Positions 1-27,315 of a DNA stretch of 27,315 nucleotides are shown here, piece after piece. The position numbers were made by a program, and so were the translations under genes. The stretch spans positions 1 to 27,315 of IMG/VR virus record IMGVR_UViG_3300008108_000454. One strand, 5' to 3'. Positions within the stretch are counted from its first letter, which is position 1. The number at the start of each line of letters is the position of its first letter. The notes under the pieces are model-generated. The model ran no database searches and was not told the DNA's origin. It was given only the letters and a program-made list of their open reading frames with translations. The DNA is from a virus.

Positions 1-768
1 CTGCGCTTTACTGACGCGTTGACCCTGACCCATAACGCGACAAGCCTAATCCTGCCGGGTGGCGCCAACATCACCACGGCGGCGGGCGATACCGGCACGG
101 CAAAGAGCCTTGGTGGCGGGAATTGGGTGCTGACAGATTGGCAGCGCGCGTCGGCTTTGCCGGTTCTGCCGGGCTTGATTACGGGCTCCGGCCTGACCAT
201 GGCAACGGGGCGCTTGCTTGGGCGCGTGACTGCCGCGACTGGCGCGATTGAGGAAATCCCGCTTGGCAACACTGCCGCCGCGCTTTCTTTGGGCATCAAT
301 CGCGGGACGGAAGTGGTGCCAAGCGGCACGGCTGTGGACTTCACAGGTATCCCGGCAGGGGTGCGGCGGGTCACGTTGTTGTTGTATGGCGTTTCGACCA
401 ATGGTAATTCGTTGCCATCTATTCAAATCGGTGATTCGGGCGGTATCGAAAACACGGGATATTCAGGCCACGCGCATACACTTGGTAGCTCTGGCGCCGT
501 GTATGCGCATACACGCACGTCGCGCGCGGTGTTGATTGGCAATCAGCATGACGCGGCGGACCTGCTTTATGGCCGCGTGGTGTTGGAAATGGGCGGCGAT
601 AACAGGTGGTTCATCACATCGCAAATATCGGATAACGGAAGCTTCATGTCTTGGGCTTCATGGCGGAAGACGGTTGGGCCGGGGGTTTTGGATCGTATTC
701 GCCTGACTACGGTGAATGAGACGGATGCTTATGATGGCGGATTTGTCATCCCTACGTGGGAGTTCTGA
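1..768 (+). CDS. Tail-fibre-type structural protein, 3' part only
   Basis: The frame is open from the first base of the window, so the gene starts upstream; the TTG at 19 is only an internal codon. About 255 residues are visible. They are Gly/Thr/Ser/Ala-rich with short beta-type repeats, then a globular-looking C-terminal part from about residue 100 that ends in VIPTWEF. Low-complexity beta-rich sequence followed by a compact C-terminal domain is typical of phage tail fibres and receptor-binding proteins. The position just upstream of the lysis genes fits the end of a late structural operon. No specific family is recognised, so the tail-fibre call is inferred from composition and context. 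A small gene follows after 2 nt. Confidence 0.6.
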   Translation: MRFTDALTLTHNATSLILPGGANITTAAGDTGTAKSLGGGNWVLTDWQRASALPVLPGLITGSGLTMATGRLLGRVTAATGAIEEIPLGNTAAALSLGINRGTEVVPSGTAVDFTGIPAGVRRVTLLLYGVSTNGNSLPSIQIGDSGGIENTGYSGHAHTLGSSGAVYAHTRTSRAVLIGNQHDAADLLYGRVVLEMGGDNRWFITSQISDNGSFMSWASWRKTVGPGVLDRIRLTTVNETDAYDGGFVIPTWEF

Positions 769-770
769 AC

Positions 771-1115
771 ATGAAACGAACGCAAGTTAATGTGTTGACC
801 GGGGTGGTAACAGAGATTTTTTTGACGCCGGAAGAAATCGCAGCCCTGCCTCCACCTGCACCGCCGCTTGTGCCCGCAATCACCGCGCGCCAGCTTCGCC
901 TTGCCTTGCTTGGCCTTGGCTTGACCGGCGCGCAGGTGGAGGCGCAGATTGCCGCCATGCCGGGCACCCCAGCGCAACGCGAGGCGGCAATGATCGAGTG
1001 GGAATATGCCACGACCTACCAGCGCGATCATCCGCTTGTGGTAATGCTTGGCGCCGCGCTTGGCTTGACGGAAGCGCAGATTGATGATGCTTGGAAGGAG
1101 GCCGCTACGATATGA
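771..1115 (+). CDS. Small protein following the fibre gene, possible fibre chaperone
   Basis: A 114-residue protein read from ATG 771, with a TGGGAG ribosome-binding site about 8 nt upstream. An in-frame GTG at 756 would overlap the fibre gene and is less likely. The N-terminus (QVNVLTGVVTEIFLTPEEIA) and a proline-rich stretch are followed by a helical part containing two similar LGLT segments (around residues 47 and 98). Small proteins directly after a fibre gene are often assembly chaperones or carry a short processed-tail-fibre motif, and that is the basis for the suggestion. No family is firmly recognised. The stop overlaps the next start (ATGA at 1112), so the two are probably translationally coupled. 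Confidence 0.6.
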   Translation: MKRTQVNVLTGVVTEIFLTPEEIAALPPPAPPLVPAITARQLRLALLGLGLTGAQVEAQIAAMPGTPAQREAAMIEWEYATTYQRDHPLVVMLGAALGLTEAQIDDAWKEAATI

Positions 1116-1348
1116 TCCCGCACGATTCATCCTTTGGGCCACGCTTACACGAGGTTGAAACCGCCCAAGCCGTGCATGAAGCGGTTTGCGCCGAGCGTTA
1201 CAACCGCATCAATGAAAGCCTTGAAGCCATCCGCAAGGAATTGGCCGATCAATGGGGCAAGCAACAGTTGATGATGAACAGGATGATGGGATTGATCCTG
1301 TTTATTACCGCCGTCGTCGAGTTAGCTCGCAAATTCCTGAATTGGTGA
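1112..1348 (+). CDS. Small protein with C-terminal membrane anchor, lysis-associated
   Basis: A 78-residue protein from ATG 1112, which overlaps the previous stop; GGAAGGAG lies 11 nt upstream. Residues about 12-55 are charged and heptad-like, a likely amphipathic or coiled-coil helix. Residues about 56-72 (MMGLILFITAVVELA) form one hydrophobic segment. An N-terminal coiled coil with a C-terminal membrane helix resembles the XhlA-type accessory lysis proteins, and the holin and endolysin lie just downstream. This is similarity of architecture, not a family match, so a role in lysis is inference. Alternatives are a membrane-bound inhibitor or a tail-associated membrane protein. Confidence 0.6.
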   Translation: MIPHDSSFGPRLHEVETAQAVHEAVCAERYNRINESLEAIRKELADQWGKQQLMMNRMMGLILFITAVVELARKFLNW

Positions 1349-1352
1349 ACAC

Positions 1353-2069
1353 ATGAGCGAAAACCTAGCCCGCGCGCTTGCCGCGCCAGCCCCCGCCGCG
1401 CAACCCTTCGGCAACCAGGACATGCTTGCGCGTATCCTAATGGGCAATCCTGATCCGGGATTGCCGCAGTATCCGGGTTTCCAATCGGCGGAAGGGCGCG
1501 GCTTTGCGCCAATGCCGACAAGCATGGGCGACATGGGGGCACGTATGGGGGCGGTGTTGCGCGGGCAGGTGGAACCGACGCCGGGCGAGCGTTACGGGAT
1601 GGACGTGCCGCTTGGATGGGTGGCGGGTTCCGGTGGCAGCGCGCGAGATGGGATTAGGGCCTATCACGGCGGGGCGCCTAACCTAAACAAACTTTCACTT
1701 TCTGCCGCCACTAACCCAAGAGAAAAAGCGATTTTTGCAACAAATAACTTCGATGACGCAGAGCGATTTGGCATTCCCTACGAGGTAAAAATTAACCCGT
1801 CTCAAATGGGTTCGTATCGTTGGCGTGAATTTTCCGATGACCCAATATATGACCCAGACACAATGGCGAGAGTGCTTCAAAAAGCTCGCGAGGAGGGGCG
1901 TGCGGGGGCCATAATTCAGGGCGTGCAAAATTTTGAGTATGGTAATCCATCTACAACATACGCCGTTTTCGACGATAGCCTAATTGACATTCTGCGCCGC
2001 TATGGCCTGGCAGGAATGCTAACCGGTGGCGCGGCATCGCAAGCGCAAGCAGGAGAACCCGCCCCATGA
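1353..2069 (+). CDS. Protein with ADP-ribosyltransferase-like (ART-PolyVal-type) segment
   Basis: A 238-residue protein. The first ~100 residues are Pro/Ala/Met-rich and probably disordered. From about residue 101 the sequence reads IRAYHGGAPN, then AIFATNNFDDAERFG, then YEVKINP, and near the end TTYAVFDDSLIDILRRYG. This order (a YHG-type strand, an 'appears as a time-limited' helix, a strand, and a terminal 'YAVFDDSLI' strand-helix) is the pattern of the ART-like domains embedded in phage polyvalent and internal virion proteins. I cannot confirm the catalytic R-S-E/H-Y-E triad. The bases from about 1680 to 1990 are visibly AT-richer than the flanks, which suggests an acquired module. It overlaps the holin start (ATGA at 2066). 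Confidence 0.6.
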   Translation: MSENLARALAAPAPAAQPFGNQDMLARILMGNPDPGLPQYPGFQSAEGRGFAPMPTSMGDMGARMGAVLRGQVEPTPGERYGMDVPLGWVAGSGGSARDGIRAYHGGAPNLNKLSLSAATNPREKAIFATNNFDDAERFGIPYEVKINPSQMGSYRWREFSDDPIYDPDTMARVLQKAREEGRAGAIIQGVQNFEYGNPSTTYAVFDDSLIDILRRYGLAGMLTGGAASQAQAGEPAP

Positions 2070-2473
2070 TCCCCGCAATCATCACGGCGCTTGTCCCGGC
2101 GCTTGGCACCTTGGTTGACCGGCTGATCCCTGACAAGGCGGCGGCAGAGCGCGCCAAGGCCGATATGGAAGCCGCGCTGGTCAGAGCCGCGAATGAAGCC
2201 GCGCTCGCCCAGGTCGAGGTCAACAAGATCGAGGCCGGGCATTCATCCGTATTCGTGGCGGGATGGCGCCCGGCGATCGGATGGGTTTGCGCGGCTGCGC
2301 TGGCTTGGGCGTTCATTGTGGCGCCGGTCGCCACCTGGGCCATGGCGGCGCTTGGCGTGAAAGAAACCCTGCCGGCCATCGGGACCGATAACCTATTCGA
2401 GTTGGTGCTGGCCATGCTTGGCTTGGGCGGCTTGCGGACCTTTGAAAAGATGCGCGGGGTCGCCCGGCAATGA
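2066..2473 (+). CDS. Holin, 3-TM gene-transfer-agent type
   Basis: A 135-residue membrane protein. It begins with a short amphipathic or hydrophobic helix (IPAIITALVPALGTLVDRLIPDK), followed by a charged KAAAERAKADMEAAL helix and a conserved GWRPAIGW turn. Two strong hydrophobic helices follow (about residues 72-96 and 108-125), then a GLRTFEK basic tail. This is the layout of the 'holin of 3 TMs for gene-transfer release' family common in alphaproteobacterial prophages and GTAs. Such holins form lesions in the inner membrane that let the endolysin reach the peptidoglycan. AGGAG at 2051-2055 supports the ATG at 2066, and the next gene, the endolysin, overlaps by ATGA. Confidence 0.88.
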   Translation: MIPAIITALVPALGTLVDRLIPDKAAAERAKADMEAALVRAANEAALAQVEVNKIEAGHSSVFVAGWRPAIGWVCAAALAWAFIVAPVATWAMAALGVKETLPAIGTDNLFELVLAMLGLGGLRTFEKMRGVARQ

Positions 2474-2925
2474 GCCTGTCCTCCCGCTGCGAATTGCGCC
2501 TGGCCGGGGTGCATGAGGATTTGGTGCGCGTGGTGCGGAACGCGGCGGCGGGCGGCGCGGTGTTTCGGGTGACGGAAGGCTTGCGGACACCTGAGCGCCA
2601 GCGCCAGCTTGTGGGGGAAGGCAAGTCGCAAACCCTGGATAGCCGGCACATCACCGGCCACGCGGTGGACGTGGTGCCGCTGGATAGCGCCGGCAATGTG
2701 TCATGGGCATGGAGCCTGTTTTTCCCGCTTGCTGACGCCTTTCGCGCGGCTTCCATTGCCGAGGGCGTCCCGGTTGTCTGGGGCGGCGCGTGGGGGCAGC
2801 TTATGGGGGATTACGCCACCGCCAAGGCTGGGCAGGCGGCGTATGTGGCGCGGATGCGTGAACAGGGCCGCAAGCCGTTTCTGGATGGGCCGCACTTTGA
2901 ACTATTCCGGGCGCGGTATCCGTAA
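2470..2925 (+). CDS. Endolysin, M15-family L-alanyl-D-glutamate/D-Ala-D-Ala peptidase
   Basis: A 151-residue protein covering one peptidase M15 (VanY-like) domain. The motif SRHITGHAVDVVPL (residues 58-71) supplies the first two zinc ligands, H60 and D67. GPHFEL near the C-terminus supplies H142, and the TEGLRTPERQRQL segment (35-47) is the usual substrate-loop start. These enzymes cleave peptide cross-links of the cell wall as the final step of lysis. No signal peptide is visible, so export depends on the holin encoded directly upstream, with which it overlaps by 4 nt. Length matches phage M15C endolysins. No Rz/Rz1 pair is recognised nearby. Confidence 0.92.
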   Translation: MSLSSRCELRLAGVHEDLVRVVRNAAAGGAVFRVTEGLRTPERQRQLVGEGKSQTLDSRHITGHAVDVVPLDSAGNVSWAWSLFFPLADAFRAASIAEGVPVVWGGAWGQLMGDYATAKAGQAAYVARMREQGRKPFLDGPHFELFRARYP

Positions 2926-3036
2926 GGCGTAAAAAAAGAAGGCCGACCCGTACACCGAAATGCAGAGGGGCCGGTCATGTCGAAGGCATTTTTACTCTAA
3001 TCCGGCCATAAGAGCAAGCCCTAGGCGGTATCCGTA

Positions 3037-3064
3037 ACCATTTTGCTGATGTCGGCAAAATGGT
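3037..3064. terminator. Inverted repeat between convergent operons
   Basis: Arms ACCATTTTGC (3037-3046) and GCAAAATGGT (3055-3064) are a perfect 10-bp inverted repeat with an 8-nt loop. It lies between the endolysin stop (2925, rightward) and the last gene of the leftward operon (stop at 3068). The position suits a bidirectional transcription stop, but neither strand has a U-run after the stem, so it is not a canonical intrinsic terminator. It could instead be a protein-binding site. I see no coding signal in 2926-3067. Confidence 0.4.
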
Positions 3065-3067
3065 CAC

Positions 3068-3187
3068 TCACCTTGAGCCTCCATCCTTGCCTTGAGGCAA
3101 GCGGCTATGAAAGCGCGGGGCGGCGTGGCGGCCATTAAGGATGGCGCGGACTTCCCAATCGCGAAAAGGAATAGGGCGCTCGGTCAT
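3068..3187 (-). CDS. 39-residue protein related to phage RPIxF proteins
   Basis: Reading from ATG 3187 gives a 39-residue protein starting MTERPIPFRDWEVRAILNGR. Many phages encode a protein beginning 'M-x-x-RPILFS-x-x-MVRALL-x-G-x-KTQTRR', and this N-terminus matches its spacing (RPIPF then WEVRAILNGR). The rest of that family is missing here, so this looks like a short or truncated version. The start overlaps the stop of the upstream gene (ATGA), which favours 3187 over the longer upstream frame. It is the last gene of the leftward operon. Its function is unknown. Confidence 0.5.
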   Translation of the reverse strand: MTERPIPFRDWEVRAILNGRHAAPRFHSRLPQGKDGGSR

Positions 3188-3396
3188 GAAAACACCCATA
3201 AAAGTGCTTGTATGATCACTAAATTGACAGCGCCCAGGGCCGCGATTTTCACAAGCAAACCAATGCTTTCCTGTTGCTCTTTGGAGTGCAGTTCGATAGA
3301 CTGTATCATCCTGTTTTGCGCAACAGTATCGCCTGTCGCGCAATAATGTGACAGCAGCGCATGGCGCGCGGCTTGGTCTTTTTTGAATTCCGTCAT
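3184..3396 (-). CDS. Small membrane-anchored protein
   Basis: A 70-residue protein from ATG 3396, which overlaps the stop of the gene before it. The N-terminal ~45 residues are polar and helical (TEFKKDQAARHALL, then IELHSKEQQESIG). The C-terminal ~22 residues (LLVKIAALGAVNLVIIQALLWV) form one hydrophobic helix. It is probably a tail-anchored inner-membrane protein with its N-terminus in the cytoplasm. An in-frame start at 3474 would overlap the neighbour extensively and is rejected. No family is recognised. In an early operon, such proteins may act in superinfection exclusion or host takeover, but nothing in the sequence shows which. Confidence 0.65.
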   Translation of the reverse strand: MTEFKKDQAARHALLSHYCATGDTVAQNRMIQSIELHSKEQQESIGLLVKIAALGAVNLVIIQALLWVFS

Positions 3397-3578
3397 GGCT
3401 TCCCCTTCTTCGCTGCGGCGGCGGTGCGCTTTTTCCGAGTCATGTCGTTCCAAGTCGCATTGCGTAAAAACCAACCCTCTTTGCGATCATAGTCTCTCAA
3501 AAGCGAAGGGTCTTTAATCACTTGCTGATACCATTCGCGCAGGCTCGGAAGACATAAGGAGACATCGTATTTCGCCAT
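3393..3578 (-). CDS. Small basic protein, unknown function
   Basis: A 61-residue protein from ATG 3578; GGAGG lies 7 nt upstream on the minus strand and the upstream stop overlaps as TGATG. An in-frame GTG at 3581 is the alternative start. The sequence contains SLREWYQQVIKDPSLLRDYD, an aromatic WFLRNATWNDM segment and a lysine/alanine-rich tail (RKKRTAAAAKKGKP) that could bind nucleic acid. No family is recognised. It overlaps the following gene by ATGA, so it is part of the leftward operon. Confidence 0.6.
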   Translation of the reverse strand: MAKYDVSLCLPSLREWYQQVIKDPSLLRDYDRKEGWFLRNATWNDMTRKKRTAAAAKKGKP

Positions 3579-4108
3579 CACTTCCCCTCCCCAGCAGGTC
3601 GCTCGCTCTTGTCCTGCAACCCGACCAGATCACCGCCTTCGTTGATGATGAACGTCCGCGTGTCGTTCGCGTCTAAATGCGCCAATGGTCGCTGGCGTCC
3701 CGCCTTCGGTTTTAGATAAGCCTGGGTGGCCTCTAAAACATGAATTGCCGCGCGAATATCATCGCTTGATGGGTGCGAATTAACAATGCCATCAGCCATT
3801 GCTTTACCATTCGCCACAACAACCTTGATCGTTATGGTCGGACTCACCAAATCTGTCGCGGCTTCCTTATTTCCAATATGCGGTGAACCAGTGAGCCCTT
3901 TGTCGTTTGCATCGCGGCAAACAAGGAATCTGCTAATGTGCAAAATGCGGCCTGCGGCGTCTAGCTCTTCCTCCAATTTTGCCACGCGCTTTTGCAGCGC
4001 ATCACGCTCGGCGGCGAGGGCGCGGAGGGCGGCGGCGACATCCCGCAATCCCCAAAAACCTCCGTATTCTGTTGCCAGCCGTTCCGCTTCTTCTGTGGTG
4101 ACGGTCAT
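3578..4108 (-). CDS. Protein with N-terminal coiled coil, unknown
   Basis: A 176-residue protein from ATG 4108 (AGGGAAG ribosome-binding site, ATGA overlap with the upstream gene); the frame extends to 4150 but overlap spacing favours 4108. After VTTEEAERLATEYGG comes a helix with clear heptads (AAALRALAAERDALQKRVAK, then LEEELDAAG), residues about 25-55. A globular part follows with ITIKVVVANG strands and a SSDDIRAAIHVLEATQAYL helix. The following small gene in this operon shares the coiled-coil style, as does the gene just upstream (4105-4446), so the two may be partners or distant paralogues. No function is recognised. Confidence 0.65.
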   Translation of the reverse strand: MTVTTEEAERLATEYGGFWGLRDVAAALRALAAERDALQKRVAKLEEELDAAGRILHISRFLVCRDANDKGLTGSPHIGNKEAATDLVSPTITIKVVVANGKAMADGIVNSHPSSDDIRAAIHVLEATQAYLKPKAGRQRPLAHLDANDTRTFIINEGGDLVGLQDKSERPAGEGK

Positions 4109-4446
4109 TCTTTCTTCCCTTCCAACACAATAGCAGCACGGTGTCGGCATTCTTCGGCGGCATCCATCGCGCTTTCGTCAGCGCCGTTCCAATACTCTTT
4201 GATGCTTTCCAACACGCCCTCCAACTCCGCCACACGCGCTTGCAGCGCATCGGCCCTGCGTGTTTCGCGCGCATGGCATTCTGCCGCTTGGATGGCGGTT
4301 CTTTCCGCTTCTTCACAACGCTTTTGCAGCGCAGCAACGTCTCTGAACATTACCCATGACCCATCTGGCGCGGGTTCACCTCGAATGTATCTGTCGCCAT
4401 GATTATTGACGATTTCCAGCTTATGACGCTCTAGCATTGGGCTCAT
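4105..4446 (-). CDS. Coiled-coil protein, unknown
   Basis: A 113-residue protein from ATG 4446, overlapping the upstream stop by ATGA. The first ~35 residues (ERHKLEIVNNHGDRYIRGEP) look like a small beta domain. Residues about 35-85 are a long helix with heptads rich in Ala, Glu and Arg (DVAALQKRCEEAERTAIQAA, then DALQARVAELEGVLESI), and the tail is cysteine- and charge-containing. The downstream gene has a similar ALQKRVAKLEEEL helix, so a coiled-coil interaction between the two products is plausible. No catalytic motif is visible. Confidence 0.65.
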   Translation of the reverse strand: MSPMLERHKLEIVNNHGDRYIRGEPAPDGSWVMFRDVAALQKRCEEAERTAIQAAECHARETRRADALQARVAELEGVLESIKEYWNGADESAMDAAEECRHRAAIVLEGKKE

Positions 4447-4781
4447 TTCCGCTCACCATCTAACACCGCCTGAAGAAACTTTTCCATTTCAGTGATTTTG
4501 CTTTGAGGGCCATCCATCTTGATACGATATTGATGCTGAAACCATCCCCTATCCTCATCAATTCGTATATCCAGCCCGCGCCAAAACGCTTCCCCTTTGA
4601 TCCAAGATTCAAACCCGGAAAGGCGACCGGCAACCCAAGTCAAGCGCAATTCACCCCATGGCTCTTTCGCGCCTTCAGTATGGGCACGGATGCTACCAAG
4701 TTCTGCATAAGCGGGCTTGTGACTTTGTTGCGCTGCCCATTGAAGCTGTGCGCAGTGTGCGATGCGTTCTTCCTCAGTCAT
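4443..4781 (-). CDS. Conserved-looking small protein, unknown
   Basis: A 112-residue protein from ATG 4781. The open frame continues upstream to 5012, but the extra part is the shadow of two other genes, and ATG 4781 overlaps the stop of the hidden 42-codon gene (ATGA), so it is chosen. The sequence begins MTEEERIAHCAQLQWAAQQS, then has aromatic-rich segments (PWGELRLTWVAGRLSGFESW and WFQHQYRIKM) suggesting a small alpha/beta domain. No family is recognised. It lies in the middle of the leftward early operon. Confidence 0.65.
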   Translation of the reverse strand: MTEEERIAHCAQLQWAAQQSHKPAYAELGSIRAHTEGAKEPWGELRLTWVAGRLSGFESWIKGEAFWRGLDIRIDEDRGWFQHQYRIKMDGPQSKITEMEKFLQAVLDGERK

Positions 4782-4906
4782 GTCAGCACCCATACGCACG
4801 CCAGCACGGTCCAAGCGCTGGCCCATGCGCCTGACAGGACGCAAAGCGCCCATGTCGGGATCGGGTCGCCCTCCGGCAATGCGCCGGGGTAAATGCCGCC
4901 GGTCAT
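4778..4906 (-). CDS. Hidden 42-residue membrane protein
   Basis: A 43-codon frame on the minus strand fills the gap between two larger genes exactly. Its ATG (4906) overlaps the stop of the DGQHR gene and its TGA overlaps the start of the next gene, both as ATGA. The product begins MTGGIYPGALPEGDPIPTWA and continues with a hydrophobic, Trp/Ala/Val/Leu-rich helix of about 22 residues. One N-out membrane segment with a proline-rich head is likely. The double overlap matches the pattern of the rest of the operon and is the main evidence that it is real. No function can be assigned. Confidence 0.7.
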   Translation of the reverse strand: MTGGIYPGALPEGDPIPTWALCVLSGAWASAWTVLACVWVLT

Positions 4907-5712
4907 TGTTGCACCCATGATGGCTGCCAAACATCGCGCATTTCTTGAATTGACGTTTCATAATCTCGAACAATGATCTTGCTGATATTTTTTCGGTGTG
5001 GATCAAAAGCAATCCAAGCCCTTACAGCCCTGTCTTTTTGATTTTGCCCGCCGTTTCCTCTTTGCGGTTCATCAATAATTTGCCGGTAAAAAGCTTTTAC
5101 TGACGGCCACATTGCGTCAAAATCTGACACTATAAACGCGCGCCACTGATCAAGAATGTCTGCATAATGGCGATCTGGATTTTGCTTTAGACGCAAAATT
5201 ACTGCGGCCTTAATCCCGGCAGACGATCTTGCTTTTGGTGTATTCCCCGCCGCCGCGTGAAGATCACTTATTTGATCATTAAAAACATTCAAAATCTTTT
5301 TAATATCGTGCCCTTCTACGCTGCCAGTTTCGTGCAAGCGCCAAATATAACCGCACGGCTCTATAACTTTTTTTGGTATCCCCGTCGCTTCTGAAACGCT
5401 GCGCGCCACGCCACGATCCATGACCTCATAAGCGTCTTCATTCACATCAAGCGCAACGACCATTTGCGCCGCAATTCCAGATTGAACAATTGCCGAAAGG
5501 CGATGTTGACCATCCAAAAGCCGACCGCTTGGCGATATGGCAACGCCTTGGTGCGTGAGCTTCCAATTGCCGCGCCGCAGATCATCGGCATATTTTTTTA
5601 TCTTTGATTTCTTAATTGCGCGATTGCTAGTGTTGCGCTTAAGAAATTCCGCCGCAAGATCTGGCGTGATTTGCATGATTGATATTTTCATGGTTTTGGC
5701 TCCTTCGCTCAT
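4903..5712 (-). CDS. DGQHR/ParB-N-like phage protein
   Basis: A 269-residue protein. The N-terminal ~90 residues carry the phage ParB/sulfiredoxin-like pattern: ITPDLAAEFLKRNTSNRAI, IKKYADDLRRGNWKLT, and LLDGQHRLSAIVQSG with the DGQHRL box at residues 67-72. A MDRGVARSVSEATG segment follows, then an all-helical C-terminal half with no motif I recognise. ParB-fold proteins with this box use nucleotide-binding or phosphotransfer folds. In phages they sit beside recombination genes, as here, but their task is not established. The coding sequence is visibly AT-richer than its neighbours, which hints at separate acquisition. Start 5712 overlaps the upstream stop by ATGA. Confidence 0.8.
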   Translation of the reverse strand: MSEGAKTMKISIMQITPDLAAEFLKRNTSNRAIKKSKIKKYADDLRRGNWKLTHQGVAISPSGRLLDGQHRLSAIVQSGIAAQMVVALDVNEDAYEVMDRGVARSVSEATGIPKKVIEPCGYIWRLHETGSVEGHDIKKILNVFNDQISDLHAAAGNTPKARSSAGIKAAVILRLKQNPDRHYADILDQWRAFIVSDFDAMWPSVKAFYRQIIDEPQRGNGGQNQKDRAVRAWIAFDPHRKNISKIIVRDYETSIQEMRDVWQPSWVQQ

Positions 5713-6287
5713 TGTGCGATCTCCTCGGCGGCGGGTTCGGAAAGGGCTGCATTGATCTTTTCGGCCAATTCAGGGCGGTTTTTCGCCAGCCAGGCGCGCT
5801 GCTCGGCAACTTTGGCATCGCCGGTCACATCCTCGCCGGCGGCAATGCGCGCCAGCAACGCATCAACCGCAATCGCAGCCTTATCGGCGGGCTTTTCCAC
5901 AACCAAAGGCCGCACGGTGAACGGCTTGCGCTTGGCCTTGGTGGCGGTCAGTGCCATTGTAGTTTCGCGCTGAAGGTGGCTCATGTGAGAGATGCGGATA
6001 CCGCCAACCTCCACGCCGCCAAAAACCACTTGCTCATCCCGATAAATCGTCAGAGACCGCCCGATATAAGCGGCGCCGTCCGGTCCCCACAGGTTCACCA
6101 AAACGCGCCGCATGGATTTCCCCGGCTTGAACGGCTTGCCGCCGTCCCCGTCAAAGGAAATGGAAACCGGTTGTTCACCCTCGCCAACAGCCACGCCGGT
6201 AATGCGGATTGTGACCGGCCCGCCAATAAGATCATCGGCGTTTAGCTGATCAGATTTTGGCTTGATCGTGCCGCGCAAGTCAATCAT
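5709..6287 (-). CDS. Conserved phage protein paired with RecE-like exonuclease
   Basis: A 192-residue protein from ATG 6287, which has AGGAGG about 10 nt upstream and overlaps the exonuclease stop by ATGA; the frame extends to 6314 but the overlap favours 6287. The N-terminal part is beta-rich and well ordered: DLRGTIKPKSDQLNADDLIG, GPVTIRITGV, KSMRRVLVNLWG, YIGRSLTIYRD and GGIRISHMSHL. I recall this pattern from uncharacterised proteins of alphaproteobacterial prophages. The C-terminal ~55 residues are helical and charged. Its place directly after a RecE-like nuclease suggests a single-strand-DNA-binding or annealing partner, but that is inference from position only. Confidence 0.75.
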   Translation of the reverse strand: MIDLRGTIKPKSDQLNADDLIGGPVTIRITGVAVGEGEQPVSISFDGDGGKPFKPGKSMRRVLVNLWGPDGAAYIGRSLTIYRDEQVVFGGVEVGGIRISHMSHLQRETTMALTATKAKRKPFTVRPLVVEKPADKAAIAVDALLARIAAGEDVTGDAKVAEQRAWLAKNRPELAEKINAALSEPAAEEIAQ

Positions 6288-7111
6288 TGGACAAACTCCT
6301 CCTCCATAGCCCACATGGGCAAATCAACCATGACGATTTCCGGCGCATAGCCGGGCCATATGCCTGTGCGCTCGCACTCGGCGTATTCGTGCAACGCGCG
6401 CATGACTTCGCGCTCGCCCTGCGCTACGGCAGAAGGCGACAATTCATAGATACCGATCAAGAATGGCGGCTCGCGCTCCAGCGCAATAAATATGAAGCGG
6501 TCAGCTTCAAAGCCCCCAGGCGCGGCCTTCACGCCATGCCGGTAAAATGCTTCCTGCCAATGGTGGCGGTAATTGCCGGCGCTTTTGGCAAACTCGGGCG
6601 GGCTGGCATCAACAGTGGTTTTTAGGTCCACAATAATGCGCTGATCACGGCGCAGGCCATCCACACGCCCCCGGCAAAGCAGGCCAGTCGCATCGTTTTG
6701 CCAGAATACAGACGCTTCCGGCTCCAGCCCAGGCGCCAGCAATTCGCGCGCCGTAGGGTGCGCCATTACCGCGTCTCGGATGGTCGCCAGTTCGTCAAAC
6801 TCGGCCACCTTTAGCAGCGTCTTTCCAGACGCTGCCTCTTCCTCTTTCCAGTCCTTCGTGCCGCGCCGCTCAAGCATGGTGCGGGCATAGCGCGCGTCAA
6901 ACTTGTGAGGTTCCAACAAGGCGCTATGGATTAGCCGCCCGGCATTCATAGCTGCGCTGTCTTTGGACGGCACCAGCGCCTTTGCTGGAGCCTCTGCAAA
7001 CCGCTTTAGGACGCTGCACGATACCGCCTTGGTCGCGCGGTAATCGGCGTCGGGCAGATCAAGGTAAATGCCGGCCCGCAGCTCGGCGGCGATTTGGTTA
7101 GCGGCGGTCAT
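6284..7111 (-). CDS. RecE/exonuclease VIII-like PD-(D/E)XK exonuclease
   Basis: A 275-residue protein with the complete active-site layout of the exodeoxyribonuclease VIII-like family. GRLIHSALL (58-66) is the Gly-x-x-x-His element, E132 lies in the EASVFW strand, D151 in GRVDGL, and D162/K164 in IIVDLKTT. QEAFYRHGV (about 186-194) matches the Q-x-x-x-Y motif of RecB-family nucleases. Such enzymes resect double-stranded ends to give 3' overhangs for recombination. The adjacent conserved gene downstream would be the natural partner. Start 7111 overlaps the pentapeptide gene's stop by ATGA. Activity is predicted from intact motifs. Confidence 0.88.
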   Translation of the reverse strand: MTAANQIAAELRAGIYLDLPDADYRATKAVSCSVLKRFAEAPAKALVPSKDSAAMNAGRLIHSALLEPHKFDARYARTMLERRGTKDWKEEEAASGKTLLKVAEFDELATIRDAVMAHPTARELLAPGLEPEASVFWQNDATGLLCRGRVDGLRRDQRIIVDLKTTVDASPPEFAKSAGNYRHHWQEAFYRHGVKAAPGGFEADRFIFIALEREPPFLIGIYELSPSAVAQGEREVMRALHEYAECERTGIWPGYAPEIVMVDLPMWAMEEEFVQ

Positions 7112-7890
7112 GCTGCACCGCCTTGACGCTTAATTGCGGCGTCAAAGAAATCCAGAATGTCCAGGCTTTCATCGCCAAGCGCGGTGCCTTGCCGCGTGTT
7201 TGTCCAATGCTGGCGCGCGGCTTCCATATCCAGAAAGCGGCAACCAGCTTTGATGAAATAGCCTTCCTTGCAATGCCACAGGAAAAACTCATAACTATCT
7301 GACCGCGTGGCGCGGCGCAGAATGCCGATGGCGGTCTTGTCGTTGATCTTGGCGCCGACAAGGTAGGCGCCGCCAAGGTTGGCGCCGACAAGGACGGCGT
7401 CGGCAAGGTTGGCGCCGCCAAGGTCGGCGCCGACAAGGTCGGCGCCGACAAGGTAGGCGCCGCCAAGGTTGGCGTCGCCAAGGTCGGCGCCGCCAAGGTT
7501 GGCGTCGCCGAGGTTGGCGCCGCCAAGGTTGGCGCCGCCAAGGTTGGCGCCGACAAGGACGGCGTCGGCAAGGTTGGCGCCGCCAAGGTCGGCGCCGCCA
7601 AGGACGGCGTCGGCAAGGTTGGCGCCGACAAGGTAGGCGCCGCCAAGGTTGGCGTCGGCAAGGTTGGCGCCGACAAGGTTGGCGTCGGCAAGGACGGCGT
7701 CGGCAAGGTTGGCGCCGCCAAGGTCGGCGCCGCCAAGGTTGGCGCCGACAAGGTTGGCGCCGCTAAGGTTGGCGCCGACAAGGTTGGCGTCGGCAAGGTT
7801 GGCGTCGGCAAGGTTGGCGCGCTTTCCGCCTTTGCTTTCAAGCCATAGCTTATGCTCCGCCAATACGGCGGCGATTTCTTCCTTGGTCAT
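7108..7890 (-). CDS. Pentapeptide-repeat protein
   Basis: A 260-residue protein. Residues 1-24 form a leader helix ([20 protein letters not shown]). Residues 25-179 are 31 uninterrupted A(N/D/V/Y)LxG/D-type pentapeptides, which fold into a right-handed quadrilateral beta-helix. Residues about 180-260 are a globular C-terminal domain ([20 protein letters not shown], then [14 protein letters not shown]). Some pentapeptide proteins mimic DNA and inhibit gyrase, but others have quite different roles; nothing here fixes which applies. GGAGA about 9 nt upstream supports the ATG at 7890, and both ends overlap neighbouring genes by ATGA. The near-identical 15-bp DNA units keep other frames open across the array, creating spurious ORFs. 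Confidence 0.9.
7354..7818 (-). repeat. 15-bp tandem coding repeat (pentapeptide array)
   Basis: About 31 tandem 15-bp units, seen on the plus strand as variants of AAGGTTGGCGCCGCC, encode residues 25-179 of the pentapeptide protein. Only a few positions vary (GTT/GTC/GAC/GTA and the trailing GCCGCC/GCCGAC/GTCGGC). Nucleotide identity between units is much higher than protein function requires, so the array probably expands and contracts by slippage or recombination. Confidence 0.9.
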
Positions 7891-8135
7891 TGTCCATCTC
7901 CAAAAAGTGATAGCTGCCCGACATCCGGGATCAGCACTTGCGCGCCGCTCGCCCTTAATAGCGCCTCAATGGCCGCAGCTTGCGCGCGGCATTGCGCGGC
8001 ATTATCGCGGCACTGTTCGGCCCGGTCGGTATCGCCGAAGCCGTCATACCGCGCCGCAGATGCTTCAAAATGGCGGGCATCAAGGATGCGCTGTGCATGT
8101 AGCGCAGCGACAATAAAGACATGATCCGGCGTCAT
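7887..8135 (-). CDS. Small helical protein ending in a beta-clamp-binding motif
   Basis: An 82-residue protein from ATG 8135, one base after the upstream stop; the longer frame to 8225 overlaps the neighbouring gene and is rejected. Most of it is one Ala/Arg/Asp-rich helical region ([20 protein letters not shown], then [20 protein letters not shown]). The last nine residues contain QLSLF (74-78), which matches the QL(S/D)LF consensus by which polymerases and other replication proteins dock on the bacterial DnaN sliding clamp. The motif is in the usual place, a flexible C-terminal tail. I infer that the protein binds the host clamp; its effect on replication is not evident. Confidence 0.75.
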
Positions 8136-8136
8136 G

Positions 8137-8502
8137 TCAGAAATCCCGGCGCGCGTTCGCGGCATCAATCGCCCGGTAAAAGGCGCCGTTCGCGGCGCCA
8201 TCTTCCGCCTTGCGCTCAACCTCATTGGTCAGGGTGCCGGCGGCTTCCACAAGCTGATCAAGCGCGTAGTCAATCGCCTCGGATGCGTCTTGGCTGGGAG
8301 CGGCGGCGCTGATTGCCAGAAGCTGCGACACCATGTGTTCAAATTGCAGCATGTCAGCCCATGCGCGGGTCGCGGCTTCGTGCCAGTTGCCTTTCCGGTC
8401 ATTCGGGCACTTTTCCAAGCGGGTGCGATAGCCTGCCAGCGTAACCAGCGCTTCATGCTGCGCGGGCGGTTCGGGCGGTTGAATTGGCAGAAGATTGAGC
8501 AT
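8137..8502 (-). CDS. First gene of leftward operon, unknown helical protein
   Basis: A 121-residue protein from ATG 8502 with GAGGG about 10 nt upstream. It starts MLNLLPIQPPEPPAQHEALV and is predominantly helical and Ala/Glu-rich (AWADMLQFEHMVSQLLAISA, then AIDYALDQLVEAAGTLTNEV). Being promoter-proximal, with the leftward promoter about 50-75 bp upstream, it is probably among the first products made after infection. No family is recognised and no catalytic residues stand out. Confidence 0.7.
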   Translation of the reverse strand: MLNLLPIQPPEPPAQHEALVTLAGYRTRLEKCPNDRKGNWHEAATRAWADMLQFEHMVSQLLAISAAAPSQDASEAIDYALDQLVEAAGTLTNEVERKAEDGAANGAFYRAIDAANARRDF

Positions 8503-8549
8503 TGTGCTTCCCTCGTTTATTCCGCGCCACCATCGGCGGGGATGGGTGG

Positions 8550-8578
8550 ACCCTATGCCTCACGGCGCGTAGTGTCAA
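8550..8578 (-). promoter_or_regulatory. Leftward early promoter
   Basis: Read on the minus strand: TTGACA (8578-8573), a 17-bp spacer, and TAGGGT (8555-8550) as a degenerate -10. It lies about 48 bp upstream of the first leftward start codon. The -35 box is perfect and preceded by a run of Ts. The -10 matches TATAAT only at its first, second and last positions, so it may need an activator. Confidence 0.65.
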
Positions 8579-8618
8579 GAAAAAAAGTTTCCATCACCGG
8601 CAATTTTTTTTCTTGACA
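8573..8618. repeat. Perfect 14-bp inverted repeat between divergent promoters
   Basis: TGTCAAGAAAAAAA (8573-8586) and TTTTTTTCTTGACA (8605-8618) are perfect inverted copies separated by 18 bp. Each arm is a -35 box plus its upstream A/T tract, so the control region is nearly mirror-symmetric. The A/T tracts could act as UP elements or bend the DNA. The symmetry would let one regulator, for instance the Cro-like product of the adjacent gene, act on both promoters equally. Confidence 0.8.
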
Positions 8619-8641
8619 GGCTTCCCGGTTTTGGGCAGGGT
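8613..8641 (+). promoter_or_regulatory. Rightward early promoter
   Basis: TTGACA (8613-8618), a 17-bp spacer, and CAGGGT (8636-8641). The repressor start codon at 8650 is only 8 nt beyond the -10, so the transcript would be leaderless or nearly so. The same -35, spacer length and GGG-containing -10 occur in the divergent leftward promoter and in the one before the terminase operon. Confidence 0.6.
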
Positions 8642-8649
8642 TCCGGCCC

Positions 8650-8853
8650 ATGACCATTTCAGACCTCATAGCCCGCGCCGGCGGGCGGAAGCACCTGGCC
8701 GAACGCCTCGGATCGAGCGAAAAGGCCGTTTACATGTGGACCCGCAAAGGCGTCCCCCACAAGCATCACGCCCGGCTGCGCGCCATGCTCCGGCGCCGCG
8801 TTGCGCCTGGCGCGCTGGCGGTGGCGCTGGAATGGAGGCCGGCCCGTGGGTAG
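8650..8853 (+). CDS. Cro/YdaS-like helix-turn-helix repressor
   Basis: A 67-residue protein with one N-terminal HTH: MTISDLIARAGGRKHLAERL, then GSSEKAVYMWTRKGVPHKH. The pattern 'IARxGGxxxLAexLGxSxxAVxxWxxxGVPxxh' is that of YdaS/Cro-type phage regulators. The C-terminal part is basic (RAMLRRR) and short. It is the first gene to the right of the divergent promoters and has no visible Shine-Dalgarno, with the start only 8 nt from the predicted -10. Leaderless expression, as known for some phage repressors, is therefore likely. Probable targets are the two promoters next to it. Confidence 0.8.
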   Translation: MTISDLIARAGGRKHLAERLGSSEKAVYMWTRKGVPHKHHARLRAMLRRRVAPGALAVALEWRPARG

Positions 8854-9112
8854 CTTCTGGCGCGAAATCGCGACCAATCAAGATCGCTTGACGCCATCGG
8901 AGGATGCCCTTGTATGGCGGTTGCGGGGTCAAAACATGCCATGGGACAAGATCGAGCGCCGCATTAAAAACACGCGCGCCATTGCGGGGGGTGAATGCTT
9001 TGGGCCGGCGCCGCACACTATTTTGCGCGCCTGCCTGATGTGCCGTGATGATTTCCAAGCAAAAAGCAAATTCCAGCGCATGTGCGAACGTTGCAGAAAG
9101 AGGACAGCATGA
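8846..9112 (+). CDS. Small zinc-ribbon protein
   Basis: An 88-residue protein starting at GTG 8846, with GGAGG at 8834-8838, 7 nt upstream. The GTG overlaps the end of the repressor gene. The N-terminal half has a helix-turn-helix-like region (TPSEDALVWRLRGQNMPWDK, then IERRI) similar in style to Myb/SANT-type DNA-binding helices. The C-terminal half holds two CxxC pairs (ACLMCRDDF and MCERCRKR) separated by about 14 residues, a probable zinc ribbon. A role in DNA binding or transcription is likely from these elements. No exact family is recognised. It overlaps the GcrA-like gene by ATGA. Confidence 0.7.
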   Translation: MGSFWREIATNQDRLTPSEDALVWRLRGQNMPWDKIERRIKNTRAIAGGECFGPAPHTILRACLMCRDDFQAKSKFQRMCERCRKRTA

Positions 9113-9804
9113 ACCAGCATAATGGCGTTTGGACGCCAGATCGCGACGCGCAATTGCGCGCGCTTTGGGATGCAGGCCATACCGGGACGGACATCGCGCA
9201 GCGCATGTGCGCCACCAAGAACAGCATCATTGGCCGGGTGCATCGCTTGAAGCTGGCGCCGCGCGTGTCGCCCATTGCGACTATCACGCGGCCTTGGACG
9301 GAAGAGGAAGACGCGTGGCTGACGCAGCTTTACGGCGGTTTTCTTAACGTTGATCAGATTGGCCAGAAGCTTGACCGCAGCCCGGCGTCTATACGATATC
9401 GGGCAGTGCATCTTGGCCTTGTGTCTAAAAAGGGTTCAGCCGAGCATCGTGCCCGGCTGAGCGGCGCGCAACAAAAGAGGACATCCCCTGTCCAGCGCGC
9501 CGCAAAAACCAGCGCAGCGCCTCCCTCTGCGCGTGGTGGCCGGGCGTCCTTTCCTCCGCCCGGCGCTAACTTGCCCGGCGCTGATCCGCTTCAAGCGTTG
9601 CATCAGCGCCGGGTCTTTTCAGAGAAGCAGTGCAAGGTGGTGGTAAGCGGCGATGATGAACCGCTGCGCTTCTGTTCTGAGCCGGTCATTGCCAACGCCA
9701 GGGGTCAGAATTGCGCTTCGCCGTATTGTTTGGCGCATTACCGCGCCGCGTACATCGGCACAAACAAAGACTTGGGCAATCCTGGCCCGGCTAGGTGGGC
9801 GTGA
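9109..9804 (+). CDS. GcrA-family transcription regulator
   Basis: A 231-residue protein from ATG 9109. The N-terminus (VWTPDRDAQLRALWDAGHTG, then TDIAQRM and NSIIGRVHRLKL) matches the GcrA HTH, and the C-terminus (CKVVVSGDDEPLRFCSEPV, then CASPYCLAHYRAAY) matches the cysteine/histidine C-terminal region of GcrA. Between them is a second Myb-like repeat (RPWTEEEDAWLTQLYGG, SPASIRYRAVHLGL) and a Ser/Pro/Ala-rich linker, making it longer than host GcrA. In Caulobacter, GcrA works with sigma-70 at promoters carrying methylated GANTC sites. A phage copy would be expected to redirect host cell-cycle transcription or activate the weak phage promoters; that is inference. Confidence 0.85.
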   Translation: MNQHNGVWTPDRDAQLRALWDAGHTGTDIAQRMCATKNSIIGRVHRLKLAPRVSPIATITRPWTEEEDAWLTQLYGGFLNVDQIGQKLDRSPASIRYRAVHLGLVSKKGSAEHRARLSGAQQKRTSPVQRAAKTSAAPPSARGGRASFPPPGANLPGADPLQALHQRRVFSEKQCKVVVSGDDEPLRFCSEPVIANARGQNCASPYCLAHYRAAYIGTNKDLGNPGPARWA

Positions 9805-10433
9805 TGAAAGACATTCGGGTAATCGTCACCGTCAAGAATGCGGTGATGCTTCGCGCAATGGATCAAGCGGGCTTCAGCACCGCGATTGAATTGGCGCGGG
9901 CATCTGGCGTGAACAACACCACAGTCGGGCTTTATCTCAACCTGAAATTAGCGCCATACACGCCAAGCGGCGAATTGCGAGATAGCATTGTCCGCATAGG
10001 GTATGCCCTAAAGCGGTTGCCAGAAGATTTATTCCCGGCGCCATTTTTGCGCCGCGCGCTGCAAACAAACCGCGTCACGCGCGACGTTGATGCCGAGAGC
10101 CTGCCGGCATTGATGGCCACGGCGCCGCCTTCGATCGCCTATGATCCTGAGCGCAGCTTTATCGTGAAAGAAGCGGTTGACTCGCTGATGGTCGCCCTTG
10201 AGTCGATGAAGACTATGGACGGCAAAAGCGACGCGCGCGGCATTGCGGTTGTAAAGCATTACTACGGATTGGAAGGCGGCGAGCCTTCCACGCTTGAGGC
10301 AACCGCCAAGCATTTCGGAGTGACGCGCGAGCGGGTGCGGCAGATTTTGCATAGGGTGGAATGGCGGCTAAAGCACAAGCTGAACTCGCCCAAATATGAA
10401 GACGCAAAGCGCGCGATGTTGGAGATGATGTAA
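9804..10433 (+). CDS. Sigma-region-4-like HTH regulator
   Basis: A 209-residue protein from ATG 9804, overlapping the GcrA-like stop as TGATG. An N-terminal helical domain (AIELARASGVNNTTVGLYLN) resembles a Cro/XRE-type HTH. The C-terminal part (STLEATAKHFGVTRERVRQI, then LHRVEWRLKHKL) is the classic sigma-70 region 4.2 pattern, in which the helix VTRERVRQIE recognises the -35 element. No sigma region 2 is visible, so it is not a complete sigma factor. It could redirect RNA polymerase or act as an activator. Its location next to the GcrA-like gene makes a transcription-control pair likely. Confidence 0.8.
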   Translation: MKDIRVIVTVKNAVMLRAMDQAGFSTAIELARASGVNNTTVGLYLNLKLAPYTPSGELRDSIVRIGYALKRLPEDLFPAPFLRRALQTNRVTRDVDAESLPALMATAPPSIAYDPERSFIVKEAVDSLMVALESMKTMDGKSDARGIAVVKHYYGLEGGEPSTLEATAKHFGVTRERVRQILHRVEWRLKHKLNSPKYEDAKRAMLEMM

Positions 10434-10555
10434 TGATCAAGTGCATTTCCGGCTGGTGGTATCTGGTAGGGCTTGGCGCCTTCCATGGCTACCCGTTCCC
10501 GACGCGCGCTGATGCGGCGGAAGCGTTGCGGGCGCTGGGGGCGCAGGCTCCATGA
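10433..10555 (+). CDS. 40-residue hypothetical protein
   Basis: A 41-codon frame joins its neighbours exactly: the ATG overlaps the previous TAA (TAATG at 10431) and the TGA overlaps the next ATG (10552). The product starts MIKCISGWWYLVGLGAFHGY and ends in an Ala/Leu-rich helix (TRADAAEALRALGA). Such 'WWYxxG...pTRADAAxAL' mini-proteins look like a single beta-hairpin plus helix. Function unknown; the double overlap is the evidence that it is translated. Confidence 0.65.
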   Translation: MIKCISGWWYLVGLGAFHGYPFPTRADAAEALRALGAQAP

Positions 10556-10740
10556 TAGTCGCCCTGACCTTCACGCTATGCCTTGGCGCGCAATGCGAGC
10601 CGGGCATACAATTCCAGCGCGCGGCAGGCACTGGCGAGGCCCGCGCTTGCCGGATGGCTTTCGATTTCGCGCGATCCCGCGCGCATCCTGACGCGACGTT
10701 TCGGGATGTGGAATGCAAAGAACAGGAGAGAAAGAAATGA
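10552..10740 (+). CDS. 62-residue hypothetical protein
   Basis: A 62-residue protein beginning MIVALTFTLCLGAQCEPGIQ, a short hydrophobic start with two cysteines, followed by a charged helix-rich part with two more cysteines (ACRMAFDFARS, VECKEQ). The first ~13 residues could be a weak signal peptide, so a periplasmic disulfide-containing protein is possible, but the hydrophobic run is short. It overlaps both neighbours by ATGA. No family is recognised. Confidence 0.6.
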   Translation: MIVALTFTLCLGAQCEPGIQFQRAAGTGEARACRMAFDFARSRAHPDATFRDVECKEQERKK

Positions 10741-11048
10741 GTGATCAAGAGCGAAGCGCGGGCCAATTTGTTGGAGCAAGCGCATATGGGCAAGCGCAAC
10801 GGCCTTTCCAGCCAACACCAGAAGAAATAGCAGAATGGCGGAAAAAGGAAGAAGAGCAACGCAAAGTCTACGCTGAGCAACAGCGCAAACAAGCCCGCGC
10901 CGAATTGCGCGACCGCTTTGCTGCCGCTGCGCTGACGGGGTTGCTTGTGGCAGGCGATAATTTTGCACAAGTTTACAACCGCGATGAAATGGCGATTGAG
11001 GCATGGAATCAAGCCGACGCCATGCTAAAGGCGCGCGGCGATGACTGA
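10737..11048 (+). CDS. Hypothetical protein with charged helix
   Basis: A 103-residue protein from ATG 10737 (AGGAGAG about 9 nt upstream, ATGA overlap with the previous stop). Residues about 28-62 are an unbroken Glu/Lys/Gln/Arg-rich helix (EEIAEWRKKEEEQRKVYAEQ, then QRKQARAELRDRF). The last ~40 residues form a more hydrophobic helical part (AAAALTGLLVAG). The pattern recalls small phage proteins with a C-terminal 'FAAAALTGLLA...' segment, whose role is unknown. The next gene starts inside its last three codons. Confidence 0.65.
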   Translation: MSDQERSAGQFVGASAYGQAQRPFQPTPEEIAEWRKKEEEQRKVYAEQQRKQARAELRDRFAAAALTGLLVAGDNFAQVYNRDEMAIEAWNQADAMLKARGDD

Positions 11049-11169
11049 CACCCGCGCGCAGCTTCGCGCCGTGCTGGTTGTGGCCATCGCAGCCATAGCA
11101 GCAGCCTTCGCCGTGCATGTGACCGCACGGCTGAACGACATTCTGACAATCCTGGAGGGGATGAAATGA
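11041..11169 (+). CDS. Tiny membrane protein 1 of 5
   Basis: A 42-residue protein starting MTDTRAQLRAVLVVAIAAIA, with one hydrophobic helix (about residues 9-28) and a polar C-terminal tail (RLNDILTILEGMK). The ATG lies within the last codons of the previous gene, and the stop overlaps the next start by ATGA. The C-terminal GGAGGGG (11153-11159 region) serves as ribosome-binding site for the following gene. A single-pass protein of unknown function. Confidence 0.65.
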   Translation: MTDTRAQLRAVLVVAIAAIAAAFAVHVTARLNDILTILEGMK

Positions 11170-11291
11170 GACACAACCGCACAATCCGCGAAAAGGCGCG
11201 CCAGTATGGCGAGGCAGCGATTGCGCTTGCCATGATGGCCGGCGCGTCCTTCGCTGGCGCAGGCGCCGCGCATTGGGTGTTTGGGCCATGA
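11166..11291 (+). CDS. Tiny membrane protein 2 of 5
   Basis: A 41-residue protein with a basic N-terminus (MRHNRTIREKARQYGEAA) and a Gly/Ala-rich helix (IALAMMAGASFAGAGAAHW). The positive-inside rule predicts the N-terminus in the cytoplasm. GGAGGGG lies about 7 nt before the ATG, and both ends overlap neighbours by ATGA. Small-residue-rich helices of this kind tend to pack into oligomers. Function unknown. Confidence 0.65.
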   Translation: MRHNRTIREKARQYGEAAIALAMMAGASFAGAGAAHWVFGP

Positions 11292-11383
11292 GTGACATCA
11301 TATTGGCGATTTATATTTCTGCGCTTTTGGGTGCCTGCATTTGGGGTTCGGCGCCTTTTTTACTGAAGGCGGTGCTGGGATGA
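11288..11383 (+). CDS. Tiny membrane protein 3 of 5
   Basis: A 31-residue protein that is almost entirely hydrophobic, beginning MSDIILAIYISALLGACIWG and ending in a short basic tail. ATGA overlaps on both sides tie it to its neighbours. There is no separate Shine-Dalgarno, so translation probably relies on coupling. It is too short for family assignment. Confidence 0.55.
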   Translation: MSDIILAIYISALLGACIWGSAPFLLKAVLG

Positions 11384-11514
11384 GCAACTTCGAAAAGTTC
11401 GACGCGATCATGTCGCGATTGATTGGCATTGCGGTGATCGGGTTTGGCTTTGGTGTCATTGGCTGGGGCGTCATTATCGGGATGCTTTGGATACACAAGG
11501 TGGTGTTGTCATGA
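11380..11514 (+). CDS. Tiny membrane protein 4 of 5
   Basis: A 44-residue protein. A polar head (MSNFEKFDAIMSRLIG) leads into a 22-residue Gly/Ile/Val/Phe helix (IAVIGFGFGVIGWGVIIGML) and a short WIHK tail. The Gly-x-Gly-x spacing of the helix suggests tight helix packing. Its start overlaps gene 3 and its stop lies within the leader of gene 5. Confidence 0.6.
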   Translation: MSNFEKFDAIMSRLIGIAVIGFGFGVIGWGVIIGMLWIHKVVLS

Positions 11515-11525
11515 AGGAGGATAAG

Positions 11526-11642
11526 ATGGACAAAGACTGGATTGCTCTTTTTGTTGCTGGGGTTGTGGTGTGGGGGCTTTTGGCCTTCGCAGTAACAGCA
11601 GCGGCATTGGCCGTCGGCTCTTGGCGGTGGGCACTATCATGA
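11526..11642 (+). CDS. Tiny membrane protein 5 of 5
   Basis: A 38-residue protein from ATG 11526, chosen because AAGGAGG (11514-11520) stands just upstream; an in-frame ATG at 11511 (overlapping gene 4) lacks such a site. It begins MDKDWIALFVAGVVVWGLLA and continues hydrophobic to a WRW tail. The stop overlaps the start of the VRR-NUC nuclease by ATGA. Confidence 0.6.
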   Translation: MDKDWIALFVAGVVVWGLLAFAVTAAALAVGSWRWALS

Positions 11643-12118
11643 CCGCCGACCCCCAGCGCAAACTTAAAGAAAGATTGGCCTTGGCTGTACAAACGGGCGA
11701 ACACCCAATCCGTATCTCGATCATAAAATCTATGATAGATGTCGGTATTACAGACCGTGATCTAAGAGGCCGCAAGCGCCGCGCGCAACCCGAAGCCGCT
11801 ATCCAGCGCGCCATCATCGCGCGGCTGAAACTGTCCGGCATTGTGTGCCACCACTCGCCCAACGCAGCCAAGCGCAGCGTGATGGGCGGACGGCGCATCA
11901 AGGCTGACGGCATGATAACCGGCTGGCCTGACCTAATCGTAATCGGACCGGAAGGGCTGGTGGCGTTTCTGGAGGTGAAGGCGCCGGGCGGTAAGCCATC
12001 GCCAGCGCAAGCTGAGATTGGCGAAATGTTGAGGCGCATGGGGCACACATGGGCCGTGGTGCGGTCGCAGGAGCAAGCCGTAACATGGCTGCAAGCATGG
12101 GGATGGGACGTGAAATGA
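11639..12118 (+). CDS. VRR-NUC domain nuclease
   Basis: A 159-residue protein from ATG 11639, overlapping the previous stop. The core runs from QPEAAIQRAIIARLKLSG (about 51-68) through GWPDLIVIGPEGLVAFLEVK (about 98-117) to a C-terminal helix-strand (AEIGEMLRRMGHTWAVVRSQ). E53, D101 and the E-x-K of FLEVK are the expected PD-(D/E)XK catalytic residues of the VRR-NUC family, whose members cut branched or flapped DNA. In phages such enzymes are thought to resolve recombination or replication intermediates, which fits the nearby primase-helicase. Length is typical for a stand-alone VRR-NUC protein with a short N-terminal extension. Confidence 0.85.
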   Translation: MTADPQRKLKERLALAVQTGEHPIRISIIKSMIDVGITDRDLRGRKRRAQPEAAIQRAIIARLKLSGIVCHHSPNAAKRSVMGGRRIKADGMITGWPDLIVIGPEGLVAFLEVKAPGGKPSPAQAEIGEMLRRMGHTWAVVRSQEQAVTWLQAWGWDVK

Positions 12119-12396
12119 GTTCACATTGGAAGAAAAAGCGGAATTGCCGCACGTGTCGTTTTGCAAGCGCGACAGACAAAGAGCGTTCATATACGCCTGG
12201 CTTTGTTCATCGGTGCTTATTCCCAACCGATCAACTAGATTGGCCAGTGTTGCCGAGTAGCCTGACCGGGGCTTATGGCGTGGTATCTATATTGGACAAC
12301 ATAAAGAGTGGCCGTGCCAAGAAATCGGTCAACATTCGTGATGCCAGAGAAGGTGAAAGCTGCCCAAAATGGGAACAATGGGAGGTTTCAAAATGA
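12115..12396 (+). CDS. Small cysteine-containing protein, possible zinc binder
   Basis: A 93-residue protein from ATG 12115 (ATGA overlap with the nuclease stop). It opens with a basic HWKKKRNCRTCRFASA segment holding a CxxC pair; a third cysteine lies in VHRCLF and a fourth in ESCPKWEQW near the C-terminus. Four spaced cysteines, the first two as CxxC, suggest a small metal site. No family is recognised. The longer frame from 12049 lies inside the nuclease gene and is rejected. Confidence 0.6.
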   Translation: MSSHWKKKRNCRTCRFASATDKERSYTPGFVHRCLFPTDQLDWPVLPSSLTGAYGVVSILDNIKSGRAKKSVNIRDAREGESCPKWEQWEVSK

Positions 12397-12767
12397 TTGA
12401 CTGGAACAAGCCGATTGAGACGGTGGACGGGCGGAAGGCGCGCGTGATAGAGCACTTGCCGGACCCGCCAGGAGACCCAAACGATGAGGGGTATTTCGTG
12501 CCAAGGATGGTATGGGTCGAAAGCGCAAGAGCCCACGGTTTTGGCGATGTCTTCCTTGTGACTGATCGGGGCGTCCGCTGCGATGATACCGCTTGGCGCG
12601 CCCGGTCTTCAGTGCCGCAAATTCGTGAGCCGTTCATCCGCAACGTGCGGGGGAAGCGCGAGGGGTGGGTGAACATTTACGACGTGCATAAGACTGAGGC
12701 GGCGGCAATACAATGCCGCAGCCAAAATGAAGGCGTTGTTACGCGCTTTGTAAGATGGGAGGAATGA
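12393..12767 (+). CDS. Conserved phage protein, 'IDWxKPIET' type
   Basis: A 124-residue protein from ATG 12393 with GGAGG upstream and an ATGA overlap. The N-terminal MIDWNKPIETVDGRKARVI is a sequence I recall at the start of many small phage and prophage proteins of unknown function, followed by a beta-rich body (GYFVPRMVWVES, DVFLVTDRGV, FIRNVRGKREGW). Its role is unknown. It sits in the run of small genes feeding into the replication module. Confidence 0.65.
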   Translation: MIDWNKPIETVDGRKARVIEHLPDPPGDPNDEGYFVPRMVWVESARAHGFGDVFLVTDRGVRCDDTAWRARSSVPQIREPFIRNVRGKREGWVNIYDVHKTEAAAIQCRSQNEGVVTRFVRWEE

Positions 12768-12946
12768 CCGCCCCGCCCTACCCTCCGCCCATGACAACGC
12801 TGGACTTCGGCCCGGAGCCGCATAGCGAAGTGACGCAATGGGTCAAGCGCGTGTTTGAAACGCTGCAAGAGCGCGAGCCTGATCCGGTGGAAGACGCGGA
12901 ACGGGCGGCGCATTTCGAGACATGGAAGGCGAAGCAGATAAAATGA
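12764..12946 (+). CDS. 60-residue hypothetical protein
   Basis: A 60-residue protein from ATG 12764 (GGGAGG 4 nt upstream, ATGA overlap). A proline-rich head (TAPPYPPP) is followed by an acidic helical part (EVTQWVKRVFETLQEREPDP, then VEDAERAAHFETWKAKQIK). It directly precedes and overlaps the primase-helicase gene, so it could be a cofactor of replication, but that is only position. No family is recognised. Confidence 0.6.
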   Translation: MTAPPYPPPMTTLDFGPEPHSEVTQWVKRVFETLQEREPDPVEDAERAAHFETWKAKQIK

Positions 12947-14958
12947 CCCTCGCCGCGTCCGCCCAATGGCTGGCGGAAGAAATGGGCCTGCCCGTTTTCC
13001 CGTGCGATGAACACAAGCGCCCGATGACGGCGCACGGCTTTCGCGATGCGACACGCGACCCGGAGACAATCCGGCGCAGCTTCCGCAATGCCGCGATGAT
13101 CGGCATCCCCACGGGCGAGGCGTCCGGGTTTTTCGTGTTGGACCTGGATTGCAAAAACGGCGCCCAAGGCCTGGAATGGCTGGCAGCGCATGAAGCGCGC
13201 CTGCCCCAGACGCGCCGACACCGGACCCGGAGCGGCGGCGTTCACCTGCTTTTCGCCATGCCTGCCGGTCGGGCGATCCGCAACAGCGCGTCCCGCGTCG
13301 GGCCGGGCGTGGATGTTCGCGGGACCGGCGGCTACATCATTGCGCCGCCAAGCGATGGCTATGACGTGGTTGACCCCGCCACTATTGCCGATGCGCCCGC
13401 GTGGTTGTTGGATCTGATAGACCCGCCCGCCGCGCCAGCGCAGCCCATAGCGCCGCGCCAGCCAAGCCCGCCCCGCCAATCTGGCGACGGCACCCGATAC
13501 GGCCTGCAAGCCTTGGACAACGAGTGCCAGGCGATCATGAGCGCCCCGGACGGCGCCAAGCATGACACGCTCAATCGCGCGGCATTCTCGATCGGCGGCC
13601 TAGTCGCAGCCGGCGAATTGGCAGAAGGCCCGGCGCTTCATGCGCTCGCGTCCGCATTGGCCGGGATAGCCTCACGCTGCGAGGATTACCCGGCAGCGCA
13701 GAAAACCCTAGGCGCCGCGTTTCGCGCTGGCATGGCCAAGCCGCGCGCCGCGCCAGCCCCCATGATCCGGCGGACCATTGTCGAGGAATACATGCCGCGC
13801 GCTGATGAACCGCCGCCGCGCGACCATGCGCCGGACCATTGGAGCGCAGAACCTGACCCGGAGCCGCCGCAGATTGAGGTGGAGAAGGTAGCCCCCGACG
13901 CGCCCGGCACCGGCCTGCCGTTGGTCTATTTCCAAGATGTCGAACCCGCCTTAACCGGAGATGATTTTGTTGAGGGCTTGCTGATCCGGGCCGCAATGTC
14001 AGTCTTCTATGGCCCGTCAAACTGCGGCAAGACGTTCTTTGCCTGCGACCTAGCGCTGCATGTGGCCACGGGCAAGCCCTGGAACGGGCGAGAGGTAGCC
14101 CAAGGTGGGGTGATCTATTGCGCTTTGGAAGGTAGCCACGGCATCCGTAACCGCGTGGCAGCATGGGCAAAGCATTACGGGGTGGAAGGCGCCCCGATCC
14201 CCTTTGCCATTATCCCGGTCGCCTTGGACTTGCTGAACCCAGAGGCGGACACGTCCCGGTTAATCGCGGCCATTCAGGAAGCCGCTGCCAAGATGGGCTG
14301 GAATGTGGCCCTTGTGGTGATGGATACCCTTTCCCGCGCCATGGCCGGGGGCAACGAGAACGCCCCGGCAGATATGGGCTCTTTGGTCATGAATAGCGAC
14401 CGGATTCGGCAGGCAACCGGCGCGCATGTGGCCTGGATACACCATTCAGGCAAGGACCAAGCCCAAGGCGCGCGGGGACATAGCCTGCTACGCGCCGCCA
14501 CTGACACCGAGATCGAGATAAGCCGCCCCGACGCCAATAGCCCATCCACCGCCCGCGTGACCAAGCAACGCGAGCTTGAGATTGACGGGGCTTGGACCTT
14601 CAGCCTAGAACGCATTGACCTCGGCACCAATCATCGCGGCAAGCCGGTCACAAGCTGCATCGTGACCCCAGCCGAGACGATGGCCCAGGAAGCCCGCGCA
14701 AGCCTCACCAATGGCGAGGCCATGGCCCTGCGCATCCTGGAAAATGTGATGGCATTGCGGCCCGTTGAAGTGCCTTATCAAGCCGCGCAATCAGGCGTGA
14801 AGGCTGCCACAACAAAACACGCATGGCGGGAAGAATTTTACGCCCGCTCAACCGCAGATAAGCAAGACACAAAGAAAACAGCATTTAACCGCGCCATAGA
14901 GGGGCTGGAGCGAAAGGGTAAAATCGGGGTGCATTATGATGTCATTTGGGCAGTCTAA
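12943..14958 (+). CDS. Bifunctional primase-polymerase / RepA-like helicase
   Basis: A 671-residue protein from ATG 12943. Residues about 1-165 are a prim-pol domain: FVLDLDCKNG holds the metal-binding D-x-D, SGGVHLLF the conserved histidine, and GVDVRGTGGYIIAPPS the third motif. A proline-rich linker and a helical domain follow. Residues about 330-590 form a RepA/AAA_25-type RecA-fold ATPase with Walker A GPSNCGKTF (from residue 357) and Walker B LVVMDTLSRAM (about 456-466), then HHSGKD. The protein should synthesise primers and unwind DNA at the phage origin. The C-terminal ~80 residues are helical. Overlap with the next gene places the probable origin immediately downstream. Confidence 0.92.
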   Translation: MTLAASAQWLAEEMGLPVFPCDEHKRPMTAHGFRDATRDPETIRRSFRNAAMIGIPTGEASGFFVLDLDCKNGAQGLEWLAAHEARLPQTRRHRTRSGGVHLLFAMPAGRAIRNSASRVGPGVDVRGTGGYIIAPPSDGYDVVDPATIADAPAWLLDLIDPPAAPAQPIAPRQPSPPRQSGDGTRYGLQALDNECQAIMSAPDGAKHDTLNRAAFSIGGLVAAGELAEGPALHALASALAGIASRCEDYPAAQKTLGAAFRAGMAKPRAAPAPMIRRTIVEEYMPRADEPPPRDHAPDHWSAEPDPEPPQIEVEKVAPDAPGTGLPLVYFQDVEPALTGDDFVEGLLIRAAMSVFYGPSNCGKTFFACDLALHVATGKPWNGREVAQGGVIYCALEGSHGIRNRVAAWAKHYGVEGAPIPFAIIPVALDLLNPEADTSRLIAAIQEAAAKMGWNVALVVMDTLSRAMAGGNENAPADMGSLVMNSDRIRQATGAHVAWIHHSGKDQAQGARGHSLLRAATDTEIEISRPDANSPSTARVTKQRELEIDGAWTFSLERIDLGTNHRGKPVTSCIVTPAETMAQEARASLTNGEAMALRILENVMALRPVEVPYQAAQSGVKAATTKHAWREEFYARSTADKQDTKKTAFNRAIEGLERKGKIGVHYDVIWAV

Positions 14959-15340
14959 AATGGTAATCGCGCGCAATCAACTATCACTTTTTGACCCCCA
15001 AAATGGCCGGGACATTGCCGGGACAAATCGGGACAATCGGGACATTTTGACCGGCGGCGAGGGCCATGAACCGGGACATTCTGGAACCCCCCCCCTTAAG
15101 GGGGGGGTCCAATGTCCCGATGGCTCGGGGTCTGGAATGTCCCGGCCCCCAAGTCCCGACGCCAAAGCGTTAGAAAGGCGCAACGACAGGCGAGCAGTCT
15201 TTGCGGCATGGAAAGCCGAGTGCCGGCGCTATGACGCCGAGGGCAGGCAGGATGAACTGCCGCCGCTGCCCGACGGATATGTGTCGCAGGGCATGGCCAG
15301 ACTGCAACGCGAAACCAAGGAGCATCGCAAATGGCGCTAG
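14936..15340 (+). CDS. QLSLF-motif protein over an iteron-like array
   Basis: A 134-residue protein whose start overlaps the end of the primase gene; ATG 14936 is preceded by GGGGTG, with ATG 14939 and 14960 as alternatives. QLSLF at residues 15-19 (ARNQLSLFDPQ) matches the beta-sliding-clamp docking consensus. Residues about 25-77 are low complexity (Gly/Asp/Asn/Pro/Ser), because the DNA there is the CGGGACA repeat array and a C8-TTAA-G8 palindrome. The C-terminal ~55 residues are a charged helical domain (RRAVFAAWKAECRRYDAEG). I infer a replication accessory factor that docks on the host clamp, encoded over its own origin-like sequence. No family is recognised. Confidence 0.7.
   Translation: MMSFGQSKMVIARNQLSLFDPQNGRDIAGTNRDNRDILTGGEGHEPGHSGTPPLKGGVQCPDGSGSGMSRPPSPDAKALERRNDRRAVFAAWKAECRRYDAEGRQDELPPLPDGYVSQGMARLQRETKEHRKWR
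15008..15158 (+). repeat. Iteron-like CGGGACA array, candidate replication origin
   Basis: CGGGACA(TT/AA/AT) occurs directly at 15008, 15019, 15029, 15038 and 15072. The inverted form AATGTCCCG occurs at 15111 and 15136, with a shortened copy AAGTCCCG at 15151. Short repeats of this sort just downstream of a primase-helicase gene are typical of initiator-binding sites. The stretch from about 14955 to 14995 is relatively AT-rich and could be the melting region. All of it lies inside a reading frame. Origin function is inference. Confidence 0.6.
15072..15119. repeat. Long palindrome centred on CCCCCCCCTTAAGGGGGGGG
   Basis: A perfect 20-bp palindrome of eight C, TTAA and eight G spans 15088-15107. 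It is flanked by GGA/TCC and then by CGGGACATT (15072-15080) and AATGTCCCG (15111-15119), so the arms extend with only a few mismatched or bulged bases over about 48 bp. Single-stranded DNA here could form a very stable hairpin. Confidence 0.85.
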
Positions 15341-15531
15341 ACCCGGCGGACGTGGCCCGGCGCCACGTGGATGAAGAACTGATGGAAATCGCCTTGGTGA
15401 AGGCTAACGAGGCCCTACGCGGGCTTGAAATGGCCCAAGAGCAACCAGACAAGGATTACTTGACCGCCAAGGCCGAGCGGTGGCAGAAATGGGAAGCTAC
15501 AGCCCGGAAGCAGATGGAGCTAAAGCAATGA
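15331..15531 (+). CDS. 66-residue helical protein, unknown
   Basis: A 66-residue, almost wholly helical and charged protein (DVARRHVDEELMEIALVKAN, then YLTAKAERWQKWEATARKQM). Its ATG lies inside the last codons of the previous gene, with AAGGAG about 10 nt upstream. It could form a helical hairpin or dimeric coiled coil. No family is recognised. The stop overlaps the DUF551-type gene by ATGA. Confidence 0.65.
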   Translation: MALDPADVARRHVDEELMEIALVKANEALRGLEMAQEQPDKDYLTAKAERWQKWEATARKQMELKQ

Positions 15532-15764
15532 TTGACTGGCAGCCTATTGAGACCGCGCCGAAGCAAGGCAAAGTGATGGTTTGCGCCGAATTGGCCACGG
15601 TCTTCATGCTGAGGCTGGCTTGGTACAAGACCCCGGAAGACGTGGAGCAGCTAGGCGCCCCCCCGGAACACGTAGGCTGGTGGTCGTTTTACCTGTCATG
15701 CGGCAGCGAGAAGCTATCCTGGGAGCCCACGCATTGGGCAGTTTGGGAGCCGCCAAACCAATGA
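15528..15764 (+). CDS. DUF551-like protein
   Basis: A 78-residue protein beginning MIDWQPIETAPKQGKVMVCA. The 'W-x-PIETAPK-x-G' opening and the closing THWAVWEPPNQ (the 'THW-x-x-LP/EPP' end) are the two hallmarks of DUF551-type phage proteins. The middle is beta-rich with several tryptophans. The family is common in phages and prophages but its function is not known. It is ATGA-coupled on both sides. Confidence 0.75.
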   Translation: MIDWQPIETAPKQGKVMVCAELATVFMLRLAWYKTPEDVEQLGAPPEHVGWWSFYLSCGSEKLSWEPTHWAVWEPPNQ

Positions 15765-16264
15765 ACAACCCTCCGCGCGCGGCCAAACGGGGCAGGGGTC
15801 GCCCTGAAAGGCAAATAGAGCCCGATTTCGGGCCGATACAAGGCTTTTTGGCGGGTAGAGTGCTACTAGGCTACCGGACAGACCCGGAAGCGCCATCAGC
15901 GCCCGCGATACGCGCCGCAAGCCGGAAGGTGATTTATCACCAGCTTTGGGTGATCGGTTTTCTGACGGACGAGCATCACGAAGCGGCGGACCGATACCTT
16001 CACCGGCTGGAGGTGGCGGACGGGGCTAAGGCAAGCGCGCGCGGCGGTGGCGGTGGCGGATATGGCCCGACCATGGGGCAGGTAGCGGCGCTGGCCGATC
16101 TGAGGCTGGCCGATGCCGCTATCGGAAGCCGCTTTTTGGTCGCGCAAATTCGGATGGCGATTATGGGCAAAGATGATGCGGGCAACGAGGGATGGCCGCC
16201 TGGCCTGGCGCCTGAAGCGTTCCGGGCCGCGCTGAGCAGAATGGCAGCGGTTTGGGGGATGTGA
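15761..16264 (+). CDS. Conserved-looking phage protein, unknown
   Basis: A 167-residue protein from ATG 15761, overlapping the previous stop; the longer frame to 15581 overlaps the DUF551 gene and is rejected. The N-terminus is basic (RAAKRGRGRPERQ, AT-hook-like GRGRP), followed by helical segments (APAIRAASRKVIYHQLWVIG, FLTDEHHEAADRYLHRL), a Gly-run (about residue 92), and a C-terminal helical part (FLVAQIRMAIMGKD). The basic start suggests DNA contact. Its position at the end of the early-right operon resembles antiterminator-type or late-activator genes, but no motif confirms this. Confidence 0.65.
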   Translation: MNNPPRAAKRGRGRPERQIEPDFGPIQGFLAGRVLLGYRTDPEAPSAPAIRAASRKVIYHQLWVIGFLTDEHHEAADRYLHRLEVADGAKASARGGGGGGYGPTMGQVAALADLRLADAAIGSRFLVAQIRMAIMGKDDAGNEGWPPGLAPEAFRAALSRMAAVWGM

Positions 16265-16395
16265 TGCTGGTCTGGTTTTTATTGATTGCGCCTCAAAGCG
16301 CGGTTTGGGCCTATTACGGGCACGATACGCTCGCCGGCGCTTTGTTGGCGTTAGCGGCGCTGCCAGCAGCCATGAAATGGGTTTTTCGATTGTAA
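16264..16395 (+). CDS. 43-residue membrane protein
   Basis: A 44-codon frame coupled to the previous gene by TGATG. The product starts MLVWFLLIAPQSAVWAYYGH and has a second hydrophobic segment (TLAGALLALAALPAAM) before a basic KWVFRL tail, so two short membrane helices are likely. It ends 30 bp before the next promoter and is the last gene of its operon. Function unknown. Confidence 0.6.
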   Translation: MLVWFLLIAPQSAVWAYYGHDTLAGALLALAALPAAMKWVFRL

Positions 16396-16424
16396 AAAAA
16401 ATCGCGCGCCCTGCATTTTTTCGC

Positions 16425-16453
16425 TTGACGTGCCGGACCAATGGTCCTACAAA
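16425..16453 (+). promoter_or_regulatory. Middle-operon promoter
   Basis: TTGACG (16425-16430), a 17-bp spacer and TACAAA (16448-16453), preceded by a T-run (CATTTTTTCG). This is the best -10 of the promoters seen in the window. Transcription would begin near 16460, about 40 nt before the first start codon (16501). Confidence 0.7.
16435..16447. promoter_or_regulatory. Palindromic operator in promoter spacer
   Basis: GGACCA-A-TGGTCC is a perfect 6+1+6 palindrome lying wholly between the -35 and -10 boxes of the promoter. A protein bound here would block RNA polymerase. Candidate binders encoded nearby are the HTH proteins at 16991 and 8650. I do not see another exact copy of the palindrome at the other promoters. 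Confidence 0.6.
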
Positions 16454-16500
16454 GGGACATCAGCAAGGGCAATCAAGCCCGGCTGCGAGAGAATAGACCG

Positions 16501-16776
16501 ATGGCCAATCAATCAAATCGCGCTCAAATCCGCCAAGATGGCTCCGAGGTTGTGCTGACGTACGCTGATCCCATGACTGGCGAGCAAATTGTGCGGCGTT
16601 TTTATGCGCCAGCAAATGGCGGCTATGTGCGCGATCAGTCCGGCCGGCAGATTTGCCAGGGCTTAAGCCATCGCGGCAACACGCTGGTTTTGACCGGCGG
16701 TAATAGCCTCATCTCGCTGATCCGTCGTGAGTGGCAGGTAGCGCGCCGCGCAGAAACGCGTTTTCTTGCAGCGTAA
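16501..16776 (+). CDS. 91-residue hypothetical protein
   Basis: First gene after the operator-controlled promoter. The product starts MANQSNRAQIRQDGSEVVLT and is beta-rich (VVLTYADPMTGEQIVRRFYA, GGYVRDQSGRQICQGL, NTLVLTGGNSLISLIRREW), ending in a basic helix (RRAETRF). Compact, mostly strand, with no cysteine pairs or catalytic motif. GAGAGAA about 8 nt upstream supports ATG 16501. An upstream ATG at 16441 lies inside the promoter and is rejected. No family is recognised. Confidence 0.7.
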   Translation: MANQSNRAQIRQDGSEVVLTYADPMTGEQIVRRFYAPANGGYVRDQSGRQICQGLSHRGNTLVLTGGNSLISLIRREWQVARRAETRFLAA

Positions 16777-16787
16777 GGGGCCGCGCC

Positions 16788-16994
16788 ATGACCAGCACGA
16801 AAGAGCTTGAGCAGCTTGTAAACCTAATGCGCGCTACAGGCGCCAAAGTGCAAGTCAAGCATGACGCAAACGGCTATATCGACACAATCCAAATTGCTCA
16901 GCTTGTCCCCAAAGCTGGACGCCGCACCATTGGGCCCTATCCAATGAGCCCTATTGCTGCCGCCGAAGCAATGCGCGGGTACCTCAACGCATGA
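16788..16994 (+). CDS. 68-residue hypothetical protein
   Basis: A 68-residue protein from ATG 16788 (AAGGGG 8 nt upstream). It has an N-terminal helix (STKELEQLVNLMRATGA), two strands (KVQVKHDANGYIDTIQIAQL) and a C-terminal helix (SPIAAAEAMRGYLNA). It looks like a complete small alpha/beta fold. The stop overlaps the next gene by ATGA. No function is recognised. Confidence 0.65.
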   Translation: MTSTKELEQLVNLMRATGAKVQVKHDANGYIDTIQIAQLVPKAGRRTIGPYPMSPIAAAEAMRGYLNA

Positions 16995-17197
16995 CCCCTG
17001 ACCAATTCCGCGCCGCCCTTGCCGACCTTGGGCTATCCCAGGTCGGCTTTGCGCGCTTGGCCTTGGTGGACGCCCGCACCGTGCGCCGATGGTGCGACGG
17101 GACAAGGGCCGTGCCGGGGCCGGTGGTGGCGCTGCTGGAGCGCTGCCGCATATGGAACGCGTTTCTGCAAGATAACCCGGCACCGCGCCGGGACTGA
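16991..17197 (+). CDS. XRE-type helix-turn-helix protein
   Basis: A 68-residue protein. TPDQFRAALADLGLSQVGFA followed by RLALVDARTVRRWCDGTRAV fits the XRE/Cro HTH pattern (helix, 'LSQxxFARL', turn, 'TVRRWxxG'), then PGPVVALLE closes the domain. It is small enough to be a dimeric repressor. It lies two genes downstream of a promoter containing a perfect palindrome, so autoregulation is plausible. It overlaps the previous stop by ATGA. Confidence 0.75.
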   Translation: MTPDQFRAALADLGLSQVGFARLALVDARTVRRWCDGTRAVPGPVVALLERCRIWNAFLQDNPAPRRD

Positions 17198-17308
17198 ATG
17201 CCCCTTGGAAGCTTCAACGCTGGCGCCCGGCTGGCGGATCGACCTGACCAGCGCGACCCCGAAAGGGCGAGCGTCAACACGGCCCAAGGGGTTGTCACAA
17301 TCCCGTGA
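17198..17308 (+). CDS. Possible 36-residue peptide
   Basis: A 37-codon frame begins with an ATG immediately after the HTH gene's TGA (17195-17197). The product starts MPLGSFNAGARLADRPDQRD and ends VVTIP. There is no clear Shine-Dalgarno, so re-initiation after the upstream stop would be needed. The DNA includes CCCCGAAAGGG-type hairpin sequence, so the stretch may instead be an untranslated spacer. Low confidence. Confidence 0.3.
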   Translation: MPLGSFNAGARLADRPDQRDPERASVNTAQGVVTIP

Positions 17309-17341
17309 TGGTCAGGACCGGGCAATTTTGAAAGGAGCGAC

Positions 17342-17998
17342 ATGATACCCCTATTCGGCAATGCGACCGTCCTTTGGACTGAGCGCGAAATCGAAGAACG
17401 CGACGCGCTGATCCGGCTGATTGCCGTGATTGTGCGGGACGCTTGGCAGGCGCTTAACCCTGCCGTGACTATGCTCCGGGTCGAGACGCCAATCCTTACG
17501 CCTGCCGAGCATCTTGGCGGGCATATCAAGGCCGGGTTTGAGCTTCTCGGCACTGATCGCGGATATTTGCGGCCTGAGACTACGGCTGGCACGTTTGCGG
17601 CGCTTGGCGCCCTGTTTCCCCAGCAAGCGCAGCGCATGAAGCGCCTGCCGGTGTGCCTTTGGCAAGCCGGGAAGTCCTTCCGGGACGAAGCGCACGGCGA
17701 GACCATGCGCGCCACCAAGCTGCGCCTGCGGGAGTTTTGGCAACAGGAGTTCCAGCTATTCTGCCGGCCTGACACCAAGGCGGACTACATCGGCGCGGCG
17801 CTGGATGCCCTGACCGCGCGCTTTGGCGGCGAGGCTGCCCCGGCTGATGACCTGCCGCATTACAGCCGACGGACGGTGGACTGGCACATTCAGGGCCTAG
17901 AGGTGGCGGGATGCTCCGAGCGGACGGATTGGCCCGACGGCATGGTGTTTGAGGTGGCCATCGGGCTTGATAGGCTGATGGCGCTGAAAACCGCTTGA
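17342..17998 (+). CDS. Stand-alone class II aminoacyl-tRNA synthetase core, GlyRS-like
   Basis: A 218-residue protein with all three class II signatures in order. Motif 1-like RVETPILTP spans 46-54. Motif 2 is GKSFRDE (110-116) with LRLREFWQQEFQLF (127-140). Motif 3 is EVAIGLDRLMAL (204-215), including the invariant arginine. YLRPETTAGTF (75-85) closely resembles the LRPETAQGIF element of glycyl-tRNA synthetase, which favours GlyRS over ProRS/ThrRS/HisRS. There is no anticodon-binding domain, and the protein is far shorter than cellular GlyRS. Such cores can activate amino acids for non-tRNA acceptors or act as RNA-binding paralogues. AAGGAG 7 nt upstream supports ATG 17342. The terminase promoter overlaps its last codons. 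Confidence 0.82.
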   Translation: MIPLFGNATVLWTEREIEERDALIRLIAVIVRDAWQALNPAVTMLRVETPILTPAEHLGGHIKAGFELLGTDRGYLRPETTAGTFAALGALFPQQAQRMKRLPVCLWQAGKSFRDEAHGETMRATKLRLREFWQQEFQLFCRPDTKADYIGAALDALTARFGGEAAPADDLPHYSRRTVDWHIQGLEVAGCSERTDWPDGMVFEVAIGLDRLMALKTA

Positions 17999-18023
17999 CA
18001 AGCCTCTGAATTATTTGTAGGGG
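17995..18023 (+). promoter_or_regulatory. Late (terminase-operon) promoter
   Basis: TTGACA (17995-18000), a 17-bp spacer and TAGGGG (18018-18023). The -35 lies across the stop codon of the synthetase-like gene. The GGG-containing -10 is like those of the divergent early promoters. A start near 18030 would place the hammerhead ribozyme in the 5' leader, about 85-160 nt from the 5' end. Confidence 0.6.
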
Positions 18024-18036
18024 GGCTTTATCATTG

Positions 18037-18072
18037 ACTTTCTGCGCCCGGAGCCTAGCAAGGCTGCCGGGG
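18037..18072 (+). repeat. Leader hairpin repeat, copy 1
   Basis: ACTTT-CTG-CGCCCGGAGCC (18037-18055), then UAGCAA, GGCU, a bulged G and CCGGGG. CCCGG (18047-18051) pairs with CCGGG (18067-18071) and AGCC (18052-18055) with GGCU (18062-18065), giving a 9-bp stem with a 6-nt loop. A second copy lies 179 bp downstream, on the other side of the ribozyme. Confidence 0.75.
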
Positions 18073-18116
18073 ATAGCCGTGGGTTCACCAGGTGGGTGAA
18101 GCAAGTGAACATCTAG

Positions 18117-18190
18117 CCCGGCATTTTGCGCGGCTGACGAGCCCGAAAGGGCGAAACGCTTACGCGTCCCGCGGAGTCGCCCCAGCCGGG
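18117..18190 (+). ncRNA. Type I hammerhead self-cleaving ribozyme
   Basis: Every conserved hammerhead core position is present. Stem I 5' strand is CGCGG (18129-18133), then CUGACGA (18134-18140). Stem II is GCCC-GAAA-GGGC (18141-18152) with the standard G-C closing pair, then GAA (18153-18155). Stem III is ACGC-UUAC-GCGU (18156-18167), with the required A-U pair next to the core. C18168 is the cleavage nucleotide of a GUC triplet, and stem I 3' strand is CCGCG (18169-18173). Stem I extends past an internal loop by CCCGGC (18117-18122) with GCCGGG (18185-18190). Stems II and III are closed and stem I is open, so this is type I. Cleavage is predicted between 18168 and 18169, leaving 2',3'-cyclic phosphate and 5'-OH ends. 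Self-cleavage follows from the family consensus and has not been shown here. Confidence 0.93.
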
Positions 18191-18215
18191 GAATAACTGG
18201 CGACCTAGGCCCACC

Positions 18216-18250
18216 ACTTTAACCGCCCGGAGCCCCACAAGGCCCGGGGC
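18216..18250 (+). repeat. Leader hairpin repeat, copy 2
   Basis: ACTTT-AAC-CGCCCGGAGCC (18216-18234), then CCACAAGG and CCCGGGGC. The 11-bp CGCCCGGAGCC and the ACTTT at the same spacing are identical to copy 1, and CCCGG/CCGGG pairing is kept while the loop differs. It lies 3' of the ribozyme, on the downstream cleavage product. Confidence 0.7.
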
Positions 18251-18271
18251 ATCGTCTCACCTGCCAAGCGC

Positions 18272-18314
18272 AGGAGGAGCATTCGAAGCCGCTCCGGTTA
18301 GCCTGAGCGGCTTC
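18272..18314 (+). promoter_or_regulatory. Orphan strong Shine-Dalgarno followed by stable hairpin
   Basis: AGGAGGAG (18272-18279) is an excellent ribosome-binding sequence but no ATG, GTG or TTG follows at a normal distance; the nearest in-frame candidate is an ATT at 18281 opening a 6-codon frame that ends at TAG 18299. A perfect 9-bp stem (GAAGCCGCT 18285-18293, AGCGGCTTC 18306-18314) follows and is trailed by a weak U-run (CAUUUUC). This could be an attenuator, a terminator or a ribosome-standby site ahead of the terminase operon. Confidence 0.45.
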
Positions 18315-18336
18315 AGCATTTTCATGGAGAGACACG

Positions 18337-18372
18337 ATGGGCACGAAGCGCAAGGGCGGCAAGAAATACTAA
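18337..18372 (+). CDS. 11-residue basic leader peptide MGTKRKGGKKY
   Basis: ATG 18337 has GGAGAG (18326-18331) about 5 nt upstream, and the frame ends in TAA at 18370-18372, overlapping the next ATG as TAATG. The product has six basic residues in eleven. The good ribosome-binding site and exact coupling suggest it is translated, probably to deliver ribosomes to the following gene. Similar Lys/Gly-rich mini-ORFs before terminase genes are something I recall from other phages but cannot verify here. Confidence 0.6.
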   Translation: MGTKRKGGKKY

Positions 18373-18737
18373 TGGGCGGTCGCACCAGCGCGACCCGCAA
18401 AGGCAACGGTCCCGGCTACGGCGGGCCTGCCAAGGGCGCCAGACGTGGGAACGGGCGCGAGGCCTATACTGCCGACACGCAGCCATCCCCGGACGCCAAG
18501 CGCGCGGGTCATGAGGTCGCGGCAGAGATACGGGCGAAGATTGCGGCTCGCAAGGATGAAATTCTCGAAGCGCAACTGGCGCGGGCGACGGATGAGCACA
18601 ATCCTTCCGGCCATGCGGCGGCGGTGGACTTGCTGAACCGCATCATGCCGCCAGAGAGCAAACAGACTGTTTCCGGCGATGCTGACGCGCCGCTGGCCTT
18701 CACCATCGTTACCGGAGTGCCCCGCGCGGAGGATTAA
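18372..18737 (+). CDS. terS: Putative small terminase subunit
   Basis: A 121-residue protein from ATG 18372, coupled to the leader peptide; the frame reaches back to 18324 but that start ignores the coupling. The first ~35 residues are Gly/Arg-rich and basic (TSATRKGNGPGYGGPAKGAR). The middle is helical (HEVAAEIRAKIAARKDEILE, then AQLARATDEHNPSGHAAAVD), then a short beta tail (PLAFTIVTG). Small terminases bind packaging sites and form rings via helices like these. The main reason for the call is position directly before the large terminase; I recognise no diagnostic motif. The DNA before it is therefore also where a cos or pac site would be expected. Confidence 0.6.
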   Translation: MGGRTSATRKGNGPGYGGPAKGARRGNGREAYTADTQPSPDAKRAGHEVAAEIRAKIAARKDEILEAQLARATDEHNPSGHAAAVDLLNRIMPPESKQTVSGDADAPLAFTIVTGVPRAED

Positions 18738-18739
18738 CC

Positions 18740-19219
18740 ATGTCGCGCGTGATTGACCTTGGCTATCGGGCGCGGGAGCAATTCGCGCCATTTCATCGGC
18801 GCCGGGAACGCTGGGCCTGCCTTGTGGCGCATCGGCGCGCGGGCAAGACGGTGGCCTGTGTGGCAGACTTGGTTGACGCGGCATTGCGCTGCACCAAGCC
18901 TAACCCGCGCTTCGCCTATGTGGCGCCGTTATATGTCCAGGCAAAGGACATCGCTTGGGGCTATGTGAAGCAATTCACGCGGGCTATACCGGGAGCGGCT
19001 TGGCACGAAAGCGAGTTGCGGTGCGACCTGCCGAACGGGGCGCGCATTCGGCTTTACGGGGCCGAAAACTACGAACGGTTACGCGGCCTGTATTTTGATG
19101 GCGTGGTGCTGGATGAATATGCGGACATGCCCCCGGCCATCTTGCCGGAGGTGATCCGCCCTGCGCTTGCTGATCGGGAAGGCTGGGCGACGTTGAATTG
19201 GAAGCCGCGCGGGCGGTAA
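18740..19219 (+). CDS. terL: Large terminase, N-terminal ATPase part (split gene)
   Basis: 159 residues carry the packaging-motor ATPase: YRAREQFAPFHRRRERWACL, Walker A-like AHRRAGKT (30-37), the LYGAENYERLRGLYFDGVVL segment and Walker B VVLDEYADM (about 120-128). GCGGAGGA about 8 nt upstream supports ATG 18740. After ADREGWAT the expected coupling motif (FIGTPKGRN-type) is absent; the frame instead reads LNWKPRGR and stops. That tail arises by reading the codons for LEAARAV of the downstream half in a shifted frame. So some residues (about 40 by memory of intact relatives) appear deleted together with a frameshift. The stop overlaps the ATG of the second half (TAATG). Confidence 0.85.
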   Translation: MSRVIDLGYRAREQFAPFHRRRERWACLVAHRRAGKTVACVADLVDAALRCTKPNPRFAYVAPLYVQAKDIAWGYVKQFTRAIPGAAWHESELRCDLPNGARIRLYGAENYERLRGLYFDGVVLDEYADMPPAILPEVIRPALADREGWATLNWKPRGR

Positions 19220-19968
19220 TGACGCCCGAGCAATATGCCCAGGAATGGGAATGCAGCTTCGACGCGGCGATTATCGGCGCGTATTACGGGCGAGAGATTG
19301 CCCAGGCTGAGGAAGCCGGGCGTATCTGTCATGTGCCGGCTGATCCGGCCTTGAAGGTGCATACGGCTTGGGATTTGGGCGTCGGTGACAGCACGGCCAT
19401 ATGGTTCTTCCAGGTGGCGGCTAACCAGATCCGGGTGATTGATCACTACGAGGCGAACGGCCACGGCCTGCCGCATTACGCGGCGGTTCTGGCTGCCAAG
19501 GGCTACCAATACGGGCACGATTACCTGCCGCATGATGCCAAGGCGCGGGACCTGGGGACGGGCCGGACGCGGATCGAGACTTTCCGGGAATTGACCGGGC
19601 GAGTGCCCCGCGTGTTGCGCGCCGGCAAGGTCATGGATGGGATCAACGCGGCGCGCGTGACCATGGCGCGGTGCTGGTTTGATGAAAGCAAGTGCCGCGA
19701 GGGCTTGGAGGCGCTGCGCCAATACCGGGCCGACTATGACGAGAAAAAGCGCGTGTTTCGGGATGAACCGCGCCACGATTGGACCAGTCACACGGCGGAC
19801 GCCTTTCGCTACATGGCAATGGCATGGCGTGAATTGCGGCCTGAAAAACCGCCCGAGCAACCGCGCTTTGCTATCCAGGCAGCGCCGGGCGGAATGCAGA
19901 TCAACCTTGGTGAATTGGCGCGGCGGCACTTGCAGCGGCGCGCGGCCATGAGAGGGGATTACGAATGA
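19219..19968 (+). CDS. terL: Large terminase, C-terminal nuclease part (split gene)
   Basis: 249 residues from ATG 19219; the open frame begins a little earlier (TTG 19198, reading MEAARAV) and shows where the original protein continued. MTPEQYAQEWECSFDAAIIG and AYYGREI are the usual linker to the RNase H-fold nuclease. TAWDLGVGDSTAIWFFQ (49-65, D52) holds the first acidic active-site residue, and HDWTSHTADAFRYMAMAW the last. It is in the -1 frame relative to the ATPase part. Either the two parts work as separate chains, or the gene is defective or misassembled. The nuclease motifs look intact. Confidence 0.85.
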   Translation: MTPEQYAQEWECSFDAAIIGAYYGREIAQAEEAGRICHVPADPALKVHTAWDLGVGDSTAIWFFQVAANQIRVIDHYEANGHGLPHYAAVLAAKGYQYGHDYLPHDAKARDLGTGRTRIETFRELTGRVPRVLRAGKVMDGINAARVTMARCWFDESKCREGLEALRQYRADYDEKKRVFRDEPRHDWTSHTADAFRYMAMAWRELRPEKPPEQPRFAIQAAPGGMQINLGELARRHLQRRAAMRGDYE

Positions 19969-20198
19969 GCGAAACTTTCCCGGCGAGCGGCGCCGCAGCC
20001 GTAACGGCCAGCGACACAACGGAGCTTGGCCCGTGCCGCGCGTTGTATGTCGGCGGCGCCGGCAATGTGGTGGTGCAGATGCCTAACCGAGACACGTCCA
20101 TCACGTTTTCAAGCGTGCCAGCAGGCACGATCCTGCCGGTGATGGCGCGGCGCGTGATGGCGGCGACCACAGCAACGAGTATCGTGGCGCTGTATTGA
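19965..20198 (+). CDS. Small conserved phage protein, likely structural
   Basis: A 77-residue beta-rich protein: MSETFPASGAAAVTASDTTE, then CRALYVGGAGNVVVQMPNRD, then ITFSSVPAGTILPVMARRVM and a TSIVALY end. The sequence 'CRALYVGGAGxVxVxMxxxTxxxFxxVPAGTxLPVxxxRV' is a recurrent small phage protein found near portal and terminase genes in proteobacterial phages. It is probably a virion component, but its exact place is unknown. It overlaps terL by ATGA and the next gene by TGATG. Confidence 0.7.
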   Translation: MSETFPASGAAAVTASDTTELGPCRALYVGGAGNVVVQMPNRDTSITFSSVPAGTILPVMARRVMAATTATSIVALY

Positions 20199-20944
20199 TG
20201 ATTTCGCTGGGCATTTCCATCCCAATGCTTGCTAGGCCATCGGGTGGTGGTGGCATCGTCACCAGTGGGCTTGTTATGCACCTGGACGCTGGTAATGTGT
20301 CAAGCTATCCAGGTAGTGGTACAACTTGGACTGACCTGAGCGGTAGCGGGAATAACGCAACGTTAGTTAATTCGCCGACATTCAATTCCTCTAATGGGGG
20401 CAGTTTAGTTTTTAATGGATCAAATCAATACGCGACCACAGCCTTTTCTTTCAGCGGTCGGCCCTTTAGTATTGAAACGTGGGTTCGGTTCACTAATCAA
20501 AACGCCTTTCAAACCGTGGTAGGTCAAGATACATCGCAAGCAACACCACTTGGTAGATTTTACCATCAAAAAACAGATACATCTGGTGGTGGTGGACGGC
20601 CACTAAACGCTTTCGGATTTGCGTTGACTAATACGGCAAATGCAAATGTGTATTGCTATGACACTTCTTCAATCGTCTTGGATACTTGGTATCAATATAT
20701 AATTTCGGTGAGTGCCTCACAGTTAATTCTGTATCGTAACGGAAGCGCAATCACGACTGTCAACAATAGTGACGCGTTAGCCTCTGGCACTGGAAACACG
20801 CTGATAGCGGCAGGGTATTACAACAACAACATTGTAGATTATCTGGACGGTCGTATTGCGATTTCTCGTTTTTACAACATCGCATTCGACGCATCCCAAG
20901 CAGCGCAAAACTTAGACGCCGACCGTGGGAGGTTTGGCCTATGA
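20198..20944 (+). CDS. LamG/concanavalin-A-like domain protein 1
   Basis: A 248-residue protein from ATG 20198. After a short hydrophobic start (ISLGISIPMLA) the body is a LamG-type beta sandwich: GLVMHLDAGNVSSYPGSGTT, WTDLSGSGNNATLV, GGSLVFNGSNQYATT, FSIETWVRFTN and WYQYIISVSASQLILYRNGS, ending YLDGRIAISRFYNIAF. These domains bind carbohydrate or other surfaces and occur as phage decoration or receptor-binding modules. The gene is clearly AT-richer than its neighbours, with codons such as TTA and AAT rare elsewhere, so it looks horizontally acquired. Its place between terminase and portal is unusual for a receptor protein; a head-decoration role is possible. Confidence 0.8.
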   Translation: MISLGISIPMLARPSGGGGIVTSGLVMHLDAGNVSSYPGSGTTWTDLSGSGNNATLVNSPTFNSSNGGSLVFNGSNQYATTAFSFSGRPFSIETWVRFTNQNAFQTVVGQDTSQATPLGRFYHQKTDTSGGGGRPLNAFGFALTNTANANVYCYDTSSIVLDTWYQYIISVSASQLILYRNGSAITTVNNSDALASGTGNTLIAAGYYNNNIVDYLDGRIAISRFYNIAFDASQAAQNLDADRGRFGL

Positions 20945-21219
20945 CCCGCATCACTCCCGGCATTTCGCACGCGTTTTTAGGCGCAGCCCTAACCGCGCTG
21001 ATCGGCTTGCCTTGCGCGCTTGCGGGATTGCCTGCGCTGATTGGCGCCGCGTTCGCGATTGGCTTCTATGTGGGGCGGGAACGGCGCCAATCTGAGGAGC
21101 ATTTCGGCAGCAATCGAATTTACCCCTGGCAGTGGAAGCCGCGCGCTGGGCGTGACATCGCTTGGCCTGCGCTGGCGGCGGCGCTGGTTGCGTTTTTGAT
21201 TGAGGTAGCTACCCCATGA
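20941..21219 (+). CDS. Small two-helix membrane protein
   Basis: A 92-residue protein overlapping its neighbours by ATGA on both sides. Two hydrophobic segments (AFLGAALTALIGLPCALAGL with PALIGAAFAIGFYVG, and ALAAALVAFLIEVA at the end) flank a polar loop RERRQSEEHFGSNRIYPWQW. I recall the loop style 'GREx...x-W-x-PRAGRDIxWP' from uncharacterised phage membrane proteins. It could be an accessory holin or antiholin, although the lysis genes are far away. Function unknown. Confidence 0.7.
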   Translation: MTRITPGISHAFLGAALTALIGLPCALAGLPALIGAAFAIGFYVGRERRQSEEHFGSNRIYPWQWKPRAGRDIAWPALAAALVAFLIEVATP

Positions 21220-23555
21220 GCGACAGCGCCACCGAGGCCTATGAAGACCGCGAAGACGCTGGCAAGGATGATGCCGGGCTTGCGCGTCTATGGCTGGACA
21301 GCGTGGCGCTGGCGAGGAAGAATGAAGCCGACTGGCGCAAGGGCGCTGGCGAGGCGCGTGAGCGCTACCGTGGCGACAGCAAGAACAACCAAGGCAAGAA
21401 ATTCAATATCCTGTTTGCAAACACGCAGATCACGTTGCCCGCCATCTACAATTCCACGCCAATCCCGGACGTGCGGCGCCGCTTTGGTGATGCTGATGCG
21501 ACTGGCAAGGTTGCCGCGCAGGTGCTGGAGCGCAGCCTAAGCTATTCCTTCGACGCTTATGATTTCGGCGGCAACATGCGCGCGGCGGTGTTTGACAGCG
21601 TGCTGGCCGGGCGCGGCGTGTTGCGTGTGCGCTACGAGCCTTCCTTTGAGGAAACGGAGGAAGAACAACAGGAAGCGGCGGAAGAATACGCGGAAGATGG
21701 CGAGGCCATGCAGCCCGCCGCGCCGCGCTTGGTGTTTCAGAAGGTTTGCGTTGAGCATGTGGACTGGCATGATTTCATCATTGGGCCAGGCCGCAAGTGG
21801 GAAGAAGTGCCGTGGATCGGCTTCGAGCATCGCCTAACGCGCGATGAATTGAAAGACCGCTTTGGCAACATTGGCGCCACCATGCCGCTTGACATTGTGA
21901 CCGATGACGCGCGGGCGCGCAATTCTGACCCGCGCGACGTGCCGGACGTTTTCAAGCGCGGCACGGTATATGAGCTTTGGGATAAGGAGGAGCGCGAGGT
22001 TCTTTTCATCGCGCCATCATTGCCGTCCAAAATCCTAAAGCGTGTGGATGATCCGCTTGGTTTGCAAGACTTCTGGCCAATGCCGCGTCCGATTTATGAT
22101 GTGGTGGATAGTGGAAGCCTTGTGCCGATTGTTCCGTATTCGCTTTACAAGGATCAGGCAGAGGAGCTTGATCACGTCACGCGGCGGATTGACAAGCTGG
22201 TAGAGCAATGCCGCTATCGTGGTGTCTATGCTTCAGATATTGAGGAATTTGAGAAACTAGCCCGCGCCCAAGATGGTGAATTTGTCCCAATTCAGAACGC
22301 GATGCAGTTTGCCGAGCGCGGGCTTGACAAGGCAATCTGGCCCGTGCCGCTTGAAACGCTGGTTTCTGTCATCATCCAGCTTATGCAGCACCGCGAGGCG
22401 TTGAAGGCCACCATTTACGAAATCACGGGCCTATCTGACATTGTGCGCGGCGCCAGTGTGGCGAGCGAGACTGCCACGGCGCAGCAGATCAAAGCCCAGT
22501 TTGGTTCGATCCGCATTCAGGACCGGCAGGCCGAGGTGCAACGCATGGCGCGCGATGCCGTGCGGTTGATGGCCGAATTGATTGGCGAGAAATTTGAGCC
22601 TGAGACGCTTGGCCTGATGACCGGCGTTGATTTGCCGCAAGCGCAACAGAAGATGATGGCGCAACAGGCGGCGATGATGGCGCAACAATCCGGGCAGCCG
22701 GTGCCGCCTGAGATTGAGCAAGTACTAACTGTCCCTTCATGGGATGACGTGCTGCAAGTGCTTCGCTCCGATGCTATGCGCGGCTATCGGGTGGACATTG
22801 AAACCGACAGCACGGTGCAGGCTGATGTTGCGCGGTTGAAGACAAACGCGGCAGAGTTTGTGCAAGGCTTTGGCGGGTTCATCCAGGCGGTGGGGCCGGC
22901 GGTGCAGGCTGGCGCTATGCCGATGGATGTTGTGGCGGATTTGCTGACTGCCTTCGCGCGCAATTTCAAGCTAGGGCGCCAAGCGGAAGACGCGCTAGAG
23001 CGCATGGGCAAGATTGCCGCGCAACCGGCGCCACAACAGGATCAGGGTGCGGCGGCAGAAGCGCAGCGTGCGGCGGCAGAAGCGCAAGCCGAGCAGCAAC
23101 GCGCCGCGATGGAGATGCAAGCCAAGCAGGCCGAAGCGCAAGCCAAGGCGCAGCTTGAGCAAGAAAAGCTGGCGCTTGAAGCGCAGCGCTTGGCGATGGA
23201 AGCGCAGATCAAAGAGCGCGAGATTGCCATTCGCGAAGCCGAGGTGGCATTGAAGGCGCAAAGCGAAGCTGCCCGATTGCAAGATAGCCAAGCGGCGCGG
23301 GTCGAAGCCCGCAAGGATGCGCTACTGCCTGACCGTGAAGCCTTGCTTGAAGAGAATGAGGCACAGATGCGCGAATTAGCGGCGGCAATGGCCGCATTGA
23401 ACCAGACATTGGCGGCGCAGGCCGAGCAACAGGCGCAAGCCGCCATGATGCAAGCGCAAGCGCTGGCGCAGCTTGCCCAGGCGATGATGGCGCCGAAACG
23501 CGTTGTGCGTGGCAATGATGGCCGCGCCATTGGCGTTGAAACCACTCTGAATTGA
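21216..23555 (+). CDS. Portal protein
   Basis: A 779-residue protein. The N-terminal part (NNQGKKFNILFANTQITLPA, IYNSTPIPDVRRRFGDAD), the central PIYDVVDSGSLVPIVPYSLY and ELDHVTRRIDKLVEQCRYRG, and EITGLSDIVRGASVASETAT followed by AQQIKAQFGSIRIQDRQAEV are typical of large podovirus-type portals; the last is the conserved 'I-x-x-G-x-S-x-x-ETA-x-Q' clip region. From about residue 600 to 755 the chain is an Ala/Gln/Glu-rich helix (AEAQAEQQRAAMEMQAKQAE), as in the barrel extension of P22-like portals. Portals form the dodecameric DNA channel at one head vertex. ATGA overlap sets the start at 21216. Confidence 0.88.
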   Translation: MSDSATEAYEDREDAGKDDAGLARLWLDSVALARKNEADWRKGAGEARERYRGDSKNNQGKKFNILFANTQITLPAIYNSTPIPDVRRRFGDADATGKVAAQVLERSLSYSFDAYDFGGNMRAAVFDSVLAGRGVLRVRYEPSFEETEEEQQEAAEEYAEDGEAMQPAAPRLVFQKVCVEHVDWHDFIIGPGRKWEEVPWIGFEHRLTRDELKDRFGNIGATMPLDIVTDDARARNSDPRDVPDVFKRGTVYELWDKEEREVLFIAPSLPSKILKRVDDPLGLQDFWPMPRPIYDVVDSGSLVPIVPYSLYKDQAEELDHVTRRIDKLVEQCRYRGVYASDIEEFEKLARAQDGEFVPIQNAMQFAERGLDKAIWPVPLETLVSVIIQLMQHREALKATIYEITGLSDIVRGASVASETATAQQIKAQFGSIRIQDRQAEVQRMARDAVRLMAELIGEKFEPETLGLMTGVDLPQAQQKMMAQQAAMMAQQSGQPVPPEIEQVLTVPSWDDVLQVLRSDAMRGYRVDIETDSTVQADVARLKTNAAEFVQGFGGFIQAVGPAVQAGAMPMDVVADLLTAFARNFKLGRQAEDALERMGKIAAQPAPQQDQGAAAEAQRAAAEAQAEQQRAAMEMQAKQAEAQAKAQLEQEKLALEAQRLAMEAQIKEREIAIREAEVALKAQSEAARLQDSQAARVEARKDALLPDREALLEENEAQMRELAAAMAALNQTLAAQAEQQAQAAMMQAQALAQLAQAMMAPKRVVRGNDGRAIGVETTLN

Positions 23556-23567
23556 TAGGAACACACC

Positions 23568-24014
23568 ATGTCCGCAACAAACGCCTTTGAGACAAGCTTG
23601 CTTCAGCATATTTTTCAAAATGCTGCCATTGCCAACATTGGCGATGCCACCGGGCTGCCAGCATCCGCGACGGCAGGCTCTTTGTTCGTGTCGCTGCATA
23701 CCGCCGACCCCGGCGAAGCGGGCGCGCAGAATACCAGCGAGGTTTCCTATACCGGCTACGCGCGCCAAGCGGTTGCCCGTTCCGGTTCTGGATGGACAGT
23801 ATCTGGCAACAACGTGTCAAACGCGGCTTCGGTTGCCTTTGGGCCTTGCACAAGCGGTTCTGCCACGATTACCCATTTTGGGATCGGCACGGATTCAACT
23901 GGCGCGGGCAACCTGCTTTTCAAGGGCGCTTTGACTACTTCGATTTCTGTCACGACAAGCTCAAACGCGACCCAAACCTTCGCCATTGGCGCGCTTGATG
24001 TGAATGTGGATTGA
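23568..24014 (+). CDS. Phage structural protein, beta-rich
   Basis: A 148-residue protein with ATAGGA 8 nt before ATG 23568. It opens with a helix (MSATNAFETSLLQHIFQNAA) and then the characteristic SLFVSLHTADPGEAGAQNTS, EVSYTGYARQAVARSGSGWT, then strands ending THFGIGTDSTGAGNLLFKGA. The 'LHTADPGE...SEVsYTGYARqav' sequence is common in structural (tail or decoration) proteins of siphoviruses and podoviruses. I take it as a virion protein but cannot place it. A 51-bp spacer follows that I see no convincing gene in. Confidence 0.75.
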   Translation: MSATNAFETSLLQHIFQNAAIANIGDATGLPASATAGSLFVSLHTADPGEAGAQNTSEVSYTGYARQAVARSGSGWTVSGNNVSNAASVAFGPCTSGSATITHFGIGTDSTGAGNLLFKGALTTSISVTTSSNATQTFAIGALDVNVD

Positions 24015-24065
24015 TCTCCATAAGCTTCGACTGACCATGGCTTTCACCTTCACGGATGCAAACGC

Positions 24066-24545
24066 ATGAGCGATGACGAAATCAGCCCAACGCAGTTAGC
24101 CTTATTGGCCGCGCGCGTATCGCAGCCGGACTTGCATGGGCTTCCTGAGTGGATGGCTGCAAATTTGCTGAATGTTCCTGACGTTTCGCTGCCCAAGGTA
24201 AAGCAGAAGGTGGCAACAGGCGTTGCGCAACAGTTGCTATTGACTACAGGCGAGTGGGCCAAGGCGGTTGTCGCGGCGGGAAACGAGGCCTTGCCAGAAG
24301 AAACCAGGGCGGCGGCTATTCTCATGCGCGATACAATCCGTCAAAGCAGCCATATCGAGGCAGACGATCCAGAAGCCTATGAGGCGGTTGGTTTGGTGCT
24401 GACAAAAATGGTTCAAGTTGGATTGCTTTCGGCAGCGACAAAAGATCGGCTTTTAGCTTTGGCAGATCGGCACCCTTCTTGGGCTGAAGCAAATGGCGTC
24501 ACGGTCACTGCACGGACTGTCGGTCTGGCGCGGGGCGGCGTGTAA
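24066..24545 (+). CDS. Helical phage protein, unknown
   Basis: A 159-residue, mainly helical protein: SPTQLALLAARVSQPDLHGL, PEWMAANLLNVPD, LPKVKQKVATGVAQQLLLTT, then PEAYEAVGLVLTKMVQVGLL and SAATKDRLLALADRHPSWAE. It has no visible membrane segment or catalytic motif. Its position among virion genes suggests a tail- or head-completion role, but this is only context. The stop overlaps the next start as TAATG. Confidence 0.65.
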   Translation: MSDDEISPTQLALLAARVSQPDLHGLPEWMAANLLNVPDVSLPKVKQKVATGVAQQLLLTTGEWAKAVVAAGNEALPEETRAAAILMRDTIRQSSHIEADDPEAYEAVGLVLTKMVQVGLLSAATKDRLLALADRHPSWAEANGVTVTARTVGLARGGV

Positions 24546-24958
24546 TGGCAGTCGCGAAATGGGCAACGCCTTCGGCGCGGTCAAGCAATTTTGCGGGAAC
24601 AACGCTCAATTCACTGGCCAATGGCAGCGAAAGCACGGTTGTCACCTATGATAATTCGACAAACCGTGACCTTTACAACGTTGTGACCATAAAGCTTGGC
24701 AGCATTACGCCTAGCACTGGCGGTTCGATAACGCTTCGCGTCACCCTGAATGACGGCACTGATACGGCAGACCGGATCGGCGGCGATCTGTATGTCATTC
24801 CGCTTACCTCCGGCGCATCCGCCAAGGTGGCGGTTGTCAATATGGTCAGGCTCTACCCATTCTCCATGCGGTTTAGCGTGATCAATAACGCGGGCGTGTC
24901 ACTGGCCGCATCCGGGAATGAGCTTTACGTGCGTCCGTGGAATGAGGATGTCACCTAA
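24545..24958 (+). CDS. Beta-rich virion protein, unknown
   Basis: A 137-residue protein made almost entirely of predicted strands: SNFAGTTLNSLANGSESTVV, YNVVTIKLGSITPSTGGSIT, LRVTLNDGTDTADRIGGDLY and AVVNMVRLYPFSMRFSVINN, ending ELYVRPWNEDVT. It looks like one jelly-roll or Ig-like domain, as in decoration proteins. It lies between two genes of likely structural type and is TAATG-coupled to the one before. No family is firmly recognised. Confidence 0.7.
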   Translation: MAVAKWATPSARSSNFAGTTLNSLANGSESTVVTYDNSTNRDLYNVVTIKLGSITPSTGGSITLRVTLNDGTDTADRIGGDLYVIPLTSGASAKVAVVNMVRLYPFSMRFSVINNAGVSLAASGNELYVRPWNEDVT

Positions 24959-25780
24959 ATGCCGCGCGGGGTCAGCAGACTTGATGAAGCGCAGTTGCAG
25001 GGGAATCGGTTGTGGACGCCTGACCTGTTGCGGCCTGCGCTGTGGCTTGACGCTGCTGATGCTTCTACAGTTTCAGTAGCAACAGGCATCAGTGAGTTGC
25101 GCGACAAGAGCGGCAACGGGCGGCATTTTACGCAGACAACCACGCCAAGCCAGCCATCGTATAACCGGAACGGAATAAACGGTCTTGGCAGCATCGCCTT
25201 CGATGGCACCGCCAAGGCGTTGCAACGCGCGCCAGAAGCTTGGGCATTTCAATATCCAATCACGGCATTCGTCGTGTTTCGGGCGGCTGCATTAACTGGC
25301 GCCTACAACTCATTGTTTGAATTTTTTACCTCAGCTGGCCCTTCAACTGCGGGGTGGAGTGATCTTATCAAAAGCAATGGACGGTCGGCTGTGTATTCAA
25401 CAAACACAGCGGGAGCACAGCCAAATTATGACGGAACGGGGTCGTTGACCTACGTGACTAATCAAACGTATATTTTCACAGGTGTACATCAAAACAATTC
25501 ATTAGTTGGGCTGCAAAATGGCAAAGCAGACGGCAGCAACACTGGAACGTATACCTTACGCACTAACTTAGGAACATCTCCGCTCTACATCGGCTCATCA
25601 CCGTTGTTCGCTAGATACACGAACTGGATGATAGGCGAAGTCATCATCTCGAATGGTGCCGAGCTATCGGTAGATAACCGAATGAAGGTCTTAGGGCATC
25701 TCGCGTGGAAATGGGGAAATGCCGCTAACTTGGTGACGAGCAGCCCGTTCCTGAATTGTCCGCCTTTACTCGGGGACTAA
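24959..25780 (+). CDS. LamG/concanavalin-A-like domain protein 2
   Basis: A 273-residue protein starting right after the previous stop. LLRPALWLDAADASTVSVAT, ELRDKSGNGRHFTQTTTPSQ, PSYNRNGINGLGSIAFDGTA, ITAFVVFRAAAL and LYIGSSPLFARYTNWMIGEV follow the LamG_3-type order, and the ending DNRMKVLGHLAWKWG is the usual terminal helix of phage proteins in this group. Likely a carbohydrate-binding virion surface protein. From about 25250 to 25720 the DNA is AT-richer than its surroundings, as in the other LamG gene (20198-20944), so both may come from outside the phage backbone. The two proteins share the fold pattern but not close sequence. Confidence 0.8.
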   Translation: MPRGVSRLDEAQLQGNRLWTPDLLRPALWLDAADASTVSVATGISELRDKSGNGRHFTQTTTPSQPSYNRNGINGLGSIAFDGTAKALQRAPEAWAFQYPITAFVVFRAAALTGAYNSLFEFFTSAGPSTAGWSDLIKSNGRSAVYSTNTAGAQPNYDGTGSLTYVTNQTYIFTGVHQNNSLVGLQNGKADGSNTGTYTLRTNLGTSPLYIGSSPLFARYTNWMIGEVIISNGAELSVDNRMKVLGHLAWKWGNAANLVTSSPFLNCPPLLGD

Positions 25781-25783
25781 GCG

Positions 25784-26773
25784 ATGTCTTTGCGCGTCCG
25801 CGTCCCGGCGATTGCTGACCTAGCAGGCGGCGCTCTTGTAGGGGCGTCAACCCTAACCTTCACGCCAACCGGCGCGCTGTTGGGTGATGGGCCACTTAAT
25901 GGGGCATCGGCGCTAACCTTCACGCCAATCGGCGCGCTGTTGGGTGATGGGCCGCTTAATGGGGCATCGGCGCTAACCTTCACGCCAATCGGCGCGCTGT
26001 TGGGTGATGGGCCGCTTAACGGGGCGTTAACCCTGTCTTTCACCACGGCGGCAGACCTTACCGGGTCTGGCGGCGCTGGTGATATTGCAGGCGCGGCAAC
26101 GCTAACTTTCACGACTGTTGGCGCGTTGCTTGGTGATGGCCCGCTTATCGGCGCGGCTTCGCTTACTTTTACCACGGCGGCAGACCTTACGGGATTGGGT
26201 GGTGCTGGCGCTCTTGAAGGGGTAGCAGCACTAACCTTCACGACTGAGGGCGCCCTAATAGGCGGTGGTGCGCTAGAAGGCGCTACATCGCTAACCTTTA
26301 CCACAACTGGTACTGCCATTACGGCGGCGGAAATTTCCGGCGCGACTACGCTCACATTCCTGCCGGACGCTACACTATCGGGCGGCGGTGCGGAGATAGC
26401 TGGACAAACCACGCTAACCTTTTCGGTGGCGGGTTCGCTTAACATTGAGGCCATTGCCCCGCCTGCCGGTGGCGATGATGCGCCCGCCCGCACTGAGGAC
26501 ATCCGGCGCCTTGCCAAGCGCGAAAAGCGCCGGCAACGGCTGGAAGATGAACGCGGGCGGCGTTTCCGGCAGGCGGACGTGCAAGAAGCGCTGGCGGACG
26601 CCAGAAAGGCCGCGCCGGAAGATTTTCGGGCCGAGATTGCGGCGCTTGATCGGCAAGCGCGCGACCTGGCCACGATTGACCGCATTTCCGCCTTGCTAGA
26701 CGGGATTGCGGAATTGCAAGCCCGCGCATGGGCTGATGATGACGACCTAACCGTTCTTTTAATGGTGATGTAA
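25784..26773 (+). CDS. Repeat-containing virion protein with C-terminal coiled coil
   Basis: A 329-residue protein. Residues about 15-220 consist of ten degenerate ~20-residue repeats each built on an (A/S/T)LTFT core followed by a Gly-rich turn (for example GALLGDGPLNGASALTFTPI). The first repeats are nearly identical. This suggests a beta-solenoid or strand-stacked fibre. The C-terminal ~100 residues switch to a highly charged helix (DIRRLAKREKRRQRLEDERG, RFRQADVQEALADARKAAPE) and an acidic helix (ALLDGIAELQARAWADDDDL). Phage proteins with a repeat head and a coiled-coil tail are often tail or decoration components. The precise role is unknown. An opposite-strand frame is open here only because of the repeats. 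Confidence 0.7.
   Translation: MSLRVRVPAIADLAGGALVGASTLTFTPTGALLGDGPLNGASALTFTPIGALLGDGPLNGASALTFTPIGALLGDGPLNGALTLSFTTAADLTGSGGAGDIAGAATLTFTTVGALLGDGPLIGAASLTFTTAADLTGLGGAGALEGVAALTFTTEGALIGGGALEGATSLTFTTTGTAITAAEISGATTLTFLPDATLSGGGAEIAGQTTLTFSVAGSLNIEAIAPPAGGDDAPARTEDIRRLAKREKRRQRLEDERGRRFRQADVQEALADARKAAPEDFRAEIAALDRQARDLATIDRISALLDGIAELQARAWADDDDLTVLLMVM
25841..26020 (+). repeat. Three tandem 60-bp coding repeats
   Basis: Units 25841-25900, 25901-25960 and 25961-26020 each begin GGGGC and run through CTTCACGCCAA and GGCGCGCTGTTGGGTGATGG. Units 2 and 3 differ at only one base, and unit 1 at a few. They encode 20-residue repeats of the virion protein. Nearly identical third-codon positions point to recent duplication. 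Confidence 0.9.
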
Positions 26774-27039
26774 TGCCCCGCTATCGCTGGAACCGTGACA
26801 CGCTTCGCCTGGAAGAAGTGACCGACGAGCCGCGCGCTGCGCCTGACACGCCTGGCATCATGCGTGACTTGCCGGCTTATAAGTCCCCGCTTGGCGATGG
26901 GTGGATTGATGGCCGGGCCGCGCGCCGGGAGCATTTCAAGCGCACGAATACGCGCGAGGTTGACCCTTCCGAATGGCCCGGCGGCTATCGCAGTGAAAAA
27001 TTCGCAAACCCGCGAAACCTGCCTTTGAGGCGGGACTAA
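26773..27039 (+). CDS. Small conserved phage protein near the scaffold gene
   Basis: An 88-residue protein coupled to the previous gene as TAATG. It opens MPRYRWNRDTLRLEEVTDEP and then has PGIMRDLPAYKSPLGDGWID with GRAARREHFKRTNTREVDPS. The pattern 'IMRDxxxYxSPxxGxxIxxRxxRREHLKRxxxxEVD' is a small protein I recall from many phages just upstream of the scaffold or capsid gene, function unknown. Its acidic and basic patches suggest contact with other virion proteins or DNA. Confidence 0.7.
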   Translation: MPRYRWNRDTLRLEEVTDEPRAAPDTPGIMRDLPAYKSPLGDGWIDGRAARREHFKRTNTREVDPSEWPGGYRSEKFANPRNLPLRRD

Positions 27040-27051
27040 GCAGGAGACCCC

Positions 27052-27315
27052 ATGTCAGAAATACTTGAGCAACCGGCGGTCGAAGAAACCGCGCCGGAAC
27101 CCATTACCGCGCCCGCGCCGGCAGAGACCGCCAAGCCTTCAATTCGTGACACGTTGGAAAGCGTGTTGGCGAAGGCGGAAGAACGCGGCGACGATGGGCG
27201 CTTCAAGGCCAGAGATACGGCGCCAGAACCCGCGCCAGAAACACCGGACCAGCCCGAGACAGCGAAGGCGGCAGAACCTCAAGCCGAGGCCATCGAGCCG
27301 CCTTCCTCTTGGTCC
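27052..27315 (+). CDS. Scaffold-like protein, 5' part only
   Basis: The frame starts at ATG 27052 with AGGAGAC about 9 nt upstream and runs off the window; 88 residues are visible. The sequence is highly acidic and Pro/Ala/Glu-rich (EQPAVEETAPEPITAPAPAE), with a helix DTLESVLAKAEERGDDGRF and the phrase RGDDGRFKARD of the 'RDDxGRFA' type common near the start of phage scaffolding proteins. Position after the portal and before the expected capsid gene fits. The identification is tentative because the C-terminal scaffold core is not in the window. Confidence 0.6.
   Translation, partial: MSEILEQPAVEETAPEPITAPAPAETAKPSIRDTLESVLAKAEERGDDGRFKARDTAPEPAPETPDQPETAKAAEPQAEAIEPPSSWS

Follow-up and report, generated by a model that had tools for sequence, protein, structure and literature searches.

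GOLLD and ROOL are structured phage-borne RNAs of several hundred nucleotides, often found near tRNAs; their function is unknown, and both have Rfam families. They serve as a comparison system (as phage-associated RNAs, PMC12286853) for the RNA described here, which is likewise structured and phage-borne but only ~95 nt long and is matched by no Rfam model. Another phage-encoded RNA, the VIPR vrRNA, has a pseudoknotted tail and consists of GGY/NN repeat tracts, and some of its arrays contain hammerheads (preprint PMC13142463). The RNA described here is likewise phage-encoded and pseudoknotted and can carry a hammerhead, as some VIPR arrays do; no GGY/NN tract was seen in it, and its assignment to these arrays was set aside.

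Type I hammerheads of phages and prophages have a canonical core and three stems with stem I open, are intergenic, and, in the available part of the source, are reported near integrases and flanking genes, not within such an RNA (Perreault et al., 2011; PMC3088659). The hammerhead of the present locus shares this core, these stems, and the intergenic location. In contrast, it is hosted, always in one fixed loop, by a larger conserved RNA, which occurs without it in at least 24 units and is permuted around it in T7-like phages. DNA downstream of the lambdoid promoter PR' tolerates morons and carries sRNA genes (PMC4104026; for phage morons, Juhala et al., 2000, as cited there). Our locus resembles this site of lambdoid prophages in having an extra transcription unit between features that adjoin in relatives, a late-gene leader, a terminator, and non-coding cargo. 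It differs in that its cargo, a pseudoknotted RNA with a hammerhead, is unrelated; in addition, the resident terminator occurs in duplicate, the phages fall outside the lambdoid group, and no antiterminator was identified here.

The sequence analyzed, herein referred to as the window, is a stretch of 27,315 nt from an IMG/VR virus record. Like an intrinsic terminator, the element repeated in it is, in related phages, a GC-rich hairpin followed by a T-run before the next gene. Unlike an ordinary terminator, it is present twice with a unit inserted at it. In the window itself, the T-run is absent after the 3' arm of both copies, so that the two are referred to as former or displaced terminators.

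Hairpin Repeat and Probable Terminator Sites in Related Phages

A repeat search of the window revealed a direct repeat, 18037-18064 and 18216-18243, with 22 of 28 positions identical and a distance of 179 nt. Its exact core, CGCCCGGAGCC, occurs twice in the whole window (18045-18055 and 18224-18234). Among 300 dinucleotide shuffles of 17999-18330, an ungapped self-match of 22/28 was obtained in 2 and an 11-mer repeat in 5. These statistics are unusual and alone leave some doubt; the comparison with relatives decides. The hairpin repeat flanking the ribozyme, as proposed in an earlier note on this DNA, is real: both copies fold (left, -18.1 kcal/mol, z -2.2; right, -15.5 kcal/mol, z -1.6), their loops differ (TAGCAA and CCACAA, respectively), and the pattern GCCCGGAGCC..CAAGGC..CCGGG is common to both. 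However, the homologous copies are shorter than proposed (Table 1) and exclude the ACTTT prefix. Its presence before both copies looks coincidental, because the right ACTTT is the end of the inserted unit and the left one is resident flank, absent in the relative L065. As the note also stated, the copies lie on opposite cleavage products, on either side of the predicted hammerhead cut.

Table 1. Features of the locus (positions in the window)
Feature	Position	Strand	Description
Promoter-like conserved motif	17994-18019	+	CTTGACAAGCCTCTGAATTATTTGTA (TTGACA, then AT-rich stretch); just 5' of the terminator, in filled and empty sites alike
Left hairpin copy	18046-18071	+	GCCCGGAGCC-TAGCAA-GGC-TG-CCGGG; runs on from the left flank; inserted unit replaces the T-run
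Inserted unit, 153 nt	18072-18224	+	Conserved phage RNA with embedded hammerhead; absent at empty sites
X-CGUGGG box	18077-18083	+	X5 = C18077; G18081 forms long-range pair with C18197
P2 hairpin	18084-18109	+	Strands 18084-18088 / 18105-18109; loop contains the P3 5' strand
CAUCURGCCCGGC box	18110-18122	+	CCCGGC 18117-18122 pairs with GCCGGG 18185-18190 (P5)
Type I hammerhead, open at stem I	18129-18174	+	Linker between the RNA halves; predicted cleavage after C18168
3' half	18169-18215	+	X3-CGCGGA; P4 18176-18180 / 18200-18204; loop GCCGGGGAAUAACUG 18185-18199; P3 3' strand 18210-18215
Right hairpin copy	18225-18250	+	GCCCGG-A-GCC-CCACAA-GGC-CCGGGGC; contiguous with the right flank in relatives
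Extra intergenic segment	18251-18325	+	Own strong hairpin 18285-18314 (-22.2 kcal/mol), then AGCATTTT
11-codon ORF MGTKRKGGKKY	18337-18372	+	Between terminator and terS-like gene

Close relatives were fetched with the neighboring aaRS-like and terS-like proteins as bait, and the same intergenic region was read; all relatives at this site are metagenome contigs. Empty sites, with exactly one hairpin copy and no unit, were found in 9 related contigs representing 5 distinct sequences (L141, L142, L143, and L152-L157). These sites have the order aaRS-like or other gene, TTGACA..TTATTTGTA, one hairpin, TTTTT, the ORF MGTK[KR]KGGKKY, and terS. Their intergenic sequence reads as conserved CTTGACAA..TTATTTGTA, ~20-25 less conserved nucleotides, GCCCGGAGCC-NNNCAA-GGCTGCCGGG, and TTTTT. 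This hairpin with its T-run is plain intrinsic-terminator sequence, at which termination is predicted. To the left of the junction, the window and L143 are identical at 75 of 78 positions, and the left copy of the window equals the single terminator of L143, letter for letter, up to CCGGG. The CCACAA loop of the right copy was also found in L141 and L152. The two copies represent different hairpin alleles, TAGCAA with UG and CCACAA without UG.

Filled sites at the same terminator were found in the window, L065, L069, L127, and L134. All have the hairpin, a unit of ~150 nt replacing the T-run, and a second hairpin. Two hairpin copies are present in the window, L065, and L127, and three in both L069, which has two different units (of the GUGGG/AACUG and GUUGG/AAAUG types), and L134. 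The right copy in L065, L069, L127, and L134 runs straight into TTTTTCATGGAGA (TTTTT) and then the right flank; its arms vary among relatives yet fold at -13.5 to -19.8 kcal/mol. Aligned empty and filled sites show that the insertion separates two features adjacent in close relatives. Since there is one copy in the empty relatives and two in the filled ones, the repeats can be read as a terminator duplicated around an insert, and we consider it highly probable that the hairpins are the resident terminator, with one copy on each side of an inserted RNA cassette. Among the options listed in the earlier note, the scars of an insertion are thus borne out by the unit-less relatives, with their single hairpin in the same place. 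The insert, however, is not only a ribozyme unit, as was supposed there, but a whole conserved RNA with the ribozyme, and the hairpin is a resident terminator outside the ribozyme. One-copy relatives without conserved pairing had been named as the opposing case; one-copy relatives do exist, but they keep the pairing and lack the unit.

The same terminator carries other insertions. A quite different insertion of ~95 bp was found in L158, again with the hairpin on both sides, and L134 has three hairpins because it contains both the L158-type insertion and the RNA unit. The left junctions differ between the two kinds of RNA unit (after CCGGG and after AAGGC), which therefore imply at least two insertion events. 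Taken together, these sequences suggest that the terminator is an insertion hot spot and is recurrently invaded. Another, unrelated module (CACYTGCCANGCGCAGGAGGAGCATTCGA plus hairpin) takes shifting positions around this terminator in L158 (2764-2991), L134, and the window (18251-18325). Part of the L158 module, recognized by a shared 29-nt pattern, lies behind the right copy of the window, where an insertion of ~66 nt displaces the T-run; in L134, 29 nt of the window segment recur upstream of the unit. The hairpin of this segment, together with the following AGCATTTT, may now serve as the terminator of the window.

The identity of the aaRS-like gene to that of the window is 96% in the empty L141 and L142 and 93% in the filled L065; therefore, the presence or absence of the unit is recent. 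Assembly error is an unlikely cause of the empty contigs, given the agreement among five distinct empty sequences whose flanks differ. The event might also have run in the opposite direction, with the filled state ancestral and empty sites produced by recombination between the direct repeats. Indeed, a crossover in GGC..CCGGG between the left copy of the window and the right copy of L065 gives exactly the hairpin of L143, which might just as well have arisen from a filled site by deletion. However, the empty sites have several terminator alleles and different upstream flanks (L141, L152, L153, and L157), and the unrelated insertion of L158 in the same place suggests that the terminator is invaded time and again. 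Events in both directions are possible, and an ancestral filled state is considered rather unlikely; insertion is the presumed direction.

The proposal that the hairpins are a duplicated protein-binding RNA element, recognized by TerS, an HTH protein, or the synthetase-like protein, draws on the conservation of the hairpin in this group near the corresponding genes. It is nevertheless very improbable: in L152-L158, the hairpin stays though no aaRS-like gene lies directly upstream, both the T-run and the way in which the arms vary while preserving their pairing are as expected of a terminator, and a second copy was never seen without an insertion. Moreover, the hairpin is specific to this phage group, and elsewhere the RNA is flanked by tRNAs, outer stems, or unrelated terminators.

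The promoter-like motif upstream of the terminator aligns in 11 sequences, and the ~12 nt that follow it diverge. Its AT-rich half plus the hairpin was found once per record in 7 related records. No promoter was called at the TTGACA motif by a sigma-70 consensus scan, and the motif is regarded here as a putative promoter. A consensus terminator scan missed the bulged hairpin of L065. The ORF MGTK[KR]KGGKKY was found in the window and in 10 relatives, at filled and empty sites alike. The gene upstream of the leader (17342-17998) encodes a compact protein resembling class II aminoacyl-tRNA synthetases, for which glycyl-tRNA ligase is the nearest family, at a level far below the family cut-offs; its homologues were found in large phages of Caulobacter, Brevundimonas, and Sinorhizobium. 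This gene was dropped as a candidate partner of the RNA, its adjacency being confined to the group of the window.

Inserted RNA and Its Embedded Hammerhead

The covariance model R1 matches the window at 18066-18225 (53.6 bits, E 2e-12). A blastn search against phages matched 18077-18210, a span reaching well past the hammerhead, in phages of Arthrobacter, Mycobacterium, and Enterobacter. At least 80 loci were found in IMG/VR by a scan with the most conserved stretch, and further scans added more. The comparison set contains 81 distinct units from phages of Proteobacteria, Actinobacteria, Cyanobacteria, and others. Most of the units were fetched by the motif CCCNGCYGGGGAATAAMTG, so that its conservation is built into the set; P2, P3, P4, and the 5' box provide evidence independent of this retrieval.

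The RNA is ~95 nt long, and its helices P2 and P4, pseudoknot P3, and two long-range contacts are supported by covariation. P2 (5 bp) is 95-100% paired over the 81 units, with several pair types and paired changes, and P4 (5 bp) is 96-100% paired, with double changes. P3, formed in the window by GGUGGG 18091-18096 with CCCACC 18210-18215, is present in all 81 units with 6-10 bp and a sequence different nearly everywhere. A conserved segment, CAUCUGGCCCGGC, lies between P2 and the X-CGYGGA box. Within the P4 loop GCCGGGGAAUAACUG, GCCGGG pairs with CCCGGC to form P5, for which a swapped version, CCCGCC/GGCGGG, was found in Pectobacterium phage Pappous, and C/A pairs with G/U of the 5' box. The latter contact (a4-g13) is G-C in 62 and U-A in 19 of the 81 units, and the other (c11-g3) is G-C in 75 and A-U in 5 of 81. 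A helix P1 between the two CGYGG boxes was rejected, as a4 covaries with g13 instead. In the 24 hammerhead-less sequences, all 408 of 408 cells pair, and double changes were found at 12 of 17 pairs (64 double-change cells vs. 15 in shuffles).

The nucleotides X5 (18077) and X3 (18169) preceding the two boxes are identical in 80 of the 81 units (C in 37, G in 31, U in 11, and A in 1), the exception being C/U. Which letter it is differs freely from unit to unit, and the identity is not accounted for by any other aligned column. Candidate explanations are that both boxes pair alternatively with a single partner, or that a base triple is formed.

The hammerhead core read from the window consists of CUGACGA (18134-18140), GAAA (18153-18156), and GUC ending at 18168, with stems I-III. 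The Rfam model HH9 matches it with 26.5 bits (E 0.01), below the gathering score of 52, which is a curators' threshold and not a mechanistic feature; in the relative L005, Hammerhead_1 scores 28.7 bits (gathering score 34). Where present, the hammerhead is located between GGCCCGG and X-CGYGG, with the predicted cleavage site immediately 5' of X; units without it, at least 24 in number, have only a few nucleotides at that loop. In T7-like phages, the RNA is circularly permuted, in the order hammerhead, 3' half, closed outer stem, and 5' half, and therefore tolerates a break exactly at the hammerhead loop. In phage phiKDA1, which lacks the RNA, the same outer hairpin, GAGCA(C/T)TG..CAGTGCTC, encloses other sequence, which is another case of a unit placed inside a hairpin. 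Mycobacterium phage Gaia (L004 2500-2610) has the core UUGAUAA instead of CUGANGA while the host RNA is kept; its hammerhead is perhaps an inactive guest.

Searches of Rfam 15 with the window gave no match to the unit apart from hammerhead HH9; with five hammerhead-less loci, nothing at E<=1 covered the unit. A search of the relatives likewise revealed a host RNA without a known family, and a literature search on the conserved letters of the RNA returned no relevant paper. Thus, as far as the literature searched goes, the inserted RNA with its guest ribozyme is undescribed. No tRNA was found in the window by ARAGORN, and a plasmid search with one unit gave no match. An internally repetitive stretch of the window (7108-7890, minus strand), encoding a pentapeptide-repeat-like protein (ANLxGANL..), weakly mimics a microRNA model in Rfam.

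Distribution and Flanks of the RNA

The unit occurs as a module of its own in many other contexts. Its cultured or annotated carriers include Arthrobacter phages Karkharias and Constance, Mycobacterium phages Gaia and phiGD24-3, Microcystis phage Mwe-JY26, Enterobacter phage SDFMU_EhYP, and Pectobacterium phage Pappous. In most of the genomes scanned with the model, one copy is present. A tRNA was found within 1.2 kb of 26 of 83 units, always on the same strand and often less than 20 nt away on one or both sides. In the Arthrobacter phages L002 and L003 (2420-2500), T-arm plus acceptor-like tRNA ends lie directly 5' of the unit, with no ARAGORN call; in Gaia (L004 2406-2472), a 67-nt annotated 'tRNA-Ser' was not called by ARAGORN. 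The spread over distant phages and the location in tRNA clusters suggest, as a guess, that the RNA is trans-acting and engages a widely conserved host component. Tandem RNA units with a palindromic spacer between them were found in L013 (11030-11447) and L036 (1-1200), one of them spanning the contig ends; next comes an integron-integrase-family gene (TIGR02249, E 4e-87, above cut-off).

The large terminase subunit is the commonest downstream family, though in a minority of units; other locations are the capsid/tail junction and the vicinity of lysin. This neighborhood, and the position of the repeats before terS/terL, could speak for the earlier suggestion that the repeats are DNA sites of terminase (cos/pac). 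However, in most other phages the RNA is away from terminase, in tRNA arrays, between capsid and tail genes, near lysin, or elsewhere; the single site of the empty relatives has the form of an ordinary terminator, the variation of the hairpin is terminator-like, and no end repeats were found in the window. A role as packaging sites is accordingly hardly credible.

An outer stem, P0, of up to 22 bp and of differing sequence closes 33 of the 81 units at p<=0.05, and terminators flank 13 of 81. Therefore, the flanks of the RNA are interchangeable between tRNA, outer stem, hairpin, and terminator, the group of the window having a duplicated terminator. Duplication of a flanking hairpin as a rule of the family was rejected, as it was seen in few lineages in the scan of the 81 units: the group of the window and the TTCGCCC..GGGCAACG hairpin of L033, with diverged copies in L026 and L045.

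The frequency of P0 raises another explanation, namely that the hairpin pair is kept as an outer stem, the left 5' arm pairing with the right 3' arm to close the RNA and hold the hammerhead products. In the second unit of L069, such pairing extends over 13 bp, and the H5-H3 duplex reaches -39.0 kcal/mol, compared with -33.6 for two separate hairpins, before loop closure. Yet a stem between copies of one palindrome forms trivially, and its pairing is therefore no test. Additionally, the single hairpin is conserved in the empty relatives, where nothing needs closing, the outer-stem score in the window, L065, and L127 is no better than for shuffled flanks (p 0.55-0.68), and most units have no outer stem. 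This explanation is regarded as unlikely, and the duplicated resident terminator is preferred.

Proposed Model of the Insertion and Its Meaning

According to the proposed model, a resident rho-independent terminator would lie in the leader between the promoter-like motif and the terS/terL packaging operon. A non-coding cassette, consisting of the ~95-nt pseudoknotted RNA with the hammerhead in its open loop, would have been inserted at this terminator, leaving a ~26-nt hairpin copy on each side, by an insertion of the moron type or by any other that duplicates its target. The left copy would have lost its T-run to the insert, and transcription from the upstream promoter could then enter the RNA; the right copy, with the T-run present in L065, L069, L127, and L134, would end the transcript. 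The hammerhead would cut the RNA once, in the loop, between the two copies, and the halves would be held together by P3, P5, and the a4-g13 contact, optionally also by pairing of the hairpin copies mimicking the outer stem P0 of other members.

The repeat itself is rated as explained by known processes, and the whole as a moron-like insertion with non-coding, ribozyme-bearing cargo. As for the own promoter and terminator of a moron, the terminator is present in the relatives, and the promoter-like motif belongs to the resident leader. Duplicated target DNA at the unit ends amounts to ~26 nt, the copies being different alleles and the junctions differing between insertions. The different alleles imply either that the cassette arrived with its own terminator by recombination or that duplication was followed by change. 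As to transposon hallmarks, the 153-nt unit is too small for a transposase gene, and no conserved terminal inverted repeats were found (P0 in 33 of 81 units). A far-reaching version, in which a mobile non-coding RNA spreads among phages by repeatedly entering and duplicating hairpins or terminators with its own fold taking part, is judged quite improbable; the identical X-CGYG boxes, the tandem units of L013 and L036 beside an integron-integrase-family gene, and the permuted forms would then be traces of this cycle, and the hammerhead would have been acquired for processing, at a point where the RNA already had a break.

A puzzling repeat thus becomes a clean natural experiment, in which close phages with and without a non-coding RNA can be compared at one terminator. 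What this comparison brings to light is a phage RNA of wide distribution, absent from Rfam, with helices and pseudoknots supported by covariation and a hammerhead in a fixed loop. It also provides a concrete context for phage hammerheads, a single predicted cleavage in a compact RNA whose halves are predicted to remain bound, and the identity of two distant nucleotides in 80 of 81 units represents a sharp, testable structural puzzle.

Follow-up and report, generated by a model that had tools for sequence, protein, structure and literature searches.

The window, the 27,315-nt stretch of viral DNA analysed here, encodes a likely small terminase (terS). The preceding leader contains a promoter-like block, an RNA with an embedded hammerhead ribozyme between two copies of a repeat (hairpin A), a two-hairpin module (module C), and a short open reading frame (ORF) (Table 1). 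All relatives keep the promoter-like block, whether they carry the RNA or not (11 loci). A sequence-only reading of this DNA had placed a type I hammerhead in the leader upstream of terS, with hairpin repeats on both sides. The hammerhead does lie between the conserved promoter-like block and terS, and the repeats (18037-18064 and 18216-18243) are 79% identical. A 218-aa ORF at 17342-17998 (+ strand) adjoins the RNA leader and is optional in the phage group; its resemblance to class II glycyl-tRNA synthetase is confined to the catalytic core. The large terminase (terL) is present as two overlapping ORFs (18740-19968, + strand); record L002, otherwise identical to the window, encodes an intact 447-aa large terminase, and the window is short by about 114 bp. 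A long pentapeptide-repeat-like protein with an overlapping open repeat frame is encoded at 7108-7890 (- strand).

Table 1. Features of the terS leader, with positions in the window
Feature	Position	Strand	Details
Promoter-like block	17994-18019	+	TTGACA at 17995-18000, then AATTATTTGTA; 11 loci compared by eye, consensus only
Repeat/hairpin A, first copy	18037-18073	+	GCCCGGAGCC..AAGGCTGCCGGG
Whole double-pseudoknot phage RNA	18077-18215	+	~140 nt; normal gene order, hammerhead embedded
Helix a, 5' strand	18083-18088	+	GUUCAC; partner 18105-18110
Helix b, 5' strand	18091-18096	+	GGUGGG; in helix a loop; pseudoknot partner 18210-18215
Helix a, 3' strand	18105-18110	+	GUGAAC; partner 18083-18088
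Helix c, 5' strand	18117-18122	+	CCCGGC; partner 18185-18190
Type I hammerhead ribozyme	18129-18173	+	Predicted cleavage between 18168 and 18169
Hammerhead stem I	18129-18133/18169-18173		5 bp; direct sequence reading
Hammerhead core	18134-18140		CUGACGA; direct sequence reading
Hammerhead stem II	18141-18152		GCCC-GAAA-GGGC, 4 bp; direct sequence reading
Hammerhead GAA	18153-18155		Direct sequence reading
Hammerhead stem III	18156-18167		ACGC-UUAC-GCGU, 4 bp; direct sequence reading
Hammerhead C17 (cleavage base)	18168		Direct sequence reading
NCGYGGA element	18169-18175	+	Stem I 3' strand; predicted new 5'-OH end
Helix e, 5' strand	18176-18181	+	GUCGCC; partner 18199-18204
Helix c, 3' strand	18185-18190	+	GCCGGG; in helix e loop (second pseudoknot); partner 18117-18122
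Near-invariant single strand	18191-18198	+	GAAUAACU; between c' and e'
Helix e, 3' strand	18199-18204	+	GGCGAC; partner 18176-18181
Helix b, 3' strand	18210-18215	+	CCCACC; partner 18091-18096
Repeat/hairpin A, second copy	18216-18249	+	
Module C	18250-18315	+	Two hairpins (GTCTCACCTGCC..GCAGGAGGAGCATTCGA); another optional leader insert besides the hammerhead module
11-codon ORF	18337-18372	+	MGTKRKGGKKY; overlaps terS start; kept in relatives compared
Likely small terminase (terS)	18372-18737	+	Named by position only; no family match

The hammerhead contains the type I core (C3 U4 G5 A6 N7 G8 A9, G12 A13 A14, A15.1-U16.1, H17) and three stems, of which II and III are closed by loops and stem I is the entry, as in type I. 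Every element listed in the sequence-only reading is present, and its cleavage position agrees with the cut predicted here. With both strands scanned, a strict hammerhead descriptor hit the 27-kb window once and none of 300 dinucleotide shuffles. The whole window had no match in Rfam at gathering threshold. A covariance search, which the earlier reading had proposed, did match at relaxed threshold: RF02275 (Hammerhead_HH9) was identified with 26.5 bits and E=1.6e-4 (421 nt searched), below the gathering score of 52 for RF02275 membership, a database cut-off specific to one hammerhead subfamily and no structural criterion of hammerheads. The minimum free energy (MFE) structure of the isolated 45-nt hammerhead is the hammerhead fold (-17.7 kcal/mol). 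With longer window context, a pseudoknot-free nearest-neighbour model favours other folds, and pseudoknot-free folding of the region was dropped as evidence for the hammerhead. Judged by its sequence, this is a real hammerhead, and its cleavage is predicted.

The hammerhead is not a self-contained leader ribozyme spanning 18117-18190, as first read, and is instead embedded in a separate conserved RNA of about 18077-18215. The common plan across 51 distinct copies is CGUGG - a - b - a' - AUCUGG - c - (linker or hammerhead) - CGYGGA - e - CCA - c' - GAAUAACU - e' - CUAG - b', where letters denote helix strands. Helix b encloses a' and the pseudoknot formed by c and e, so the two pseudoknots are interlocked. 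The motifs CGYGGA, GAAUAACU and AUCUGG are near-invariant single-stranded motifs around the ribozyme, and CGYGGA is retained even in copies without a hammerhead. Pairing of 18117-18122 with 18185-18190, previously described as a second segment of stem I, was confirmed as pairing and reassigned to helix c of the larger RNA, because these strands also pair in copies without a hammerhead and in permuted copies.

Copies were collected by pattern searches. With a pattern for the segment 3' of the hammerhead, the same sequence was located on hammerhead-free contigs, first L047 and then L056 and L057; the latter two carry the scaffold between tRNA genes of large phages. A broader pattern matched 45 viral loci, a few of them by chance, and a pattern for the 5' half matched 31 loci. 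Six of seven matches on genome contigs (L049-L051, L053-L055) were judged from sequence to be chance and were discarded. Helix statistics were computed on 50 of the 51 distinct copies (42 in normal and 8 in permuted order), leaving out L063, which the parse had misassigned.

At most positions of helices a, b, and e, two to four Watson-Crick pair types occur. Over 30 distinct pairs, helix a is 98.9% paired, with up to 4 pair types per position. The best b/b' pairing reaches at least 6 bp in 49 of 49 matched copies, compared with 20% of mismatched combinations. The 40-nt 3' half, which holds helix e, is 99.5% paired versus 71.6% when shuffled, and its covariation score is 0.732 versus 0.173 when shuffled and at most 0.13 when slid. 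Since the parse itself seeks pairing, a less biased check was anchored only on flanking motifs. Helix e then formed 5 or 6 of 6 pairs in all 29 distinct combinations, and helix c formed 6 of 6 in all 20 combinations that have its motif. Helix c seldom varies; compensated versions are CCCAGC/GCUGGG among the family copies, CCCGCC/GGCGGG in Pectobacterium phage Pappous, and CCCUGC/GCAGGG on Acinetobacter plasmids. The scaffold looks like an RNA family with very strong compensatory evidence.

A hammerhead occupies the loop between helices c and e in 45 of the 51 copies; 40 of the 45 are distinct, and 44 have a canonical core. Stems I-III covary across the 40 distinct hammerheads, all of which have GAA and the closing A-U pair. 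The core is CUGA[U/C/A]GA in 39 of the 40, and the cleavage base is C, A or U, never G. The one exception is mycobacteriophage Gaia (UUGAUAA). This core is the U3/A8 covariant, which occurs in natural hammerheads and is cited as active in vitro (PMC3088659). The first pair of stem I is G-C in 21, C-G in 19, and A-U in 5 of the 45 hammerheads, and stem II is frequently only 2-4 bp. Folded in isolation, 17 of the 40 have the hammerhead as their MFE structure. The predicted cut always lies 7 nt 5' of helix e. The search for the 45 was anchored at the expected place; a separate descriptor that was free to move likewise gave only 7 nt. No hammerhead was recognisable in six of the 51 copies (L047, L056, L057, L059, L060, and L114). 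In an Acinetobacter plasmid copy, A replaces G12, so that GAA reads AAA; this copy is probably an inactive natural variant. Cutting is therefore not needed everywhere.

At least eight copies (enterobacterial, Bordetella, and some other elements) have a circularly permuted gene order: hammerhead - e - c' - e' - b' - hairpin - a - b - a' - c. The hammerhead keeps the same scaffold position, before helix e, and the same cut would here generate the 5' end of the RNA. The cut and the permutation point coincide, and no other observation hints as strongly that it matters for the chain to be open there. The leader 5' of the hammerhead in enterobacterial permuted copies pairs with the trailer 3' of c (AAGAGCACUG/CAGUGCUCUU), and the MFE structure of the whole RNA includes the hammerhead. 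In Pectobacterium phage Pappous the RNA runs directly into a tRNA-Met, and its 3' end could accordingly be set by tRNA processing. The permuted copies on Acinetobacter plasmids L126 and L127, which carry the G12 to A change, lie directly 3' of a tRNA-Asn-like sequence. Permuted tmRNA also has a permuted gene order and a chain opened at new ends. Its sequence is unrelated, no tRNA-like domain or tag reading frame was recognised in the RNA described here, and opening here is by a predicted hammerhead cut whereas tmRNA is opened by protein nucleases.

Carriers of the family include Arthrobacter phages Karkharias and Constance, Mycobacterium phages Gaia and phiGD24-3, Enterobacter phage SDFMU_EhYP, Pectobacterium phages Pappous and Taid, Dickeya phage Setonix, Acinetobacter mobilizable plasmids, and one Bordetella trematum genome. 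The phages infect Proteobacteria and Actinobacteria. Two of them, Arthrobacter phage Karkharias and the Mycobacterium smegmatis phage Gaia with its variant core, have laboratory hosts. The RNA was found in 15 of 5,426 E. coli genomes; an earlier tally of 147 E. coli genomes was rejected as mostly matches to the upstream flank (two, L097 and L098, were read and lack the RNA). Among sampled genomes (399 Pseudomonadota, 397 Actinomycetota, and 300 Bacillota), the known Bordetella copy was the only one recovered, under stricter filters that miss weak matches. Each record has one copy except L045, which has two. The RNA lies beside terminase and portal genes, beside lysis genes or in tRNA arrays, and in some phages beside other genes. 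The two E. coli copies examined are in lambdoid prophages, between antiterminator Q and holin. In some phages the RNA precedes terS/terL or lies between terL and the portal gene, and one setting is between capsid and tail genes. Within tRNA clusters, a tRNA lies directly 5' or 3' of the RNA. A separate 77-nt noncoding stretch (upstream flank of L069; about 1200-1310 of L125) is kept in most of 171 phage records, from phages of Klebsiella, Escherichia, Salmonella and others. In some phages the hammerhead RNA lies inside the hairpin of this stretch; in phage IME11 the hairpin holds a different insert of ~50 nt.

Relatives of the window phage differ in their leaders. A large-terminase search returned 40 loci; the hammerhead is confined to records from the same phage or its sisters. 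In seven close relatives (L003-L007, L010, and L013) the order is promoter-like block, one hairpin A, 11-codon ORF, terS. In RNA-free relatives the single hairpin A is terminator-like and is followed by a T-run. With the hammerhead module designated B, the leader is A-B-A-C in the window, A-B-A in L011, A-C-A in L009, and A-C-A-B-A in L008; module C thus shifts its place relative to B among the relatives. Among viral contigs, module C was found only in this lineage and two relatives. Module B is inserted with extra copies of A in some relatives only and is therefore accessory in the phage group. L045 has two clearly diverged B units 172 bp apart and a further segment of unrecognised nature. 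This extra segment of ~150 nt lies between hairpin A and the first unit (about 2860-3040, - strand) and has no Rfam match.

The RNA is absent from eight of the close relatives sampled, all of which have this terS/terL locus. A packaging RNA like the pRNA of phi29, which needs to be present in every group member, was rejected on this account. A role tied to the packaging operon, in whose leader the sequence-only reading placed the hammerhead, is not supported either, given these eight relatives and the Q-holin, tRNA-cluster, and capsid-tail settings.

The ribozyme itself resembles known bacterial and phage type I hammerheads (RF00163, RF02275; Perreault et al. 2011, PMC3088659) in core, three stems, topology, and phage setting; a stem II of down to 2 bp and U3/A8 core covariation were reported there. 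Unlike those hammerheads, the ribozyme here forms part of a conserved double-pseudoknot RNA, and this RNA also exists without it. PaP3 and Bcep176, the phage hammerheads tested in PMC3088659, lack the scaffold and were not included in the family. Theta ribozymes, which have an HDV-like fold and cut beside tRNAs in phages of Bacteroidota and Bacillota (PMC10879173), are the functionally nearest idea. Both are small self-cleaving ribozymes of tailed phages, often adjacent to tRNAs, with a proposed role in RNA processing. The fold is different: here it is a hammerhead, the predicted cut is inside a separate RNA, and the phages are those of Proteobacteria and Actinobacteria. A theta or HDV-like identity was rejected for the scaffold, which has no HDV-like Rfam match and has the order a-b-a'-(c-e-c'-e')-b' with no P3 between b and a'. 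A ToxI-like identity has no Rfam support. Outside the hammerhead, the scaffold has no covariance-model match in Rfam 15. No description of it was found in the openly licensed literature, a search result that is not proof of novelty. The scaffold is apparently an undescribed RNA family.

We regard this RNA, somewhat more probably than otherwise, as an accessory late noncoding RNA of two interlocked pseudoknots whose own hammerhead opens the chain at one fixed point. The RNA would be co-transcribed with the late mRNA or with tRNAs. The hammerhead in the loop between helices c and e would then cut exactly 7 nt 5' of helix e. Release of a short 5' RNA from the late mRNA, as proposed earlier, would not necessarily follow, since helices b and c, which add up to about 12-13 bp, span the cut. 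In the normal gene order, cleavage would thus yield a nicked two-piece RNA with the pieces joined by these helices, and in the permuted order the same cut would provide the mature 5' end. The hammerhead would act as a built-in processing enzyme. The processed RNA would be the active form and would probably act in trans: dispensability, single copy, and the company of tRNAs suggest a trans-acting accessory RNA.

The main rival is a cis role on the late mRNA, in which the pseudoknot RNA and hammerhead form a leader that controls the stability or elongation of the attached message. The structured 5'-OH end left by cleavage could withstand 5'-monophosphate-dependent decay, or the RNA could be an antitermination element upstream of a terminator-like hairpin. 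Its position heading late operons is also compatible with this: in the window it sits between the promoter-like block and the terminator-like hairpin upstream of terS, and the Q-holin, terS/terL, and terL-portal settings are similar in kind. However, the RNA also occurs inside tRNA clusters and between capsid and tail genes, its cut falls in the middle of the RNA and not at the upstream edge, and relatives that lack it still have this promoter, hairpin, and terS. We consider the cis role unlikely.

Still less likely, in our estimate, is a selfish mobile RNA, in which the hammerhead unit between the hairpin repeats is an RNA- or recombination-borne parasite and the prokaryotic counterpart of a retrozyme. 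Retrozymes and other circular hammerhead RNAs (reviewed in PMC7761336) also have type I hammerheads in repeated noncoding units, and the L045 pair is tandem. The similar flanking repeats, the empty sites in relatives, the varied genomic settings, and the permuted forms could likewise reflect mobility. A retrozyme needs many dispersed or tandem copies, whereas each phage here carries a single copy in all matching records but one, and the L045 copies are clearly diverged. Unlike retrozymes, the RNA has no retroelement features and resides in phage genomes, with compensatory selection on scaffold helices that a passenger would not need. No recurrent neighbouring mobility gene was seen, and the flanking repeat is limited to this phage group.

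We give little credence to a natural allosteric hammerhead, in which the pseudoknot part binds a ligand or protein that switches cleavage. The near-invariant motifs around the ribozyme are aptamer-like and the often very short stem II would fit such a switch, but the scaffold also exists without a hammerhead, and no recurrent downstream gene class was observed, unlike for usual riboswitches. A chance or decayed hammerhead-like sequence, to which the score under the Rfam gathering score and the competing folds might point, is very improbable given the empty shuffles, the canonical core in 39 of 40 distinct hammerheads from very divergent phages, and the match of the remaining Gaia core to a natural variant.

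The trans-acting accessory RNA is thus the reading we favour. It may represent a new class of phage noncoding RNA, to which we assign an even chance: an accessory RNA of unrelated tailed phages of two phyla and of some plasmids, with two interlocked pseudoknots, a built-in hammerhead that would open the chain at one fixed point, normal or permuted gene order, and a probable trans action against the host or its defences. What hammerheads do in bacteria and phages is described as an open question (PMC6155905). With dozens of hammerheads at one precise address in one conserved RNA, the role of phage hammerheads becomes a testable question.
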